Positions 1-64,000 of a DNA stretch of 64,000 bases are shown here, piece after piece; position 1 is the stretch's first letter, and every line of letters begins with the position of its first letter. Position numbers and translations under genes: made by a program. Under the pieces are notes generated by a model, which saw nothing but the letters and a program-made list of their open reading frames with translations, searched no databases and was not told where the DNA came from. The stretch is from Solibacillus palustris (GTDB lineage: Bacteria; Bacillota; Bacilli; Bacillales_A; Planococcaceae), in NCBI RefSeq assembly GCF_022549215.1, contig NZ_JAKZFC010000009.1, forward strand, positions 62,001 through 126,000, read 5' to 3'.

Positions 1-17
1 CCTTTTCGCCTAAAAGT

Positions 18-52
18 AAAACCCCTGTTTTATTTATTAAAACAGGGGTTTT
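18..52. terminator. Bidirectional intrinsic terminator
   Basis: Arms AAAACCCCTGTTTT and AAAACAGGGGTTTT form a perfect stem around a short AT loop. It lies just past the stop of the minus-strand peptide transporter, and the minus-strand continuation is T-rich, so it most likely ends that transcript. It could also serve a plus-strand gene left of the window. Confidence 0.8.
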
Positions 53-57
53 CCGAA

Positions 58-1542
58 CTATTTAATACCGCGCATTGCTTTTGTAATGATTGGCGAGATG
101 AATAAAATAATCAGACCAATAACAATTGATAATCCACCTAATACACCAAAGTACGTTGTTTCTGAAACTAGCTCATAGACACGAACTAGCTGTGCGTTAA
201 TTGCTTGTGCCGCCGCTGATGCTAAGAACCATAATGCCATTGTTTGACCTGCAAATGCAGCCGGCGCTAATTTTGTTGTAGCAGATAAACCAACTGGTGA
301 TAATAATAACTCCCCTATAACTAATAAGAAGATTGACAGTACAACCCATAATGGATTTACTAAATCGCCTTCTGGTGTTAATACAATTGACGCAATCATG
401 ATTAAGAATGAAGCACCTGCAAAGAATAATGAATAGGCAAATTTACGAGGTGTTGATGGTCCCGTATCACCTAATTTCGTCCATAGTAACGCAAATATTG
501 GCGCCATTGTAATAATGAATAATGGATTAAACGATTGGAACCATGCGGCTGGAATTTCAAAGCCCCATAAATTTAAATCTGTACGTGTATCAATGAATGT
601 CGCTAAAATCGTTGAAGATTGTTCAGCGATTGCCCAGAACATTACTGCACAAATGAATAAGGGAATATAAGCTAATAGACGCGATTTTTCGTCTGCGTTT
701 GTTTTTGGACTACGGTACATATAAGTAATAAATACTATAGGAATCATGACACCTAAGAATGTAATTAATAGCGAGAAATTTTCAACGCTTGCATTACCGG
801 TCATGTATGCCAGTGCTCCTAAAGCGAGAATTACGAAACTACCAATTATAAAGTTACGTGCTGTTGTTTTCTTCTCTGCATCAGATAATGGGTTTGGCGC
901 TACAGAGCCTGCTAAACCAAGGTTTTTCTGTGACATTAAATAAACAACTAGCCCAACGAACATACCTACTGCAGCAACACCAAATCCAGCGTGGAAGCCC
1001 CAGTTTTTTTGAAATAAACCAACAAGTAATGGCGCTGTGAAACCACCTAAGTTAATACCCATATAAAAAATAGAGAAGCCTGAATCACGACGAGCATCAG
1101 TAGGCGCATATAAATCACCGACAACTGATGATACGTTTGGCTTCAGTAAGCCTGTACCAATGATAATGAAGAACATTGATAAGTAAAGTGCTGATGCACC
1201 AAGTGGTAACGCAAGTAAAATATGACCGATCATAATTAATATACCGCCATAGAATATCGCTTTTCGCGTACCTGTAATTCGGTCGGCAATCCAACCACCA
1301 ATAATACCTGACATGTAGATTAAGGAACCGTAAATCGACATGATGATGTTTGCTTGCGTACGATCCAATCCTAAACCGCCATCTTTAAGTGAGTAGTACA
1401 TGTAGAATAATAAAATAGCACGCATGCCGTAATAAGAAAATCGCTCCCAAAACTCTGTAAAGAATAAAGTAAATAGCCCTTTAGGTTGTCCTACAAAGCC
1501 AGTTTGAGGAACTGATTTCACGATTTCTTCTTTAGAATACAT
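58..1542 (-). CDS. POT family proton-dependent di/tripeptide transporter
   Basis: This is a 494-residue multi-pass membrane protein of the proton-coupled oligopeptide transporter family (DtpT/PepT), which imports di- and tripeptides using the proton gradient. The N-terminal part carries the family signature around FWERFSYYGMRAI (the ExxER motif region) and a later GTGLLKPNVSS segment, followed by about 12-14 hydrophobic helices. I chose ATG at 1542 because a clean GGAGG lies 8 nt upstream. A longer reading beginning about 12 codons earlier has no ribosome site. The gene is monocistronic, with its own terminator. The family call is firm; substrate preference is inferred. Confidence 0.92.
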   Translation of the reverse strand: MYSKEEIVKSVPQTGFVGQPKGLFTLFFTEFWERFSYYGMRAILLFYMYYSLKDGGLGLDRTQANIIMSIYGSLIYMSGIIGGWIADRITGTRKAIFYGGILIMIGHILLALPLGASALYLSMFFIIIGTGLLKPNVSSVVGDLYAPTDARRDSGFSIFYMGINLGGFTAPLLVGLFQKNWGFHAGFGVAAVGMFVGLVVYLMSQKNLGLAGSVAPNPLSDAEKKTTARNFIIGSFVILALGALAYMTGNASVENFSLLITFLGVMIPIVFITYMYRSPKTNADEKSRLLAYIPLFICAVMFWAIAEQSSTILATFIDTRTDLNLWGFEIPAAWFQSFNPLFIITMAPIFALLWTKLGDTGPSTPRKFAYSLFFAGASFLIMIASIVLTPEGDLVNPLWVVLSIFLLVIGELLLSPVGLSATTKLAPAAFAGQTMALWFLASAAAQAINAQLVRVYELVSETTYFGVLGGLSIVIGLIILFISPIITKAMRGIK

Positions 1543-1800
1543 TTGAAATTTCCTCCGATTTAATAAATATTCTGACAATTAAATTCATTGTCATACCTTT
1601 AGTAATAGTTTTTTAATACTCTAACGTAACAATTAAACAAAATCAAGAAAACACTAAAATGTTATAATATTACTTTTTTTCTGTATTTTCTGATAAATTA
1701 ATCAAGAATTCATCATCAATACCCGACTATTATAGTTTATTCTCTATCAGTTACAAAATGGTTTGACTTATTTAAACGAAAACATAAAGGATTCGTCCAA
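1543..1800. other. AT-rich upstream region of the peptide transporter
   Basis: Very AT-rich DNA between the peptide transporter start and repeat A copy 1. It presumably holds the minus-strand promoter, but I see no convincing -35/-10 pair and no coding frame. Confidence 0.4.
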
Positions 1801-1998
1801 AGCATTTACTTTTTTTAGCAATGTCTGTCTCATGTATTAATTATCCTCTGTAGGTTGATTTTCGCGGTAGGCGCAAGTAAAGAATGAATGCTACAAACGT
1901 CACGCCCTGTGACAACGCATTCATGACTAGCTTTGTACCAGCCTCCATCCTCAGCGCAAAGGGAATGTCCCAGAATTACTTCTCGGACATTCCCTTTG
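1801..1998 (+). repeat. Dispersed repeat family A, copy 1
   Basis: About 200 nt, homologous to 53096-53300 (same strand) and to 12831-13033 (opposite strand). The core contains arms GAATGC (1886-1891) and GCATTC (1917-1922) enclosing GTCAC (1899-1903) and GTGAC (1909-1913), so it can fold as a two-part hairpin. The right end is a perfect 13-bp stem, AAAGGGAATGTCC (1958-1970) with GGACATTCCCTTT (1985-1997). That stem sits 10 nt past the hflX stop and probably terminates hflX. The left-end hairpin seen in the other copies is eroded here. Confidence 0.8.
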
Positions 1999-2007
1999 CT
2001 TCATAGC

Positions 2008-3285
2008 TTATTTCACTACATATTTTTCATATTTATTATAATCCGCTTGTTTTAGTTCTAATGTTAGTAGCGTGCCTTGTTCTTCGTACACTGTCTCTAA
2101 AATTGTTGCCTGTTCATTTAAATAGGAAACAATAGCCCCTTGTTCGTAAGGAATGAGCATTTGGCATGTTACGTAATCCGAGAAGATTTGCTTACGAATC
2201 ATTTGAAGTAATTCATCTAAGCCCACTCCCTCTTTAGCTGCAATCCAAATATTATCACCGCTAATTAACGGGTATTCTAAATTGGCCAAGTCCGATTTGT
2301 TATACACATAGATTGTTGGGATATTTTCAACATCAATAGCTTTTAATGTATCGTTTGTCACGTCCATCATGAAACGGAATTCTTCATTTGATACATCAAC
2401 GACATGTAGAAGTAAATCTGCCTCGCGTGCTTCTTCTAACGTCGAACGGAAGGCCTTTACTAAATGGTGCGGTAGCTTACTAACAAAACCAACTGTATCT
2501 GTTAGTAAAAATGATTTGTTATCCTCTAATTCAATATTGCGCACCGATGTTTCAAGCGTGGCGAACAGCATGTCTTTTTCGAATACTTGCTTTCCATCGT
2601 CCTGACCAATTTTCGCTAACAGTTGGTTCATGATTGTTGATTTACCTGCGTTTGTATAGCCAACAATTGAAACGACTGGCACCGCATTTTTACGGCGTTG
2701 CTTTCGCTGTGTTTCGCGCTGTTCTTTTACTGCCTCTAATTCCTTTTTAATTTTGGTAATTTGGTCCTCGATTTTACGACGATCTAGCTCCAGCTTCGTT
2801 TCCCCGGCACCACGGTTTTTAAAGCCACCACCTGTACCACCACCTTGACGTGAAAGTGAAGCATGTAAACCTACTAGGCGCGGTAGCATATATTGAAGCT
2901 GCGCAAGTTCTACTTGTAGTTGTGCCTCGCGTGTTTTGGCGCGGCGACTGAAAATATCTAAAATTAGCATCGTACGGTCGATTACTTTACAATCTAAATC
3001 GCGCTCTAAATTACGAATTTGTGATGGGGATAATTCATCATTAAAAATGACGATATTCGCATCTGCTTCTTCATAAAACGCCTTAATTTCATCGATTTTT
3101 CCTGTTCCTACATAGTGAGACGGTGTGACACGCTCTAAATTCTGTGTCACCTTGCCGACTACTTCTACATTTAAAGCTTCTGCTAAATTCGCTAACTCTT
3201 CCATTGAATAATCGAAGTGCTCGTCTTTTTGTAAGTTCACGCCCACTAAAATGCCGCGTTCAATTAATACTTCTACCTCTTTCAA
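2008..3285 (-). CDS. hflX: Ribosome-associated GTPase HflX
   Basis: This is a 425-residue HflX, a GTPase that binds the 50S subunit and helps split or rescue stalled ribosomes under stress such as heat or some antibiotics. An N-terminal HflX domain (about 1-180, including the glycine-rich SRQGGGTGGGFKNRGAGE stretch and a basic coiled coil to about 200) precedes a G domain. That domain has P-loop GYTNAGKS (209-216), DTVGF (263-267) and NKSD near 330. The start is TTG at 3285 with GAGGAGG 6-7 nt upstream. It stands alone between divergent genes, and a repeat-family hairpin supplies the terminator. Confidence 0.95.
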   Translation of the reverse strand: MKEVEVLIERGILVGVNLQKDEHFDYSMEELANLAEALNVEVVGKVTQNLERVTPSHYVGTGKIDEIKAFYEEADANIVIFNDELSPSQIRNLERDLDCKVIDRTMLILDIFSRRAKTREAQLQVELAQLQYMLPRLVGLHASLSRQGGGTGGGFKNRGAGETKLELDRRKIEDQITKIKKELEAVKEQRETQRKQRRKNAVPVVSIVGYTNAGKSTIMNQLLAKIGQDDGKQVFEKDMLFATLETSVRNIELEDNKSFLLTDTVGFVSKLPHHLVKAFRSTLEEAREADLLLHVVDVSNEEFRFMMDVTNDTLKAIDVENIPTIYVYNKSDLANLEYPLISGDNIWIAAKEGVGLDELLQMIRKQIFSDYVTCQMLIPYEQGAIVSYLNEQATILETVYEEQGTLLTLELKQADYNKYEKYVVK

Positions 3286-3421
3286 ACAGATAGCCTCCTC
3301 AAAGGTTCATTCTATCGTTTAATCGTAACATACATTACAAAAGCCTGTACAATCACACCATATAGCGCATTGTGATAAAATAGAAGTAATAATATTTTTC
3401 ATTATAGAAAAGGCGGTTTTT

Positions 3422-4582
3422 ATGGAATTTCAACAAATGAAAGAGCAGTTAGTCGCTCTTTTACAAGATAAAACACTAATTCAAGCAACGATCAGTCAAC
3501 CTCGCCAAAAATCAAACGAAATAAAACGTGTAAAATTAAAGCCAGTTGAATTACGCGGTGATTATGTGATTCAGCTCGAATATCAATATGAGCGCATTTT
3601 AAAACACGAAAATTTACCACTTACCGATGTGGCAATAAAGCTAGACGAATTATTTGAACAATTTCGCCAAGTACATTCAGAATTCACGGGGCAAACGGTG
3701 CAAATCCAATTATCAAAGAAAAACAAAGTGCTATGGAAATCAAATGCGAGCGCCTCAACAAAGCAAGTGAGCTTATCACATAATCGTAAAAAACAATATT
3801 TGTTAGATGACTCACGTGTGCATCCGTTTTTAGTACGTTTAGGCGTGCAAGCAGAAGACGGCAAAATTAAAAAGCAAAAGTACGATAAATTTAAACAAAT
3901 TAATCGCTTCGTTGAATTCATTGACGATTCTCTAGCACATTTACCAAAGGATAAGCAAATCCGTATTTTAGACTTTGGCTCAGGGAAATCATATTTAACA
4001 TTTGCGTTATATCATTATTTAAAAGTAGAAAAAGGGTTAAAAATACGTGTTACTGGGTTAGATTTAAAGAAGGAAGTTATTGAAGAATGTAATCGCATAG
4101 CACAGGATTTACAATATGATGATTTAGAGTTTTTAATTGGGGATATTAATGATTACAATGACGAAACAGCGGTTGATATGGTTGTAACCCTTCATGCGTG
4201 TGACGTTGCAACCGATATGGCTTTAGCACGCGCTGTTAAATGGGGCGCGAAAGTGATTTTAAGTGTCCCTTGCTGTCAGCATGAATTGAACCGACAACTT
4301 CAAGTCCCAGAATTATCGATTATGACACAGCACGGCTTAGTAAAAGAACGCTTTGCCGCACTTGCGACCGATTCAATCCGTGCCGAGCTGTTATCACTTG
4401 TTGGGTATGAAACACAGCTATTAGAGTTTATCGATATGGAAAATACGCCGAAAAATATATTAATTCGCGCCTACTTTACAGGAAAGCAGCCAACTGACGA
4501 ACAACGCGCGAAATATGTCGAATTTGTGAGATTTTTAAATGCGCAACCATTTCTGCAACAAGAATTACAGGATTTCTTATAA
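3422..4582 (+). CDS. Class I SAM-dependent methyltransferase, Methyltransf_32-like
   Basis: A 386-residue soluble protein with a C-terminal Rossmann-type methyltransferase domain. The SAM-binding loop LDFGSGKSYLTF lies near residue 180, an acidic GLDL follows it, and the motif VTLHACDVATD plus VPCCQHELN later is typical of the Methyltransf_32 family of probable RNA methylases. The N-terminal ~150 residues (basic, with a Lys/Arg-rich patch) may bind nucleic acid. The start ATG has AAGGCGG upstream. It is divergent from hflX, with a 136-nt shared upstream region. The substrate is unknown; an rRNA/tRNA target is inferred from the family only. Confidence 0.8.
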   Translation: MEFQQMKEQLVALLQDKTLIQATISQPRQKSNEIKRVKLKPVELRGDYVIQLEYQYERILKHENLPLTDVAIKLDELFEQFRQVHSEFTGQTVQIQLSKKNKVLWKSNASASTKQVSLSHNRKKQYLLDDSRVHPFLVRLGVQAEDGKIKKQKYDKFKQINRFVEFIDDSLAHLPKDKQIRILDFGSGKSYLTFALYHYLKVEKGLKIRVTGLDLKKEVIEECNRIAQDLQYDDLEFLIGDINDYNDETAVDMVVTLHACDVATDMALARAVKWGAKVILSVPCCQHELNRQLQVPELSIMTQHGLVKERFAALATDSIRAELLSLVGYETQLLEFIDMENTPKNILIRAYFTGKQPTDEQRAKYVEFVRFLNAQPFLQQELQDFL

Positions 4583-4772
4583 TAGTGACAAACTATCTCG
4601 ATTAAGCTTATTTTCGCTAAAAATTGACTGAAAATAACGCGAAAGTCACATAATCCTTTTGTTACAGAATTGTAAAGTTTAAGACGTAATGAGTAAATTT
4701 TATGTAGATTTTTTTTAGATTTTGTTATGATTGTTAGGTTGGTTTGATTATATAATTCCAGGAGGCAATTCC

Positions 4773-5393
4773 ATGTTTAGTCCAAAAAAACAAGATCCAT
4801 TTTTCGCAGCTTTGTTAAAAATTGCTGAAAATATGCGTGAAGCTGTTCATTACGCAAATGATTTTCGCATCGAAACGGTTGCTGATTTAAAGGAAATTAG
4901 CGTTCGTATGAAACAATACGAAACAGCTGGCGATAAATTAATACATGAGTTAATCGTAATGTTAAATAAATCATTTATGACACCAATTGAGCGTGAAGAT
5001 ATTTTATCTTTAGCGATTCGTATGGATGACGTATTAGATGGTACAGAAGGAACAATCGGACACTTCGAAATGTTTTCTTTAACTGAAGTTGACGATTCAA
5101 TGCGCAACTTCTTAGAATACATTGCGAAATCATCTGATGAAATCGTGAAAGCGATGGAACTTTTGAACAAAAAAGATCTTGTTGGTATGCGACAGCATGC
5201 AATTTTAATTAAAGACTATGAACGTGAGTGCGATGAAGTATTACGTTCTTCCATCAAGCAATTATTCTTAAACGAAAAAGATCCAATTCGTTTAATCAAA
5301 TTTAAAGACATCTACGAACAACTTGAAGAAATTGCAGACTACTGCCAAACAGTAGCAAACACAATCGAAACAATTATTATGCGTAACGCATAA
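4773..5393 (+). CDS. DUF47 family PhoU-like protein partnered with Pit
   Basis: A 206-residue all-helical DUF47/TIGR00153 protein, distantly PhoU-like, with acidic clusters such as DDVLDG and YERECDEVL that in the family bind metal clusters. Proteins of this type usually sit directly before a Pit phosphate transporter and are thought to modulate it. That is the case here: pit starts 19 nt downstream, so the two form an operon. ATG at 4773 follows GGAGGC by 6 nt. A longer frame upstream lacks a ribosome site and is not believed. The function is inferred from family and context. Confidence 0.88.
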   Translation: MFSPKKQDPFFAALLKIAENMREAVHYANDFRIETVADLKEISVRMKQYETAGDKLIHELIVMLNKSFMTPIEREDILSLAIRMDDVLDGTEGTIGHFEMFSLTEVDDSMRNFLEYIAKSSDEIVKAMELLNKKDLVGMRQHAILIKDYERECDEVLRSSIKQLFLNEKDPIRLIKFKDIYEQLEEIADYCQTVANTIETIIMRNA

Positions 5394-5412
5394 TCATAGG
5401 GAGTCTTAATAA

Positions 5413-6429
5413 ATGAACACACTATTAATCATTACCGTATTAGTTGTCGCATGCGCATTACTATTTGACTTCATTAATGGTTTCCATGATACGGCTAATG
5501 CAATTGCCACATCTGTTTCAACGCGTGCATTACCACCACGTGTAGCGGTATTAATGGCAGCCATCATGAACTTTATCGGTGCCATTACATTCGTTGGTGT
5601 AGCAAAAGCGATTGCTTCTGATATCGTTGATCCGTTTTCACTATCAACACCTGAAGCACCATTAATCGGTTCTGTTGTTATTTTAGCTGCACTACTTTCT
5701 GCCATAACGTGGAACTTAGTAACTTGGTATTTCGGTATTCCGTCTAGTTCATCTCACACGTTAATTGGTTCGATTGCTGGTGCAGCGATTGCTTCTTCTG
5801 GTTTTGGCGTTTTAAACTACAGTGGCTTTTCAAAAATTATTATTGCGTTATTATTGTCACCAATTATCGCCATTTGCGTTGGTTACTTAATGATGTCATT
5901 AATGAAGTTCTTATTTAAAAACATGAACCTTTATAAAACAAATAAAGGGTTCCGCATTATGCAAATTTTCACCGCAGCTATTCAATCGTTCACACACGGG
6001 ACGAACGATGCTCAAAAGGCAATGGGGATCATTACGATGGCTTTAATTGCGGCGAATTGGCAAACAACGGATGATGTACAAGGATGGGTTCGTTTTGCCT
6101 GTGCCCTTGCAATGGGTCTAGGGACTTCGATTGGTGGTTATAAAATCATCAAAACAGTCGGCGGTAAAATCATGAAAATTCGTCCAGTAAACGGGGCTGC
6201 AGCTGACCTTTCTTCTGCATCAATCATTTTCGGGGCAACTTTAATTCACTTACCCGTTTCAACAACACACGTTATTTCATCTGCCATTATGGGTGTAGGT
6301 GCTGCACAAAACGTGAAAGGCGTTAACTGGGGAATGGCGCGTAAAATCGTCACAACTTGGATTATTACAATGCCAATTTCAGCTGTAATGGCTGCAATAA
6401 TTTATTCAGTATTAAATATCTTCTTTTAA
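5413..6429 (+). CDS. pit: Low-affinity inorganic phosphate transporter, Pit family
   Basis: A 338-residue integral membrane protein of the PHO4/Pit family, importing inorganic phosphate (often as metal-phosphate) with protons. Both duplicated signature motifs are visible: DFINGFHDTANAIATSVSTR near residue 18 and SFTHGTNDAQKAMGI near 195, each in a hydrophobic half of about 5 helices. It is shorter than enterobacterial Pit (~500 residues), as is usual for Bacillales. It is translated after the DUF47 gene from its own GGGAGT site and followed by a strong terminator. Confidence 0.93.
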   Translation: MNTLLIITVLVVACALLFDFINGFHDTANAIATSVSTRALPPRVAVLMAAIMNFIGAITFVGVAKAIASDIVDPFSLSTPEAPLIGSVVILAALLSAITWNLVTWYFGIPSSSSHTLIGSIAGAAIASSGFGVLNYSGFSKIIIALLLSPIIAICVGYLMMSLMKFLFKNMNLYKTNKGFRIMQIFTAAIQSFTHGTNDAQKAMGIITMALIAANWQTTDDVQGWVRFACALAMGLGTSIGGYKIIKTVGGKIMKIRPVNGAAADLSSASIIFGATLIHLPVSTTHVISSAIMGVGAAQNVKGVNWGMARKIVTTWIITMPISAVMAAIIYSVLNIFF

Positions 6430-6441
6430 CCAATAAAAGGT

Positions 6442-6480
6442 CTCCAGAATTCAACAACTTTTCTGGAGGCTTTTCCTTTT
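6442..6480 (+). terminator. Intrinsic terminator after pit
   Basis: Arms CTCCAGAA (6442-6449) and TTCTGGAG (6461-6468) followed by a T-rich tail, 12 nt past the pit stop. Confidence 0.85.
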
Positions 6481-6530
6481 TTCGCCAAATCAATTACACT
6501 AGAAGTACTGAAATAGAAAGGCGGTATTTT

Positions 6531-8642
6531 ATGAAGCACTTTGCAGTATTTGTTACGAAATTTTCAAAGCCGGTTGTCGCCATTTGGTTTCTTATCCTTG
6601 CTATATTTGCATTTTTTGCTCTTCAGCTTCCTTCTAAATTGCAAGGGGATGGGTTTTTCGTAGATGGTGATCATTCATACGTAACAAACGAGCTTTCTGA
6701 GACATTTGATTTACCAGCGAAAACGATTTTTGTTTTATTTAAAGATAAGTCCGACGATGAAATTACGTCCATTATGGAAGAACTCGAAAATTTGGATGCC
6801 GTTCATGCAGTGACTTCTCCAGTGGGCAATGCCGCATTAAATAAAAACGGCTACGCTTATGGACTGCTTGAATTTGATAATACAATTGCCGATTACTTCC
6901 CTATTATCGATGACATTCGGGAAATTACTGAGGATGAACAAGGCATTTCGATTACAGGGGAGCCCGTTATTTCAAAAGATATTAACGTAGCGAGCCAAAA
7001 AGATTTAATTAAAGCCGAGGCAATTGGCTTACCAATCGCTTTAATCGTTTTATTATTAGCATTTGGTTCAATTGTAGCGTCATTATTACCGTTAATTATT
7101 GGTGGCGCAACGGTTGTTATCGCACTTGGGATTTTAACGCTATTAAGCGATTATTTTAATTTATCGATATTCGTCATGAATATTGTACCGATGCTTGGCT
7201 TAGCATTAAACATTGATTTTGCGCTTTTATTTATTAACCGTTACCGTGAAGAACGCGAAAAACATGCGGTGCGTGAATCCGTTCAAACCGCAATTCAAAC
7301 AGCTGGACGCTCGATCATTTTCTCTGCACTATGTGTCATGATTGGCTTAGGTGCAATGGTCGTTATTAATGTAGAGATTTTTATGAATATTGCTCTTGGT
7401 GGCACAATCGTTGTTTTCCTTGCAGTGTTAACAGCGCTAACCTTTTTACCAGCAACGATTACGCTATTGGGCGATCGTTTAAATAAAGGGCGTATTTTCC
7501 GCGTAAAAGCAACCGCTTCACGTTGGCAAAAGTTTGCCGCTTTCGTGATGAAACGCCCGGTTGTCATTATTTTTGTCGCTGTCCTTTTACTATGTGTGGC
7601 GATGGTTCCTATTAAAGATATAGCGTTAACGATTCCTTCGACTGAATCATTACCAGCTTCCTACGAATCCCGTCAGACTTTCGATACCCTCGATGAAACA
7701 TTCGGTATTGGTGAAAATACGCCTGTCTTTTTACTCGCTGAAAATGATGACACTTGGGATACGACGGAAGGACGTGAAAAGATCTTTGATATTCAGCAGC
7801 AACTACTAGATGATCCAATGGTAGATCGTGTCACTTCTATGTTTACAGTGGCAAATATCGAATCGGTTGAAATGTGGGAAATGGTCAATAGCAACCCACA
7901 AGCACCAGGAGCACTTGACGAGGTTGCAGAAAACTTTATTCAAAAAGATAAAATGTATATGGTCGCTTATTTAAACACAACCGGTGCGACATCCGAAGCG
8001 CAGGATTTTGTCCGTAACTGGATGAATAAAGACTTAGGTGTGGATTTCGCATTATCTGGACAAGCAAAGTTCAATCAGGAAATTTTTGATGAAATTGCGA
8101 ATAAAGTGCTCATTGCCATTGCAATCATTATTGTTTCAACATTTATTATTTTAATGATCGCATTTCGTTCCATTTTAATCCCTTTAAAGGCGATTTTAAT
8201 GAATATTTTAGGGCTTGGCGCGACATTCGGTATTTTGGTTTATATTTTCCAATACGGGCATTTTGGTATTGAAGCAGGCACAATTGTATTAATTATTCCG
8301 GTATTGGTATTCTGTTTAGTCTTTGGCTTAAGTATGGACTATGAGGTGTTTTTAATTTCGCGGATTCAAGAAGAGTATTTAAAAGGGGCTACGAACACAA
8401 AGGCTACGATTGATGGACTGGTTACAACAAGTAAAATTATTACGTCTGCCGCACTTATTATGATTGTCATTACCGGAGCATTTGCGTTTACCGATGTAAT
8501 GCCCGTTAAACAAATTGGGGTCGGCATAGCGATTGCCATTGCGATTGATGCAACAATTATCCGCCTCATGCTCGTACCAAGTTTCATGAAGCTGTTTGGC
8601 GATTGGAACTGGTGGCTACCGTTTAGAAAAGGAAGAAAATAA
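6531..8642 (+). CDS. MMPL family RND-type transporter
   Basis: A 703-residue MMPL/RND superfamily membrane exporter (YdfJ type). The two-fold architecture is clear: TM1, an extracytoplasmic loop (about 40-175), five TMs ending near 345, then a second TM, loop and five TMs. Conserved features include NIVPMLGLALNIDFALLFINRYREE in the first half and FGLSMDYEVFLISRIQEE in the second. ATG at 6531 has GGCGG 8-9 nt upstream; the frame remains open further upstream into pit without a start signal. The family exports lipids or hydrophobic toxic compounds; the substrate here is unknown. A second MMPL gene lies at 35.6 kb. Confidence 0.9.
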   Translation: MKHFAVFVTKFSKPVVAIWFLILAIFAFFALQLPSKLQGDGFFVDGDHSYVTNELSETFDLPAKTIFVLFKDKSDDEITSIMEELENLDAVHAVTSPVGNAALNKNGYAYGLLEFDNTIADYFPIIDDIREITEDEQGISITGEPVISKDINVASQKDLIKAEAIGLPIALIVLLLAFGSIVASLLPLIIGGATVVIALGILTLLSDYFNLSIFVMNIVPMLGLALNIDFALLFINRYREEREKHAVRESVQTAIQTAGRSIIFSALCVMIGLGAMVVINVEIFMNIALGGTIVVFLAVLTALTFLPATITLLGDRLNKGRIFRVKATASRWQKFAAFVMKRPVVIIFVAVLLLCVAMVPIKDIALTIPSTESLPASYESRQTFDTLDETFGIGENTPVFLLAENDDTWDTTEGREKIFDIQQQLLDDPMVDRVTSMFTVANIESVEMWEMVNSNPQAPGALDEVAENFIQKDKMYMVAYLNTTGATSEAQDFVRNWMNKDLGVDFALSGQAKFNQEIFDEIANKVLIAIAIIIVSTFIILMIAFRSILIPLKAILMNILGLGATFGILVYIFQYGHFGIEAGTIVLIIPVLVFCLVFGLSMDYEVFLISRIQEEYLKGATNTKATIDGLVTTSKIITSAALIMIVITGAFAFTDVMPVKQIGVGIAIAIAIDATIIRLMLVPSFMKLFGDWNWWLPFRKGRK

Positions 8643-8654
8643 CGAAAAAAATGA

Positions 8655-8695
8655 GCTTGTCCGGAAATTGATTTCTGGACAAGCCCTGTTTTTGA
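8655..8695. terminator. Terminator hairpin of the family-A type (solo copy)
   Basis: Arms GCTTGTCCGGAAAT (8655-8668) and ATTTCTGGACAAGC (8671-8684), then a T-run on the plus strand. The same hairpin sequence recurs at 24234 and inside 12831-12856. It lies between the convergent ends of the MMPL gene and the small membrane protein gene and can stop both. Confidence 0.8.
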
Positions 8696-8737
8696 AATAA
8701 AGTATACCTTGTTCATTCAAATATTGACTATTGTTCA

Positions 8738-8965
8738 CTAGCTTAAGTGCAGCAATGTTTCATAATTACTCATTGCTGATTTTGAATAGCTTGGCTGTTC
8801 ACTTTCGTCTTGGCGATCATTATGCTTTGGCTCATTTGGCTCCCATAATACATAGAACGCCTGAATAACAGCGACGATAATAATGGAAGCGACTAAAATT
8901 GTGCCTATAATAATTTTGACCATTTTATTACCAGACATTTCTTTTGATTGATGCTGTTGCTCCAT
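8738..8965 (-). CDS. Small single-pass membrane protein, unknown
   Basis: A 75-residue protein with a short polar N-terminus rich in Gln/His/Lys, one strong membrane helix (about 16-40) and a polar tail with PNEPKHNDRQDESEQP. I do not recognise a family. It starts 20 nt after the stop of the 153-residue gene upstream, so the two are probably co-transcribed. A GGAG lies immediately before the ATG. It could be an anchor or accessory peptide. Confidence 0.6.
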   Translation of the reverse strand: MEQQHQSKEMSGNKMVKIIIGTILVASIIIVAVIQAFYVLWEPNEPKHNDRQDESEQPSYSKSAMSNYETLLHLS

Positions 8966-8985
8966 ACTCCATTTCCCTCACTTAT

Positions 8986-9447
8986 CTATTTTGAAAGTCG
9001 GAAACCTTCTTCATGTAAATATGCGATTGCATCATCACGTGTCCCGAATGATTCCTCTAAATTTCCTTGGTGATAAATGTTCCATGAACGATTGTTAAAT
9101 TCTAGCTCTAGCTTTGTTCCTTGGCGTGATGTCCAGTATTCAATAATTGGTGTATCATCAATTTCCTCTGATAAGTAATCGATGGCCGATTCGATAATTT
9201 CGCGTAGTTGCTGTTCGCTATAATCGCGAATATTGACTAAGCCCTTATCGCTTGCTTCTTTTTCGTATTTTAGTAAATCCCCTACAAATATAAAGCCGTT
9301 GCCGTTTGGATGTAGCTTTTCAACGACGATTGTTTTTTCGTAAAGGCTGTCTTCGAAATGATAGTTTAAACGCTTTAACGAAATTTCTTTTTTCGTTAGT
9401 TGCGGAAACGATTCGATAATTGCTTGTTTTTGTTCAAATGTTAGCAT
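8986..9447 (-). CDS. Conserved hypothetical cytoplasmic protein
   Basis: A 153-residue soluble, acidic protein without membrane segments. It has an amphipathic helical N-terminus (EQKQAIIESFPQL), a beta-rich middle and a C-terminal part with NRSWNIYHQGNLEESFGTR. No catalytic motif was recognised. ATG has AAAGGAGC upstream. It is the first gene of a probable two-gene unit with the small membrane protein. Function unknown. Confidence 0.65.
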   Translation of the reverse strand: MLTFEQKQAIIESFPQLTKKEISLKRLNYHFEDSLYEKTIVVEKLHPNGNGFIFVGDLLKYEKEASDKGLVNIRDYSEQQLREIIESAIDYLSEEIDDTPIIEYWTSRQGTKLELEFNNRSWNIYHQGNLEESFGTRDDAIAYLHEEGFRLSK

Positions 9448-9507
9448 TGTTTGCTCCTTTAATAATTCTTCTCAAGTATTAAGTATACCGTTTTCGCGTT
9501 AAATAAA

Positions 9508-9540
9508 AAAGAGAAGCACATGCTTGTCACATATGCTCCA
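9508..9540 (-). terminator. Probable terminator of the AI-2E family gene
   Basis: Imperfect stem (AGCATATG with CATGTGCT on the minus strand) followed by a TTTTTTA run on the minus strand, directly after the stop of the gene ending at 9545. Confidence 0.55.
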
Positions 9541-9544
9541 CAAT

Positions 9545-10624
9545 TTACACAGACTTTGTCATCTCTTTTTTAATTTTTTGGCGTTCATGGTATATGTTTT
9601 GTACCACTACTTTAATAACACAATAAGTTGGAATTGCAATAATAATACCGATAAAGCCGGCGATATTTCCTGCCGCTAAAACAAGCGAAATAACAGTTAG
9701 TGGGTGAATATCTAATGATTTCCCCATTACATTTGGCGTGATTACGTTACTTTCCAGTTGCTGTGCCACTAATGTAATGACACACACCCAAATAACTAAT
9801 ACTGGGTCTTGGATAAGCGCGACAATCACTGCTGGTACAAGCGATATCCATGGACCGATGAACGGAATCATGTTCATGAAAAATGCAAACAGCGCCAATA
9901 ATAACGAGTATTCCAATTTAATGATTAAATAACCGATAAGCATCATAGTGGCCAGTAAAAAACTTACTAACACTTGTCCTTGTACATAGCTACGCAACAC
10001 ATTATCAATATCTTCTAATGTTTTCTTAATCCAAGAACGCGTGTCCCCTGAAAAGATATCATAAATATTAGGTGCAAACTTTTCATGATCTTTTAACATA
10101 AAGATAAAGAAAAACGGTACTAAAATCAATGTAAACGTCACCGATACCGCACCACTTACAAAGTTCACGAAATAACGACTACTCGTAATGGCAATGTCTT
10201 GAATGGAGCTTGTAATAGACGCGACAAATTCATCCACTTGAGGTGGTAATATACCGGGGTTTTCTAATATATAGTTAACCGCCTGCTCAATTTGAGTTGC
10301 AATTGTTGGTGCATTTTCTACTAGGCGATTCACCTGATTGGCAATTGGATTGCCAATTAATAAGAAAATACTTGTTAAAACCCCTGCTAATAGGAGCACA
10401 ATGGTTAATAAGCTCCCCCATCTTGGCATACCTCGTTTTTCGAGTAAACGCTGCAATGGCTCGGTAATATAATACAGCACGCCGCCTAATAATAATGGCA
10501 TCATAATCGTTTTAAAAATAATGATAATTGGATTAAATAAATGATAAATTTCCATGAAATATTTTATGATTAATAAGGAAATTAATAATCCTATTCCAAA
10601 TTGAAACCACAGTTTCCTCGTCAT
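9545..10624 (-). CDS. AI-2E family transporter (YtvI/YdbI-like permease)
   Basis: A 359-residue membrane protein of the AI-2E family. It has two N-terminal helices, a long amphipathic segment (about 90-150), then five to six helices, with the typical PFFFIFMLKDHEKFAP and NMIPFIGPWISLVPA segments. The family name comes from E. coli TqsA, but Bacillales members (YtvI, YdbI, YueF) have other or unknown roles, including sodium/proton antiport, so autoinducer export is not implied. The ATG has GGAAGTG upstream. It is transcribed alone. Confidence 0.85.
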   Translation of the reverse strand: MTRKLWFQFGIGLLISLLIIKYFMEIYHLFNPIIIIFKTIMMPLLLGGVLYYITEPLQRLLEKRGMPRWGSLLTIVLLLAGVLTSIFLLIGNPIANQVNRLVENAPTIATQIEQAVNYILENPGILPPQVDEFVASITSSIQDIAITSSRYFVNFVSGAVSVTFTLILVPFFFIFMLKDHEKFAPNIYDIFSGDTRSWIKKTLEDIDNVLRSYVQGQVLVSFLLATMMLIGYLIIKLEYSLLLALFAFFMNMIPFIGPWISLVPAVIVALIQDPVLVIWVCVITLVAQQLESNVITPNVMGKSLDIHPLTVISLVLAAGNIAGFIGIIIAIPTYCVIKVVVQNIYHERQKIKKEMTKSV

Positions 10625-10724
10625 TAACTCACTTCCTTCTTTTTGCTTTCTTCAAGTTAAAACCTACTATAATACTTTGTACATTTTAGCATGCCATAAA
10701 GTGTCAGTAATTACAAAAGAAAAA

Positions 10725-10758
10725 GGACATTTTGCTGTTAAAAATAAGCAAAATGTCC
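10725..10758 (-). terminator. Terminator of the M3 peptidase gene
   Basis: Perfect 11-bp stem GGACATTTTGC / GCAAAATGTCC followed on the minus strand by TTTTTCTTTT, 12 nt past the stop codon. Confidence 0.9.
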
Positions 10759-10770
10759 CCAAGTTATTTC

Positions 10771-12468
10771 TTATAAATTTTTATCATCAACAGCGTTTAA
10801 ATAATCTTCAATAGTACCAATAACAGATTCTACACAACCTTCTTCAAATGGTGAAATTAATCCAGCCTCTTCTACTAGCTTCGTAAAGGCAAATGATCCA
10901 CCTAATTGGCAAAGGTGTAAATAATCTTTCCATGCGCCTTCGAAGTCTTCACCTGAGCGTTTCCAGAATTGGAATGCACAAATTTGCGCTAATGTGTAAT
11001 CGATGTAATAAAATGGGCTTGCATAAATATGACCTTGACGTTGCCATACTGCACCAGATTCTAAATAATCGTGCCCATCGTAATCGCGGTGTGGTAAATA
11101 CTTCGCCTCGATTTCTTTCCATGCCGTATTACGCTCAGCTGGAGTCATTTCAGGGTTTTCGTACACAACGTGCTGGAACTCATCAACTGACACTCCATAT
11201 GGTAAGAATAATAAGCCACTGCTTAAATGTGAGAATTTGTATTTCTCTGTTTGATGCTTAAAGAATAGCTCCATCCAAGGCCATGTGAAAAATTCCATAC
11301 TCATTGAGTGAATTTCACAAGACTCATATGTTGGCCATAAGTACTCTGGAATTCCGATGTTACGGCTAGAGTATACTTGGAATGCGTGACCTGCTTCGTG
11401 TGTTAAAACATCGATGTCACCTGATGTTCCATTAAAGTTTGAGAAAATAAACGGCGAATCATAGTCTTCAATAAACGTACAATAACCGCCACTTTCCTTC
11501 CCTTTTTTCGCAACTAAATCCATTAAATCATGCTCAATCATGTAGTTAAAGAATTCGCCAGTTTCTTTAGAAAGCTCGTCGTACATTTTCTTCCCGTTTT
11601 CAACAATCCACTGTGCATCGCCTTGCGGTTCAGCATTCCCCGTTAAGAACGATAAGCCTTCATCATAAAACTTGAACTCGTCTACACCAATGCGCTCTGC
11701 TTGGCGCGCGTATAATTTCGATGCAAGTGGCACGATATATTCACGTACTTGCTCACGGAATTTTGCAACCATTTCGGCATTATAGTCTACACGATTCATG
11801 TTGACATAGCCTAGCTCTACATAGTTTTTAAAACCTAAAGTAGTTGCGATTTTATGACGTAGCTTTACTAATTGATCATAAATGGAATCAAACTTTTCTT
11901 TGTTCTCTGCAAAGAAATTAAAGTTCGCTTCACGTGCTGCTTTACGTACAGCACGGTCTGTTGATTCTGCATATGGTGCTAATTGTGCTAATGTTAATGT
12001 TTTGCCATCAAACTCAATTTGTGCCGATGCAACTAGCTTGCTATATTCAGACGTTAATTTGTTTTCTTGTTGCATTAACTCAATGACTTCTGGTGAGAAG
12101 CCTTTTAACTGATTTTCTGCTAATGCAAATAGTTGCGTGCCCCATTTCTCCTCTAATTGCGAACGGAATGGTGATTTTACAAGCTCTGTATAATAGTTAA
12201 ATACTAGTTCTTCTACTACAGGACCGATTTCATCAAAGTGATCACGCTCTTTTTGATAAAACTCATCATTCGTATCAATCGAAGCACGAATATAGACGAT
12301 ATTTGCCATTGTTGAATACGTGTTGCGGATTTTGTTTAGCTTATCAATTACTTCACTTTGCGCTTCAACGGAATCCGCCGCTTTAAATTCTTCTAAAAGA
12401 ACCACATATTGTTCTTTCATGTCATCTAAATTTGGACGTTTGTAATCAAATTCTTTAAATGTAGCCAT
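10771..12468 (-). CDS. M3 family oligoendopeptidase
   Basis: A 565-residue cytoplasmic zinc metallopeptidase of family M3 (oligoendopeptidase F / TIGR02289-like) that cleaves short peptides. The zinc motif HEAGH lies in DVLTHEAGHAFQVYSSRN about two thirds along, with the downstream ESCEIHSMSMEFF segment supplying the third ligand glutamate. ATG at 12468 has AGGTGA 6 nt upstream. A GTG three codons earlier lies inside that ribosome site and is rejected. Its 5' region (12469-12720) holds a hairpin and a short ORF that look like a leader. Confidence 0.92.
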   Translation of the reverse strand: MATFKEFDYKRPNLDDMKEQYVVLLEEFKAADSVEAQSEVIDKLNKIRNTYSTMANIVYIRASIDTNDEFYQKERDHFDEIGPVVEELVFNYYTELVKSPFRSQLEEKWGTQLFALAENQLKGFSPEVIELMQQENKLTSEYSKLVASAQIEFDGKTLTLAQLAPYAESTDRAVRKAAREANFNFFAENKEKFDSIYDQLVKLRHKIATTLGFKNYVELGYVNMNRVDYNAEMVAKFREQVREYIVPLASKLYARQAERIGVDEFKFYDEGLSFLTGNAEPQGDAQWIVENGKKMYDELSKETGEFFNYMIEHDLMDLVAKKGKESGGYCTFIEDYDSPFIFSNFNGTSGDIDVLTHEAGHAFQVYSSRNIGIPEYLWPTYESCEIHSMSMEFFTWPWMELFFKHQTEKYKFSHLSSGLLFLPYGVSVDEFQHVVYENPEMTPAERNTAWKEIEAKYLPHRDYDGHDYLESGAVWQRQGHIYASPFYYIDYTLAQICAFQFWKRSGEDFEGAWKDYLHLCQLGGSFAFTKLVEEAGLISPFEEGCVESVIGTIEDYLNAVDDKNL

Positions 12469-12638
12469 TATTATCACCTCATAATTATTTCGATAACCGA
12501 AATTCGTATAGTTTATTATTTATCATATTCTAACAAATTGCAAATATAATCAGAAAATTTAAAGCATTTTTCAATATTATAACTGAAATAACAATAGATT
12601 CATATTAATAGTCTCGCTAATTATCGATTTAAATGAAA

Positions 12639-12672
12639 GAAATCACATTACCATTAGTGATAATGTGATTTC
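12639..12672 (-). terminator. Inverted repeat overlapping a short leader ORF
   Basis: Perfect 12-bp arms GAAATCACATTA (12639-12650) and TAATGTGATTTC (12661-12672). On the minus strand it is followed by TTTCATTT. It overlaps the end of the small ORF 12643-12717 and lies about 170 nt before the M3 peptidase start, so it may be an attenuator or weak terminator. Confidence 0.5.
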
Positions 12673-12717
12673 AAATCTTTGAATAATACGACTTCCTAAT
12701 CGTTGTGTCTTTTTCAT
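12643..12717 (-). CDS. Candidate 24-residue leader peptide upstream of the M3 peptidase
   Basis: A short ORF beginning MKKTQRLGSR with AGGAG exactly 8 nt before its ATG (12726-12730), ending inside a perfect 12-bp hairpin. It is basic at the N-terminus and hydrophobic at the end (LSLMVM). Its position before a structural gene and its overlap with a hairpin fit a translated attenuation leader. Alternatively it is a free small peptide or chance. No homologue is recognised. Confidence 0.4.
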   Translation of the reverse strand: MKKTQRLGSRIIQRFEITLSLMVM

Positions 12718-12830
12718 CTATTATTCTCCTAATTATATTATTTTTCGTACATATATTTTGGGTTATTCAATCTTTAAATGCAATAACTCTAGCATAATGC
12801 ATACATACTTAACCATTTCCAAATAAAAAA

Positions 12831-13033
12831 GGTCTTGTCTGGAAATTGATTTCCGGACAAAACCTTTGCGCCGAGGATAGAGGCTAGCATGAAGCAAATC
12901 ATGAATACTCTATCACTGATCGTGACGTTTTTAGCATTCGTTCTTTACTTGCGACCACCCTGAAAGCAGCCAACAGCGGATAAATAACACATGAGTGGAC
13001 ATTGTCTAAAAAGTAAACACTTTTAGACAGCTC
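12831..13033 (-). repeat. Dispersed repeat family A, copy 2
   Basis: Full-length copy in the opposite orientation to copies 1 and 3. It begins (on the minus strand) next to the yebC stop with hairpin TGTCTAAAA / TTTTAGACA (13003-13029). Its core arms are GAATGC (12934-12939) with GTATTC (12903-12908), and GTCAC (12922-12926) with GTGAT (12912-12916). It ends with the hairpin at 12831-12856. Relative to copy 1, both substitutions in the core arms convert G-C pairs into G-U pairs, so folding is kept in RNA. Confidence 0.8.
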
Positions 13034-13046
13034 CCTTTTGAGCTTT

Positions 13047-13766
13047 TTACTCGCCTAAATCCGCGTTATGGTAAACGCGCTGAACATCTTCTAGATCTTC
13101 TAACGCATCGATCATTTTTTCAAACTTTACTAAATCGTCGCCAGCTAATGCTACTTCTGTCATTGGTAACATCGCTAACTCTGCTACTGTAAAATCTTCA
13201 ATACCAGCACCCTTGAATGCTTCTTGTGTTGCATGGAACTGCTCTGGCTCTACATAAACGATGATTGTGCCTTCTTCATCCATAATATCACGCATATCTA
13301 AGTCTGCTTCCATTAAGATTTCAAGGATTTCATCTTCTGATTTGCCTTCAATCCCAAATACTGCAGTATTTTGGAACATGTGCGCTGCTGAACCAGATAC
13401 ACCCATGTTACCGCCGTTTTTACCGAATGCTGCACGAACTTCTGAAGCTGTACGGTTTACGTTGTTTGTTAAAGCATCAACGATAACCATTGTACCTGCT
13501 ACACCGAAACCTTCGTAGCGAAGCTCGTCAAATTGCTCGTCGCCGCCACCTTTTGCTTTGTCAATTGCTTTTTCGATGATATGTTTTGGTACCGAATACG
13601 TTTTCGCACGCTCTAAAACGGTTTTTAATGCACGGTTTGATTCTGGATTTGGTTCACCAGATTTTGCTGCTACATATATTTCACGACCAAATTTTGCATA
13701 AATACGACTGTTAGCTGCGTCTTTACCAGCCTTTTTGTCTTTAATGTTATTCCACTTACGACCCAT
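13047..13766 (-). CDS. YebC/PmpR family DNA-binding transcriptional regulator
   Basis: A 239-residue YebC family protein with the invariant N-terminus [29 protein letters not shown], a basic helical domain, and the mixed alpha/beta domains containing [32 protein letters not shown]. Members act as transcription factors; some were recently linked to translation at difficult codons. It is full length for the family. ATG at 13766 is preceded by AGAGAG; a GTG three codons upstream overlaps that site. It is monocistronic, and repeat A copy 2 follows directly and supplies the 3' hairpin. Confidence 0.93.
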
Positions 13767-14203
13767 TTTGTTCACTCTCTTTCGATATTCTATTGATAAC
13801 GTTATATAAAACGAAAAAATATTTTTTAACTTAATTATTATACTTGAACTCTAAAAAAAAGTGAAATTACTTAACATAAAATGGACTTTAGCTGAAGAAA
13901 TAACTATTATGCGTGTGGTAAAGTCTCTTTCAATACTGATACTTGCAAATTTATATTCTATATGTGCGTTAAAATTACTTGAGCTTTCCTTACACGGTCC
14001 TTATAAAGTAGAAATTGAATGGAAAAATAAAGTAGTGCTTGGCACATGGGTGATCTAAGATATATGTATCCGGCATTTTAATTTAGCCATATGCAGAATC
14101 ATTAAGGGGATAAAACATACAATTATATAATACCAGTAATAGGTAAATGTTTTATAGTATACTAAATGTGTAAGTAATATTTCATATTAAGGGGCGGATT
14201 TAA
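13767..14203. other. Intergenic region without supported gene
   Basis: A 437-nt AT-rich gap between the divergent yebC and ybjQ genes. It must contain both promoters. A 65-codon open frame at 13861-14058 lacks a ribosome site and recognisable similarity, so I do not call it. No hairpin or repeat of note was seen. Confidence 0.5.
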
Positions 14204-14524
14204 ATGATTATCGTAACAACTGAAAATATTGCGCATCATCAAATTACAGAAGTAATAGGCCCGGTATTTGGATTAACAGTAAGAGCTAGAGGGATTGGCA
14301 AAGATATCGTAGCTTCACTAAAGGGACTTGTAGGCGGAGAAATCAGTCAGTATACAGAAATGCTTGAAGATGCTCGAAAGCAAGCGATGGATCGAATGGT
14401 TCAAAACGCTACGGCAATGGGTGCAAATGCAATTATTATGATGCGTTTTGACTCCGGTGAAATTGGGCAAAATATGAGTGAAATTGTTGCTTATGGGACA
14501 GCTGTTATTGTGGAGAAAAGATAG
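14204..14524 (+). CDS. YbjQ/UPF0145 family protein
   Basis: A 106-residue protein of the YbjQ (UPF0145, 'heavy-metal-binding domain') family, which assembles into pentamers. The N-terminus reads VTTENIAHHQITEVIGPVFGLTVR, and the C-terminal half has the conserved EDARKQAMDRMVQNATAMGANAI and DSGEIG stretches. The biochemical role is unproven despite the family name. AAGGGGCGG precedes the ATG. The next gene starts 3 nt after its stop, so the two are coupled. Confidence 0.9.
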   Translation: MIIVTTENIAHHQITEVIGPVFGLTVRARGIGKDIVASLKGLVGGEISQYTEMLEDARKQAMDRMVQNATAMGANAIIMMRFDSGEIGQNMSEIVAYGTAVIVEKR

Positions 14525-14527
14525 CAA

Positions 14528-14761
14528 ATGGGATGGATTATAGGGTTTTATGGTATCCAGTTGTTAATCCTCATTGTATTAATAATCGGTTCATGGTTTT
14601 TTTGGGATCGTCGCTTCAAAACAAAACATGGAAAGGACGTTCCTAAAGGCTTCCAACGTACAAACGAAATATCAATTGATCCGAGTACAAATAAGCGATT
14701 AATTGTTTACTTCAACCCGGAAACCGGCGAGCGTTTCTATAAAGAAGAGAATAATAATTAA
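14528..14761 (+). CDS. Small membrane protein co-transcribed with YbjQ
   Basis: A 77-residue protein with one N-terminal membrane helix (about 3-28, GIQLLILIVLIIGSWFFW) and a basic cytoplasmic tail ending NPETGERFYKEENNN. The closing NPETGERFY motif resembles short tails seen in small Bacillales membrane proteins. No function is known to me. Coupling to ybjQ (3-nt gap, ribosome site inside ybjQ) suggests it anchors or works with the YbjQ ring. Confidence 0.7.
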   Translation: MGWIIGFYGIQLLILIVLIIGSWFFWDRRFKTKHGKDVPKGFQRTNEISIDPSTNKRLIVYFNPETGERFYKEENNN

Positions 14762-14765
14762 CATG

Positions 14766-14805
14766 AAAAGGCGCCTGACTTCAAACAGGTACCTTTTCTT
14801 TTTTG
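14766..14805 (+). terminator. Intrinsic terminator of the YbjQ operon
   Basis: Stem AAAAGG..CCTG with CAGG..CCTTTT followed by CTTTTTT, right after the operon. Confidence 0.8.
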
Positions 14806-14887
14806 GTTTTTCTAAAATATTTTTTCTATTGTTGTCACAAATCGATAACCATTTCAGTTATATATGCCAGAGAGGAGGGGGAACGTA

Positions 14888-15481
14888 TTGACTGCATCAA
14901 ATACACCTAAAGAAAATGCTGATTTAGCGATAAAAGTAATTGTAGAACAAGTTCAATTGGGCGATGTTCATGCCTACACCGAAATCATTCGTAGCTTTCA
15001 AAAACAAATATTTATTTACTGCTATTATTTATTAGGAAACAAAGAAGAAGCGGAAGATGCTGCACAAGATATTTTTATAAAAGGGTTAGAAAACATTCGT
15101 AATTTTTCATATACAGTCTCTTTTTCAGCGTGGCTTTACAAAATTGCACATCATCATTGCATGGATTTACTTAAAAAGAAAAACAAAAGCTACAAATTTT
15201 GGACAAGTTTTAAGAAGGAACAAGCGCACGATCAGAGTCATAGGCAAGTGGATGAATATAATGATTTCATTCACGAGTTATTAGAAAAGTTAAGTGTGGA
15301 CGAAAGAAGAATTCTGCTACTTAGATCGATCGAGGAATATAGCTTTGATGAAATTGCTTCGATTATGGAACTTAAACCAACGACCGTTCGAAAAAAATAT
15401 GAACGATTACGTAAAAAATTACTGAAAGAGAAAAAGTTAGGAGGGGAAATTTATGAACACTCGCTCAAAACAGGGGGATAA
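14888..15481 (+). CDS. ECF-type RNA polymerase sigma factor
   Basis: A 197-residue sigma-70 family ECF factor. Region 2 is clear (HAYTEIIRSFQKQIFIYCYYLLGNKEEAEDAAQDIF), then SFSAWLYKIAHHHCMDLLKKKNK. Region 4 has ERRILLLRSIEEYSFDEIASIMELKPTTVRKKYERLRKKL, a helix-turn-helix for the -35 element. I use TTG at 14888 because GGAGGGG ends 7 nt upstream. An ATG eight codons earlier precedes that site and has none of its own. The following gene overlaps by 29 nt and is the likely anti-sigma factor, giving the usual co-translated sigma/anti-sigma pair. Confidence 0.9.
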   Translation: MTASNTPKENADLAIKVIVEQVQLGDVHAYTEIIRSFQKQIFIYCYYLLGNKEEAEDAAQDIFIKGLENIRNFSYTVSFSAWLYKIAHHHCMDLLKKKNKSYKFWTSFKKEQAHDQSHRQVDEYNDFIHELLEKLSVDERRILLLRSIEEYSFDEIASIMELKPTTVRKKYERLRKKLLKEKKLGGEIYEHSLKTGG

Positions 15482-16583
15482 AGAGCTAGACCAGTTAGAA
15501 AGATTCATTCGAGAAACACCTGTGGAAGTTGATTTGGTAAATCGTACAATGAACAAATATGAAAGTAGTCGTGATACAAAGCCGTCTGAAAAAAATAGGA
15601 CCCGTAAGAAATTGCGTCAAAGAGTCATGGTGATTTCAGCTTCGGCAACAATGATTTTTAGTTTGATCATTGTTACGGGTTTAATATCACCACCGATGGC
15701 GGCGACGATGAAAGAAGTACCTTTATTATCATCTGTTTTTAAATTTACAAGGGATCTTGGTCTACACGCCGCAGATGAAAAGGAACTCTCAACGAAATTG
15801 AATACAAGTGTTACGCATGAAGGCGTTACATTAATTGTAACAGAAGTAGTGTATGATGGTACACGCGTTGCAATTGGGATTGAACGTCATCATAAAGAAG
15901 GTGGAAATTCAAAAGAAAGTTTATCAGATCAAATAAGTAAGATTGAACTTTTACTAAATGGTGAACCATTGGATCACACTAATTTTAGCGGTGTTTTTAG
16001 ACAGCCAAGTAAGGATAAGGATTCGGAGGTTATTGAATTTTCGGATTTGAGAAGTCAAGGTGGAACTCCCTTCCCAAAGCAGTTTAATTTGACATTATCC
16101 ACTACAATAACTGGGATTTCTGAACCTTTTAAAATGGATATTCCAGTGAGTGATATCGGTAACTATGTAAACCTACAACCTAATATAAGTAGAAAATACA
16201 AAAATAATCAGTTTACTATTGAACAAATTATACTAACTCCCATTACAACTAGTATTACGACAAGAATAGCCTTGCTTGATAAATCAACTTCTGTGGATTC
16301 CCGGCAAGGAATAAGTATAGACGTTTTTGATGAACAAGGTCATAAATTAAAAATAAGTCATGGCAATGGCCGCCGTGAGACAAATGAGGGAACTAGTGAT
16401 TTCATCAGTGATTTACGGTTACATCCATTTGAAACCTTACCAAAAGCTATTACAATCAAACCGTATATCTATCTTTATAATGACTACCCAAACGGAACAT
16501 ATCAATTGGATAAAAACGGTGACCCAATAATTCAATACATCCCTGAATTAGAAATAATAATACCAATTAAATCACAGCAATAA
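15453..16583 (+). CDS. DUF4179 membrane protein, probable anti-sigma factor
   Basis: A 376-residue protein. A short cytoplasmic N-terminus (1-55) with many charged residues is followed by one membrane helix (about 60-82, VMVISASATMIFSLIIVTGLI) and a large extracytoplasmic part with the DUF4179 signature (SSVFKFTRDLGLHAADE, then VTHEGVTLIVTEVVYDGTRVAIGI) and a DUF5643-like C-terminal beta domain. This layout is typical of anti-sigma factors paired with ECF sigmas in Bacillales. The ATG has AGGAGGGG and lies inside the end of the sigma gene. The stimulus it senses is unknown. Confidence 0.82.
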   Translation: MNTRSKQGDKELDQLERFIRETPVEVDLVNRTMNKYESSRDTKPSEKNRTRKKLRQRVMVISASATMIFSLIIVTGLISPPMAATMKEVPLLSSVFKFTRDLGLHAADEKELSTKLNTSVTHEGVTLIVTEVVYDGTRVAIGIERHHKEGGNSKESLSDQISKIELLLNGEPLDHTNFSGVFRQPSKDKDSEVIEFSDLRSQGGTPFPKQFNLTLSTTITGISEPFKMDIPVSDIGNYVNLQPNISRKYKNNQFTIEQIILTPITTSITTRIALLDKSTSVDSRQGISIDVFDEQGHKLKISHGNGRRETNEGTSDFISDLRLHPFETLPKAITIKPYIYLYNDYPNGTYQLDKNGDPIIQYIPELEIIIPIKSQQ

Positions 16584-16641
16584 AATCGTAGAGCAAGTGA
16601 ACCAGTGTGCCAAAAGAAATTATCAGCCTAAAATAAAGAGT

Positions 16642-16677
16642 GCCAAACGATGATTTAAAAACGTTTTGGCTTTTTTT
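16642..16677 (+). terminator. Intrinsic terminator of the sigma/anti-sigma operon
   Basis: GCCAAA-CG paired with CG-TTTTGGC, then seven T residues. Confidence 0.8.
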
Positions 16678-17110
16678 AATCGAGTAATTTTATAAAGCTG
16701 TAGTTGTAAGGAAACTAGCTATAATAATTATATCTAATTTAGAAGCATTAACATTGATAAAAAAAACTTGCCACTCATAATAGTAACCAGTTACATTTCT
16801 TTAATAAAAGGTAGTCGTTCAACGCGGATTTAACTTTTCATGGGAATTTTACACTAATAATTATTTGAATGAAAAAGAAGTTTTTAGTTCAACCTAAATT
16901 GAACCTAAATTATTCAATTAACTGTCAGTATTGTAATAGTCATAATGAACTTGGTGTGTGGATTTATATTGATAAATCGGAATCATTCGTCATTTTACAT
17001 CTCATTTGCTTTTTGTTAAAATTGCTGAGTCACGTCAGTCGTCTGATGTAATAAAATGGAATAATGAAAGCGAATGTTTTCTTCCTAAAAATATTAAAAA
17101 GGTGTCTATT
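16678..17110. other. Long upstream region of the nucleoside transporter
   Basis: About 430 nt with no supported gene. It holds a 60-codon frame (16869-17051) lacking a ribosome site. I looked for a purine riboswitch or PurBox before nupC and did not find the conserved elements. The promoter probably lies within the last 120 nt. Confidence 0.45.
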
Positions 17111-18322
17111 ATGAACGTACTATGGGGAATTGGCGGTATTTTTATCGTCTTAATAATTGCTTTTCTTTTATCAAGTGCTAAAGGTTCAATTAAGTGGCGG
17201 ACAATTTTAGTGGGATTAGCATTTCAAATTTTATTTGCTTTTATTGTTTTAAAATGGGAGGCCGGTCGAGAGGTACTTGAAAGTTTCTCCAACGGCGTGC
17301 AACATTTAATTTCTTATGCGAATGAAGGAATTTCTTTCTTATTTGGACCTGCAGCAGATACAGAAAATTTTGGGTTTGTTTTTGCCTTTCAAGTGCTAAC
17401 TGTTATCATTTTCTTTTCTGCTTTAATCTCAGTTTTATATTATTTAGGCATAATGCAATTTTTAATACGCATTATCGGTGGAGGACTTTCGAAGCTTCTT
17501 GGGACAAGCAAGGCGGAGTCCATTTCAGCAGCTGCAAACATCTTTGTTGGGTATACAGAAGCACCACTTGTCATTCGGCCGTTCATTAACAAAATGACAA
17601 AGTCTGAGTTATTTGCCGTTATGACAGGAGGACTTGCATCAGTCTCTGGTTCGGTTTTAGTCGGATATGCATTGTTAGGTGTGCCTCTAGAATATTTACT
17701 TGCAGCAAGCTTTATGGCTGCCCCAGCTGGGTTAGTTTTAGCTAAAATAATGATTCCAGAAACAGAAGTTATTGATGAAGGAAACTTTAAGTTAGAAAAA
17801 GATGATTCTTCTGCGAATGTAATTGATGCAGCTGCGCGTGGTGCAAGTGATGGGATGAAGCTTGCAGTGAATGTTGGAGCTATGTTGCTGGCATTTATTG
17901 GTATCATCGCATTACTTAACGGTATACTTGGTGGTTTAGGCAGTATCTTTGGTTTTGAAGACTTAACACTTCAAGGCATTTTAGGTTACCTGTTTTCACC
18001 ATTAGCGTTTGCCATTGGTGTTCCATGGGCTGAAGCCGTTCAAGCTGGTTCATACATTGGGCAAAAACTTGTGTTGAATGAGTTTGTTGCTTATGCATCA
18101 TTTGGGCCAGCGATTGCAGAGCTTTCTGACAAAACGGTTATTGTAGTTAGTTTCGCTTTATGTGGTTTTGCAAACTTAAGTTCAATGGCCATTTTATTAG
18201 GTGGCTTAGGGTCATTAGCACCAAATCGCCGTTCAGATATTGCTCGTTTAGGAGTTAGAGCTGTTGCTGCGGGGATGTTAGCTTCCTTATTAAGTGCGGC
18301 AATAGCAGGGATGTTTATTTAA
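17111..18322 (+). CDS. nupC: Concentrative nucleoside transporter NupC (CNT family)
   Basis: A 403-residue inner-membrane nucleoside/cation symporter of the CNT family. It has N-terminal helices (1-50), the Gate/Nucleos_tra2 regions with the signature [17 protein letters not shown] and [11 protein letters not shown], and a C-terminal core with [26 protein letters not shown] and [17 protein letters not shown]. Length is normal. ATG at 17111 has only a weak GGTG upstream (17101-17104). The frame is open further upstream, but the protein start [11 protein letters not shown] matches the family. Confidence 0.92.
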
Positions 18323-18338
18323 ATATGTAGGATCTAGA

Positions 18339-18377
18339 GTGCCAGGTGCAGAATATACATGCGCCTGGCACTTTTTT
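18339..18377 (+). terminator. Intrinsic terminator of nupC
   Basis: Arms GTGCCAGGTGCA (18339-18350) and TGCGCCTGGCAC (18360-18371), with one G-U pair in RNA, then TTTTTT. Confidence 0.92.
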
Positions 18378-18590
18378 GAGCCATTTTCCCACCAACATAT
18401 TGAATGAGATTATAGCTCGGCAAAAATAAAATAAATAGATTAGAATGATAATCTAACAAGTAATAAGCAGCCTCCCACGGTAGAGGTACCCTAAATCCAG
18501 AAAACTGAAGCAATCGAAGAAAACGGGAAGTAATCTCTATGAAGCAGCTAAAAGTATAGGTAGATTACTATCCATTTTTCATATAAAAAT
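18378..18590. other. Intergenic, no gene supported
   Basis: No ORF with start signals. A frame at 18484-18590 would encode ...SNLYEAAKSIGRLLS, vaguely like a NUMOD-type helix-turn-helix tail, but it lacks a start and is too short to call. Confidence 0.35.
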
Positions 18591-18628
18591 AAGGCACTTT
18601 TTGTTCAAAATTGAACAAAAAGTGCCTT
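18591..18628. terminator. Long perfect bidirectional terminator
   Basis: Perfect 18-bp inverted repeat: arm AAGGCACTTTTTGTTCAA (18591-18608) and its complement (18611-18628). It lies past the stop of the small basic protein gene on the minus strand. Confidence 0.85.
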
Positions 18629-18676
18629 TACTATTGTACTGAGGAGCTTATTTACACAAGTTTTATTTAAATGCCC

Positions 18677-18835
18677 CTATTTCTTAGATTTCTTTTCAGC
18701 TACTGAATTAATCAGATCTGAAAATTCCTTTGAAAACTCTTCTTTCGCTTTGTTTGGTGCAATTTTTTGGTTTTTCGGTGTTTGAGGTAACGAACCTTTG
18801 TTGCTGCTTTGACCTTGCTTATTATCTCTTCCCAT
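18677..18835 (-). CDS. Small basic protein, possibly spore-associated
   Basis: A 52-residue protein not long enough for many gene finders. It begins MGRDNKQGQSSNKGSLPQTP and is rich in Lys, Asn, Gln and Ser, with a later FSKEFSDLI segment. AAAGGAGAG lies 7-8 nt before the ATG at 18835, and a perfect terminator follows. Composition and the LPQTPKNQK-type segment recall small acid-soluble spore proteins or YfhD-like peptides of Bacillales, but this is only a resemblance. Two further ATGs (18838, 18841) are too close to the ribosome site. Confidence 0.7.
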   Translation of the reverse strand: MGRDNKQGQSSNKGSLPQTPKNQKIAPNKAKEEFSKEFSDLINSVAEKKSKK

Positions 18836-18999
18836 CATCATCTCTCCTTTCATTTTGAATCGTTCTTAATATGGCTTGGAATTTGATTTTCAATTACAAA
18901 AAAGAGCATTGAAAAAATTTTATGTGGACTATTTGTTGAATGGAGTAAATCAAACGACCAACCAACTACAACTTTCCTAGCAGAATTTGACTGATATGA

Positions 19000-19038
19000 A
19001 AAAAACGAAGCCGAATACCAACCCATGCTTCGTTTTTT
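19000..19038. terminator. Terminator of the LMW phosphatase gene
   Basis: Arms AAAAAACGAAGC and GCTTCGTTTTTT give a strong bidirectional hairpin ending 3 nt from the phosphatase stop. Confidence 0.88.
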
Positions 19039-19040
19039 CG

Positions 19041-19499
19041 TTATAAATCCGCTTCAATTTTCTCTAGTAGCGTCTCGCAGCCCTCTAAACATAAATCATA
19101 CGTTTCCTGAAAATCACCTGTATACCATGGATCTGGCACATCCTTTTTATGCGGTGTTAAATCTAAGAAACGAAACACTTTTGCATGTCCTTCCGCGCGT
19201 AGCATCTCAATCGTATTACTTACATTGCTATCGTCCATGCATACTAAATAATCAAAATCTCGTAAATCTGAGCTGCGTAATTGGCGCGCCTTCATTCCGC
19301 TTGTTGAAATGCCATATTCCTGTAACTTTGCCTTCGTTCCTCTGTGTGGTGGCTCGTCAATATGGTAATCACTTGTGCCAGCCGAATCGACTTTAATTTT
19401 GCTTGTTAATCCGTTCTTTTCCACTAAATCACGCATGACCGCCTCAGCCATTGGTGAACGACAAATATTGCCCAAACAAATAAATAACACCTGTTTCAT
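19041..19499 (-). CDS. Low-molecular-weight protein-tyrosine-phosphatase
   Basis: A 152-residue cytoplasmic LMW-PTP. The active-site loop CLGNICRS (C8 to S15, the C-x5-R-S motif) carries the nucleophile C8 and R14. The general acid is the aspartate of DPWY near residue 121. It dephosphorylates protein tyrosine, possibly phosphoarginine as in YwlE-type members; the Ile in the loop resembles tyrosine-specific YfkJ-like proteins, but I cannot settle this. Last gene of a minus-strand cluster with PlsC (56-nt gap). Its ATG has AAGGAGC. Confidence 0.9.
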   Translation of the reverse strand: MKQVLFICLGNICRSPMAEAVMRDLVEKNGLTSKIKVDSAGTSDYHIDEPPHRGTKAKLQEYGISTSGMKARQLRSSDLRDFDYLVCMDDSNVSNTIEMLRAEGHAKVFRFLDLTPHKKDVPDPWYTGDFQETYDLCLEGCETLLEKIEADL

Positions 19500-19555
19500 T
19501 GATTTCGCTCCTTATTTAAAGAAGCTGCACGAAAAAATTCGCACAGCTTACACAA

Positions 19556-20158
19556 TTATTTTATTTCTGGGTGTTTTGTTTTTAATTCGCTTGTTAAACG
19601 CAGTAATTCTTCTTCTAAAAATTGCACGGATGCATCACGGCCATCCTTACCTGATTCCACTGAAAAGGGCTTACCGTAAACTAAATAGCCTTTTTGACGT
19701 TTAAATACACCCTTCGCATCTTTTGGTCCGATATAGGCAGCTGGCACAATTTGTGCTTTAGACAACTGTGCGATTGTAATAGCTCCTGCTTTTAGCTCTG
19801 AATTTTCTGAGCTACGCGTACCACTTGGAAAAATGCCTACAATCTTTCCTTCTTTAATTAATTGACGAGGAATTTTAATTACACTCGGCCCTGGGTTATC
19901 ACGGTCTACCGGGAAAGCATTGAGCTTTGTAATTAACCAGCCTAACCCTTTAATATCGAAAAGCTGTTTTTTCGCCATGAAATGAATTTCACGCGGCAAC
20001 ATTGACGTACCTAAATTTAAAATATCAATATAACCATTGTGAGTACAGGCAACTATGAAGCCGCCCTCTTTCGGAACATTTTCTTCGCCGTACACTTTTG
20101 CTCTTGCTCCATTTACGCCTAAAATTACGTTTACTACACCTGCAATAAATTTATACAC
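19556..20158 (-). CDS. plsC: 1-acyl-sn-glycerol-3-phosphate acyltransferase (PlsC-like)
   Basis: A 200-residue membrane-associated acyltransferase of phospholipid synthesis, converting lysophosphatidate to phosphatidate. Motif I is HNGYID (H-x4-D, near residue 40). Motif III is FPSGTRS, where the usual glutamate of FPEGTRS is replaced by serine. Motif IV-like VPAAYIGP follows. The serine substitution is unusual for motif III and might change activity or acceptor choice. Other PlsC-fold acyltransferases remain possible. It lies between an epimerase and a phosphatase on the minus strand. Confidence 0.82.
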   Translation of the reverse strand: MYKFIAGVVNVILGVNGARAKVYGEENVPKEGGFIVACTHNGYIDILNLGTSMLPREIHFMAKKQLFDIKGLGWLITKLNAFPVDRDNPGPSVIKIPRQLIKEGKIVGIFPSGTRSSENSELKAGAITIAQLSKAQIVPAAYIGPKDAKGVFKRQKGYLVYGKPFSVESGKDGRDASVQFLEEELLRLTSELKTKHPEIK

Positions 20159-20228
20159 GTTTTAATCCTACCTTATTCTTCGTTATGCTTCTATTGTAAG
20201 CGATAGTGATTACGCGCTTCAACTGAAA

Positions 20229-21110
20229 CTATTTCACACTTACTTTTGAAATGGCCTCAACTAAGCCTGGCAACCAATCTTGTAAATTACTAAATGTAAA
20301 GCCTAAGCTTGTTGCCTTATCATTTTTCATATACCAAGAAGTTGGAATCGCGTATGGTGAACGAATTTCATCTGTACCGAGCAATGCAATTTTTGCACGT
20401 TTATTCGTTTTGTCTTCAATTAAAGAAATTAAATCCCTCAATGAAATAATTCCGTTCGCTGTTGCATTTATTGGACCTTCTACATCATTCATACCAACCC
20501 ATGCTAAAAATTTGGCTGCTTCTGTCGCCTGAATAAATGACATCTCCGCATCCATATTAGCAAATCCGATTGGCTCATCGTTTAAAATGCGTTCGACATG
20601 GAAATGCAAGCGGCGTGTGTAATCATCTTCCCCCATAACAATTGGGAAACGTACTGCTACAACTGGGAATTTGGCCTCTTTATAAAACACAGCCTCTGCT
20701 AAACGTTTGCCTTCCCCGTAAGTAAATTCTTGCGTATCCCCCATGCAAATTTCATAGTCATATGGGTTAAAATCCTCTTCCGCATGGGCTGTACCGTTTG
20801 CTTCGTATGTTGAAAGTGTCGATGTAAAAACAAGTTTTTTTATTGAACCATTGAAAATTTCACATAGTTGCTTTGCTTCATTTGGAGAATAACAAATATT
20901 ATCGTAAACAACATCAAACTGTTTGTTTGCTAATGCTTCCTTAAAGCTTGCCACATCTTTGCGATCAACTTTAATATGTGTCACGTTTTTGCCGAAAGGA
21001 TTTTCTGACATGCCACGCGTCACAATCGTTACATCATGCTGTTCCTCTAATAAATTTTCTACTAATTTTCGTCCAAAAAATCGTGTGCCGCCTAGTACTA
21101 AAATATTCAT
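20229..21110 (-). CDS. NAD-dependent epimerase/dehydratase family protein
   Basis: A 293-residue extended-SDR protein. The N-terminal NAD(P)-binding motif is VLGGTRFFGRKLVENLL (GGxxFxG), with FTSTLSTYE and the YGEGKRLAE active-site region (YxxxK) mid-protein. Closest in pattern to CSP41-like/epimerase proteins of unknown substrate in Bacillales. It starts 6 nt after the RlmA-like gene, so the two are co-transcribed. No sugar-biosynthesis neighbours help to assign a reaction. Confidence 0.8.
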   Translation of the reverse strand: MNILVLGGTRFFGRKLVENLLEEQHDVTIVTRGMSENPFGKNVTHIKVDRKDVASFKEALANKQFDVVYDNICYSPNEAKQLCEIFNGSIKKLVFTSTLSTYEANGTAHAEEDFNPYDYEICMGDTQEFTYGEGKRLAEAVFYKEAKFPVVAVRFPIVMGEDDYTRRLHFHVERILNDEPIGFANMDAEMSFIQATEAAKFLAWVGMNDVEGPINATANGIISLRDLISLIEDKTNKRAKIALLGTDEIRSPYAIPTSWYMKNDKATSLGFTFSNLQDWLPGLVEAISKVSVK

Positions 21111-21116
21111 TGTTCC

Positions 21117-21956
21117 CTACCTCATTCCAATTAATATGTCTAAATCAATCGTGATATGTTGAAGATCAATGTTTTCCTTTTGTTCAATATGCCATCCCAT
21201 TGGCGTCATTTCTAGTAATTTTTGTACAAGATTTGGTTTTAGCGGAATCGTATACGTTACACGCTTTACATCAACATTATTAAAGCTTGCCTTAAATCGA
21301 GCTACCGTTTGCTCGTTTGTATAATTTTCTTTTTCAGAATCTGCAAATGCCTGTACACGCAATTCTTTCAAATAATTTTCTTGTGGCACAACTTTAATAA
21401 CCTTACCACCTGGTTTTAATAAACGTTTGAATTCCTCATAATTCGCAGGTGACAAAATATTCAAAATACAATCAAATGAGGCTTCATTATAAGGACTATT
21501 TGCTAAGTCACCTACACACCATAATTGATCCTCATAAAATTTAGCTGCCGCCATAATCCCTTCTTTTGAAATATCGACACCAATTCCCATCGCCCCTTCA
21601 AGCTTTTGGCAAATTCGATGTAGATGAGAGCCTTCACCACAGCCCGTATCTAAAATAATAGGATGTTGGACGTTTATTTCCCCGGCAATAACTTGTTGTA
21701 CATTGTCATATATTCCCGATTGAATCACTTCATGACGCGATTCAAATAATTCCTTTGAATACATGGACTGTATTGGACGACTTAATAAATATATATAGCC
21801 TTGTTTTGCAACATCAAAAGAATGGTTCGATGGGCAGCTCATTTTACCTTCATCACTCATTGTCATTTGTTGTTTGCAAAGTGGGCATGCAAAAATTTCA
21901 ATTGATTGTTGAAGTTGTTGAATGCTTTGCGCGCGTTTTGATAATAGACCCATCAT
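21117..21956 (-). CDS. 23S rRNA (guanine-N1)-methyltransferase, RlmA/TlrB type
   Basis: A 279-residue methyltransferase of the RlmA family that methylates G745 or G748 of 23S rRNA; Gram-positive members (RlmAII/TlrB) target G748 and affect tylosin sensitivity. The N-terminal zinc finger is visible as CPLC, then C-x3-H (CPSNHSFD), followed by GYIYLL and a Rossmann domain with LDTGCGEGSHLHRI and LNILSPANYEEFKRLLKPGGKVI. The start is ATG 21956 (or the adjacent ATG 21953), with GGAGGA just upstream. The exact target base is inferred. Confidence 0.87.
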   Translation of the reverse strand: MMGLLSKRAQSIQQLQQSIEIFACPLCKQQMTMSDEGKMSCPSNHSFDVAKQGYIYLLSRPIQSMYSKELFESRHEVIQSGIYDNVQQVIAGEINVQHPIILDTGCGEGSHLHRICQKLEGAMGIGVDISKEGIMAAAKFYEDQLWCVGDLANSPYNEASFDCILNILSPANYEEFKRLLKPGGKVIKVVPQENYLKELRVQAFADSEKENYTNEQTVARFKASFNNVDVKRVTYTIPLKPNLVQKLLEMTPMGWHIEQKENIDLQHITIDLDILIGMR

Positions 21957-22122
21957 TGGATCCTCCTTCTTTTGTTGTTCGCTAGTATCGTACCACAAAT
22001 TATTTAAAATTAGAAAAACACAATTCGCGCCAAACTAATACCCTAAAAACATTTGCTATCCTAAGCGCCAAAGAAGTTATTTGCGGGCGTTCATTTTCGC
22101 TGGTCCTTCAAAAACCACTTTA

Positions 22123-23031
22123 CTATTTATATAATTCTTCTACCGTCACAAATTCATAGTTTTCCTGTATTAAATATTGAATAACACCTTCTAATGCTTC
22201 TGCCGTTTCCTTATGAATATCATGCATTAAAATAACGCCACCATCTTTAGCATGTAATTTTACATTTTCAATTGTTTTAGCAGGTGTTTTATGTTGCCAA
22301 TCCATTGTATCGATGTTCCACAATATCGATTTCATCTTGATTTCATCACGCACGTTTGCATTAATCGCTCCATATGGCGGACGGTATGTTGTTGGATATT
22401 GTCCTGTTGCCTCAAATATCGCATTGCTGGCACGATCAATTTCGTCGTGCATTTGAGCAGGTGTTAATTTTGTTAAGTTTTTATGGCTCCATGTATGGCT
22501 AGCAATTTCATGACCTTGTTGTGCTGCTAACTTTACAATTTCCGGATGCTTCACTACATTCAATCCAATTACAAAAAATGTCGCTTTTACATCATACTTT
22601 TGCAATATAGATAAAATTTGTACTGTGTTTTTATCATTAGGGCCATCATCAAATGTTAGTGCAATTCGTTTGCGCTGTATTTCTTGCTGAGGTTTTTCTA
22701 TCGGTTCCTTTTGGGGCTCCTCTTTTGGTTCCTCTTTTGGCTCTTCTTGTTTCACCAATATTTCATTAACTGTTATGTATGCTTCACAGTCACGGATATA
22801 ACGGGGAAGTCCACCATTATTCATATAAAAAGGCGAGTTCCAATTCATTTTATCCCATTTTTGCTGTGGTAATTGCTTTACAAATTGTTCATAACCTTGC
22901 TGCTCGTTATACGTTGCACTAATATGCATATTCTCCGCTTTTGTACCAAGCGGACTTTTTAACCACCAAAAAATAAGTAAACTCACTAATCCAAATAAAA
23001 TACCAATCATTAATATATTTTTGTTCATCAT
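22123..23031 (-). CDS. Membrane-anchored polysaccharide deacetylase (NodB domain)
   Basis: A 302-residue carbohydrate esterase family 4 protein acting outside the membrane. An N-terminal membrane anchor (about 4-24) is followed by a linker with repeated Glu-Pro-Lys (EEPKEEPKEEPQKEP), then the NodB domain: TFDDGP (catalytic and metal Asp), SHTWSH (H-x3-H metal ligands) and RPPYG. It probably deacetylates peptidoglycan or another cell-wall glycan. ATG at 23031 follows GGGGGA. The E/P-rich linker suggests the catalytic domain reaches into the wall. Confidence 0.9.
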   Translation of the reverse strand: MMNKNILMIGILFGLVSLLIFWWLKSPLGTKAENMHISATYNEQQGYEQFVKQLPQQKWDKMNWNSPFYMNNGGLPRYIRDCEAYITVNEILVKQEEPKEEPKEEPQKEPIEKPQQEIQRKRIALTFDDGPNDKNTVQILSILQKYDVKATFFVIGLNVVKHPEIVKLAAQQGHEIASHTWSHKNLTKLTPAQMHDEIDRASNAIFEATGQYPTTYRPPYGAINANVRDEIKMKSILWNIDTMDWQHKTPAKTIENVKLHAKDGGVILMHDIHKETAEALEGVIQYLIQENYEFVTVEELYK

Positions 23032-23102
23032 GCTGTCCCCCACCAGTCTATTCTATCTATTTAGACGTATGAGGGGTATTAAAAGTTGATAAATAATAAA
23101 AA

Positions 23103-23131
23103 ATAGTGCTCTGAAAATTCCCGAGCACTAT
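23103..23131 (-). terminator. Terminator within the region after the SDR gene
   Basis: Arms ATAGTGCTC and GAGCACTAT, then TTTTTTATTATT on the minus strand. It lies after repeat C copy 1 when read on the minus strand, so repeat C is inside the 3' untranslated part of the SDR transcript. Confidence 0.8.
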
Positions 23132-23320
23132 CAATTACGCCTTTGCGTGATTGTGTCCAGATTTTTTTCGAGCCTTCTCGAAAAACTCCTCTAAAAATCT
23201 GTGACATCCGCCAGGGGCATTGGGCCAACACGATGTTGGTCACTTAGGATTTGCCGCACGACGCGGCACTCTTAGCCTAAGTTGATTAATACAACCAGGT
23301 TTTGAAACCCCGCTGAAGCA
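23128..23320 (+). repeat. Dispersed repeat family C, copy 1 (multi-hairpin)
   Basis: About 190 nt shared in its first ~95 nt with 42495-42606. It contains a chain of small perfect hairpins: CAATTACGC/GCGTGATTG (23132-23153), TTTTTCGAG/CTCGAAAAA (23164-23185), CCAACA/TGTTGG (23225-23239), ACTTAGG/CCTAAGT (23242-23282) enclosing GCCGC/GCGGC (23253-23267), and GGTTT/AAACC (about 23298-23309). No ORF is present. This density of stems is far above ordinary intergenic DNA and suggests a folded RNA or a non-coding mobile repeat. Confidence 0.78.
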
Positions 23321-23336
23321 AGGTAATAGTTATATA

Positions 23337-24095
23337 TTAGTAGGCTGTCCATCCAGCATCAGCTGTAATGACAACACCATTTACAAAATCGGAGTCTTCT
23401 GATGCTAAAAATAAGGCTACGCGTGCAATGTCGTCTGGTTCACCCGTACGTGGATTAAATCCAGCACCTGCCATTGCACGAGAAAGACCGTACTCATTCG
23501 GACTTTGGAAACTTGCACTAATATTTGTATTCACACCACCTGGGGCAATTGCATTACATTTAATCCCTTTTTCTGCATATTGGAAAGCCGTATTTTTCGT
23601 AAGCCCAACTACCGCATGCTTTGCCGCTGTATATGCCGCACCAGCACGTGAACCATACAGACCACCAACAGAAGCTATGTTAATAATTGTACCCGTCCCT
23701 TTTTCTAAAAAGACTGGCATCGCTTGACGAATTCCGCGCATAACACCTTTAACGTTCACATCAAATACGCGATCCCACATTTCATCTTTCACGTCACCTA
23801 CTGGAGAGAAATCATCCATAATGCCTGCGTTATTTACTAAAATATCAAGTGTACCGTAACTATTTTGAGCAGCTTTAATTAACTTGTGGATATCTGCTTC
23901 CACAGCTACATTTGATACGACAGCAGTTGCCGTACCACCTAATGCAGTAATTTCTGAAACAGTTGCTCCTGCAGATTCAAGCGTCAAATCTGAAACGACT
24001 ACTTTTGCGCCTTCCTTTGCAAATAATATGGCAATCGCTTTCCCCATACCTGAAGCTGCCCCTGTTACAACCGCTACTTTGTCTTTTAATCTCAT
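23337..24095 (-). CDS. SDR family NAD(P)-dependent oxidoreductase
   Basis: A 252-residue classical short-chain dehydrogenase. The cofactor motif TGAASGMG (11-18), NNAG (88-91) and catalytic S142, Y155 and K159 (YTAAK) are all present, so it should be active. The acidic VSDL end of beta-2 (Asp36) favours NAD(H). The substrate is not predictable from sequence; 3-oxoacyl-ACP or 3-alpha-type alcohols are common. It appears monocistronic. A downstream 3' region carries repeat C. Confidence 0.88.
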   Translation of the reverse strand: MRLKDKVAVVTGAASGMGKAIAILFAKEGAKVVVSDLTLESAGATVSEITALGGTATAVVSNVAVEADIHKLIKAAQNSYGTLDILVNNAGIMDDFSPVGDVKDEMWDRVFDVNVKGVMRGIRQAMPVFLEKGTGTIINIASVGGLYGSRAGAAYTAAKHAVVGLTKNTAFQYAEKGIKCNAIAPGGVNTNISASFQSPNEYGLSRAMAGAGFNPRTGEPDDIARVALFLASEDSDFVNGVVITADAGWTAY

Positions 24096-24233
24096 GAAAA
24101 AACCCCCTTATCAGAAATTTTTACTACAATTAGCATTTCGACAATTAGATAGTAAATTCCTTGAAAGTTTATTCTACTTTTCATTAAGAATGTGACTAAA
24201 ACTTACACGTAGCTAGTAGCTAGCCTTAAGAAA

Positions 24234-24270
24234 AGGACTTGTCCGGAAAGTAATTTCTGGACAAGCCCTT
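24234..24270 (-). terminator. Terminator hairpin of the family-A type (solo copy)
   Basis: Arms ACTTGTCCGGAAA (24237-24249) and TTTCTGGACAAG (24254-24265), nearly identical to the hairpin at 8655. It lies just past the NERD gene stop. Confidence 0.75.
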
Positions 24271-24275
24271 AAATA

Positions 24276-24959
24276 TTAAACAGACACTGTCTCATCTGCT
24301 TTTAAAATAGCATTCTTTTTACTCATTGAGCCTTCTAATGTAACGAATAGTGTTTGAATGTCTGATTCGGAAATGACGTTCCCCTTTATAGAGCTCGTCC
24401 ACTTTTTTAGATCTTTCATTTTTAACACTTCTACATTGTCTGATTGAATTTCAATTTGCTGGAATGAGCAATCATCCGTAAATAACACAACCGATTGGAA
24501 CGCATGTTCATCAACTTCAACTAGCTGATCTCGTAAAGCAAACATAAGACGCTTCGTTTCAAGAATTGGATTACTAAATGTACGACTTTTTCCCTTATGT
24601 AATAACTCTTTCCATTCGTGATCACGCTCACGACCATTAATCCAACCTGATTTTGCTCTAATGTTCATTACATAGATACCCGACTCATGTAATAACATGG
24701 CATCAATTGTTTTTAGTGCCTCATTTACTGGTACTTGTACATTCACCAAAATTTTATGTGTGCCATTTACTTGATCTAACACACCCACAAGTTTGTACAG
24801 TGTACGGATTTTTTTACTAGTTAACATATCTAAATAGGAATAACTCGTCAATTTGTAAAACGTTGAATTATCATGACGGTATATATTCACCATAAAATAA
24901 CCCACTGTAAAAATTACCAATATTATTAGTAGTAGCGTCACAGAGCCCACTCCTTGCAT
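24276..24959 (-). CDS. Membrane-anchored NERD-domain protein, probably catalytically altered
   Basis: A 227-residue protein with one N-terminal membrane helix (about 5-25), then a nuclease-related domain (NERD). Recognisable parts are TIDAMLLHESGIYVMN, SGWINGRERDHEW and FSNPILETKRLMFALRDQL. In typical NERD proteins the strand after GIYV carries E-x-K as in restriction-type nucleases. Here the matching positions read N-I-R, so the catalytic Glu and Lys seem lost while the upstream Asp remains. It may bind nucleic acid or act structurally. Transcribed alone. Confidence 0.78.
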   Translation of the reverse strand: MQGVGSVTLLLIILVIFTVGYFMVNIYRHDNSTFYKLTSYSYLDMLTSKKIRTLYKLVGVLDQVNGTHKILVNVQVPVNEALKTIDAMLLHESGIYVMNIRAKSGWINGRERDHEWKELLHKGKSRTFSNPILETKRLMFALRDQLVEVDEHAFQSVVLFTDDCSFQQIEIQSDNVEVLKMKDLKKWTSSIKGNVISESDIQTLFVTLEGSMSKKNAILKADETVSV

Positions 24960-25098
24960 TATGCTTCATTATCACTCATTTTAACAAACCTCGTGGGCCT
25001 TTTCTATACACCTATAGACTACTTTTACTATTACAATTGCCCTTTATGAATTGAACAAAATAACAGAAAAGTACTATTAATCATCATGTATTTAGTGA

Positions 25099-25794
25099 CT
25101 AACTATCATGTTGAAGTAATGCGACAAGCTGCTCTAATTTCTCAATTGTATATGTTGGCTGAATAGTTGATGTAGGTGCTTTTTTTAATGGATTTAGCCA
25201 GCATGTATCGATACCAGCTCCCGCTCCTCCAATTATATCTGCGCTATATGAATCACCGATAATCATCGCCTTTGTTGGATCAAAATGCGGAATACGGTCA
25301 AATACATAATCAAAAAATGGTTTCATCGGCTTTTGATAGCCAGTATCTTCAGAGACAAATACTTGCTTAAAGTATGGTGCTAAACCTGTTACTTGTAAAC
25401 GTTTGTATTGTGTTTCAGAAATCCCGTTTGACGTAATATACAACTCATTTTTTTGTGCTAATAGTTGAATCGTTTCTAAAGCTCCCTCTACAAACACATT
25501 GCTCTCTGCTAAGTAGCTGCGGAATTCTGCATCCAGTGCAAGCCCGTCTGCTGTGCGTCCAAAATGTTCAAATGTTTTACCAAAGCGTGTTGCCATTAGC
25601 TCTTGACGAGTTACCAGTCCTTGCTCTAAAGAGTTCCACAGTCCACTATTTAACTCATGGTAAAAACGTTCTACTTCTGGTGTTAGCGGGAAATCATGCG
25701 CTGCAAATAATTTTGGTAAAGCAATTTTTTCTGCCGCTTTAAAATCTAATAATGTATCATCTAAATCAAAAAATAAAAATTGGTAATCCTTCAT
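25099..25794 (-). CDS. yjjG: YjjG family HAD nucleotidase
   Basis: A 231-residue HAD hydrolase of the YjjG/YfnB group, which dephosphorylates non-canonical pyrimidine nucleotides (house-cleaning). Motif I is FFDLDDTLLDF (nucleophile and acid Asp pair), motif II ITSNG, motif III lysine in YQKPMKPFFDY, and motif IV IGDSYSADI. The cap domain occupies about 15-95. All catalytic residues are intact. Monocistronic between the NERD gene and the divergent TSUP gene. Confidence 0.9.
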   Translation of the reverse strand: MKDYQFLFFDLDDTLLDFKAAEKIALPKLFAAHDFPLTPEVERFYHELNSGLWNSLEQGLVTRQELMATRFGKTFEHFGRTADGLALDAEFRSYLAESNVFVEGALETIQLLAQKNELYITSNGISETQYKRLQVTGLAPYFKQVFVSEDTGYQKPMKPFFDYVFDRIPHFDPTKAMIIGDSYSADIIGGAGAGIDTCWLNPLKKAPTSTIQPTYTIEKLEQLVALLQHDS

Positions 25795-25864
25795 TATTCA
25801 AAAACTCCATTTCGTACCGTCTGATTCTTCTACCTTATCATAGTTACCTCAAAATATTAACTAT

Positions 25865-25906
25865 TTACACAACTTAGTTAAATCGTGTAACATGCCTATA
25901 GTGTAA
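25865..25906. promoter_or_regulatory. Possible operator with repeated GTGTAA/TTACAC
   Basis: TTACAC (25865-25870) faces GTGTAA (25885-25890), and another GTGTAA follows at 25901-25906, all within 60 nt of the TSUP start and in the shared promoter region. A regulator site is suggested by the symmetry only. Confidence 0.3.
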
Positions 25907-25928
25907 ATATAGAAAGAAGGTAACCTTC

Positions 25929-26696
25929 ATGGGTTTTAATGTTGATCCGCAGCTCGTCTTTATTTTAATGTGCTTCGGATTTTTAGCGGCTTTTATTGAT
26001 TCAGTTGTTGGAGGAGGAGGTCTTATTTCGTTGCCTGCACTTATGTTTAGTGGGCTTAGTCCCTCAGTAGCTGTTGCGACGAATAAGCTTGCAGGTACGA
26101 TGGGGTCATTAACAAGTACAATTACATTTTATCGTTCTGGTAAACTAGATATTAAATCAGTAAAAAAATATATTCCAATTGTATTTTTATTCTCTATGAT
26201 TGGGGCATGGATTGTACATTTGCTTGATCCGAATGTGTTGAAGCCATTGATGCTCATTATGCTTGCGGTCGTTGCGGTATATACGATTTTTAAAAAAGAT
26301 TGGGGAAGTATTACCTCAGTTAAGACATTATCTAAACCAAAATACATTTTATTTTTTATTATTATCGGGCTGATTGGCTTTTATGATGGCTTTTTAGGTC
26401 CAGGGACGGGTTCATTTTTAATCTTTGCATTTTTAATGGTCGGCTATGATTTTTTGAAAGCAGCTGGTAATGCCAAATTATTAAATTTCACAAGTAATAT
26501 TGCGGCCTTGCTGATGTTTATGTATTTAGGGCAAGTCAATTATATGTACGGGCTCATTATGGGGGTATCACAAATTGCGGGTGCGATTGTTGGTTCACGC
26601 TTTGCAATTCGGCAGGGAAGTGGTTATGTACGCGTGCTGTTTATCATCGTCACTTTCACACTACTCGCTAAAAATGCGTATGATTTTTTCTTTTAA
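25929..26696 (+). CDS. TSUP/TauE-SafE family membrane transporter
   Basis: A 255-residue membrane protein with about eight helices and the duplicated TSUP pattern: GFLAAFIDSVVGGGGLISLPAL in the first half and GFYDGFLGPGTGSFLIFAFL in the second. The family exports sulfite, sulfonates or other small anions. Near-identical architecture is found in Bacillales YunE/YtnM-like proteins. Substrate unknown. GAAGG precedes the ATG. The upstream region has repeated GTGTAA elements. Confidence 0.88.
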   Translation: MGFNVDPQLVFILMCFGFLAAFIDSVVGGGGLISLPALMFSGLSPSVAVATNKLAGTMGSLTSTITFYRSGKLDIKSVKKYIPIVFLFSMIGAWIVHLLDPNVLKPLMLIMLAVVAVYTIFKKDWGSITSVKTLSKPKYILFFIIIGLIGFYDGFLGPGTGSFLIFAFLMVGYDFLKAAGNAKLLNFTSNIAALLMFMYLGQVNYMYGLIMGVSQIAGAIVGSRFAIRQGSGYVRVLFIIVTFTLLAKNAYDFFF

Positions 26697-26720
26697 TACT
26701 AAATTAGACTAGGACAAAAC

Positions 26721-26760
26721 AAAAAAGCAATTTTTCTCAGCAGAGAAAAATTGTTTTTTT
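26721..26760. terminator. Intrinsic terminator after the TSUP gene
   Basis: CAATTTTTCTC / GAGAAAAATTG with a GCA-type loop, then TTTTTTT on the plus strand; A-rich on the other side, so it may also act on the minus strand. Confidence 0.85.
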
Positions 26761-26816
26761 ATGGACGAAAAAATTGCTTTTCATTCCAAGTATGCTTTTT
26801 GTTGTACGGTCTCTTT

Positions 26817-27494
26817 TTATAGAAAACTGACGATGATATACCAAACAACCGGTACCAAAAGGGCGGGTAGCATATTCAATGTTTTGCTATCCTTTATCCC
26901 TAAAATCGATAACCCTGACGCGAAAATAAGTACACCACCAACAATGGATACTTCCGCCATTAAGCCTTCCGTTAAAAACGGCTCTAAATAACCTGCTAAT
27001 AAATAAATGCCGCCTTGCCAGAAAAACAGGACAACCGCTGAAAACATTATTCCGATGCCGTATGTTGCTGCCAATGCCATAGACGTTACAAAATCGAGCG
27101 TGGCATTTGTTAATAGATAGGTATGGTTACTATGTAGTGCACTTTCAATCGGTCCTAAAATTGATAATGTACCAATACAAAATAATAATATGGCTGTTGA
27201 AAGCCCTTTACTTAAATTCGAATTACCAAAGCGGCCAACAATCGTATTAAACTTTCCATCTAGATTAAGTGCCGCACCGACAAAGCCTCCAATTGCCAAG
27301 CTAACAATAAATAATACAGGATAAGTACTTTTCGGCATATTTTGCACGACTGCATTTGCACCTAAGGCGACCGCTGCAAAGCCCATTGCATTAAATAACG
27401 CTGCTTGATACTCCTCTTTAATACCCTTTTTCAATACTGTACCTATTATTGTTCCTAAAACAATCAATACTGTATTGACAATTGTTCCAAACAT
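26817..27494 (-). CDS. DUF554 family membrane protein
   Basis: A 225-residue polytopic membrane protein matching DUF554 (YqgA/YdfK type): the N-terminus MFGTIVNTVLIVLGTIIG, a GxxGAALNLDGKF loop with VGRFG, and six to seven hydrophobic helices. Family members are of unknown function; some are suggested transporters. It is monocistronic, with the dinB terminator upstream. Confidence 0.87.
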   Translation of the reverse strand: MFGTIVNTVLIVLGTIIGTVLKKGIKEEYQAALFNAMGFAAVALGANAVVQNMPKSTYPVLFIVSLAIGGFVGAALNLDGKFNTIVGRFGNSNLSKGLSTAILLFCIGTLSILGPIESALHSNHTYLLTNATLDFVTSMALAATYGIGIMFSAVVLFFWQGGIYLLAGYLEPFLTEGLMAEVSIVGGVLIFASGLSILGIKDSKTLNMLPALLVPVVWYIIVSFL

Positions 27495-27521
27495 ACAACC
27501 ATTCTCCTCAATTTAGGTATA

Positions 27522-27552
27522 AAAAAACTCCGAAAAACTTCGGAGCTTTTGT
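27522..27552 (-). terminator. Terminator of the dinB transcript
   Basis: CTCCGAA / TTCGGAG stem with TTTTTTT on the minus strand. Repeat B copy 1 lies between the dinB stop and this terminator, so it is transcribed with dinB. Confidence 0.82.
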
Positions 27553-27555
27553 AAA

Positions 27556-27712
27556 TTATCTCGCATTAAGGGACAGTAAGACGCCCACTTCAAACTGGCA
27601 AGTGTTAAGAGACAGCTAAGTGGGCGATCCAATGTCTCTAAAAGCCCGATTGGTGAAGACTAATGCTCAGTGAGGGCAGAGGAACCTCCCCCTCCACCGA
27701 GCAAAGTTTCAC
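27556..27712 (-). repeat. Dispersed repeat family B, copy 1
   Basis: About 157 nt, homologous (opposite strand) to 43044-43134. On the minus strand it starts GAAACTTTGCTCGGTGG right after the dinB stop. It has a variable middle and ends with arms GCCCACTT (27618-27625 complement) and AAGTGGGC (27583-27590 complement) enclosing a smaller stem. The second copy lacks about 60 nt of the middle. Confidence 0.75.
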
Positions 27713-27713
27713 T

Positions 27714-28184
27714 TTATTGCATTTCTTTTGTTGGTCCCATTACAGGTGGTACGTTTAACCCAGCTTGACGCAATAATACCGTCATTTGTCCAACGTGATG
27801 CGTTTGATGTGTAATTACTACGCGTAATAAGGCGCCACGTTTCATTGTACCGCCAAATGCCGGTACTTCTTCAAGAAGCTGCTCTTCTGTCAAAGATGCT
27901 ACTTCTTTTTTATAAGCTTCGCGCACTTCTTCATACATTTCTACGATTTCAGCCATCGTTTCAGGTTGATCCATATCTGGACCAGGAGCTGGAATTTGTA
28001 AGCCAGCAAAGTGACCAAATGCTCCTGCCACTTTAACTAAATGCCATGATAGCCAACCTAAAGAATTATGGCCTTCCACAATGGCCACTTCCATCTTGTC
28101 ATTCGGAATTGCCTGCATTACTTTTAATGCTCCTTTAGATGCATTTGCCCATTCTTGAACAAAATCTTCTGCTATACGATACAT
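27714..28184 (-). CDS. DinB family protein
   Basis: A 156-residue four-helix-bundle DinB/DfsB-like metal-binding protein. The three expected histidines are visible: one in SLGWLSWHLVKV and two in THQTHHVGQMTVLLRQAG. The family includes DNA-damage-inducible proteins and thiol-dependent enzymes; the specific reaction is unknown. ATG at 28184 follows GGGGGA by 7 nt; the longer frame upstream has no ribosome site. No LexA box was recognised. Confidence 0.86.
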   Translation of the reverse strand: MYRIAEDFVQEWANASKGALKVMQAIPNDKMEVAIVEGHNSLGWLSWHLVKVAGAFGHFAGLQIPAPGPDMDQPETMAEIVEMYEEVREAYKKEVASLTEEQLLEEVPAFGGTMKRGALLRVVITHQTHHVGQMTVLLRQAGLNVPPVMGPTKEMQ

Positions 28185-28254
28185 GTATAAATCCCCCTTT
28201 TGTTTAACTATCACTATCATACATAACTCTCTAGCATTATGCTATTTCAGTGGC

Positions 28255-28758
28255 TTACATATACGCTTTCATCACTTGCCACATTGCTACTTTTTCATTG
28301 AATGATTTAATATTCTTCCCTGGAATGGGGCTTGTTGATGGCATTTTTTTGTATGCACGGTTTTCAAGTACCTGTAAACCAACATGCTTTTTAAATACAT
28401 CCAAGCTTTTACTACCATTAAACAAGACGAGTTGAACTTGTGGGTATTGTTCAAACAACTTTGCAAAGTCATTCGGTGTTTCATTTTTAATCGTCGCATC
28501 TAAGCTGCCTTTTCGTTCACAGCTTGCAATCGAATCCCATAACCCGATTTTATTTGAACGTAAGAGAGCTATTCTTTCTTCATAGTTATCTGGAATTTCA
28601 ACTTGAAAAAGTTCACCGATAATAGGCCAAAAGTGGTTACGCGCATTGCCATAATATTGCTGTTTGTCGAGCGATTGCTTACCCGGCATCGAACCGACAA
28701 CTAATATACGCGTGTTTTCATCAACTATTGGTGACAAGATATTTTGAATAGGTTGCAT
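28255..28758 (-). CDS. DNA-deoxyinosine glycosylase (uracil-DNA glycosylase superfamily)
   Basis: A 167-residue glycosylase of UDG family 6 (hypoxanthine-DNA glycosylase), which removes deaminated adenine from DNA. It has the family N-terminal loop VGSMPGKQSLDKQQYYGNARNHFWP, GLWDSIASCERKGSLDATI mid-protein and the late loop PSTSPIPG. ATG 28758 is my choice. A GTG four codons earlier is possible; neither has a strong ribosome site. It starts 26 nt after the amidohydrolase stop and is probably co-transcribed. Confidence 0.88.
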   Translation of the reverse strand: MQPIQNILSPIVDENTRILVVGSMPGKQSLDKQQYYGNARNHFWPIIGELFQVEIPDNYEERIALLRSNKIGLWDSIASCERKGSLDATIKNETPNDFAKLFEQYPQVQLVLFNGSKSLDVFKKHVGLQVLENRAYKKMPSTSPIPGKNIKSFNEKVAMWQVMKAYM

Positions 28759-28784
28759 TTCATCACACACTCTCTAAATTTACT

Positions 28785-30377
28785 TCAATTAGTAAATGAG
28801 CTTTTTTCGTAAACAATTTTCCCAGCTACTACGGTTTTCAATGCCGTTGCTTGTAATATTTCCTCTGGCGTACAGGTTAACAAATCACAATCTAAAATCG
28901 TAAAATCCGCATCAAAGCCCTCTTTTATCAGTCCGCGCTCATGCTCCTTACAAATCGCTTGTGCACTACCAAACGTATACATTTTCACCGCTTCATAGCG
29001 CGTTAATTTTTGCTTAGGAGCATATCCATCATGTGTATCCGTGTTTTTTTTACGTTCCACTGCAGCATAAATCGTTTCAAACGGACTAATCGCTTCAATT
29101 GGTGCATCTGTACCTGCCGCACAAATTAACCCTTCCTCTATGAATGTTTTCCACGCATAGACATGCCCTTTCCGGTGATGCCCTAACTTTTCAAGCACCC
29201 ACGGAAAATCAGACGTCACAAATGCCGGCTGCAAATCCAAAATAACAGGAAGCTTCTTTATACGCTGTAATTGGCTATCCGAAATATAGCAGCAATGAAT
29301 TAAACGATCACGCTTTCCTTGTGGTACAGGATAATTCTCTAAATATGTAAGCACTTGCTCAACACCAGCATCGCCAATTAAATGAATCGCTACGGCCTCA
29401 TTATATTTACGTGCTAATTGAACAAGCGTCTCTATTTGTTCATTCGTATGAATAAGCATTCCTTTATTTGTTGCGTCATTTGCATATGGTTCAAGAAGTG
29501 CGGCAGTTGAACCTCCAAATGAGCCATCTGCATAGAACTTCATCGCACCTGGCTCAATAAATGGTTCGTTAAACGCCGCATGTTGTTCATTCATCTGTTC
29601 AAATACGGAGTGATGGCGCAGTAAATTCACACGGAAGTTTTTATGCTCTCCAACTGTTCGCTGATATGCCGTTAATGGATTTGTATATTCTCCAAAATAG
29701 CCCATCTCCTCCGTATGACCACCTGTTAAGCCATAACGCTGCATATCTGCAATCGCAAGCTCTAGTGAATGTACTAGACTTTCAATGTACGCCTCGCCTT
29801 GCTGTTGGAATGTATCGGACACAACATTCATCGCTTGTTCATATAACAGGCCATCTAATTGCCCATCTTCCTTGCGTCCAAACTTCCCACCTTTAGGATC
29901 TTGCGTGGTAACGGAAATATTGGCTTGCTCAAGTGCTGCTGAATTCACGAGCGCAACATGGTGACAAATGCGGTTTAGATACACTGGGTTAGACGCAACT
30001 GTATCTAATTGTTCTATTGTAGGAATAGCACCATCTGTAAATTGATTTTCATTCCAGCCGTCCCCAATAAGCCACTGCCCCGGTTCTAGCTTATTCACTG
30101 CTTCACCGATCAATTGCAAAAGCTGTTCTCCACTTTTAGCTTTTGTTAAATCTAGGCGTTTCAGTTTTTCACCATGCCCTATCATGTGTAAATGACTATC
30201 TACAAAGCCTGGATACATTGTCATGCCTTGTAAATCGATTATTTCATCTGCTAACGGCTGTAAATTATCTAGTGTTCCTGTTGCAAGTATTTTTCCACTC
30301 TCAACAAGTACGGCCTGCACAACTTCCCACTCATTTTCCATTGTGTAAATAACGCCATTTGTCCACAGTTGCTTCAT
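28785..30377 (-). CDS. Amidohydrolase family protein (YtcJ-like)
   Basis: A 530-residue metal-dependent hydrolase of the amidohydrolase_3/YtcJ group. The metal site begins with VDSHLHMIGHG (HxH). Other features are a GDGWNENQ loop, AIHLIGDAGVEQVL (His ligand), CCYISD and AAGTDAPIEAISPFETIYAAV (Asp ligand), and it ends with the beta-sandwich segment DADFTILDCDLL. It is likely to hydrolyse an amide, carbamate or formamide; the substrate is unknown. It follows the lipoprotein gene by 15 nt and precedes the glycosylase. Confidence 0.88.
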   Translation of the reverse strand: MKQLWTNGVIYTMENEWEVVQAVLVESGKILATGTLDNLQPLADEIIDLQGMTMYPGFVDSHLHMIGHGEKLKRLDLTKAKSGEQLLQLIGEAVNKLEPGQWLIGDGWNENQFTDGAIPTIEQLDTVASNPVYLNRICHHVALVNSAALEQANISVTTQDPKGGKFGRKEDGQLDGLLYEQAMNVVSDTFQQQGEAYIESLVHSLELAIADMQRYGLTGGHTEEMGYFGEYTNPLTAYQRTVGEHKNFRVNLLRHHSVFEQMNEQHAAFNEPFIEPGAMKFYADGSFGGSTAALLEPYANDATNKGMLIHTNEQIETLVQLARKYNEAVAIHLIGDAGVEQVLTYLENYPVPQGKRDRLIHCCYISDSQLQRIKKLPVILDLQPAFVTSDFPWVLEKLGHHRKGHVYAWKTFIEEGLICAAGTDAPIEAISPFETIYAAVERKKNTDTHDGYAPKQKLTRYEAVKMYTFGSAQAICKEHERGLIKEGFDADFTILDCDLLTCTPEEILQATALKTVVAGKIVYEKSSFTN

Positions 30378-30392
30378 TATAATATCCCCATT

Positions 30393-30866
30393 CTACATAC
30401 CAAAAACTTGTCGTGTATACGGCTCTCCAATATTCATATGGTCTAAAATGGATTCATATGAGCCTTTATAAATAAACGTAATTTCTTCGAGTTCCGAGAA
30501 ATTTTCAAAATAGGATTTCGCCAATGTCTCGACAAACATTGCTGCTCCAGCCGAACCTTGAATGGTATAAACATCATCACCTAAATTTAAAATCAAGCTT
30601 TTATTGTCATTCTCAAAGGTATAATCTAATAGCTCCACATCATGCTTATTGACATTTTCAAAAATAAACGGTACAAAATCCGCATCATTGCCTGCAAACG
30701 TTACTTCAAATGGCATTGTATATTCCGCATTACTATCCGCTTTATAAAGTACAATTACTTCTGATTCTTCTAAGTTTCCTTGGCCAGTATTTGTAGGATT
30801 TTTTTCATCCGTTCCACAAGCAGCTAACACAACCGTCATTAATAGTACAAAAACTAACTTTTTCAT
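30393..30866 (-). CDS. Lipoprotein with GerMN-like domain
   Basis: A 157-residue exported lipoprotein. The signal peptide ends in the lipobox LAAC (Cys about residue 17), followed by a short polar linker. The remainder (about 40-157), with NKSLILNLGDDVYTIQGSAGAAMFVETLAKSYFENFSELEEITFIYKG, follows the pattern of a GerMN domain (as in GerM and LpqB). It is the first gene of a three-gene minus-strand unit with the amidohydrolase and the glycosylase. The domain call is by pattern only. Confidence 0.72.
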   Translation of the reverse strand: MKKLVFVLLMTVVLAACGTDEKNPTNTGQGNLEESEVIVLYKADSNAEYTMPFEVTFAGNDADFVPFIFENVNKHDVELLDYTFENDNKSLILNLGDDVYTIQGSAGAAMFVETLAKSYFENFSELEEITFIYKGSYESILDHMNIGEPYTRQVFGM

Positions 30867-30929
30867 GCGCTCCCACTCCTTATGATTTATTTACTTTACG
30901 ATAACGAATAAAGTCTCTATTTTCAAATT

Positions 30930-30966
30930 AAAACCCCCTCATCGCTTATACGTATAAAGGGGGCAT
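30930..30966 (-). terminator. Terminator of the nucleoside kinase gene
   Basis: GCCCCCTT paired with GAGGGGG on the minus strand, then TTTTAATTT, right after the kinase stop. Confidence 0.82.
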
Positions 30967-30969
30967 TTA

Positions 30970-31539
30970 TCATTTTATATAGCTCTGAATTTCTTTAATA
31001 ATATCTGCTAATTCACGATCTGTAGTTTGAATGCGAATAAACTCACTTTCTAATGCGTTGAACTCTTCAACAAAACGTTGACGTAATGCTTCATCATTTA
31101 ATTGGTCATCTAAAAAGCCTCGTCCGCGCGCATCTAAACGCATTTGACGCTCCCCTTCTTCTACATCTAAATAGAAAATGTAATCTGGCTTGCGAATTGA
31201 GTACAGTTCTGTTTCGTATTCATATTTGGCATCTACACCTTTTGCTCGATGCGAAACAACTGTATCGATATAATGGCGAATACAATAAATATTGTTGTCA
31301 TGCTCAGCCATTTTTTCATTGATTACTTCTGTTAATTGAACGTTTGACGCTAAATAGTATAAATAATGTGCTGTTGGTGACTGATGGAATAGCTTTTCAT
31401 CAATATCATGACGATTCGATGAAAACGGATATGGCGGTGATTTTAATAATGAAGAACCTAAATCTTCAAAGTGTAATTGATCACCAACTGTGCTTGTACC
31501 ACTTCCATCTAAACCTGTAATAACAACTAATTTACCCAT
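30970..31539 (-). CDS. Thymidylate kinase-like nucleoside/nucleotide kinase
   Basis: A 189-residue P-loop kinase. The Walker A motif is GLDGSGTST (9-17), followed by DRE-like regions and a lid segment with LDARGRGFLDDQLNDEALRQRFVEEFN. The fold is that of dTMP kinase, but it is shorter (about 210 is usual) and its IRHYIDTVVSHRAKG segment is not the classic DRY/S of TMPK. A deoxynucleoside or other monophosphate is possible. Transcribed alone; AAGGAGATG precedes the ATG. Confidence 0.78.
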   Translation of the reverse strand: MGKLVVITGLDGSGTSTVGDQLHFEDLGSSLLKSPPYPFSSNRHDIDEKLFHQSPTAHYLYYLASNVQLTEVINEKMAEHDNNIYCIRHYIDTVVSHRAKGVDAKYEYETELYSIRKPDYIFYLDVEEGERQMRLDARGRGFLDDQLNDEALRQRFVEEFNALESEFIRIQTTDRELADIIKEIQSYIK

Positions 31540-31682
31540 GAAAGTTCATCTCCTTTCGAATCCTCAAAAATGTACCATATTTCACCTATTTCGTAAATGA
31601 AGCACGGCATAAATGTTCATTTTCTGTCACAATATTTACCAGTTAAATTCCAAGATAGAAAATAAAATATTTTCTAAAAATA

Positions 31683-31711
31683 TTGACAATTATTATTCAC
31701 TACACTAATAT
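31683..31711 (+). promoter_or_regulatory. Strong sigma-A promoter of the ABC exporter operon
   Basis: A perfect -35 TTGACA (31683-31688) is followed after 17 nt by TAATAT (31706-31711). Transcription would start near 31718, about 39 nt before the first leader ORF, giving a ~365-nt leader before the first ABC gene. Confidence 0.85.
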
Positions 31712-31756
31712 TAAGGAACACTAAATAATTTAAAACACGTAAAGGAGGCTATGGCT

Positions 31757-31852
31757 ATGATGAACCCAATTGTAAAACCACATACAAATAACACAATATC
31801 ATACAAGCCTACCTTAAACCTTTGTTTTAAATGTTCATTCGTACGTAAATAA
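31757..31852 (+). CDS. Leader peptide 1 of the ABC exporter operon (BmrB-like)
   Basis: A 31-residue ORF starting MMNPIVKPHT and ending CSFVRK. AAAGGAGG lies 8 nt before ATG 31757 (another ATG at 31751 is too close). It ends exactly where the first terminator begins. In B. subtilis the homologous bmrCD exporter is preceded by the leader gene bmrB, whose translation controls a terminator; this ORF occupies the same place. No amino-acid similarity to BmrB is claimed. Confidence 0.75.
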   Translation: MMNPIVKPHTNNTISYKPTLNLCFKCSFVRK

Positions 31853-31886
31853 AAGGCGCAGGTACGGTCATACTGTGCCCTTTTTC
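31851..31886 (+). terminator. Leader terminator 1
   Basis: AAAAG-GCGCAG pairs with CTGTGC-C-CTTTT (one bulge, one G-U), followed by TTTTTCG. An upstream segment ACCT..CCTTT (31811-31823) within leader ORF 1 can pair with AAAGG..AGGT (31852-31863) and would disrupt this stem, giving a possible antiterminator. Confidence 0.7.
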
Positions 31887-31891
31887 GTTTT

Positions 31892-31927
31892 GACACCTTT
31901 TCGAAAAATCGGATAGGTGTCTTTTTT
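31892..31927 (+). terminator. Leader terminator 2
   Basis: GACACCT (31892-31898) pairs with AGGTGTC (31915-31921), followed by TTTTTTG. This is a classic strong intrinsic terminator located inside the leader, before the structural genes. Confidence 0.85.
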
Positions 31928-31988
31928 GTTTGTATAACAGACAAAAACGACAAAAATTTAGTGAAGAAAATTTTGAGGAGGGCTTTGT

Positions 31989-32045
31989 ATGATGATTTTC
32001 ATGCAACGAAAACTATTAAGACAGGATCTCTACGATGATGGGTAG
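31989..32045 (+). CDS. Leader peptide 2 of the ABC exporter operon
   Basis: An 18-residue ORF, MMIFMQRKLLRQDLYDDG, with the excellent ribosome site GAGGAGGG 6-7 nt before ATG 31989. It lies between the two leader terminators and the first ABC gene (38 nt further). It may raise or gate ribosome loading on the first ABC gene, whose own site (GAAGG, about 10 nt away) is weaker, or be a second sensor. Confidence 0.55.
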   Translation: MMIFMQRKLLRQDLYDDG

Positions 32046-32083
32046 CTACTTAACAAACTTCAAAGAAAGAAGGTACACAGACC

Positions 32084-33826
32084 ATGTTTAATGTATTTGT
32101 CAAACTGAAATGGTTTTTTAAAGAATACCGCAAGCAATACACCCTCGCGATTACATTACTAATGATAGCGAGTGTTGTCGAAATCTTGCCACCTTGGATT
32201 TTAGGTGAAGCAATCGACACGATGACAAATGGTGAAATGGATAATACACAACTATTCAAATACGTAGGGTTCACGCTAATTGCTGCAGTGGCGAGCTATT
32301 CGCTGAACTTTGTATGGCAATATCAGCTATTTGGTGGCTCTATTGCCTTGGACCGAATTTTACGTAAAAAATTAATGCATCAATTTTTAAAAATGACTCC
32401 AACGTTTTATGAAAAAAACCGTACTGGTGATTTAATGGCCAAAGCAACAAATGATTTAAATTCCGTTACATTAACAGCTGGTTTTGGGATTATGACGTTA
32501 ATCGATTCAACTGTCTATATGGCACTAATTATTTTAGCTATGGGCTTCTTCATTTCATGGAAGCTAACATTTTTTGCAATGCTACCAATTCCAATCATGG
32601 CAATCATCATTCAATATCTAGGGAAAATTGTTCATGAGCGCTATATGACTGCACAAGAGGCATTCGGTGAAATGAATGATAGTGTATTAGAATCGGTTGC
32701 TGGTACACGTGTTATTCGTGCCTATGTTCAAGAAACAAAAGACGAACAGCGCTTCAGTGATATGAGTGAAAATATTTTTGCGAAAAATATGCGCGTTGCT
32801 TACATTAACGGTCTTTTCATGCCAATCACAAAAATTGGTACTGGGATTTGTTACGTTATCGCACTTGGTTACGGTGCTGTACTTGTTTCAAATGACCAAT
32901 TAACAGTAGGACAGCTTGTATCATTTAATGTCTATTTAGGCTTAGCAATTTGGCCAATGTTTGCGATTGGGGAATTAATTAACGTAATGCAGCAAGGAAG
33001 TGCTTCTCTAGACCGTGTACAAGATACACTAGATTACGAGGCAGATGTAAAAAACCCATTAGCTGCAACAGCTTACGCAACACCAAACTCAATCGGATTC
33101 TCAGAATTCACATTCCAATATCCTTTATCTCAAGCGAAAAACTTACAGCAAATTTCTCTTAATTTACAAAAAGGGCAAACGCTTGGAATCGTCGGAAAAA
33201 CAGGTGCTGGAAAAACGACATTCATCCGCCAGCTACTGCGTGAATATCCGCTTGGTGACGGGCACATCGTGATTAACGATACAGATTTGTCAAATATGAA
33301 CAAAGAGCAAATTTTAGACTGGATTGGCTATGTGCCACAAGATCACGTGTTATTCTCACGTACGATTCGTGAAAACATTCTATTCGGTAAAGAAGATGCA
33401 ACGAGGGCTGATATTGATGAAGCAATTCGTTTAGCAGACTTCGAAAAAGACTTAACAAATTTACCACTTGGCGTGGAAACACTTGTTGGTGAAAAAGGCG
33501 TTTCATTATCAGGTGGGCAAAAGCAGCGTGTATCCATTGCACGTGCACTAATTAAAGACCCAGAAATTTTAATTTTAGATGATTCGTTATCTGCGGTTGA
33601 TGCGAAAACCGAATCAAAAATTATCGAAAACATTCAAACAGAGCGTGCTGGAAAAACGACCATTATTTCAACACATCGCTTATCCGGAATTCAACATGCC
33701 GACGAAATTATCGTGCTTGAGGATGGACTGATTGTAGAACGCGGTACACATGAAGAGCTTCTTCAATTAGGTGGTTGGTATAAAGAACAATTCGACCGCC
33801 AGCAGCTTGAGGAGGTGGGACAATGA
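32084..33826 (+). CDS. bmrC: Multidrug ABC exporter half-transporter, BmrC-like
   Basis: A 580-residue half-transporter: six membrane helices (about 18-310) then the ATPase domain. Walker A GKTGAGKT (371-378), signature LSGGQ (475-479) and Walker B ILILDD (495-500). The residue after the Walker B Asp is D500 instead of the catalytic Glu. This is the degenerate half of a heterodimer, as in B. subtilis BmrC, which also has Asp at that position. It forms one transporter with the next gene (4-nt overlap) and exports drugs from the inner leaflet. Expression is controlled by the leader. Confidence 0.88.
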   Translation: MFNVFVKLKWFFKEYRKQYTLAITLLMIASVVEILPPWILGEAIDTMTNGEMDNTQLFKYVGFTLIAAVASYSLNFVWQYQLFGGSIALDRILRKKLMHQFLKMTPTFYEKNRTGDLMAKATNDLNSVTLTAGFGIMTLIDSTVYMALIILAMGFFISWKLTFFAMLPIPIMAIIIQYLGKIVHERYMTAQEAFGEMNDSVLESVAGTRVIRAYVQETKDEQRFSDMSENIFAKNMRVAYINGLFMPITKIGTGICYVIALGYGAVLVSNDQLTVGQLVSFNVYLGLAIWPMFAIGELINVMQQGSASLDRVQDTLDYEADVKNPLAATAYATPNSIGFSEFTFQYPLSQAKNLQQISLNLQKGQTLGIVGKTGAGKTTFIRQLLREYPLGDGHIVINDTDLSNMNKEQILDWIGYVPQDHVLFSRTIRENILFGKEDATRADIDEAIRLADFEKDLTNLPLGVETLVGEKGVSLSGGQKQRVSIARALIKDPEILILDDSLSAVDAKTESKIIENIQTERAGKTTIISTHRLSGIQHADEIIVLEDGLIVERGTHEELLQLGGWYKEQFDRQQLEEVGQ

Positions 33827-35559
33827 GCACTTCAAAAAGACTTTACAACTATGCATTAAAATTTAAAAAGCCGATTTCCATCGGATTATTCTTACTAACG
33901 CTTGCGGTTGCAACGGATATCGCCGGGCCGTTTATAGCCAAGTATATTATTGACCATTACATGACACCAGGAAGTATCGAAGCGAAGCCAATCGTTATTT
34001 TACTAGCGATTTTCTTCTTACTTTCTGTTTTAACAGCCATGTTCCGCTATGCGATGAATATTTTCTTACAGCGCGGTGCGAACCACGTCATTCAACAACT
34101 ACGTAAAGATGTGTTCGGACATATTCAAAAGCTTCCAATTGAATACTTCGATAACTTACCAGCCGGGAAAGTTGTTGCTCGTGTAACGAACGATACCGAG
34201 GCGATTCGCAATCTTTACGTAACCGTACTTTCTCAATTTGCCAATAGCCTTATTACGATTGCAGGGGTATATATTGCATTATTCATTTTAAATTGGAAAA
34301 TGGCATTATTTGCACTGTTGCTAATTCCAATTGTCTATATATGGATGATTTTATATCGTAAATATGCATCGCAATACAATCACGTTATTCGTACAAAAAT
34401 TGCAGATATTAACGCAATGATTAACGAATCGATTAACGGTATGACAATCATCCAAGCATTCCGTCGTGAAGATCAAATGAAGGTTGAATTCGATGAAATG
34501 AATGACGAACATTATGAATACAATCGTAAACTATTAATTTTAGATTCTGCGACAAGTCATAACTTAGTCAATATTTTACGACTGTCTATGTTTGCTGTAT
34601 TTGTCTACTACTTCGGTACACAATCTATGACTTTACCAGAAGCTGTATCAGCCGGTACTCTATACGCATTCGTTGATTACATCACACGTTTATTCAATCC
34701 GATTACGAACATGGTCAACCAGTTCTCTCAATTAGAACGTTCACTTGTTGCCGGATCTCGTGTATTTGAGCTACTCAACCAAAAAGGCGAAACAGTAAGC
34801 TTACAACATATTGAGCGCTATAAAGGAAATGTTGTATTCGATAACGTATCATTTGCTTACAAAAACGATGAGTACGTATTAAAAAACATTCAATTTGAAG
34901 CAAAGCAAGGTGAAACGATTGCACTTGTTGGTCATACAGGTTCAGGAAAAAGTTCGATTATGAACTTATTATTCCGATTCTATGATCCGCAAAAAGGACG
35001 TATCGTTATTGATGGGCAGGACATTACAAAGCTGCCGCGCCAAGCGATTCGTGAGCATATGGGAATCGTATTACAAGATCCATATTTATTTACAGGAACA
35101 ATCGCATCGAACATTAGCTTAAATGACGAACGTATCTCACGTGAAATGGTGGAAAAAGCGTTAGAGGCTGTTGGTGGTGAGCGTGTATTATCAAAATTTG
35201 AAAAAGGTATAGATGAGCCTGTTATTGAAAAAGGCAGTACGCTTTCTTCAGGGCAGCGTCAGCTCATTTCATTTGCACGTGCATTAGCGTTTGACCCAGC
35301 AATTTTAATTTTAGATGAAGCAACTTCGAATATTGACTCCGAAACAGAGGAAATTATTCAACACGCGATGGACGTATTAAAAAAAGGACGTACAACGTTC
35401 ATCATCGCGCACCGCTTATCAACAATTAAAAATGCCGACAAAATTTTAGTATTAGACCGTGGTGAAATTGTTGAACAAGGAAACCACGATGAACTCGTTG
35501 CCCTAGGTGGTAAATATGAGCTAATGTACCGATTACAATCAGGTGCACTCACTTCATAA
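33823..35559 (+). CDS. bmrD: Multidrug ABC exporter half-transporter, BmrD-like
   Basis: A 578-residue half-transporter overlapping the previous gene as ATGA. Six helices (about 15-310), Walker A GHTGSGKS (370-377), Walker B with intact catalytic E499 (ILILDEATS), but signature LSSGQ (474-478) instead of LSGGQ. Together the pair has one consensus ATP site (this Walker A/B with the partner's LSGGQ) and one degenerate site. It is about 95 residues shorter than B. subtilis BmrD (673), lacking the extra segment of that protein. Confidence 0.86.
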   Translation: MSTSKRLYNYALKFKKPISIGLFLLTLAVATDIAGPFIAKYIIDHYMTPGSIEAKPIVILLAIFFLLSVLTAMFRYAMNIFLQRGANHVIQQLRKDVFGHIQKLPIEYFDNLPAGKVVARVTNDTEAIRNLYVTVLSQFANSLITIAGVYIALFILNWKMALFALLLIPIVYIWMILYRKYASQYNHVIRTKIADINAMINESINGMTIIQAFRREDQMKVEFDEMNDEHYEYNRKLLILDSATSHNLVNILRLSMFAVFVYYFGTQSMTLPEAVSAGTLYAFVDYITRLFNPITNMVNQFSQLERSLVAGSRVFELLNQKGETVSLQHIERYKGNVVFDNVSFAYKNDEYVLKNIQFEAKQGETIALVGHTGSGKSSIMNLLFRFYDPQKGRIVIDGQDITKLPRQAIREHMGIVLQDPYLFTGTIASNISLNDERISREMVEKALEAVGGERVLSKFEKGIDEPVIEKGSTLSSGQRQLISFARALAFDPAILILDEATSNIDSETEEIIQHAMDVLKKGRTTFIIAHRLSTIKNADKILVLDRGEIVEQGNHDELVALGGKYELMYRLQSGALTS

Positions 35560-35561
35560 AA

Positions 35562-35612
35562 CAAAAGGCGTATGGAACCTTCAAATGAAGACTCCATACG
35601 CCTATTTATTAT
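35562..35612. terminator. Bidirectional terminator between ABC operon and MMPL gene
   Basis: Arms AGGCGTATGGA (35566-35576) and TCCATACGCCT (35593-35603), T-rich on the plus strand and A/T-rich on the other. Confidence 0.88.
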
Positions 35613-37810
35613 TTTTGTAGCTTTTTATTCGGCCAATACGACCATTTCCCAAACACTGTAATAAGTGCTGGTACTAAAAGTGGACGAACAACAAATGTAT
35701 CAAGTAAGATACCAACTGCTGTTACGATACCAAACTGTACTAACAACTGAATCGGTAATGATGCCAATACTAAAAACGTGCCTGCTAAAATTAATCCTGC
35801 CGATGTAATCACTGCACCTGTTGACGCAATCCCCTCACTAATTGCTTTTTTATGTGCAACACCGTTCTTCCGATTTTTCCAAATATCTGAAATCATGAAA
35901 ATATTATAGTCATTTCCAAGCGCAATAATAAATACGAAGCTGTATAACGGTATCGCGCTTGCCATCGCCTCATGCCCTAAACCATAATGAATGATTAACC
36001 ACCCCGCGCCAAGTGCCGAGAAGAATGAAATCACGACTGTAATCATCAATTGAATCGATGTAATAACCGCACGTAAATATACTAATAATACAACGAAAAT
36101 AATTATAATCATGACTGGTTGAATGAGCTTTTCATCACCAAGCTGTACAACCTTTTTGTCTAACTGTGCGCTTGTTTCGCCACCAATCCAAAACTCACTA
36201 CCCGTTAAATTATGATCCGCTAAAATCGTTTTTACATCCGTTTTCATTTGCTCGACGTCATCCATCGCGGCATTAGAATACGGATCTTTGTTTAATTCAA
36301 TTTCATATAGTTGAATCTCGGCATTTTTTGAACCTGTACGCACATCCTTTACTAATCCAACGTAAGGTAAATCTGCTATTTGCTGTTGAATATTCAGCTC
36401 TGTACCTTGTGTATCAACTAATAACTGAACCGGTGCTAATTCGCCTGCTGTGAAATTTTCTTCGATAATTTTAAAGCCTTCACGTGATTGCATATCTTCT
36501 GGAAATGATGAAATTAAATCGTAATTGTATTTTATATTCGTTGAGGTAAATGCTAATCCGATTAAAATTGCACCCGCAACTACGATAACTAACCACGGTT
36601 TTGCCGTTACAATTTCCCCTACTGCACGCATAAAACGGTGATTTTCTTTTCGGGCTTTTAGCGATTTATTTTTCTTTTCCGCTTGTGCCTTTTCTGCTAC
36701 CTCTGTACGAGGAACAAATGGCCAAAAAGCCGTGCGCCCTAAAATGCCAAGAATGGCTGGTAATAGTGTCACAACTGCAAAACCGGTAATAAGTACCCCA
36801 AAACTAAATGGGACAGCAAAGCGCTGGAATGCACCATAATCTGCCAACCCTAATGTAGCCAAACCGATAACAACGGTTAAACCACTCATAACAATGGCAC
36901 CTGTTGATTCACGAACTGCCTGTGCAAGTGCTATAAATTTATTTTCCTCTATTAACAATTTGTCACGATAACGCGTGATTAAAAATAAACAATAATCTGT
37001 CCCAGCACCGAATAATAGTACAATCATAATCGATACTGCTTGTGCATCCTTATCAATCCAGCCATTTTCAGCCATTACCCCAAGTAATGGACTTACGACT
37101 AAAAAGGCAATTCCTACAACAACTAATGGAATGATCGCTAAAATTGGCGAACGATAGATGACAAGTAAGATGACTAAAATAATTATGACTGTTGCAATCA
37201 TTAACTGTACATCAGCCGATTTAAAAAGGTCTGTTGCATCTACCGAAATCCCAACTGGACCTGAGAAGCGTGCATGTAAGCCTTCATCTTCTAACTTATT
37301 TTCGTATGGATTATCACCAAATTGCGCTTCTGTTTTTTCAGTTAACACTTGTAAATTTTCTTTTAATACTTCCGTCGTTTCGTCCGCTGAGAAGAAAATC
37401 GGTGTTACTAGCGCAGCGCCATTTTCTGATAGTGTACCCATTAACGCCTGCACAGGCATTTCATGGAATGGCGGCATCGTTTCTTGCCCCGGCAATGGGT
37501 TTTCCGCTAATTCTTTATAGAGCGCTTGAATATTTGTAACGTCTTGTTCTGTTAAGCCTGATTCGTTATACCATGTAATCAGTAACGGAATCCCGCTATC
37601 TGAAGCAAATTGCTCTTCAATTATTTTTCCAGCTTGAACCGATGTATACGTTTCTGGAATTTCTTCACCGGCATAGTTTTCTACACTATTAATTTGCGGG
37701 AAAACAAATGCCAACACTGCTGCAAAAACAATCCATAATGCTACAACAACCCAGCGAGTATTTTTCCCGCCCATCAAAATTCCCCATTTTTCTAATGGAT
37801 GCTTGGACAT
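35609..37810 (-). CDS. MMPL family transporter (YdgH-like)
   Basis: A 733-residue MMPL/RND exporter with a 12-helix two-fold layout and two large outside loops (about 40-195 and 430-560). Signature segments are IMIVLLFGAGTDYCLFLITRYRDKL and YSFVFIIALGNDYNIFMISDIWKN, with the paired Asp-Tyr in each half that matter for proton transfer. A basic linker (about 375-400, EKKNKSLKARKEN) joins the halves. ATG 37810 follows AAGGAG by 9 nt. Substrate unknown; a lipid or drug export role is usual for the family. Confidence 0.9.
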   Translation of the reverse strand: MSKHPLEKWGILMGGKNTRWVVVALWIVFAAVLAFVFPQINSVENYAGEEIPETYTSVQAGKIIEEQFASDSGIPLLITWYNESGLTEQDVTNIQALYKELAENPLPGQETMPPFHEMPVQALMGTLSENGAALVTPIFFSADETTEVLKENLQVLTEKTEAQFGDNPYENKLEDEGLHARFSGPVGISVDATDLFKSADVQLMIATVIIILVILLVIYRSPILAIIPLVVVGIAFLVVSPLLGVMAENGWIDKDAQAVSIMIVLLFGAGTDYCLFLITRYRDKLLIEENKFIALAQAVRESTGAIVMSGLTVVIGLATLGLADYGAFQRFAVPFSFGVLITGFAVVTLLPAILGILGRTAFWPFVPRTEVAEKAQAEKKNKSLKARKENHRFMRAVGEIVTAKPWLVIVVAGAILIGLAFTSTNIKYNYDLISSFPEDMQSREGFKIIEENFTAGELAPVQLLVDTQGTELNIQQQIADLPYVGLVKDVRTGSKNAEIQLYEIELNKDPYSNAAMDDVEQMKTDVKTILADHNLTGSEFWIGGETSAQLDKKVVQLGDEKLIQPVMIIIIFVVLLVYLRAVITSIQLMITVVISFFSALGAGWLIIHYGLGHEAMASAIPLYSFVFIIALGNDYNIFMISDIWKNRKNGVAHKKAISEGIASTGAVITSAGLILAGTFLVLASLPIQLLVQFGIVTAVGILLDTFVVRPLLVPALITVFGKWSYWPNKKLQK

Positions 37811-38158
37811 AACCTTCAACTCCTTTATTATTTACTATCTATAAAATAAAAATTCCATACTCTACCACTACACAAATATTGTACAAAAACAGAAAAAAAT
37901 ATGGCAAGCAATTTCTTTTATGCTTCAATAGAAACAACTCTTATCATGAGAAAGTACAATTTTGCTAAAAAACTTTTTCCAATCAACACATTCCTGAGTG
38001 AACATACTCAATCTATTCTTATGCTCGATAATATAGCTCAATCCCATCCAGACACTGTATTTTTTAACGATAGGGTAGGCTCTGAAAAATATTACGAATC
38101 GTTCAAATTACAACCATTGAAGCTCTCCTATTCGATTCGTGATATTTTACCGCAATAA

Positions 38159-38197
38159 AAAAGGAATTGGAGGTTTATACGCTTCCAATTCCTTTTG
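38159..38197. terminator. Bidirectional terminator after the CueP-like gene
   Basis: AAAAGGAATTGGA paired with TCCAATTCCTTTT, directly past the stop at 38200 on the minus strand. Confidence 0.9.
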
Positions 38198-38199
38198 TT

Positions 38200-38781
38200 T
38201 TAAATCATTTGTAATGTTGTCACACATGTTCCATCTTCATCAAACGTTGTTATCTCACCCGATACTTTCTTTCCATCGTGCACCATTTCAATAACAAACG
38301 CTTCGTTGCGTGGTAACCATAAATCGATGAAACCATTTTCTAATGTTGTTACTGTTTCATCAACAATAACCTCACCTTTTTCATTTTCAATGAAAACGTC
38401 AATATCTTTTGCGACAAGCTCTCCTCGGCAACCTGTTAAGCTGTGGTCTTTACAAGGATGTGTATTTGTAATATACGGTGCAATTGAGACGAAAAACTCA
38501 TCCGTCGGTAATGCATAATGTGTTTCGTTCCCGTCTTTATCTGTCACGATTAGTTGTTGTGACGTAATCGATGCTTTTTCGTCTGTTGTTTTATTTGAAC
38601 TATAGTTTTCAATTAACCCTTTAATATCATCGGTTTGCCCTTGTGTCACCGTCGTTTTAGCTTGCTGCTCGCCCTGTTGCGGTTGCTCGGTATTTGCTTT
38701 ACTTTCTGTTTGTTGTTCATCACCACATGCTGCTAATACCGCTACTGCTAACAGACTCACTGCCACTAATTTCAACTTCAT
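38200..38781 (-). CDS. cueP: CueP-like copper-binding lipoprotein
   Basis: A 193-residue secreted lipoprotein with signal peptide and lipobox LAAC (C19), a Gln/Lys-rich linker to about 50, and then the CueP domain. Strongly conserved blocks are VSIAPYITNTHPC, HSLTGCRGEL, NGFIDLWLPRN and GTCVTTLQMI. The three cysteines thought to bind copper in Salmonella CueP correspond to C110, C118 and C186. In Salmonella CueP is a periplasmic copper protein; here it is tethered to the outer face of the membrane. No copper regulator or exporter lies nearby. Confidence 0.87.
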   Translation of the reverse strand: MKLKLVAVSLLAVAVLAACGDEQQTESKANTEQPQQGEQQAKTTVTQGQTDDIKGLIENYSSNKTTDEKASITSQQLIVTDKDGNETHYALPTDEFFVSIAPYITNTHPCKDHSLTGCRGELVAKDIDVFIENEKGEVIVDETVTTLENGFIDLWLPRNEAFVIEMVHDGKKVSGEITTFDEDGTCVTTLQMI

Positions 38782-38961
38782 TTCATCTTACTCCAATCTT
38801 TTTTACTTTTATTGTAATTGAAGACAAATAAAATAGCTGTGAACAATATCGGAAGGTTGAAAAGCATACCCCTTTTTAGCTAAGGCTTTCATTTACTATT
38901 TAGTTGCTTTTTTATTCCAACTGTAGTCCTAGTAAAAATAAACTTAACAATTAAGATAAAA

Positions 38962-39000
38962 GAGCTGTAACGAAAAGAAATTCCCTTTTCACTACAGCTC
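38962..39000 (-). terminator. Terminator of the zinc-ribbon/RpoA-CTD-like gene
   Basis: AGCTGTA..GAAAAG paired with CTTTTC..TACAGCT, with T-rich DNA following on the minus strand. Confidence 0.75.
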
Positions 39001-39004
39001 CTTT

Positions 39005-39298
39005 TTAAAGTTTAAATTGTAAATTTTCTTCCTCTAATGCCATTTTTAAGATCGGCATCGTAGTAGGACCTACACCATGTAATGCTAAAATCTCTTTTTC
39101 ACTATAATCGGCAAGCTGTTTAAGCGATGTAATTCCTTCATGTTGTAATGCATTACGAGCAGGCGATGATAGTCGTGCTAAGAAACCTTCTGTTGGCTTG
39201 TTTGCCTGCTCACATTTTGGGCAAGTGCCACAGTCTGTACATTTATAATAACGATGCCCCTTTGGACAAATGCGCAATGTTCGTTCGCGGTTCACCAT
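39005..39298 (-). CDS. Small zinc-finger protein with RNA polymerase alpha CTD-like helix-hairpin-helix
   Basis: A 97-residue protein in two parts. The N-terminal zinc ribbon is CPKGHRYYKCTDCGTCPKCE (about 11-30). The C-terminal domain (about 44-95) reads LSSPARNALQHEGITSLKQLADYSEKEILALHGVGPTTMPILKMALEE, which matches the RpoA C-terminal domain fold (SLRAYNCLKRAGI..TVGDL...EEDLLKIRNLGKKSLEEI pattern). Such stand-alone RpoA-CTD-like proteins are common in Bacillales and of unknown role; nucleic-acid binding is likely. AAGGAGGG precedes the ATG. Confidence 0.8.
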   Translation of the reverse strand: MVNRERTLRICPKGHRYYKCTDCGTCPKCEQANKPTEGFLARLSSPARNALQHEGITSLKQLADYSEKEILALHGVGPTTMPILKMALEEENLQFKL

Positions 39299-39440
39299 AA
39301 TTTACCCTCCTTAAAATGACTACTTCTTTCAATGTAGCGCATTGTACAATATATTGTCGACCGATGACTACTTGTCATTACATGAATGGAAAAAGCGAAA
39401 TGATGCCTTTTCCTGTATTGGCGTTCTTTCATAAAGACTA

Positions 39441-39476
39441 AAAAATCCGCTGTACGAAAAATTCATACAACGGACG
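39441..39476 (-). terminator. Terminator of ahpF
   Basis: TCCGTTGTA with TACAGCGGA on the minus strand (one G-U), followed by TTTTTTAG, 6 nt past the ahpF stop. Confidence 0.85.
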
Positions 39477-39481
39477 TTGGT

Positions 39482-41038
39482 TTATGCTTTTACTAAATGG
39501 TTGTCGGTTACATTACGAATCATATAATCAAACGCGCCGAGTGCAGCTGTTGCACCAGAACCCATAGAAATGACGATTTGTTTGTAAGCAGTATCTGTGC
39601 AATCTCCCGCTGCGAACACACCTGGAATATTTGTTGCACCGTGCTTATCAACGATGATTTCACCGTGCCCATTCATGTTTACAGCACCTTGAAGGAATTC
39701 TGTATTTGGTAATAAACCAATTTGAATGAACACACCTTCTAAAGCAATATGCTTTTCTTCTCCAGATACGCTATCGATATAAGTTAAACCATTTACTTTA
39801 TCGGTACCTGTAATTTCTTTTGTTAATGCGTTTGTAAGAACGGTCACATTTTTTAATGAACGCACACGCTCTTGTAGTACTTTATCCGCCTTTAATTCCG
39901 CGCCACGTTGAATTAGCGTTACATGATTGACGATACCTGCTAAATCGATTGCCGCTTCAACACCAGAGTTACCACCACCGATTACTGCAACGTTTTTGCC
40001 TTTGAAGATTGGCCCGTCACAGTGTGGACAGTACGCAACTCCTTTGTTTTTAAATTGCTCTTCACCCGGTACATCTAATTGACGATAGCGTGCCCCTGTT
40101 GAAAGAATAACTGTTTTCCCTTTTAATACCGCACCGTTTTCTAATGTTACTTCCACGAAATCCTTTTTCTCGATTTTTGCTGCACGTTGAGACTTCAGTA
40201 CATCAATATCATAATCTAATACGTGCGCCTCTAAGCTTGATACGAATGCTGGACCTTCTGTAGCCTTCGTTCCGATAATGTTTTCAATCGATAATGTATC
40301 ATTCACCTGACCACCGAATCGGTCTGCTACGATACCTGTACGAATGCCTTTACGTGCCGAATAAATCGCAGCCGATGCACCAGCAGGACCACCACCAACA
40401 ACTAATACGTCAAATGGATCTACATCAGCAAACTCTGAACCATCCGATACTTCACCAAGCTTCGTTAAAATTTCCTCTAACTCCATACGACCGCCACCGA
40501 AGTTTTCACCGTTTAAAAATACGGTTGGTACTGCCATAATGTCGCGTGCTTTAATTTCATCTTGGAACGCGCCACCTTCAACCATTGTATTGGAGACATT
40601 AGGATTTAACACGGCCATAATGTTTAATGCTTGTACAACATCTGGACAGTTATGACATGTTAAGCTTACGTATGTTTCGAATTTCATTGGTTGTTTAATC
40701 GCTTGAATACGTTTTACAACTGCCGCATCTACTTTCGGTGCACGACCAGAAACTTGTAATAACGCTAACACAAGTGATGTAAATTCATGCCCAAGTGGTA
40801 AACCTGCGAAAACAATCCCCGACTCTTCAGCTCCTACTTTGTCAATACTAAAACTTGGCGTACGTTCTAATAACGCGTGCTGCACCGTAATACGTGGGGA
40901 CATTTTTTCTAATTCTTCTACAAGGTTTAACATATCTTGAGACGTTTTATCGTCGGCAACACTTACTTTAATAAGTAAATCGCCTTCAAGCATCGTTAAA
41001 TACTGCTGTAATTGCGCTTTAATTTGATTATCTAACAT
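39482..41038 (-). CDS. ahpF: Alkyl hydroperoxide reductase subunit F
   Basis: A 518-residue flavoprotein disulfide reductase that passes electrons from NAD(P)H to AhpC. The N-terminal double thioredoxin-like domain has CHNC (C128/C131). The C-terminal thioredoxin-reductase-like part has FAD motif VVGGGPAGASAAIY, active-site CPHC (about 342-345), NAD motif VIGGGNSGVEAA and AGDCTD. Full length. The start ATG 41038 fits the family N-terminus (MLDNQIKAQL), but no Shine-Dalgarno lies before it. A short upstream ORF with a ribosome site overlaps the start, suggesting coupled translation. Confidence 0.96.
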   Translation of the reverse strand: MLDNQIKAQLQQYLTMLEGDLLIKVSVADDKTSQDMLNLVEELEKMSPRITVQHALLERTPSFSIDKVGAEESGIVFAGLPLGHEFTSLVLALLQVSGRAPKVDAAVVKRIQAIKQPMKFETYVSLTCHNCPDVVQALNIMAVLNPNVSNTMVEGGAFQDEIKARDIMAVPTVFLNGENFGGGRMELEEILTKLGEVSDGSEFADVDPFDVLVVGGGPAGASAAIYSARKGIRTGIVADRFGGQVNDTLSIENIIGTKATEGPAFVSSLEAHVLDYDIDVLKSQRAAKIEKKDFVEVTLENGAVLKGKTVILSTGARYRQLDVPGEEQFKNKGVAYCPHCDGPIFKGKNVAVIGGGNSGVEAAIDLAGIVNHVTLIQRGAELKADKVLQERVRSLKNVTVLTNALTKEITGTDKVNGLTYIDSVSGEEKHIALEGVFIQIGLLPNTEFLQGAVNMNGHGEIIVDKHGATNIPGVFAAGDCTDTAYKQIVISMGSGATAALGAFDYMIRNVTDNHLVKA

Positions 41039-41114
41039 AGCATTTGTTGCTGTGACTATAACGCACTATTGTTTTACCAAAAACAGCGCATATACACTCT
41101 CTCACAGCAAACAA
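41028..41114 (-). CDS. Short upstream ORF overlapping the ahpF start
   Basis: A 28-codon frame, from TTG at 41114 behind AGGAAAGAGGTGA (41116-41128), ending with TAA at 41028-41030, 6 nt after the A of the ahpF ATG. It starts FAVRECICAVFGK after the initiator. Its spacing is tight for the TTG; GTG at 41105 is an alternative start. It may deliver ribosomes to ahpF by termination-reinitiation. The peptide itself need not matter. Confidence 0.4.
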   Translation of the reverse strand: MFAVRECICAVFGKTIVRYSHSNKCYVR

Positions 41115-41186
41115 TTCACCTCTTTCCTGTATTATTTCATAAACAGAGAGCCAACCTATTTTAATTCCCTAATTAAAAACAGAGCG

Positions 41187-41218
41187 ACAAAAATCAATCC
41201 ATTAAGGTTAATTTTTGC
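41187..41218 (-). terminator. Hairpin between ahpC and ahpF
   Basis: CAAAAAT and ATTTTTG arms with partly paired interior (AACC..GG), followed on the minus strand by TCGCTCTGTTTTT. It may be a partial terminator or processing site lowering ahpF relative to ahpC. Confidence 0.45.
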
Positions 41219-41252
41219 CGCCATAAAAGTTTTATTAATTAACGAGTAACAG

Positions 41253-41816
41253 TTAGATTTTACCTACTAAGTCTAAGCTTGGTGTTAACGTTTCGCCGCC
41301 TTCTTGCCATTTAGCTGGGCAAACTTCACCTGGATTGTTACGTACGTATTGAGCTGCTTTAATTTTATTAACTAAAGTTGAAGCATCACGGCCGATACCA
41401 CCAGCGTTAATTTCTACTGCTTGAACAACGCCATCTGGATCGATGATGAATGTACCGCGCTCTGCTAAGCCATCTTCTTCATTTAACACATCAAATGCTT
41501 TTGAAATTGTGTGTGATGGGTCACCAATCATGATGTACTCAATTGTACCGATTACATCAGAAGTGTCATGCCATGCTTTGTGTGTGAAGTGAGTGTCAGT
41601 TGATACTGAGTATACTTCAACGCCTAAAGATTTTAATGTAGCGTATTCGTTTTGTAAGTCACCTAATTCCGTTGGGCAAACGAAAGTGAAGTCTGCAGGG
41701 TAGAAGCAAACTACTGACCATTGTCCTTTGAAGTTTTCTGAAGTTACGTCGATGAATTCACCTTTTTGGAACGCTTTTGCAGCGAATTGTGCGATTTCTT
41801 TACCGATTAAAGCCAT
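41253..41816 (-). CDS. ahpC: Alkyl hydroperoxide reductase subunit C (2-Cys peroxiredoxin)
   Basis: A 187-residue typical 2-Cys peroxiredoxin of the AhpC/Prx1 group, which reduces hydrogen peroxide and organic peroxides and is recycled by AhpF. The peroxidatic cysteine is C47 ([13 protein letters not shown]) and the resolving cysteine C166 (GEVCPAKW). Full length. A strong AAGGAGGAAAT site precedes the ATG. A perfect PerR box lies 38-52 nt upstream, so it should be derepressed by peroxide. First gene of the ahpCF pair, separated from ahpF by an unusually long 214 nt. Confidence 0.97.
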
Positions 41817-41853
41817 GTGTATTTCCTCCTTGAATGTATATAAATGATTAACA

Positions 41854-41868
41854 TTATAATTATTATAA
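41854..41868. promoter_or_regulatory. PerR box before ahpC
   Basis: TTATAATTATTATAA is an exact match to the 7-1-7 consensus TTATAATnATTATAA of the peroxide-sensing repressor PerR in B. subtilis. It overlaps TATAAT sequences that could be the -10 element on the minus strand, so bound PerR would block transcription of ahpC. Confidence 0.9.
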
Positions 41869-42128
41869 AATAATTATTATTACCGTTTAGATTATCTTAT
41901 ATTAACCAAATTTAGTCAACCTATTCGCTCTAGAAATAAAAAATCACTGCTTCAATTATTACCATTCTTGCTACAAATTTAGATTTAACCAATTTCCGTC
42001 AAAAGAACACAAAAAACTACTTAACGTATTTATTTTGTAAAAAGTCAATTTTATTTTTCTGTATACCTAGTGTATTTTTGTCTAAAATAATATTTTTGTA
42101 TGACAAAGTTCATTTTTCCCAACATGAG
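41869..42128. other. Intergenic region without supported gene
   Basis: AT-rich region between the ahpC promoter and a solo family-A hairpin. An open frame at 42051-42239 on the minus strand runs through that hairpin and is not credible. Confidence 0.5.
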
Positions 42129-42200
42129 AAAAGGGATTGTCCTAGAAGTATTTCTGGGACAATCCCTTTTCGCCGAGGATGGAGGCTTGCACTCTCCCGC
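42129..42200. repeat. Family-A partial copy (solo hairpin with flank)
   Basis: Perfect 14-bp stem: arms AAAAGGGATTGTCC (42129-42142) and GGACAATCCCTTTT (42157-42170). It is followed by CGCCGAGGATGGAGGCTTGC, the same flank seen inside family A copies 2 and 3. So this is a truncated family-A element, not just a similar terminator. Confidence 0.75.
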
Positions 42201-42308
42201 TATTTTATTTGATTCTCGCTTAAGTGTATTTTTGCTCAATAATTGAGAACAGCTAAAATAATTTTTTTATGTGGGTTCATCAGAAAAGTTATCCTTTATC
42301 TAACCTAA

Positions 42309-42345
42309 AAAAAGCCAAAGTCGATTTCCCCGACTTTGGCTTTTT
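42309..42345. terminator. Terminator of the first 40-residue paralogue
   Basis: Perfect arms AAAAAGCCAAAGTCG and CGACTTTGGCTTTTT, 10 nt past the stop on the minus strand. Confidence 0.92.
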
Positions 42346-42354
42346 GTATACCGA

Positions 42355-42477
42355 TTAGTTTGTAAATGATAATACAGCATTTGAGTACTTCGCTAACATT
42401 TTAGCAGCCTCATTTTTTGTTGTGTATTCGAACATACGAATATCGTTTGAATTATTGAAAATTGTTACTACCCACAT
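42355..42477 (-). CDS. Tiny conserved protein, paralogue A (40 residues)
   Basis: A 40-residue protein starting MWVVTIFNNSNDIRMFEY and ending NAVLSFTN. AAAAAGGAGC ends 9 nt before ATG 42477, and a perfect terminator follows. It shares 33 of 40 residues with the neighbour at 42610-42732, including identical ribosome-site spacing. The pattern (a beta-hairpin MWVVTIFN.. IRMFEY followed by a short helix KNEAAKMLAKY and a strand) suggests a compact fold like other small Bacillales proteins of the 'VTVFxxxxIRMFEF' type. Function unknown. Confidence 0.8.
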   Translation of the reverse strand: MWVVTIFNNSNDIRMFEYTTKNEAAKMLAKYSNAVLSFTN

Positions 42478-42494
42478 GTTTTTTCGCTCCTTTT

Positions 42495-42606
42495 TATCAA
42501 TTACGCCTTTGCGTAATTGCGTCGAGATTTTTTTCAAGCCTATTAAAAAATGCAACTTAAAACCTATGACATCCGCCGGGGTTTGACCCCACGCAAAAGC
42601 AAGTAA
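42495..42606 (+). repeat. Dispersed repeat family C, copy 2
   Basis: About 110 nt, homologous to the first half of 23128-23320. It contains perfect hairpin CAATTACGC/GCGTAATTG (42498-42519), a TTTTTTTC..AGCC block, TGACATCCGCC, and GGGGT/ACCCC (42578-42590). It is inserted exactly between the two tandem 40-residue genes, leaving the ribosome site of paralogue A intact. Relative to copy 1, the stem at 42498 has an A-T pair where copy 1 has G-T, so base pairing is kept. Confidence 0.75.
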
Positions 42607-42609
42607 AAA

Positions 42610-42732
42610 TTAGTTTGTGTATGATAAAACGGCGTTTGTATATTTTGCTAATTGTAAAGCTGCTTCATTTTTTGTTGTGAATTCGAACATACGAATATCA
42701 TTTTGATTGTTAAATACTGTTACTACCCACAT
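42610..42732 (-). CDS. Tiny conserved protein, paralogue B (40 residues)
   Basis: A 40-residue protein starting MWVVTVFNNQNDIRMFEF and ending NAVLSYTN. AAAGGAG lies 9 nt before ATG 42732. It differs from paralogue A at seven positions, mostly conservative (I/V, Y/F, S/T, F/Y), which implies selection on the protein after duplication. It is upstream of A on the same strand, with repeat C between them. It is too short for many gene callers. Function unknown. Confidence 0.8.
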   Translation of the reverse strand: MWVVTVFNNQNDIRMFEFTTKNEAALQLAKYTNAVLSYTN

Positions 42733-43043
42733 GTTTCATTTCTCCTTTTTTATAAAGCTATATAATAAAGTTGTTCATTCTCCAATGACATTTGCAACTT
42801 GTTGTATAACACCTTACTTGACTCTCATTCTACTCCGATTTTTAGAAAAGGAAAGCAATATTTTTAGCTTTTCACAATGTGTTCAAAAATAAACCGCTTT
42901 CTTTGAACACTTTGTGACACATGGATTTTTAACGAATAAAACGCAAATTAGAGAAAATTCCCACAAGCGAGCAACTACTGTTGTAGTACAGAAGAAAAGC
43001 GTTTCAAAACGATTTTTTTAAAGCTTCATATTTTAGGTGTATA
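42733..43043. other. Upstream region of paralogue B
   Basis: Likely contains the promoter of the tandem small genes (a TTGGAG / TATAGC pair with 17-nt spacing is possible on the minus strand). No other gene is supported. Confidence 0.4.
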
Positions 43044-43134
43044 TATAAAATGAAACTTTGCTCGGTGGGGAGTTCTCATTGCCCACTTAGCTTTCTCCTG
43101 ACACTTGTCAGTTTGCAGTGGGCGTCTATAAACA
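43044..43134 (+). repeat. Dispersed repeat family B, copy 2
   Basis: Contains GAAACTTTGCTCGGTGG (43052-43068), then GCCCACT (43081-43087) and AGTGGGC (43117-43123) as outer arms around CTGACA/TGTCAG (about 43098-43111). It matches 27556-27712 on the other strand except for a missing ~60-nt middle. No coding frame. Confidence 0.75.
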
Positions 43135-43139
43135 ACAAC

Positions 43140-43187
43140 AGCATACAGGATGTTCGGTACTAACCGCTTCATCCTGTATGCTTTTTC
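43140..43187. terminator. Hairpin terminator after the DUF948 gene
   Basis: AGCATACAGGAT with ATCCTGTATGCT, a long perfect stem directly after the stop at 43188 (minus strand). The T-run is better on the plus strand. Confidence 0.7.
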
Positions 43188-43589
43188 CTATCCATTACGT
43201 TTTAAATAACCCATTGCAGTATTTGTCCACTGTTCAACTTGTGCTTGACGTACTGGATCATCCACCGCTTTTTGCATCACTTTAGAAGTTAACGCCTGTG
43301 ATGAATCACTAATTTCATTTAACACATCGCCTGTATTTTTCAAGGATTGTATAACTCCTTGCACAGTCTCTATTTTGTATTCAATATCATATTTCATTTT
43401 TTCTGCAGTTGCCGCCAAAAGCGTTGTTTGCGTTTGAATGCCGTTCATTTGCTTTTGAATACCTTCCGAATGTGCATGCAAAATCGACATTGTTTTTTTT
43501 ATTGGCATTATGACTGCAATAATGCACACGATTAGTATTACAACAGCTAGTATTAATAGGATTACCGATGCTAATAGCCAACTATTCAC
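43188..43589 (-). CDS. DUF948 family membrane protein
   Basis: A 133-residue protein with an N-terminal membrane helix (about 5-29) and a long coiled coil (about 32-105, heptad-like MSILHAHSEGIQKQMNGIQTQTTLLAATAEKMK). It matches the DUF948 (YoxC/YtxG) pattern. Proteins of this family are linked to general stress regulons in Bacillus, with unknown mechanism. Monocistronic; GGAGGCG lies before the ATG. Confidence 0.8.
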   Translation of the reverse strand: MNSWLLASVILLILAVVILIVCIIAVIMPIKKTMSILHAHSEGIQKQMNGIQTQTTLLAATAEKMKYDIEYKIETVQGVIQSLKNTGDVLNEISDSSQALTSKVMQKAVDDPVRQAQVEQWTNTAMGYLKRNG

Positions 43590-43728
43590 CTTAACGCCTC
43601 CTACTCATTTTCTTTATTTTATTATATATACCCAGTTTCCCACTAGCGATAAGTAAATTTTTTATCCATATTCATGAGTTGTATGCTATTAGTATTTTTC
43701 AGAAAAACGGAAATTTTTATTTTATATA

Positions 43729-43757
43729 TTGACAAGTGTTTTACTTGGATTTATTAT
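43729..43757 (+). promoter_or_regulatory. Sigma-A promoter of the met operon
   Basis: TTGACA (43729-43734) and TATTAT (43752-43757) with 17-nt spacing, about 33 nt before the riboswitch P1 stem. Confidence 0.75.
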
Positions 43758-43789
43758 AAGATTCATAGCAAATGACAACTACATATTTT

Positions 43790-43888
43790 CTTATCAAGAG
43801 AGATGGAGGGACAGGCCCTTTGAAGTCTCGGCAGCAGCTATACATAGCGTTGTGCCAAATCCTGCAAGTATACACTTGGAAGATAAGA
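43790..43888 (+). ncRNA. SAM-I riboswitch (S-box) aptamer
   Basis: The S-box core is clear: CTTATC..AGAGAGATGGAGGGA, then AGGCCCTTTGAAGTC, CGGCAGCAG, TGCCAAATCC and closing AGATAAGAG. P1 pairs CTTATC (43790-43795) with GATAAG (43882-43887). S-adenosylmethionine binding stabilises the aptamer and lets the downstream terminator form, shutting off methionine uptake genes when SAM is plentiful. Confidence 0.95.
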
Positions 43889-43910
43889 GCAAAAGTAATG
43901 ATAACTATTC

Positions 43911-43950
43911 AACTTTCGTATCTTATTTTCTAGATGCGAAAGTTTTTTTG
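43911..43950 (+). terminator. Riboswitch-controlled terminator
   Basis: AACTTTCG (43911-43918) paired with CGAAAGTT (43937-43944), then TTTTTG. It is the expression platform of the S-box; the antiterminator would use the 5' arm. Confidence 0.9.
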
Positions 43951-44001
43951 TTGTCTCAAAAAGGCTTCGTATCAAGCATTATAGTAAAGGTGGGTTTTAA
44001 A

Positions 44002-45027
44002 ATGATTGAATTTTCAAAAATATCAAAAGTATTTAAAACGAAAGATCGAGAAGTTCATGCTGTACGCGATGTCAATTTAACCATTGACCAAGGTGATATT
44101 TTTGGGATTATCGGTTTTAGTGGAGCTGGTAAAAGTACATTGTTACGCCTGGTGAATTTACTTGAAGCGCCTTCAACTGGCACCGTAAAAATTCAAGGAA
44201 CCGATTTAGCAACACTATCTCAAAAAGACTTACGACAATTACGTCGTCGCATTGGGATGATCTTTCAAAATTTCAACTTAATGACGTCAAGAACGGTTGC
44301 CGGTAATATCAGCTATCCGCTGAAGTTAGCGGGCACACCAAAAGCAGAAATCGACCGTCGCACAGCCGAGCTTTTAAGGTTTGTTGGCTTATCTGAAAAA
44401 GCACGTGACTATCCTGAACAACTATCCGGTGGGCAAAAGCAGCGTGTTGGCATTGCTCGTGCGCTTGCAACAAATCCAGATATTCTAATCTGTGATGAAG
44501 CAACCTCAGCACTTGACCCAGAGACAACTGCTGATATTTTAAAGCTATTAAAAAGAGTAAATGAAGAATTCGGCATTACGGTTTTATTAATTACGCATGA
44601 AATGAACGTCATTCAATCCATTTGTAATCGAGTAGCCGTAATGGAGCAAGGACAAGTTATCGAACAAGGCGATGTTTACGATGTCTTTACGCAACCGCAG
44701 CATCCAACAACGCAGCGCTTTATTCAGTCGGTGCATCAGGACATTCCTTCTGAGCAAATTTTAAAAGAGTGGCAAAAATCAGGAGGACAGCATTTATACC
44801 GAGTATTGTTTAAAGGCTCGCTCACGCATAATCCTCTACTATCCGAAATTACGCAAAAACATCAAGTACCATTCAACATTATTTATGGTTCGGTACGCGA
44901 GTTACAAAATAAATTATTCGGTAACTTACTCATTTCGTTCCAAGGAAATGATGTTCAAGTTAATAAAGTAATCGACGAACTTTCACAGCAAGTTGAAATA
45001 GAGGAGGTACAATTACATGAAAGTTGA
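44002..45027 (+). CDS. metN: Methionine ABC transporter ATP-binding protein
   Basis: A 341-residue ATPase of the methionine importer MetNPQ. Walker A GFSGAGKS, Q-loop, signature LSGGQKQR, Walker B ILICDEATSALD, then a C-terminal NIL/ACT-like domain (about 250-341) that senses methionine in the family. ATG 44002 follows AAAGGTGG by 8 nt. The frame is open upstream through the riboswitch, but that part is non-coding. First gene of an S-box operon. Confidence 0.96.
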   Translation: MIEFSKISKVFKTKDREVHAVRDVNLTIDQGDIFGIIGFSGAGKSTLLRLVNLLEAPSTGTVKIQGTDLATLSQKDLRQLRRRIGMIFQNFNLMTSRTVAGNISYPLKLAGTPKAEIDRRTAELLRFVGLSEKARDYPEQLSGGQKQRVGIARALATNPDILICDEATSALDPETTADILKLLKRVNEEFGITVLLITHEMNVIQSICNRVAVMEQGQVIEQGDVYDVFTQPQHPTTQRFIQSVHQDIPSEQILKEWQKSGGQHLYRVLFKGSLTHNPLLSEITQKHQVPFNIIYGSVRELQNKLFGNLLISFQGNDVQVNKVIDELSQQVEIEEVQLHES

Positions 45028-45679
45028 TTGGAGTACATTTTGGCCGAGAATTATTGAAGCAACAGGCGAAACGCTTTATATGGTTATTCTAACGCTTGGT
45101 TTCGGCTCAATCCTTGGTATATCTATAGGAATACTTTTATTCGTAACACGAGAAAATAATATTTTAGAAAGTAAGCTAACGTTCAACTTACTCAATCTAT
45201 TAATCAATATAGTGCGACCAATTCCATTTTTAATTTTCTTGGTAGCCATTTCCCCACTTACACGTATTGTAATGGGTACTACGATTGGTACAAGCGCGGC
45301 CGTTTTTCCAATGACCATTGCCGCTGCATTTGGAATTGCACGTATTGTAGAAACGAATTTAATTAGCATTGATCCAGGCGTAATTGAAGCAGCAAAAGCA
45401 ATGGGTGCTAGCCCACTGCAAATTATCTTTACGGTATTAATACCAGAAGCATTAGGCCCACTAATTTTAGGGTTAACATTTGTCACAATTAGTTTAATCG
45501 ATTTCTCAGCTATTGCAGGTACAGTTGGCGGCGGTGGGTTAGGTCATATCGCCATAACTTATGGCTATCAACGATTTGATGGTAGCGTCATGATAGTCAC
45601 AGTTGTGATATTAATTGTTTTAGTTCAACTCGCTCAATGGCTTGGCAATACTTTAGCAAAAAAAATCTTAAGACGATAG
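45017..45679 (+). CDS. metP: Methionine ABC transporter permease
   Basis: A 220-residue MetI/MetP-type permease with about five helices and the EAA-loop EAAKAMGASPLQIIFTVLIPEALG. It overlaps the end of metN by 11 nt with GAGGAGG inside metN, so translation is coupled. It forms the membrane channel for methionine (and probably methionine sulfoxide). Confidence 0.95.
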   Translation: MKVDWSTFWPRIIEATGETLYMVILTLGFGSILGISIGILLFVTRENNILESKLTFNLLNLLINIVRPIPFLIFLVAISPLTRIVMGTTIGTSAAVFPMTIAAAFGIARIVETNLISIDPGVIEAAKAMGASPLQIIFTVLIPEALGPLILGLTFVTISLIDFSAIAGTVGGGGLGHIAITYGYQRFDGSVMIVTVVILIVLVQLAQWLGNTLAKKILRR

Positions 45680-45692
45680 GAGTTCAAAACTT

Positions 45693-46544
45693 ATGAAAAA
45701 AATCTTATTAACAGCTGTTACAGCTTTATCAGCCTTTACTTTAGCAGCTTGCGGTGACGACAACGAGGTAGTAAAAATCGGGGTAAACGGTGCGGATGGT
45801 GCACAATGGCCCATTTTAGAAGAGAAATTAGAAAAAGAAGGCATCGAAATCGAGCTTGTAGAGTTCGCTGATTACACATTACCAAACAACGCATTAGCAC
45901 AAGGTGAAGTTGATTTAAATGCATTCCAACATATTTCATTCCTTGCAAGCTATGTTAACGAAAGTGGCAATGAATTAATTCCGCTTGGCTCTACAGTATT
46001 TGCGCCGCTTGGTTTATATTCTGAAAAAATTACAGACATTAACGAAATCAAAGAAGGCGACAAAATTGCCATTCCAGATGATCCATCAAACCAAGCACGT
46101 GCATTACGCTTACTTGAGTCAGCAGGCTTCATTGAATTAGCTGAGGACTTTGGATTATTCGGTGATCCCACTAAAATTACAGCAAATAAATTAAATTTAG
46201 ACATTATCCCAATGACAGCACAGCAAACACCTCAAGTATTACCTGACGTGGTAGCCGCAGTTATTAATAACGGTATTGCTGGTCAAGCAGGCTTAAATCC
46301 AGGTGAGGATCCTATCTACCGCGAATTAGCTGAGGATGAAAGTGTCTATCCATATGTCAACATCATTGCTGCTCGTGCAGAAGATAAAGACAATGAAGTG
46401 TACCAAAAAATTATCGAGCTTTACCATACAGAAGAAATTGAAAAAGCCATTAAAGATGATACAAATGGCGGTCAATTAATGACAATCTTAACGGACGAAG
46501 ATCTACAAACAACTTTCGAAGACTTAAAGGTACAATCGAAATAA
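45693..46544 (+). CDS. metQ: Methionine-binding lipoprotein
   Basis: A 283-residue substrate-binding lipoprotein of the NlpA/MetQ family. Signal peptide with lipobox LAAC (Cys20), then VKIGVNGADGAQWPILEEKL, NALAQGEVDLNAFQHISFL and IAIPDDPSNQARALRLL, all family hallmarks. It lies 13 nt after the permease. It delivers methionine to MetNP. Confidence 0.95.
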   Translation: MKKILLTAVTALSAFTLAACGDDNEVVKIGVNGADGAQWPILEEKLEKEGIEIELVEFADYTLPNNALAQGEVDLNAFQHISFLASYVNESGNELIPLGSTVFAPLGLYSEKITDINEIKEGDKIAIPDDPSNQARALRLLESAGFIELAEDFGLFGDPTKITANKLNLDIIPMTAQQTPQVLPDVVAAVINNGIAGQAGLNPGEDPIYRELAEDESVYPYVNIIAARAEDKDNEVYQKIIELYHTEEIEKAIKDDTNGGQLMTILTDEDLQTTFEDLKVQSK

Positions 46545-46559
46545 GAAGGGGGTATTTCC

Positions 46560-47762
46560 ATGACAGTTACAGTTGATAACGAAACAATTATTGCAAAATC
46601 AGTACAAAAAAATAGCGAAAAATATATTTCTACAAGTAAGGCCATTCACGCGAATCCGGAAATCGGAAACAAAGAAGTGTTTGCAAGCGCACAGCTTGTA
46701 GCACTTCTAGAAGAAGCCAACTTTGATGTAACAACGGCGGTTGCTGGTCATGAAACTTCTTTTTACGCACAAAAAGATAGCGGCAAGCCTGGTCCGACAA
46801 TTGCTTATTTAGCGGAATATGACGCTTTACCTGGTTTAGGTCATGCTTGCGGTCATAATATTATCGGTGTGACAAGTGTAGCTGCTGCAATCGCATTAGC
46901 CGATACACTATCTATTACTGGTGGTAAGGTGATCGTACTTGGTACACCTGCAGAAGAAGGCGGTCCAAATGGGAGTGCTAAAGGCAGCTTTGTACGTCAC
47001 GGTTACTTAAAGGATGTTGATTTAGCATTCATGCTACACCCTTCTGGAAAAACAGGTGTGACAAATGAATCGCTAGCCGTTGATCCTCTTGATTTTCATT
47101 TTTACGGACAAGCCGCGCATGCATCAGCTTCACCCGAAGAGGGAATTAATGCACTAGATGCCGTTATTCAATTATTTAACGGCATTAACGCACTACGCCA
47201 GCATGTGCCATCTGATGTGCGCATTCATGGTATTATTACGCATGGTGGTGACGCACCGAATATCGTACCAGAATATGCATCAGCTCGCTTTTACATTCGT
47301 GCATCATCATGGCCGAAAACAGAAGAAGTTTCAAATAAAACACGAAAAATTGCTGAAGGTGCGGCACTTGCAACTGGGGCTACAGTGAAAATCGAACGCT
47401 TCCAAAACGAAGTAAAAGACCTTGTTGTCAACGAAGTAACGGATCGTATTTTAGCCGAAAAGCTAGGAGCACTTGGAGAAGATGTTCACCCACGCGGTCA
47501 CCGTTCTCCAGGCTCAACAGATGCTGGAAATATTAGCTATGAAGTCCCTACTTCTCACGGCTATATTAAAATTGGACCAAATGATTTAATCGCACATACA
47601 AATGAATTCCGTGAAGCAGCAAATTCAAAGCATGGTTACCAGGCACTTATTACAGGTGCCATTGCTCTTGCTCAAACTGGCTATACATTTTTACAAAACC
47701 CTTCACTTATAGATGAAGCAAAGGTTGCACATCAGCAAGCACTAGAACAAAAAAATGCATAA
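46560..47762 (+). CDS. M20 family metallopeptidase (amidohydrolase) in the met operon
   Basis: A 400-residue M20D-type zinc amidohydrolase. Metal-ligand regions are GHACGHNIIG, the catalytic/ligand EEGGPNGSAKG and a later HRSPGSTDAGNISYEVP; a dimerisation domain lies about 185-300. It begins 15 nt after metQ with GAAGGGGG, so it is under S-box control. This suggests it frees methionine from an N-acyl derivative or dipeptide taken up by the cell, but the substrate is inferred from context only. A second M20 gene lies at 59.75 kb. Confidence 0.88.
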   Translation: MTVTVDNETIIAKSVQKNSEKYISTSKAIHANPEIGNKEVFASAQLVALLEEANFDVTTAVAGHETSFYAQKDSGKPGPTIAYLAEYDALPGLGHACGHNIIGVTSVAAAIALADTLSITGGKVIVLGTPAEEGGPNGSAKGSFVRHGYLKDVDLAFMLHPSGKTGVTNESLAVDPLDFHFYGQAAHASASPEEGINALDAVIQLFNGINALRQHVPSDVRIHGIITHGGDAPNIVPEYASARFYIRASSWPKTEEVSNKTRKIAEGAALATGATVKIERFQNEVKDLVVNEVTDRILAEKLGALGEDVHPRGHRSPGSTDAGNISYEVPTSHGYIKIGPNDLIAHTNEFREAANSKHGYQALITGAIALAQTGYTFLQNPSLIDEAKVAHQQALEQKNA

Positions 47763-47765
47763 CTA

Positions 47766-47808
47766 AAAAACATCAACTCGCAGGAAAATAGCGCGAGTTG
47801 ATGTTTTT
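47766..47808. terminator. Terminator of the met operon
   Basis: AAAACATCAACTCGC paired with GCGAGTTGATGTTTT, then TCAT; strong stem right after the operon. Confidence 0.88.
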
Positions 47809-47868
47809 CATATGTGGATTCTTTTGAAGACATTGTCCCAAAATTACGTATCGGGCGGTGTCCTCCTC

Positions 47869-49425
47869 TTATAAATAACGACGCGCACCTGAGTAATTCT
47901 TTTTATACGCACCTTGATTCATTGATTCAATTTTCACTTTAGAAGCATAGTGTGGGGCATGCAGCATTTTTCCATCCCCAACATAGAGCCCTACATGATA
48001 TACCTCCCCTTTTCCTCCGTTATAAGCGAAAAATACGAGGTCGCCTGGCTTTAAATCTTTCTTTGCTACAGCTTTTCCTCCCGTTGCCTGATAAAACGAA
48101 TCACGCGGAATCATAATACCATGTGTTCGGAACACACCATATAAAATACCCGAGCAATCATAACCCCAAGAGGACGTACCTGCCCACAAGTATGGTAAAT
48201 CTAAAAAACGCTTTGCTTCTTTAATAATCGTATCGGCAGTTGGTTTTGCAATATCACTATACTTTTGATATGACTTGGCATCACTTTTCTTTAAGAGCTT
48301 AATGCCGTCACTTGGCGTTTCTACATAGTAATATGTATTATCTTCTTCTATTACAGGTAATATTGTGGCATAACTAATTTCTAAAAACTTCTTTTTCGTA
48401 TCTTCATCTAATAACATCGTTTTCTTTGCAGTAATGATCGCCTTTGAGCAGTCATCATAATTTTTTGTCGTTGCAACAACATGCGTTACTGGAACCCAAC
48501 CTGGATAACCCGCCTTTAAATACGGTACATATTGGTCTTTTGCAGCAATACGTTGCCACTTTCCTTTAGTTTCTAATAGCGACACTTCATCGCCATATAA
48601 AGCTTGTGTATCGGTTTTTCCTACTAACCATTTCTTTTGTGCCAATGATAATGAAGAAATCCACTTTTGCATTTCTACTGGATTTTTCGTTGAAGGATAG
48701 TCGACTTCACGCGCTTGATTCGATTGGTGCCATAAGTTTGTTACGGCCACATCGACTACATAACGCTTCTTACCAGTATCTATGGCACAGCTTTCATATA
48801 CAGGCTGTTCCGGTTCGGTTATACGTATAGAAGGTTCAATAATTCGGGCTAAATACGAAGCAAACTGTCCACGTGTCATCATTGCATTTGGTTTAAATTT
48901 TTCATTTTTTGCCGGAATGATAATTTGATTGGCAATGAAGGCTTGCACAGCATTATAAGCATTATGATTTTTTGGGATATCCGCATAAGCTTGTGATGCT
49001 TCCCCAGTTAATCCATAAACTTGTGTTAAAAGTTTTACCGCTTGCGCACGTGTTACCTTGACATCTGGATTAAACTTTCCATCATAACCTACCATAATGC
49101 GGGCATTAAAAATTGCAGCAATTACTGGCATTCTTTCATCATTTGCAGCAATATCTGAATAGGTAGGAATATTATTGAACTCTGGTTCTAACTGTAATGT
49201 ATGCATTAAAATTTCAGCCATTTCATACCGTGTAATTGGATCATTTGCTCGAAAGGCTTTATTTGGTGTCAAAGTTATTCCACCATAATCACTCAATACC
49301 ATTAATTCTTCACTTAATTTCGAATTGTCCGGAACATCTATAAAAACTTGCGCCTGGCTAATTGTAACGGCACTTGTAAGTACGATAGTGATTACAAGCA
49401 TTTGCAAAACTATTTTTTTAATCAT
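47869..49425 (-). CDS. SLH-domain cell-wall endopeptidase (NlpC/P60)
   Basis: A 518-residue secreted wall protein. Signal peptide 1-25, three S-layer homology domains (about 28-85, 86-145 and 146-200) for attachment to pyruvylated secondary wall polymer, a central SH3b-like region with GKWQRIAAKDQYVPYLKAGYPGWVPV (about 215-375), and a C-terminal NlpC/P60 domain. The catalytic Cys is C424 (YDCSG) and the histidines are H477 (VYHVGLYVG) and H489/H492. It should cleave gamma-D-Glu-diaminoacid bonds in peptidoglycan. Transcribed alone; only a weak AGAGAG site. Confidence 0.93.
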   Translation of the reverse strand: MIKKIVLQMLVITIVLTSAVTISQAQVFIDVPDNSKLSEELMVLSDYGGITLTPNKAFRANDPITRYEMAEILMHTLQLEPEFNNIPTYSDIAANDERMPVIAAIFNARIMVGYDGKFNPDVKVTRAQAVKLLTQVYGLTGEASQAYADIPKNHNAYNAVQAFIANQIIIPAKNEKFKPNAMMTRGQFASYLARIIEPSIRITEPEQPVYESCAIDTGKKRYVVDVAVTNLWHQSNQAREVDYPSTKNPVEMQKWISSLSLAQKKWLVGKTDTQALYGDEVSLLETKGKWQRIAAKDQYVPYLKAGYPGWVPVTHVVATTKNYDDCSKAIITAKKTMLLDEDTKKKFLEISYATILPVIEEDNTYYYVETPSDGIKLLKKSDAKSYQKYSDIAKPTADTIIKEAKRFLDLPYLWAGTSSWGYDCSGILYGVFRTHGIMIPRDSFYQATGGKAVAKKDLKPGDLVFFAYNGGKGEVYHVGLYVGDGKMLHAPHYASKVKIESMNQGAYKKNYSGARRYL

Positions 49426-49677
49426 CTCTCTACCCCGATCTCTTTTTCGACAACATTTCTTAATAATCTTTCTATAACCCTATTAAATATATACCCTTCA
49501 ACTATAAATTTATAGCATAATTGTTAATTTATTCATATTTAATAATTTTTTTGAATATATATCTTATTTTATGTCAAAAAACATTTTTTCACGTGAAACA
49601 AATTACGACATATTGAGCTATGAATCGCTTTTCAAGTGAATGGATTTTTAAGCTAATAAAAAAAGGATGTAAAAAAA
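49426..49677. other. Upstream region of the SLH-NlpC/P60 gene
   Basis: AT-rich, with TTTTTTCACGTGAAACA as the only symmetric element noticed. It probably contains the minus-strand promoter; no gene is supported. Confidence 0.4.
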
Positions 49678-49702
49678 GAGATCCCTAAATTGTGGGAACT
49701 CC
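49678..49702 (-). terminator. Terminator of the amphipathic peptide transcript
   Basis: GAGTTCCC pairs with GGGATCTC (one mismatch), followed by seven T residues on the minus strand. Confidence 0.75.
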
Positions 49703-49759
49703 TTTAAGTATTTTAAAGTTAATACGCACTCCATCCGCACAAGCCCTCGCCTCCTCTCT

Positions 49760-49831
49760 CTATAACATAAACGAAGCTATCTTAATAAAAGACGAAATGC
49801 TCTTCATAATTTTACCCAGCAATCCTTTCAT
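49760..49831 (-). CDS. Candidate 23-residue cationic amphipathic peptide
   Basis: A 23-codon ORF beginning MKGLLGKIMKSISS, with ATG at 49831 and GGTGA 8 nt upstream. Lysines at 2, 7, 10 and 17 and serines fall on one face, while Leu, Ile, Met and Phe fall on the other if drawn as a helix; there is no acidic residue. The composition recalls phenol-soluble modulins, leaderless bacteriocins or type I toxin peptides. A terminator lies before it (after the gene ending at 49896) and another after it, so it may be its own small transcript. No homologue is recognised. Confidence 0.5.
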   Translation of the reverse strand: MKGLLGKIMKSISSFIKIASFML

Positions 49832-49874
49832 GAGCGATTTCACCCAACCTATGCTTTAAAAAGTTCGTTACATA

Positions 49875-49906
49875 GAAAAAAGCCTAGCATATTCGCTAAG
49901 CTTTCA
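49875..49906 (-). terminator. Terminator of the 118-residue unknown gene
   Basis: AAAGCTTAGC with GCTAGGCTTT on the minus strand (one G-U), followed by TTTTTTC; the stem overlaps the stop codon. Confidence 0.85.
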
Positions 49907-50252
49907 TATGAAGAAATTCAATTGATTTACAGTATTTTTTTAAGATGTCTAATACATCGTTTAATTTCGTTAATTCATCTTTTTCCACCATAAACGCATT
50001 TTCGTCATGCTGTGCGACGTATGAGCTACTTAAAAACTCTTCGTTTTCTTTTGTAATAAAACGCACATAACCGAATGTCATACCTGATTCTTTGTATTCC
50101 ACACGTAATATATCACTGTATGCAAGTGTTTTCGTGCGTGGCTTTGCTTTTTGGATGAACAAAAATTTCTCACCCGCATAATCGATTGTTACTTCAGATT
50201 TATCAAATTGCACTTTATAGCCGCCAAACAATCTAAAGCTGAATATATTCAT
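49896..50252 (-). CDS. Conserved hypothetical protein (PH-like)
   Basis: A 118-residue soluble protein, mostly beta with a C-terminal helix: NIFSFRLFGGYKVQFDKSEVTIDYAGEKFLFIQ, TKTLAYSDILRVEYKESGMTFGYVRFITKENEEFL. The alternation of strands and the final helix resemble a small PH-like domain, but I cannot assign a family. ATG 50252 has GGAG 8 nt upstream; the ATG two codons earlier is too close to it. It stands alone between the PadR operon and the peptide gene. Confidence 0.65.
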   Translation of the reverse strand: MNIFSFRLFGGYKVQFDKSEVTIDYAGEKFLFIQKAKPRTKTLAYSDILRVEYKESGMTFGYVRFITKENEEFLSSSYVAQHDENAFMVEKDELTKLNDVLDILKKYCKSIEFLHMKA

Positions 50253-50331
50253 TGTCATTACTCCATTTCTAACATCATTAGCTTTATTATACGGATTTTA
50301 CAAATGGAATTCTAATTTCTACAATACTTAT

Positions 50332-51378
50332 TTACTGCGCTACCAATTCTTCTACGCTAATTTTTCCGTTACTTGTTTTTAATTGAATGGTATGTTCTTT
50401 TGTTCCGTGCTCATAGCGCGACATTTTCTCACTATAGATTGTCACATCACCGGAATGGGTGCTCCCCTCAATCGCAACATTTTCTAATTTTTCCGCTGTC
50501 GCTAACATAATACGGCCATTATCCGTTCTAAATTGTAAAGGATACTTCACTGTAGCAAACTCCGCCTCAATACGACCATTGTATGAACGCGCTTGAACTT
50601 GTGCTTCCACATTTTTCACGACAATACGCCCATTATACGATTCAACATCATACTGCTGACCTTTACTATTTTCCATTTCAATTCGACCATTTTGCGAAAT
50701 TGCCTTCACCTGCTGTACAACTGTGTTTTCTAAAATGATACGTCCATTACTTGTCCGTGCTTCTAATATCGAACCTTCAATCGTATTAGTCATTATCCGT
50801 CCATTATCAGCATGCAGCTCAAATTGTTTTGCAAACACATCTGCTATTTTAATTGCGCCGTTATGATTCGTAATGCTAATTTGCTCATATTGCTTCTTTG
50901 GTAAATACACAATAACATTCGCTGGTCCCACCGAGCCTACAATTGTAATGAACCAAAAACGACGTACTTTATCCTGTCGAGTTGCCTTTACGACAAGTGT
51001 ACCGTCTTCTATTGTCATTATAGCAGTTGTTAAATCGTCTTTATCCTTCGTTTCGATCCTAGCTTCATTTGCGTCCGTTGCGACAATCGATATTGTAACG
51101 TTATTAATATCCATTTTTACATTACTATATGGGATATGCGCGTCATTTTTATGAAGCGAAACGGCTTGTACAAAATCTTCTTCGTCATATGAAGCAAGTA
51201 GTTCATTTGCTAACTCATCCATGTTGCCAAATGATTCAATGATTTCTTCGATTGTTTTTCCCTCTGCTCGCCCGTTTTCGAAGTATTCCTCAAAATCACG
51301 GCGAATATCTGCAAGCTCTTGTGAATTGATTTTTTGTAAATGACCTTCAAGTAAATCTAAAAATTGTTGTTCATTCAT
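50332..51378 (-). CDS. DUF1700/DUF4097 beta-helix protein
   Basis: A 348-residue protein. The N-terminal ~70 residues match DUF1700 (MNEQQFLDLLEGHLQKINSQELADIRRDFEEYFENGRAEGKTIEEII). The rest is a DUF4097-like beta-solenoid with at least six turns of about 20 residues, each containing SxNGRI or DNGRI. No membrane segment is evident. It starts 2 nt after the PadR gene; PadR-DUF1700-DUF4097 operons are common in Firmicutes. The role is unknown; the solenoid may be a scaffold or binding surface. Confidence 0.82.
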   Translation of the reverse strand: MNEQQFLDLLEGHLQKINSQELADIRRDFEEYFENGRAEGKTIEEIIESFGNMDELANELLASYDEEDFVQAVSLHKNDAHIPYSNVKMDINNVTISIVATDANEARIETKDKDDLTTAIMTIEDGTLVVKATRQDKVRRFWFITIVGSVGPANVIVYLPKKQYEQISITNHNGAIKIADVFAKQFELHADNGRIMTNTIEGSILEARTSNGRIILENTVVQQVKAISQNGRIEMENSKGQQYDVESYNGRIVVKNVEAQVQARSYNGRIEAEFATVKYPLQFRTDNGRIMLATAEKLENVAIEGSTHSGDVTIYSEKMSRYEHGTKEHTIQLKTSNGKISVEELVAQ

Positions 51379-51380
51379 TT

Positions 51381-51695
51381 TTAATTACTCCCTTGAATTA
51401 ATGTATTTACTCCTGCAATAAAGCTATCCCACTCTTTTCTCAAGCTGTTTAACTGTGCAATACCTTGCTCTGTAATTTGATAATATTTGCGCGGCGGTCC
51501 TTCTGTTGATTCCATTAAATACGTTGTAAATAAGCCTTCATTTGTGAGCCTTCGCAATAATGGATAAACTGCCCCTTCAGAAATTTCGATTTGAGAAGAG
51601 ATGGCTTGAACAAGTTCATAGCCATACATATCTTTCTTTTCTAAAAGCGCTAATACACATAAATTCAGCACACCTTTTTTAAATTGAGGATTCAT
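51381..51695 (-). CDS. PadR family transcriptional regulator
   Basis: A 104-residue PadR winged-helix repressor: [50 protein letters not shown] and [13 protein letters not shown] are the standard family blocks. It lacks a long C-terminal dimer domain, so it belongs to the short PadR-s2 group. It controls, and is co-transcribed with, the DUF1700/DUF4097 gene. A CACTATT..AATAGTG inverted repeat 11 nt upstream of its start may be its own operator. Confidence 0.92.
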
Positions 51696-51705
51696 TTCTT
51701 CACCT

Positions 51706-51730
51706 CACTATTATTCTATAAACAATAGTG
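51706..51730. promoter_or_regulatory. Possible PadR operator
   Basis: Inverted repeat CACTATT (51706-51712) and AATAGTG (51724-51730) with 11-nt spacing directly before padR. TATAGA inside it could be the -10 on the minus strand. Suggested by symmetry and position only. Confidence 0.45.
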
Positions 51731-51875
51731 TATCAAACGGTACTATTCATTGCAAGGTACTAAGTAAAAAATAATTACATAAAATTTACAACTATTCGTG
51801 CAATAAATATAGACTCTCGATTACTTTGTTTCAAAATGGGCAAAACTTAACAATAGCTTAGAGGGGGATTTTTAT

Positions 51876-53087
51876 ATGTACTTACACAACGGAAAGCTCT
51901 ATTGGCCTACAACCTTAGTAAAGCCAAATCATACAAACCCGCATATAAAAGCACATTATGACGTCATTATTATCGGTGCAGGTATGAGTGGGCTGCTTAC
52001 AGCAAAAGCACTTTTTGATGAAGGCTTACAGGTTGCTATTTTAGAGCGTAACGAAATCGCCTCAGGCAGCACTTCTGCAAACACAGGGCTGCTGCAATAT
52101 TCCAATGACATCATGCTACACGAATTAGCAAAACTATTAGGGGAACACGATGCTGTACGCTTTTATCATTTATGTTATGCAGCACTAAAAAAGATTGAGG
52201 AAATTGCCGCTACCTTACCTGACAAAGCAGAATTCATTCGCCGTCCAAGCATTTGCTTTGCAAGTAAAAAAGATGATGTGAAAAAGCTTAGAGCTGAATT
52301 TGAAATACTCATTCGGAATGGTTTCCCTGTAGAGTTTTGGAATGAAATTATCGTAAAACACCGCCTATTATTTGAGGCCCCAGCTGCACTCTATACAATG
52401 AATGACGCGGAAATTAACCCGTTTAAATTTGTTGTCTCATTAGCCGAGCAACTAAAGGCAAGTGGTGTGCATATTTTTGAGCATACATTTGGCAATATTA
52501 TTGAGGGAGAGGGGACACATATTACGGTTAAAACGATGCATGGCAATTTTAAAGCAACTCGCATTGTTTATACAACCGGCTATGATCGGCTACCCTATGG
52601 CAAAATAAAGGGCGCGGACATAAACCGCTCCTATGCAATTGTAACCGAGGAAAACCCACACTTTGAAGGATGGTACGAGCAGGCACTTATTTGGGAAACT
52701 GCGCGCCCTTATTTATATTTACGTACAACGGTTGACCATCGTGTGATCATTGGTGGGCTTGATGAAAATAGAGCAAAGCCTGCAAAGGGCGAAGAAAAAA
52801 TTGAGGCCATGGCGCGAAAATTGCTCGAAAAATTGCATGAACTCATCCCAAACGAACAATTCCATGCGCCGTATAGCTACTGTGCCTCTTTTGGAGAATC
52901 CTATGATAATCTTCCATTCATTGGCCAGCATCCCCAAGAAAAAAACCACTATTATTTACTGGGCTATGGGGGTAATGGGACTGTGTATAGCATGCTTGGT
53001 GCAGAAATACTCGCAGATTTAATCATGGAACGTAAAAATGATGATGCTCGTCTCGTTACATTAAATCGTAAATATGGTTTACAGTAA
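51876..53087 (+). CDS. FAD-dependent oxidoreductase (DAO family)
   Basis: A 403-residue flavoenzyme of the D-amino-acid oxidase/glycine oxidase superfamily. The dinucleotide motif VIIIGAGMSGLLTAKALFDEG (about 29-50) is followed by ERNEIASGSTSANTGLLQY, the conserved substrate-domain strands and a C-terminal GYGGNGTVYSMLGAEILADL near 370 that completes the FAD site. It likely oxidises an amine or amino acid; the substrate is unknown. Monocistronic, with AGAGGGGG before the ATG. Repeat A copy 3 follows it directly. Confidence 0.86.
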   Translation: MYLHNGKLYWPTTLVKPNHTNPHIKAHYDVIIIGAGMSGLLTAKALFDEGLQVAILERNEIASGSTSANTGLLQYSNDIMLHELAKLLGEHDAVRFYHLCYAALKKIEEIAATLPDKAEFIRRPSICFASKKDDVKKLRAEFEILIRNGFPVEFWNEIIVKHRLLFEAPAALYTMNDAEINPFKFVVSLAEQLKASGVHIFEHTFGNIIEGEGTHITVKTMHGNFKATRIVYTTGYDRLPYGKIKGADINRSYAIVTEENPHFEGWYEQALIWETARPYLYLRTTVDHRVIIGGLDENRAKPAKGEEKIEAMARKLLEKLHELIPNEQFHAPYSYCASFGESYDNLPFIGQHPQEKNHYYLLGYGGNGTVYSMLGAEILADLIMERKNDDARLVTLNRKYGLQ

Positions 53088-53095
53088 GCAAACAG

Positions 53096-53300
53096 GCTGT
53101 CCAAAAAGTCATAACTTTTTGGACAGTGCCAACCTCGTGTAGTAATAATCCGCTATAGGCGGTGCTTCTGCGGTGGTCAGAAGGGAAGAACGAATGCTAA
53201 AACCGTCACATCCTGTAACAACGCATTCATGACTAGCTTCGTGCTGGTCTCCATCCTCGGCGCAAAGGAAGTGTCCCAGAAATACTTCTCGGACACCCCC
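53096..53300 (+). repeat. Dispersed repeat family A, copy 3
   Basis: The best-preserved copy. It opens with TGTCCAAAAAGT/ACTTTTTGGACA next to the end of the FAD oxidase gene, has core arms GAATGC (53192-53197)/GCATTC (53223-53228) and GTCAC/GTAAC (one mismatch), and closes with GTGTCC/GGACAC (53271-53296) 7 nt from the stop of the DUF1648 gene. The two end hairpins sit at the 3' ends of the two convergent genes and probably terminate both. Confidence 0.82.
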
Positions 53301-53302
53301 TT

Positions 53303-53761
53303 TTATGCTGTCTTTAACTTTTGATTCTTCACGATAAACCAAATAAGTGTGACAGTTAGTACACCTATAAAAATAACAAACTCCCAAATTCCTAATCGAA
53401 TCGGATAACCAATCGATGTTAGCACCTCTTTTAGCGTTAAAAGTGACATAAATAGTAATACTTCATTACGAAGAGTATGTAGCATGAAAATACTATTTTG
53501 TTGCTGCGCTGCGTTTAACGGCCTACCGTCATTCGGCATATTTATAAATTCCGGAAATTTCTCTACCTGACCAAGTAACAACCACAAACCAAATCCTAAA
53601 AGTGGTATAAAGAAAATAAACCATTTATTCGCCCACGCATCTGCCTCGCCCATAATGTTATAATGACTTGGTACCTCACTCGGTAAATTTGGAAATTGAA
53701 TCGCTGTAAATACGATTGTAATTATAAATACTGCGAGTGTAATTTTGCTAAAGAGCTTCAT
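53303..53761 (-). CDS. DUF1648 membrane protein
   Basis: A 152-residue protein with about four membrane helices (roughly 6-25, 46-62, 95-112, 124-145). The first loop is a DUF1648 motif, FPNLPSEVPSHYNIMGEADAWANKWF. DUF1648 proteins include SdpI-like immunity proteins and unknown membrane proteins, but this one lacks the SdpI second half. It is the last gene of the two-component operon, 24 nt after the DUF3887 gene. Confidence 0.82.
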   Translation of the reverse strand: MKLFSKITLAVFIITIVFTAIQFPNLPSEVPSHYNIMGEADAWANKWFIFFIPLLGFGLWLLLGQVEKFPEFINMPNDGRPLNAAQQQNSIFMLHTLRNEVLLFMSLLTLKEVLTSIGYPIRLGIWEFVIFIGVLTVTLIWFIVKNQKLKTA

Positions 53762-53785
53762 CTAATGTTCGCTCCATTCATAAAA

Positions 53786-54169
53786 TTATTGAACGAAAAG
53801 ACCTGCGATTTTATCTTTGTCGTCATATGTTACGGTAAATACACGTTTTTCGTTACTATATTGTGCAACTAGTACAACCACTTTCATGCCGTCCTTTTCT
53901 TCAACCGTAGATTTTTCCACCTTTTCAAAATCACCCGATTGCGCAATAACTGGCTCAATTTGCGCTAATTGGTCAGCTGTTAATTGAGCTTTTAAATTTT
54001 CATCAAATTGCTCAGTAATTTTGTCGTAGTTTTTATCGTTAATCCATTTTACAATTTCTTCGGCCTTTGCACTATATACTTGGGATGTATCTACATTCGC
54101 CTTATCGCCACAGCCCACTAACATAACACTTAAAATAATTCCCACTAAAACGACTGCCCATTTTTTCAT
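53786..54169 (-). CDS. DUF3887 lipoprotein
   Basis: A 127-residue lipoprotein: signal peptide with lipobox LVGC (Cys20), then a DUF3887-like cystatin/NTF2-type domain with IVKWINDKNYDKITEQFDENLKAQLTADQLAQIEPVI and a beta-rich end. DUF3887 domains often precede peptidase or hydrolase domains; here it stands alone, and a similar segment is found at the N-terminus of the M23 protein next to this operon. Co-transcribed with the two-component genes. Confidence 0.82.
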   Translation of the reverse strand: MKKWAVVLVGIILSVMLVGCGDKANVDTSQVYSAKAEEIVKWINDKNYDKITEQFDENLKAQLTADQLAQIEPVIAQSGDFEKVEKSTVEEKDGMKVVVLVAQYSNEKRVFTVTYDDKDKIAGLFVQ

Positions 54170-54196
54170 AAAAATTCCCTCCTCAATAAGTTACCC

Positions 54197-55579
54197 TTAT
54201 TGTAATCGATACTTTTTAGTATTGTCGGGAGATTTCTTAATCGGTTTGCTTTCATTCATGAATGGTTGTTTTTTCATGATGAGCTTTTGTTCGAAGAAAT
54301 GCTGTTCAGCTCCTGTAGATAGCGTAATATTGGGGTGTTGATTCGCGATTCGTTTAATGGAATATAATCCAAGCCCACGATCTTTCCCTTTTGTAGAATA
54401 GTTTTTTGCATATAAATTATCTAATGCAATCCTTGGGTTATCCATGCTATTTTTTACAATACAGTATTGCGTATGATGGACTGTAAATAACGCAATACAT
54501 ATACTGCGTTCTGTTGATTTTTCTGCTGCTTCGATCGCATTATCAACTAATACCGATAGTATACGAATAAATGATTCTGTCGCCATATATAGTTCGTTAA
54601 TTGGCTCAGGAATATCAACAGTTACCGATAATTTTCTTTGCTGAGCAGTAACGATTTTTACGCTTAGTACACTCTTTACTTCCGCAATCATGACGCGAGA
54701 CAGCTTTGTTAACTCTAGCTGCTGATTGTTAACAATGGCAGTTGTTGGTGCAATTGTACCCTCGTAAATTTGTTTTATTTGTTGTACATCCTCAGTGCGC
54801 ACCGCTTCCTCTAGTGTTAGCATTAAATTCATATAATCATGTCGAAACGTCGCAAGCTCATCGTGCATAAACTCCAGCTTTGTCACATAATCCATTAACT
54901 GTTCATGCATTTGCTTTTCGTGCTGCTCAATTAACTGCGCGCGCGAACGGTAAACACTCATTGAAATAATGAGCATTAGTATAATCGAAATAGCTGTAAT
55001 GCTTATGTATAACTGTTCTCCATATAATTCATGTAGATTCGATAATACACGCACAGTTGGAAAATTGATAATAAGTAAAAACACGGTACAAAGCGCAACG
55101 ATTATAAATGTAGGGATAAATAGTTTACTGCTTCGTAAATAATGTCCCGTTAGCTGAATTTTGTTTCGTGCGATATACATTGCAATCAAAATAACTAGCA
55201 ATGTCACAACCTGTAACACACTCGGCGTCCAGCTATAGTAAGGGAACGGGCTATCTAAATACATATAATAGGTAAGTGTTAAAAGACCATTTTTAATGAC
55301 TGTAAACAAAACCGTGCTAAGCAGTGCAAAGTAAATGACCTGAATTAAATTACCTGCTTTTGTTAGCGAACCAAGGATCACTAAAAAGCCAATTAACGCC
55401 AATACATTTAATTCCACAAAACCAGAATAGCCAATCGCCATAGCTAATAGCACCGTAAATAAAATGCTTAACAGCGCATAAAAACGCTTCGAAATTTGGG
55501 TAGTGCCTAGTAGCAATTGAAACAAATAGAAATGCCCAAAGCCGATTAGCACTAAGGCTAGTAAATTATAAAATAACAT
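54197..55579 (-). CDS. Sensor histidine kinase, AgrC/GHKL type
   Basis: A 460-residue sensor kinase with six to seven N-terminal membrane helices (1-210), a coiled linker, and a HPK10/GHKL catalytic part. The phospho-acceptor is H247 in FRHDYMN, the N box is DNAIEAA (about 350), and the G box is STKGKDRGLGLYSIKRI. The polytopic sensor resembles AgrC-type receptors for peptide signals, but no agrB or agrD gene is nearby. It starts 2 nt after the response regulator, so they are translationally linked. Confidence 0.88.
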   Translation of the reverse strand: MLFYNLLALVLIGFGHFYLFQLLLGTTQISKRFYALLSILFTVLLAMAIGYSGFVELNVLALIGFLVILGSLTKAGNLIQVIYFALLSTVLFTVIKNGLLTLTYYMYLDSPFPYYSWTPSVLQVVTLLVILIAMYIARNKIQLTGHYLRSSKLFIPTFIIVALCTVFLLIINFPTVRVLSNLHELYGEQLYISITAISIILMLIISMSVYRSRAQLIEQHEKQMHEQLMDYVTKLEFMHDELATFRHDYMNLMLTLEEAVRTEDVQQIKQIYEGTIAPTTAIVNNQQLELTKLSRVMIAEVKSVLSVKIVTAQQRKLSVTVDIPEPINELYMATESFIRILSVLVDNAIEAAEKSTERSICIALFTVHHTQYCIVKNSMDNPRIALDNLYAKNYSTKGKDRGLGLYSIKRIANQHPNITLSTGAEQHFFEQKLIMKKQPFMNESKPIKKSPDNTKKYRLQ

Positions 55580-55581
55580 CC

Positions 55582-56313
55582 TTACCCTTCTTTCAATAAC
55601 GCTTTAATCGTTTTCATAAGTCTACGAGAAACCGGAACTTGCTTACCAGTTGTTAAATACACGAGCTGCTGTTTCGTATCTAATTGCTGCACATGTTTTT
55701 TATTAATAAGCACTGATTTATGACAGCGTATAAATCGTGTATCCATTTGCTCGATTTCTTTAAGCGTTCCATAAAACTGGATTAGCTGATTAGTTGTCCC
55801 AAGCTGTAGGCGATGCGGTTCATCGGTCATAATATATTCAACCGTCGAAAATGGGACTTTAATCGTCGTATACGCATTATCAACAACGAAATAATCCTCC
55901 TCGATTAAGGTATTATTTTTCGTAACATATTGTGCCAAGCACTCCGTAATAAGCTTCCGACGTGTTTCATGTGGTAAGTCCTTTTCAATAAACGTTAGGG
56001 CAGATACCATATATTGATACGAAATAGGTGCCAACTCAGAATGGGTTGTAACAAAGACAATAATGCCGTGTGGGTCAACATTTCGTATTTCCCGTGCCAC
56101 TTCTAACCCTTTTCTTGTTTCCTGTTTAATTTCGATATCTAAAAAATAGATCGGTGTGTAGGTGCAAAGAGCAATTTTCGATAAAATTTCATCGGCACGA
56201 CTTGTCGCTTCAATAAAGTTGTACGGGATTTGCTTTTTCTCACAAATCTCTCCTATCAATTGCTGCATCTGCTGTGCCTGATAAAGGTCATCTTCTAATA
56301 TAAAAATACTCAT
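55582..56313 (-). CDS. LytTR-family response regulator
   Basis: A 243-residue response regulator: a receiver domain (1-125) with acidic pocket EDD (7-9) and phospho-acceptor D59 (YFLDIEI), and a LytTR DNA-binding domain (about 140-240, ending RFIRCHKSVLINKKHVQQLD...VPVSRRLMKTI). It is the AgrA/ComE class that binds direct repeats. The ATG follows AAAGGGGGAAGGG. A short ORF upstream (56288-56338) overlaps its start, and its ribosome site lies in a hairpin arm. Confidence 0.9.
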   Translation of the reverse strand: MSIFILEDDLYQAQQMQQLIGEICEKKQIPYNFIEATSRADEILSKIALCTYTPIYFLDIEIKQETRKGLEVAREIRNVDPHGIIVFVTTHSELAPISYQYMVSALTFIEKDLPHETRRKLITECLAQYVTKNNTLIEEDYFVVDNAYTTIKVPFSTVEYIMTDEPHRLQLGTTNQLIQFYGTLKEIEQMDTRFIRCHKSVLINKKHVQQLDTKQQLVYLTTGKQVPVSRRLMKTIKALLKEG

Positions 56314-56338
56314 TGCCCTTCCCCCTTTCGTTAAGCAT
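56288..56338 (-). CDS. Candidate 16-residue upstream ORF before the response regulator
   Basis: ATG at 56338 with AGGAGG 6 nt upstream (56345-56350); it encodes MLNERGKGNEYFYIRR and overlaps the response regulator start by 26 nt. Its ribosome site is the 3' arm of a perfect hairpin (56344-56369), so folding would hide it. It may couple or regulate translation, or be accidental. Confidence 0.35.
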   Translation of the reverse strand: MLNERGKGNEYFYIRR

Positions 56339-56343
56339 ATTAA

Positions 56344-56369
56344 ACCTCCTAGCCTATAACTAGGAGGTA
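56344..56369 (-). promoter_or_regulatory. Perfect hairpin ACCTCCTAG/CTAGGAGGT
   Basis: Nine-base-pair stem with a short loop between the M23 gene and the two-component operon. Read on the minus strand its second arm contains AGGAGG, and only a short, weak T-run follows. It is either a weak terminator or an RNA switch that sequesters a ribosome site. Confidence 0.55.
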
Positions 56370-56487
56370 CTACTTACACTATTTTAAAACTTGCCAAATT
56401 GCCCTTGAAATTACTGCTAATACCTCCGCAATCGTTGCAAAAGAATCGACCTTATCTTTTTTTAACAAACGTTTTTTTAGTTTGCCG

Positions 56488-57357
56488 CTAGATTTTACTC
56501 TTAATCGTATCTCCTTGCAGCGGCTCTTGTTCACTGTTAAATCGAATACGCAGTGATTTACAGCTCGCTAAGCTTGGCATATCCATCACTTGAAAATGTA
56601 AATGTGATTCGGACGAATTACCCGAATTGCCACAGCGTCCAATTGTCTCTCCTGTTTTCACATGCTGACCAACTCGTACTGTAATCGAACTCGGTATTAA
56701 ATGGGCAAGTAAGCTATATTCTTTATTTGCATGCTCAATGATGACAAAATTACCAGCTGGATTTTGTTCATCCATTTGCCCTGGAATATTGTCTTCAATG
56801 CCATCTACTACTTCAATTACTGTACCATCTAATGGCGCCAAAATTTCCTCATTGTATGCGAAATACATGTCATTGCGCTCTGGTGTATGGTGATATGTTA
56901 GACGATCTTGAACTTTTACAAAATCATAGGCAAAGCGCTGAGATTCGTAAGCGTAGTGATAGTTAATAAGCACATTTGCGCCGCCCCAAAACACAAACCA
57001 TTCCCCTTTAAATGGATAATGGTATGTATTTTTTGTATACTGTTTATTCGCTTGTTCATCAATCGTAAAAGGTGTTAAAAATAAGCTTTCGATTTCATTT
57101 GCTGGGTTGAATGCCACAACAATTGCCTTTGTTTTCATATCATCTAGCCAAATCATTTGTTTTGAATATGGCAAATTTATTTCATGCTCTAATCGAAATT
57201 GCTCTACCCCTTCGACAAACGGTATCGCTAAATGTAAAAATTGATCGTATGTAACATAATGCTGAAATTCTGCAGTCGTCGCATTATAAACTTCCTCAAA
57301 TTGCTGTGCTAAAAATAGTTGCCCCATTGTCTGTTGTAAATTCGTAGCCTGCTCCAT
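56488..57357 (-). CDS. M23 family metallopeptidase with N-terminal DUF3887-like domain
   Basis: A 289-residue protein. Residues 1-100 resemble DUF3887 (LFLAQQFEEVYNATTAEFQHYVTYDQFLHL). The C-terminal ~150 are an M23/lysostaphin-like peptidase: NYHYAYESQRFAYDF (candidate ligands H134 and D145, in place of the usual H-x3-D), LLAHL (H219) and ESHLHFQ (H252, H254). There is no signal peptide or membrane helix, which is odd for a wall enzyme. It is separated from the two-component operon by 174 nt with a hairpin. Activity is uncertain. Confidence 0.8.
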   Translation of the reverse strand: MEQATNLQQTMGQLFLAQQFEEVYNATTAEFQHYVTYDQFLHLAIPFVEGVEQFRLEHEINLPYSKQMIWLDDMKTKAIVVAFNPANEIESLFLTPFTIDEQANKQYTKNTYHYPFKGEWFVFWGGANVLINYHYAYESQRFAYDFVKVQDRLTYHHTPERNDMYFAYNEEILAPLDGTVIEVVDGIEDNIPGQMDEQNPAGNFVIIEHANKEYSLLAHLIPSSITVRVGQHVKTGETIGRCGNSGNSSESHLHFQVMDMPSLASCKSLRIRFNSEQEPLQGDTIKSKI

Positions 57358-57480
57358 ATAACCCCTCCAAATACAAAGAATTTTCTAACTAGTTTACGGT
57401 TGTAAATAGAAAAAGTTTCATTTAATAACTATTTCCATATACAATTAGTAAGAGAAAATGTAATTTAAGGTGGGCTTTTC

Positions 57481-57882
57481 ATGGTATTCAAATCAAAAAT
57501 TGATATTTGGATGGCGGCAATTTTTATTATCGTCCCTACCCTAATGATTTATGGGGTCATTACGGAGCCAGATATTATTACCATAGTTGTTACAATTGCG
57601 TTAATCGCTCTATTAGCTATACTATTTTTTGGCACGAAGTATGTCATTCAGGACAATAAGCTAATTATCCATGGTGGCATTACAAAAACAAATATTGATA
57701 TCGCAAAAATTCATAGCTTGCGCCCATCAAAAAATCCTTTTTCTGCACCAGCAATGTCCATTGACCGTATTGAAATTACGTTTGATCCCGATATGCAGAT
57801 GACACTTGTTTCTCCAAAAGATAAAGAAACCTTTGTTAAAAAATTGCTAGAAATTAACCCTTCTATTAAGCTTATCCATTAA
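57481..57882 (+). CDS. Bacterial PH-domain membrane protein (YyaB-like)
   Basis: A 133-residue protein with two N-terminal membrane helices (about 8-27 and 31-50) and a bPH domain containing KYVIQDNKLIIHGGITKTNIDIAKIHSLRPSKNPFSAPAMSIDRIEITF and LVSPKDKETFVKKLLEINP. It matches the bPH_4 (YyaB) pattern. Function unknown. AAGGTGGGC precedes the ATG. Monocistronic. Confidence 0.85.
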   Translation: MVFKSKIDIWMAAIFIIVPTLMIYGVITEPDIITIVVTIALIALLAILFFGTKYVIQDNKLIIHGGITKTNIDIAKIHSLRPSKNPFSAPAMSIDRIEITFDPDMQMTLVSPKDKETFVKKLLEINPSIKLIH

Positions 57883-57885
57883 CCA

Positions 57886-57918
57886 AAAAGGGTAATTGCG
57901 ATTACTCATAATTACCCT
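57886..57918. terminator. Bidirectional terminator between PH and NUDIX genes
   Basis: AAGGGTAATT with AATTACCCTT; convergent genes end on either side. Confidence 0.85.
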
Positions 57919-58304
57919 TCTTTCTTCATATTTAAGACTTGTACAACTATAGCTGGAATAACATTTTTTCCGTATAAGTCACTTGCCTTTATCCAAACCG
58001 GTAAGTATGTACCGTTATCCGCTTCCATAAATTCTTCTGCCTGACCTGTACCAAATTGCCCACCGGTTATTTTTGCACAAAAATAATGTTGTATTCCGTT
58101 ATAAGGCACAGTTGTTAAGAGCTCTCCTATTTCAACCTCTACACCGAGCTCTTCGAATGCTTCACGCTTTGCACATTGCTCAATCGTTTCGCCTATTTCC
58201 TGCTTACCGCCCGGAAATACATAATACACACGCCCCGCCTTTTCACGTCGAATTAACGCAACCTTATCATTTTCTACAATAACAACCGCACCACGATCCG
58301 TCAT
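57912..58304 (-). CDS. NUDIX hydrolase
   Basis: A 130-residue NUDIX protein. The Nudix box GGKQEIGETIEQCAKREAFEELGVEV (G-x5-E-x7-REUXEE) is intact, so it should be an active nucleoside-diphosphate-derivative pyrophosphatase. The start MTDRGAVVIVENDKVALIRREKAGRVYYVFPGG is typical of ADP-ribose/NTP-cleaving members, but the substrate cannot be told. It lies 15 nt after the DUF2441 gene, likely co-transcribed. Confidence 0.88.
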   Translation of the reverse strand: MTDRGAVVIVENDKVALIRREKAGRVYYVFPGGKQEIGETIEQCAKREAFEELGVEVEIGELLTTVPYNGIQHYFCAKITGGQFGTGQAEEFMEADNGTYLPVWIKASDLYGKNVIPAIVVQVLNMKKEG

Positions 58305-58319
58305 AACCTTTTCACCCTC

Positions 58320-58910
58320 TTACTCAAATTCTTCTAGTATTTCTACAACTTCTATCCTGCCATCGACTAGCATTTCTGGTAAAGCAGTTGTGTTATTATT
58401 TTGCCAATAGCTGCGCGCCTGTTCAATTTTCTTTGCAAATGATGCCCCGTCTTCTTTCGGTAACAGCTCGCCGTCACCTTCAAAACAGTTACCATCTACT
58501 TTTAGTTTTACTATTTGTAATACTTTCCGGTTAAACGATTCAAATATTACTCTCCATTTCAATAAATCGTCATAGCTTTTTGTTACATATAAACATGATA
58601 ATCTCGATGGATAGTAAGGGAATTCTTGTAGTCGAACCATTTCTACAATTGTTTCTCGAATTGCGCGTACACTTGATCCCGCATAATTTAACACAACGTC
58701 CGCATCTTCCTTCTCCATGTGTAAGCCATTTTCAGAATTTCTACTTAGCAAAATTTGGAAAGCATCTTCTCCTTGTGCGTTGTGCTGCTCCTGTTCAAAA
58801 AAGAAGCGGTACAATGTATTTTTTTCATGCTGATCAAAATAAATGATTTGACCAAGTTGCATTTTATTTCGTGTTACTAGGTGATATACGTATTGTTCAG
58901 TTTGATTCAT
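58320..58910 (-). CDS. DUF2441-like protein
   Basis: A 196-residue soluble protein: [36 protein letters not shown] at the N-terminus, [45 protein letters not shown] in the middle. This matches the DUF2441 pattern, small proteins thought to share an ADP-ribosyl/RES-type fold. ATG 58910 follows AGGGGGT; an ATG seven codons earlier lacks a site. First gene of a pair with the NUDIX hydrolase, which is suggestive if it handles NAD or ADP-ribose. Confidence 0.75.
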
Positions 58911-59096
58911 ATCTGTACCCCCTATATGCAATAATGCTTCCTACACCAGCATACATACTCTTGTTACGCCCACTCATGTTACTCCTCCTTTTGTTTACAA
59001 ACTCGCAAAGATAATTACCATTTATTTCATCTATTATATACTTTACTAAATTTTCTGATAAAATAATATTAGCTGAAAAAGAAAGGAATGATTTCT

Positions 59097-59129
59097 ATGA
59101 ATACGACAACAAAGGTGATTGAAAAGTAG
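59097..59129 (+). CDS. Candidate 10-residue leader peptide of the GNAT gene
   Basis: MNTTTKVIEK followed by TAG, with AAAGGAATG 5-6 nt before the ATG. Its last codons and stop lie inside a hairpin (59117-59149). This is the layout of a translated attenuator leader. The three consecutive threonine codons are notable. Other explanations are a chance ORF. Confidence 0.5.
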   Translation: MNTTTKVIEK

Positions 59130-59153
59130 AAACGCTACTCTTTTCAATCTTTT
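59117..59153 (+). terminator. Leader hairpin before the GNAT gene
   Basis: GATTGAAAAG-TAG (59117-59129) pairs with CTACTCTTTTCAATC (59135-59149), leaving a two-base bulge, and TTTT follows. It lies after a leader ORF and 43 nt before the acetyltransferase gene. Confidence 0.65.
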
Positions 59154-59195
59154 AAACAAATAGACAAAATATTATTGAAAAGAGGATTATCATTC

Positions 59196-59726
59196 ATGTA
59201 TACCGATCAAGAATTAACCATTCGCCCGATTGCACAAAAGGATATGGGACGTTTATGGGAGCTTATTTACAAAGACGAACAACCTGAGTGGAAAAAATGG
59301 GATGCACCTTACTATCCACATCAAGCAATACCATATGAAGACTTCATTCAATCAAAACAAGATTGGATTGGCGATGACAGCTTTTGGGTTATTGAAGTGA
59401 ATGGGATTGTTCGTGGTATTATTTCATACTATTGGGAGCATGAGCCTTCTAAATGGCTTGAAATGGGCATTGTTCTTCATGAGGCTGGCTCTTGGGGAAA
59501 AGGTATTGGAACACGTGCATTAAAACTTTGGATAGCACATTTATTTAATACAATGCCACTCGTACGCGTAGGCTATACAACATGGTCTGGCAACGAACGC
59601 ATGATTCGTGTTGGTGAAAAGCTTGGTATGCAAGTGGAAGCACGTATTCGCAAAGTACGTTTCTATGAAGGTCATTATTACGATTCCATTCGTATGGGGG
59701 TTTTACGTGAGGAATGGGAAGCGTAA
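59196..59726 (+). CDS. GNAT family N-acetyltransferase
   Basis: A 176-residue acetyltransferase of the RimJ/RimL-like group. It starts MYTDQELTIRPIAQKDMGRLWELI, has the acetyl-CoA loop GSWGKGIGTRALKLWIAHLF (R/Q-x2-G-x-G/A), and ends YTTWSGNERMIRVGEKLGMQVEARIRKVRFYEGHYYDSIRMGVLREEW. ATG 59196 has GAGGAT upstream. A leader ORF and hairpin precede it, hinting at induction by a ribosome-acting signal. The substrate may be an amine, protein N-terminus or antibiotic. Confidence 0.88.
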   Translation: MYTDQELTIRPIAQKDMGRLWELIYKDEQPEWKKWDAPYYPHQAIPYEDFIQSKQDWIGDDSFWVIEVNGIVRGIISYYWEHEPSKWLEMGIVLHEAGSWGKGIGTRALKLWIAHLFNTMPLVRVGYTTWSGNERMIRVGEKLGMQVEARIRKVRFYEGHYYDSIRMGVLREEWEA

Positions 59727-59753
59727 AAACAATAAATTTTAGGGGTGGATGAA

Positions 59754-60926
59754 TTGAGTCTTACGCAGAAGCTACAAGCCAATTTTGATGAAATGGTGGA
59801 AATTCGCAGACATTTACACATGTATCCAGAGTTATCTTTTAAAGAAATAAATACACCAAAACTGATTGCAGAAAAGCTACGGTCATATGGCATTGAGGTG
59901 AAGGAAAACGTTGGTGGTAATGGCGTTGTTGGTCTTTTAAAGGGTACATTTGATGGACCAACGATTGCATTGCGTGCTGATTTTGATGCGTTACCCATTC
60001 AAGATGAGAAGGAAGTTGCCTACAAATCCAAAATTGATGGTGTGAGCCATGCTTGTGGTCACGATATTCATACTGCCGCACTACTTGGTTTAGCGAGAGC
60101 ATTAAGCGAGGCGCGCGATGAGATACATGGTAATGTCGTATTTATTCACCAATTTGCCGAAGAAGTTGTCCCTGGTGGCGCGAAGGCAATGGTTGAGGCT
60201 GGCTGTTTAGATGGCGTTGACTATGTATACGGAGCACACGTTTCTTCATGGTCAGATGTTGGTACCATACTATTTTGTGAAGGTTATGCAATGGCAGCAG
60301 CTGACTTTTTCGAGCTTACAATTCAAGGAAAAGGCGGACACGGTGCTGCTCCACACGAAACAATTGACCCGATTGTTGCAGCCGCGCAATTTGTCTTTGG
60401 CGTACAGCCAATTGTGAGCCGTAATACCGACCCAATTGAATCCGCTGTTGTTACAGTCGGAAAAATCGAAAGCGGTACAGTCGGAAATGTCATTCCCGAT
60501 AAAGCCTATTTAACAGGAACGGTGCGTACATTTAACCCTGATGTACGTAACATGGTTGAAAAAAAGCTAAATAACTTGTACAAAGCAATCGAAATTCAAT
60601 ATGATGCAAAAATTAATTTTACGTATACACGTGGCTATGATGCAGTTTATAACCATCCAGCAGAAACGGCTACCCTACGTGAAGCAGTGTCGATTAATTT
60701 ACCAGAGCTACAAGTTGTCAATGTACCACCAAGCATGGGAGCAGAGGATTTCACGTATTATTTACAAGAAAAACCGGGTACATTTTTCTTCGTTGGTGGT
60801 GGCAATCCGTCCATTAAGGCCGTCTATCCACACCACCATCCAAAATTTGACGTCGATGAACAATCAATGATCAATACCGGTGAAGTATTTATTGAAGTGT
60901 TGAAATTGCACGGCATTATTCGATAA
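59754..60926 (+). CDS. M20 family metallopeptidase (amidohydrolase)
   Basis: A 390-residue M20D-type amidohydrolase of the YxeP/HipO group. Zinc-binding regions: DFDALPIQDE (Asp ligands), SHACGHDIHTAALLG, HQFAEEVVPGGAKAM (catalytic Glu) and a final HHPKFDVDE; a lid/dimerisation domain lies about 180-290. It cleaves N-acyl amino acids such as N-acetyl or hippurate-like amides. I use TTG 59754 because AGGGG ends 8 nt upstream; GTG 59745 overlaps that site. 27 nt after the GNAT gene, so likely one unit with it: an acetylase next to a deacylase. Confidence 0.88.
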   Translation: MSLTQKLQANFDEMVEIRRHLHMYPELSFKEINTPKLIAEKLRSYGIEVKENVGGNGVVGLLKGTFDGPTIALRADFDALPIQDEKEVAYKSKIDGVSHACGHDIHTAALLGLARALSEARDEIHGNVVFIHQFAEEVVPGGAKAMVEAGCLDGVDYVYGAHVSSWSDVGTILFCEGYAMAAADFFELTIQGKGGHGAAPHETIDPIVAAAQFVFGVQPIVSRNTDPIESAVVTVGKIESGTVGNVIPDKAYLTGTVRTFNPDVRNMVEKKLNNLYKAIEIQYDAKINFTYTRGYDAVYNHPAETATLREAVSINLPELQVVNVPPSMGAEDFTYYLQEKPGTFFFVGGGNPSIKAVYPHHHPKFDVDEQSMINTGEVFIEVLKLHGIIR

Positions 60927-60939
60927 AACGAGATATACG

Positions 60940-60981
60940 TTGAAGAAGGCTTGAATTTCAAGATACTTAAGCCTTCTTCAA
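60940..60981. terminator. Long hairpin between convergent genes
   Basis: TTGAAGAAGGCTT (60940-60952) and its exact complement (60969-60981). The second arm is the 3' end of the DUF4440 gene. There is no T-run, so it is not a classic terminator. Confidence 0.5.
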
Positions 60982-61338
60982 TGCTTCCTCCAATGACAAT
61001 GGCGAAATTGTTCCTTGATGGAAATACATTTGCCAACGTCCATCAATCAGCTTCCAAATCGAGCTACGATATGAATTGCGATTTCTTGTCTTATCGACAA
61101 TAAAATAAGTCGTCAACACAACACCATCTGCTAATGGATACATTTCAAAGTTATGCAGCGACATCTCTGATAACACAACACCCGATTCCAAGCATTCTTT
61201 TTTATCATACATAAAGCCTGAACTACCAATTTCAAAAAACGCATCCGCTAAAACTTCATCGAGCTTCTCCACACTTTCACGCACATCTGGCTTTATATGA
61301 CTTTCTTCTAACGTCTTTATATGCTGCTTTAAATTCAT
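60967..61338 (-). CDS. DUF4440/SnoaL-like protein
   Basis: A 123-residue NTF2-like protein: MNLKQHIKTLEESHIKPDVRESVEKLDEVLADAFFEIGSSGFMYDKKECLESG, then SLHNFEMYPLADGVVLTTYFIVDKT and RSSIWKLIDGRWQMYFHQGT. It follows the DUF4440 pattern of small ligand-binding or isomerase-like folds. No activity can be assigned. ATG 61338 follows GGGGGAG by 7 nt. Confidence 0.82.
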   Translation of the reverse strand: MNLKQHIKTLEESHIKPDVRESVEKLDEVLADAFFEIGSSGFMYDKKECLESGVVLSEMSLHNFEMYPLADGVVLTTYFIVDKTRNRNSYRSSIWKLIDGRWQMYFHQGTISPLSLEEALKKA

Positions 61339-61447
61339 ACAAATCTCCCCCATAAAAGAATTAAAATGATTTTACTTGTTAATTCCTAGAAATACAAATA
61401 GAATTTATAATATTCAGATGATTAATAGAGAGTTGAGGTGTTTAACA

Positions 61448-62008
61448 TTGAAAAAAGAAAAAAACGAGTTTTTTGAATGGTTAAAGGTAATTGTTTTAAC
61501 GGCCGTTTTTGTTATCGGAATCCGCTCATTTATTTTTTCGCCTATTATGGTAGACGGTGCCTCCATGATGCCAACGTATGAGGACGGTGACCGAATCATT
61601 GTCAATAAAATTGGCAAAACCATTACAGATTTAGAGCGCTTTGATATTGTTGTTTTTAAAGCACCTGATGAGCGCAACTTCATTAAACGCATTATCGGCT
61701 TGCCGGGTGATCATATTGCATACGAAAATGATGAACTCTACGTGAATGGCGAAAAATTTGAAGAGCCATATTTGGCACAATATAAATCAGAGTTAGACGG
61801 CTTCGGTGATTTAACATATGATTTCACGTTAGAACAACTGACAGACAGTTCTAAAATTCCTGAAGATTATTATTTAGTGTTAGGAGACAATCGTCGTAAA
61901 AGTAGTGATAGTCGCGATGCACGTGTTGGCTTAGTCGCTAAAGACAAAATTATCGGGAAAGCAAATATTCGGGTTTATCCGTTTGATGAATTTGGCTGGG
62001 TACAATAA
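61448..62008 (+). CDS. sipS: Type I signal peptidase
   Basis: A 186-residue signal peptidase I of the Gram-positive Sip type: one N-terminal membrane helix (about 11-30), catalytic serine S39 (DGASMMPT), and catalytic lysine K80 (NFIKRIIGLPGD), then box E GDNRRKSSDSRDAR. It cleaves signal peptides from secreted preproteins at the outer face. TTG 61448 is the likely start, with GAGGTG 8 nt upstream. It is followed by a GNAT gene after 21 nt. Confidence 0.95.
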   Translation: MKKEKNEFFEWLKVIVLTAVFVIGIRSFIFSPIMVDGASMMPTYEDGDRIIVNKIGKTITDLERFDIVVFKAPDERNFIKRIIGLPGDHIAYENDELYVNGEKFEEPYLAQYKSELDGFGDLTYDFTLEQLTDSSKIPEDYYLVLGDNRRKSSDSRDARVGLVAKDKIIGKANIRVYPFDEFGWVQ

Positions 62009-62029
62009 TTGAACCTTGAGGTGACGATA

Positions 62030-62572
62030 ATGAATTTTCCTGTTTTAGAAACAGAACGACTTATTTTACGTCAATTAAAAATTGAAGATGCACAGGCTAT
62101 GTACATTTACGCCTCAAACGACGACGTTACCAAATACGTATTATGGGATTCACACACATCTTCAGAGCAAACAAAACAATTTTTACAATTTATGATTGAT
62201 AAATACGAACAGGAAAACTATGCGTGGGCGGTTACTTTAAAGGATTCGGATGAATTTATCGGCACGATTGATTATGTGATGTTCAATAAAGAGGAACGCA
62301 TTGGCGAAATCGGTTATGCCGTATCACATCTATACTGGGGCAAGGGCTATATGAGTGAAGCCGCGCAAGCAATTGTTCATTATGGCTTTGCCAAGCTTAA
62401 TTTAGAGCGTATTCAAGCACGATGCTTTGCGGAAAACATTGGCTCCGAGCGAGTTATGCAAAAGATAGGCATGGTATATGAAGGAACGATGCGCAAAGCG
62501 AAATTTTCTAAAGGTACTTACTACGATTTAAAAATGTATTCGATTTTACGTGAAGAAGCCAATTTATCGTAA
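62030..62572 (+). CDS. GNAT family acetyltransferase (RimJ/RimL-like)
   Basis: A 180-residue acetyltransferase: ETERLILRQLKIEDAQAMYIYASNDDVTKYV at the start, SHLYWGKGYMSEAAQAIVHYGFAKLNLERIQARCF with the acetyl-CoA site, then NIGSERVMQKIGMVYEGTMRKA. This matches ribosomal-protein alanine N-acetyltransferase-like enzymes. ATG 62030 has GAGGTGA upstream; the TTG seven codons earlier lacks one. It lies between signal peptidase and NUDIX genes in a row of same-strand genes. Confidence 0.87.
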   Translation: MNFPVLETERLILRQLKIEDAQAMYIYASNDDVTKYVLWDSHTSSEQTKQFLQFMIDKYEQENYAWAVTLKDSDEFIGTIDYVMFNKEERIGEIGYAVSHLYWGKGYMSEAAQAIVHYGFAKLNLERIQARCFAENIGSERVMQKIGMVYEGTMRKAKFSKGTYYDLKMYSILREEANLS

Positions 62573-62584
62573 GGAGCAAAACGA

Positions 62585-63031
62585 ATGATGCAAGATTTAA
62601 CGATTCCTTTAGAAGAAGGAAAACTCAATATACGTGTGGCCGTTTGGATTGAACAGGAAGACAGTCTCCTCATAAGCGAATTCCCAAACGGCCTTCTTTC
62701 TCTACCTGGTGGACGCGTAAAATTTGGTGAAGCAAGTAATGATGCGGCAATTCGTGAGCTTTATGAAGAAACTGGTGAGCAACTAAAAGACATAAGATTA
62801 TTTGCAATCATTGAAAATTTCTTCACATTAGGACAAGCCCACCACGAAATTTTATATGTCTATCGCGGCACGATTCCCTTTAAAGAAACGTATGCAGGGA
62901 TCGATTATGACGACCAAAAGCTGTACTGGCTATCGAAAGCAGAAATTCACAAATTAAAACCCCAAGCGTTCGCTCAACTTATACATAAAGCAGATGAATT
63001 GGGTGTTGTGCATATTGTACACCGTGATTAA
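62585..63031 (+). CDS. NUDIX hydrolase
   Basis: A 148-residue NUDIX hydrolase with an intact box GGRVKFGEASNDAAIRELYEETGEQL. The beta-rich start LTIPLEEGKLNIRVAVWIEQEDSLLISEFPNGLLSLPGG suggests an RNA or nucleotide-type substrate, not identifiable. AAGGAGC precedes ATG 62585; 12 nt after the GNAT gene. Confidence 0.87.
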   Translation: MMQDLTIPLEEGKLNIRVAVWIEQEDSLLISEFPNGLLSLPGGRVKFGEASNDAAIRELYEETGEQLKDIRLFAIIENFFTLGQAHHEILYVYRGTIPFKETYAGIDYDDQKLYWLSKAEIHKLKPQAFAQLIHKADELGVVHIVHRD

Positions 63032-63097
63032 AAATAGCGAGAGGAATTGCGTGCTAGTACGTGATACCTCTCTTTGTTTTAGAAAGGGATGAGCATA

Positions 63098-63706
63098 ATG
63101 AACCGGCACATACTCGCCATTTCAGGAGGCGGATTTTCTGAACAACAAAATGCAGCCATCGATCAATATTTGATTCAGCTTACACAGAAAAACGCTCCTG
63201 TTAAAATAGCATTCATCGCCACAGCGAGCAATGATAATCCGCATTATATTGAAAAATTTCACACTTCATTTCAACTGCATGAGACAACACATATTACACA
63301 GCAAGATTTTCATAGGCAGGACATTCAGCACATCATCAATGCACAAGATATTCTTTATGTAGGCGGTGGTAACACAAAATATATGCTGGATTGCTGGAAT
63401 GCAGCTGGATTTGATGGCGTGTTAAAAAATGCTTATGCAGAAGGTATCATTTTAGCAGGCGTCAGTGCTGGTGCCATGTGCTGGTTTGAGACTTGCTATA
63501 GTGAGGTCGATGGTCGTTTTATACAATTTGAAGGCTTAGGGCTATTAAAAGGTGCCTTTTGTCCTCATTATCAGGAATCAGAACGTCAAAAACTATTTGA
63601 TACATGGGCAAGTACACATAATATTGTCCCCAGCTACACATTAACTGACAATGAAAATTTGCACTTTAAAAACGAACAATGCGTGATGAAGTTAACTAGT
63701 TATTAA
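63098..63706 (+). CDS. Peptidase S51 (peptidase E-like)
   Basis: A 202-residue Class I glutamine amidotransferase-like hydrolase of family S51. GGGF near the start, YVGGGNTKYMLDCWN (nucleophile-adjacent loop), and the nucleophile serine in GVSAGAMCWF (GxSAG). Family members cleave Asp-X dipeptides or cyanophycin-like peptides. ATG 63098 has AAAGGG upstream; an ATG three codons earlier overlaps that site. Preceded by a 66-nt gap after the NUDIX gene. Confidence 0.85.
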   Translation: MNRHILAISGGGFSEQQNAAIDQYLIQLTQKNAPVKIAFIATASNDNPHYIEKFHTSFQLHETTHITQQDFHRQDIQHIINAQDILYVGGGNTKYMLDCWNAAGFDGVLKNAYAEGIILAGVSAGAMCWFETCYSEVDGRFIQFEGLGLLKGAFCPHYQESERQKLFDTWASTHNIVPSYTLTDNENLHFKNEQCVMKLTSY

Positions 63707-63716
63707 AATTAATCGC

Positions 63717-63756
63717 AAAGGAAGTATCCCCGAATCACTTTACGGACACTTCCTTT
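63717..63756. terminator. Terminator between S51 and TPR genes (family-A-like hairpin)
   Basis: AAAGGAAGT (63717-63725) paired with ACTTCCTTT (63748-63756) and inner TCC/GGA. The wording GGACACTTCC resembles the end hairpin of repeat A. It serves two convergent genes. Confidence 0.75.
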
Positions 63757-63760
63757 TCTA

Positions 63761-64000
63761 TTACTCCCACGTTTCATCTAACTTGTCTGAATAAAATTCA
63801 ATCGCTCGCTTATACATTAAAATCGAATGATCAGATGTTGTGTTTGTTAAACATTTTAACAGCAACTCCATTGCCTCACTATGAGCTTGCAAATTATAGA
63901 GCGTCATCGCATAAAACACTTTTAACGATTCATTTTCTGGAAAAAAGCTTACTGCCTTTTCAAAAACATCCCTTGATTTTTCGTATTCACCAAGCGTTCG
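63761..64000 (-). CDS. C-terminal end of a tetratricopeptide-repeat protein (partial)
   Basis: The last 79 codons of a minus-strand gene running off the window's right edge. The reading frame gives EYEKSRDVFEKAVSFFPEN, FYAMTLYNLQAHSEAMELLLKCL and MYKRAIEFYSDKLDETWE, i.e. at least two TPR-type helix pairs (the A/x/A pattern of hydrophobic and alanine residues). Such short-ended TPR proteins mediate protein contacts. The N-terminus and size cannot be seen. Confidence 0.8.
   Translation of the reverse strand, partial: RTLGEYEKSRDVFEKAVSFFPENESLKVFYAMTLYNLQAHSEAMELLLKCLTNTTSDHSILMYKRAIEFYSDKLDETWE

Follow-up and report, generated by a model that had tools for sequence, protein, structure and literature searches.

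A bmrB-type leader upstream of bmrCD in Solibacillus palustris carries a second, widely conserved leader peptide that possibly acts at its own termination

The multidrug exporter genes bmrCD of Bacillus subtilis are a studied case of antibiotic-induced efflux through ribosome-mediated attenuation. What, then, is the role of a second short open reading frame (ORF) in a bmrCD leader? This question is raised by the window, our term for the whole stretch of 64,000 nucleotides of Solibacillus palustris DNA that we analyzed (RefSeq contig NZ_JAKZFC010000009.1, positions 62,001 to 126,000). We propose that its leader is a bmrB-type attenuator with an extra, widely conserved second leader peptide, possibly adding a new step that is based on translation termination. 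The second peptide is kept over many genera in its length, its C-terminus, and its stop codon, which makes the one-ORF picture of bmrCD incomplete. The features of the locus are as follows.

31683..31711, + strand: sigma-A-type promoter, TTGACA-17-TAATAT (direct reading of the letters; mostly retained in 13 aligned Solibacillus leaders, with rows L005, L008, and L009 outside this count)
31741..31748, + strand: Shine-Dalgarno sequence of ORF 1, AAAGGAGG (read from the sequence)
31757..31852, + strand: ORF 1, leader peptide MMNPIVKPHTNNTISYKPTLNLCFKCSFVRK, 31 codons plus stop (reading and conservation)
31811..31823, + strand: candidate 5' strand of an antiterminator, within ORF 1 (enriched over loci with two terminators; no significance when the window is taken by itself)
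31855..31879, + strand: intrinsic terminator T1, approximate stem (terminator scan and rule)
31892..31927, + strand: intrinsic terminator T2, stem at about 31892-31921 and U-tract at 31922-31927; the stem is almost invariant within the genus (rule and alignment)
31975..31982, + strand: Shine-Dalgarno sequence of ORF 2, GAGGAGGG (read from the sequence)
31989..32045, + strand: ORF 2, encoding the small conserved leader peptide MMIFMQRKLLRQDLYDDG, 18 codons, then a TAG (UAG) stop (reading, recurrence, substitution tests, and profile)
32084..33826, + strand: bmrC ortholog, ABC exporter subunit (best PDB match YheI/BmrC, 757 bits)
33823..35559, + strand: bmrD ortholog, ABC exporter subunit (best PDB match YheH/BmrD, 703 bits)

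A sequence-only reading of this DNA had described ORF 1, two tandem terminators, ORF 2, and then the genes of a BmrCD-type exporter, and direct reading confirms the positions of all of these. The assignment of the exporter is borne out by the PDB matches above; for comparison, a paralog of bmrC from the same genome scores 558 bits against YheI. Judging by position and orthology, it is bmrCD that the leader controls. The promoter had been called perfect, which is too strong: the -35 box (TTGACA, 31683-31688) is perfect and is followed by a 17-nt spacer, but the -10 box (TAATAT, 31706-31711) matches TATAAT at just 4 of 6 positions. Promoter-like matches within 31300-32300 are at the level of shuffled sequence (4 versus a mean of 4.4). 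The RNA from 31718 to 32090 is predicted to fold more stably than all 100 shuffles (z = -3.48), and a search of the leader against Rfam, at the gathering thresholds, gave no match. A simple terminator scan gave T1 only, because the loop of T2 exceeds the scan's rule. T1, T2, a Shine-Dalgarno-led ORF 1, and ORF 2 are all present in 16 of 16 Solibacillus genomes (which include the window's own genome and another of the same species), with ORF 1 being frame-shifted at one locus (L006).

To see how far this layout extends, we collected bmrC orthologs. These are found in 16/16 genomes of the genus, in 130/151 genomes of the family (at the chosen cut-off), in 101/299 genomes of the class, and in 43/44 genomes of the genus that contains B. 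subtilis (the genus of G368). From the named records, we took the best 80 of a longer list of matches to bmrC, and we fetched 60 further upstream regions on top of the loci that the searches returned, so the sample is a subset of all matches. Paralog loci (L017-L030) and one locus that does not read as bmrC (L236) were left out before counting. Removing duplicates reduced 204 upstream regions to 188 distinct ones, and this sample is uneven, being rich in Planococcaceae and Bacillus.

We defined ORF 2 as a Shine-Dalgarno-led ORF of 16-27 codons, upstream of bmrC, that ends in [D/E/N]-x-[G/D/E]-stop. By this rule, ORF 2 is present in 142 of the 188 upstream regions (an earlier rule gave 128/175), with 17-20 codons in 114 of the 142. 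At least two terminators are found in 97 of the 188, one in 89, and none in 2 (raw counts, called by rule alone). Contrary to what had been supposed, then, serial terminators and a second ORF are not new to this genome. The second ORF is real and conserved. A stricter rule (an ATG start with a strong Shine-Dalgarno sequence, 13-21 codons, and the same C-terminal end), which we applied to 110 upstream regions (identifiers below L130 plus nine more), is satisfied by 100 of the 110, versus 1 of 2,200 shuffles.

The first half of the leader has the layout of bmrB: a short Shine-Dalgarno-led ORF, then an intrinsic terminator, then bmrC. By homology, ORF 1 would gate transcription as bmrB does. Ribosomes on ORF 1 would decide whether RNA polymerase passes the intrinsic terminators, and slowed translation of ORF 1 would favor read-through. 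In 155 of the 188 upstream regions, our rule finds a Shine-Dalgarno-led ORF ahead of the terminators (one of these, L035, is actually ORF 2). Its peptides differ among genera, and short cores are common within a genus: Solibacillus has T[I/T]SYxP, Neobacillus-like sequences have NFIHCPYL or a variant of it, and most Psychrobacillus have SYLP. In most clades, the codon statistics of ORF 1 show no signal of synonymous substitution, that is, of selection on the peptide. We considered strong peptide selection on ORF 1 and rejected it, with synonymous fractions versus random placement of 0.14 versus 0.15 in Solibacillus, 0.14 versus 0.17 in Psychrobacillus, and 0.03 versus 0.19 in the Lysinibacillus-like clade; in four Neobacillus-like sequences the values are 0.29 versus 0.15.

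The sequence-only reading had also proposed that a segment of ORF 1 (ACCT..CCTTT) pairs with the 5' arm of T1 to form an antiterminator. Across two-terminator loci, the ORF 1 region pairs with this arm above chance (p ≤ 0.05 at 33 of 75 loci, with about 4 expected). At the same threshold, such pairing is seen at 9 of 105 one-terminator loci and in 4 of 16 Solibacillus leaders. In the window itself, the duplex that contains this pairing (-13.5 kcal/mol) is equaled by shuffles (p = 0.245). Pairing of the T2 arm with upstream sequence is weakly above chance (p ≤ 0.05 at 9 of 75 loci, about 4 expected), and since the mean duplex is -11.2 kcal/mol, versus -17.5 kcal/mol for the mean hairpin, we rejected an antiterminator for T2 as the explanation.

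We then modeled 12 Solibacillus leaders in five states each (free, or with a ribosome placed on one of four sites; 60 in all), using energy models that ignore kinetics, NusA/NusG, and pausing. With a ribosome parked at the start of ORF 1, the probability of T1 in the window falls from 0.84 to 0.03 (0.28 in a longer RNA). A clear drop of this kind is seen in just 3 of the 12 leaders (L001, L005, and L006), with the window among them. Placing the ribosome on the stop codon of ORF 1 instead abolishes T1 in 6 of the 12. None of the 60 modeled states disarms T2, whose probability is 0.79-0.98 throughout. Within the energy model, then, ribosomes can affect T1 but leave T2 formed. Because the proposed antiterminator occupies T1 only, and T2 stays formed, release of T1 alone would not let the polymerase pass. 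We regard the proposed antiterminator as partly supported. Covariation in the Solibacillus alignment (two-sided change in 1 of 18 predicted pairs) is uninformative because T2 is nearly invariant.

Our main result concerns ORF 2. Its stop codon is UAG in 126 of 142 cases, versus 6 of 121 bmrC stops (those among the 142 loci with enough sequence to reach the bmrC stop) and 25 of 154 ORF 1 stops. The Fisher p values are about 3e-48 (versus bmrC) and 4e-39 (versus ORF 1), although these should not be taken literally as the sequences are related. In 138 of the 142 cases, a C or a T follows the stop codon. The N-terminus is variable and the C-terminus is roughly K-E-x-L-[E/D]-x-G. Since our search rule itself names positions -3 and -1, the conservation tests rest on other features: position -4 is L in 74 of 124 distinct peptides, and 104 of these peptides have E or D at position -6.

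ORF 2 is also under selection at the level of the peptide in several clades. We compared the synonymous share of changed codons with random placement (the pairs of sequences are not independent). The excess is large in Psychrobacillus (98/129 synonymous, 0.76 versus 0.26), Sporosarcina (225/459, 0.49 versus 0.22), and Planococcus (286/867, 0.33 versus 0.19). It is smaller in the other four clades: Neobacillus-like (196/665, 0.29 versus 0.19), Solibacillus (147/637, 0.23 versus 0.16), Bacillus pumilus-like (123/523, 0.24 versus 0.19), and Lysinibacillus-like (85/512, 0.17 versus 0.14). ORF 2 gives no coding signal among the B. subtilis-like sequences (0.18 versus 0.26), and another frame does better (0.41 versus 0.23). 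There, ORF 2 has a GTG start and a UGA or UAA stop, so it may be degenerate in that group.

Might attenuation of the bmrB type explain everything, with ORF 2 as a neutral relic? The B. subtilis-like group would fit this, as would the leaders that have no ORF 2, but a relic would not account for the 100 of 110 upstream regions versus 1 of 2,200 shuffles, the synonymous bias in several clades, or the bias toward UAG. We consider a relic very improbable.

A profile search of 31 genomes gave one strong match (E ≤ 2.7e-5) in 18 of them, every one at the bmrC leader, though the profile was built partly from several of the sequences that it matched; the other 13 genomes had weak matches or none. As to ORF 2-like modules elsewhere, the next best of the matches listed (150 first-look candidates per genome) are weak, with 22.9 bits (E = 4e-4) for one in G012. 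Using the family labels of our class search, ORF 2 is present in sampled members of f1, f14, f33, f37, f38, f41, f44, and f51 (the f51 case, L143, is weak, with a TTG start and a TAA stop), and it was not found by rule in the sampled members of f2, f3, f6, f9, f16, f19, f22, and f29. It can be absent within the window's own family as well (for instance, L038, L062, and L098). Of the 46 upstream regions that lack ORF 2 by rule, at least L059, L075, and L249 resemble near misses, and many of the 28 such regions that we inspected have a terminator close before bmrC.

We propose, with somewhat more confidence than doubt, a two-stage leader in which ORF 1 is an attenuator and ORF 2 encodes a cis-acting peptide that acts at its own termination. 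In the second stage, the read-through transcript would bear ORF 2, and a ribosome that lingers at its UAG would set the translation efficiency of bmrC or the lifetime of the message. We place the action at translation termination because ORF 2 is short and steady in length, its C-terminus is conserved, and its UAG is nearly fixed. Given the dimensions of the ribosome tunnel, a peptide of only about 18 residues would not be expected to have left the ribosome at that point. The known termination-arrest peptides TnaC and SpeFL regulate at the leader's own stop codon, and the fixed C-terminus and stop of ORF 2 suggest regulation of the same kind; positions -4 and -6 and the identity of the stop, all of which lie outside our search rule, agree with this, with the exception of the B. 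subtilis-like group, whose stop is not UAG. TnaC and SpeFL differ from ORF 2 in sequence, organism, and downstream logic, and for ORF 2 the arrest is something that we infer. ORF 2 allows a direct test of whether termination at UAG is a regulated step.

The gap between ORF 2 and bmrC is 28-44 nt at 107 of the 142 loci, 15-24 nt at 32, and at least 198 nt at 3. A ribosome held at the ORF 2 stop would reach the bmrC site at the short gaps and not at the long ones, so one sign of effect on bmrC cannot fit all of the loci. With the 15-24 nt gap of Bacillus, the geometry of the second stage would be different.

These gaps also bear on whether ORF 2 boosts translation of bmrC through termination and reinitiation, which has been proposed for leader genes near structural genes (PMC4833913). 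The distances described in the available part of that study are short, with a peak at 10-11 bp in several phyla and one, not pronounced, at 15-16 bp in Firmicutes. Over our 142 loci, the distance between the ORF 2 stop and the start of bmrC is not generally in this range of about 10-16 nt. The 32 loci with the shorter gaps fit better, but most loci have gaps of 28-44 nt, and reinitiation leaves the C-terminal motif unexplained. We give it little credence.

The sequence-only reading had suggested that ORF 2 may have a separate effect on translation. In the classical form of this idea, ORF 2 might be a translation attenuator of the Erm type, in which stalling opens a structure that hides the Shine-Dalgarno sequence of bmrC. 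As far as the available text of Reilman et al. 2014 (PMC4191407) goes, this is an established design for drug-resistance genes. In a model of 6 leaders from each clade (48 in total), 6 of the 8 clades have a bmrC Shine-Dalgarno sequence that is slightly less open than in shuffles, the difference being 0.02-0.12, with one of those six, the Neobacillus/Cytobacillus group, differing by 0.24 (0.32 versus 0.56). But Planococcus and the B. pumilus-like clade go in the opposite direction, and among the six long-gap clades, parking a ribosome on the stop codon of ORF 2 raises or lowers the openness by at most 0.09 (the figure is void for two Bacillus groups because the mask itself reaches the Shine-Dalgarno sequence). 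So in the clades where the test is valid, the energy model does not show a hidden bmrC site being freed by a stalled ribosome, and we think an Erm-type mechanism is improbable.

A plainer idea is that ORF 2 loads ribosomes: a strong Shine-Dalgarno sequence and a short ORF would stabilize the read-through message or shield it from Rho, and the peptide would be irrelevant. A strong Shine-Dalgarno sequence with an ATG lies at -130 to -50 in 103 of 110 upstream regions, versus 354 of 2,200 shuffles, and the median distance from the last terminator stem to the start of ORF 2 is 61 nt over 140 loci, both of which suit a loading element. What loading does not need is a conserved C-terminal peptide and stop, with synonymous changes between them in several clades, and this makes us regard it as unlikely, if still worth keeping in mind. 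(An internal Shine-Dalgarno sequence in ORF 2, AAGGA over K-E, was noticed by eye and dropped, as it is not retained in Solibacillus.) Selection on the peptide, and its place adjoining bmrC, might also suggest a trans-acting small protein, with the BmrCD exporter or the membrane as possible targets. With about 18 residues, a charged character, no long hydrophobic span by eye, and a variable N-terminus, the peptide does not look like such a protein, which would also have no evident use for a near-fixed UAG. We doubt that it acts in trans.

Returning to the two-stage leader, a bolder version of it is that ORF 2 represents a leader-peptide family not described before, [basic-hydrophobic]-K-E-x-L-[E/D]-x-G-UAG, whose members would stall the ribosome, or slow it, while release factor 1 terminates translation. 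This would give bmrCD a second, post-transcriptional checkpoint for drugs or termination stress, behind the attenuator. We offer this tentatively. We found no published account of ORF 2, including in the available portions of PMC4191407, PMC9226507, PMC5821984, PMC2965389, PMC12121999, and PMC4833913; a term-seq study (PMC5756622) may show one. Two other systems are similar in part. The vmlR leader of B. subtilis combines several layers, including drug-induced stalling on an upstream ORF and an antiterminator with an intrinsic terminator, but it precedes an ABCF gene, and a further ORF with a fixed UAG stop is not mentioned in the portion of the account available to us (PMC9226507). In Escherichia coli, the short ORF toiL, upstream of topAI, senses several classes of ribosome-targeting drugs; the mechanism proposed in the part of that study that we could consult is occlusion of the ribosome binding site along with Rho (PMC12121999), whereas our energy model of the 48 bmrC leaders shows no freeing of an occluded site.

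The closest comparison is with B. subtilis itself. If the ORF 2 family is as we describe it, then the textbook leader of this operon is incompletely annotated, and bmrB is perhaps annotated wrongly. According to the available part of Reilman et al. 2014 (PMC4191407), bmrB is 162 bp long and ends 119 bp upstream of bmrC. Locus L222 has a GTG ORF of 53 codons (162 bp) whose end is 119 bp before bmrC, and its BmrC is identical to the PDB entry for YheI across 574 aligned residues. Because of this identity, and because bmrB is at the published place, we take L222 to be B. subtilis. L222 and the window share the orthologous genes and a leader in which a short translated ORF and an intrinsic terminator precede bmrC. 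Compared with the published B. subtilis system, the window has two terminators in series and, after them, ORF 2, which the available part of PMC4191407 does not mention. L222 also has an ATG ORF at -297, led by a Shine-Dalgarno sequence (AGGAGGG) and encoding MPRNLRVYQTVSYWRGKPFVLFS followed by a stop. It starts 16 nt upstream of the annotated GTG of bmrB and is in a different frame. As described in the same source, GFP fused in the annotated bmrB frame glowed from a plasmid and not from the chromosome, and the bmrB start-codon mutant also lost alternative starts or ribosome sites, so this mutant cannot separate the ATG ORF from the GTG bmrB (PMC4191407). Among ten leaders of the B. subtilis-like kind, 10/10 have the ATG ORF together with its Shine-Dalgarno sequence and 6/10 have the GTG; in 4/10 the GTG is accompanied by a frame that runs into the terminator. 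The substitution test gave 0.21 versus 0.19 for the annotated bmrB frame and 0.15 versus 0.22 for the ATG ORF, and so favors neither. We think that the ATG ORF at -297 is probably the true B. subtilis leader, rather than the annotated GTG bmrB.

In B. subtilis (locus L222, taken to be this species), the annotated bmrB, which has a GTG start, is overlapped in a different frame by an ORF that starts with ATG and is preceded by a strong SD. Relatives retain an ORF of this ATG type better than they retain the annotated GTG bmrB. Positions relative to the bmrC start of L222 are:

-297 to -225, ATG ORF with strong SD
-281 to -119, annotated bmrB, GTG start

The leader of Solibacillus faecavium (L006, at the same place as L045) has an intact ORF 2, the second small leader ORF before bmrC, alongside a frame-shifted ORF 1. 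At L035 and L036, bmrC lies 255 nt from the start of ORF 2 and 198 nt from its end, and at L035 this intervening stretch contains an extra terminator-like hairpin. L178 has an ORF resembling ORF 2 at -66 to -24 relative to bmrC, with the C-terminal end GGS-UAG; it fails the motif rule (a D/E/N-x-G/D/E-stop end), so we left it out of the ORF 2 count.

The second terminator, T2 (window 31892-31927; columns 178-212 of alignment A2), is nearly invariant across the genus, including its inner stem and loop. This is perhaps more conservation than terminator function would require.

The genes and RNA elements of the window discussed below are:

1875-1941, 12884-12950, 23225-23291 and 53181-53247, Bacillaceae-1 RNA (RF01690), two copies per strand
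30970-31539, minus strand, divergent neighbour gene with weak dTMP kinase similarity
33823-35559, bmrD ortholog
43788-43889, SAM riboswitch (90.4 bits)

The alignment of BmrD to YheH, its B. subtilis counterpart, pairs BmrD residue 53 with YheH chain residue 145, so the window's BmrD is about 90 residues shorter N-terminal of the alignment start. The dTMP kinase match of the divergent gene's product scored 42.4 bits, below the family cut-off of 83.25 bits. Bacillaceae-1 RNA occurs four times in these 64 kb.
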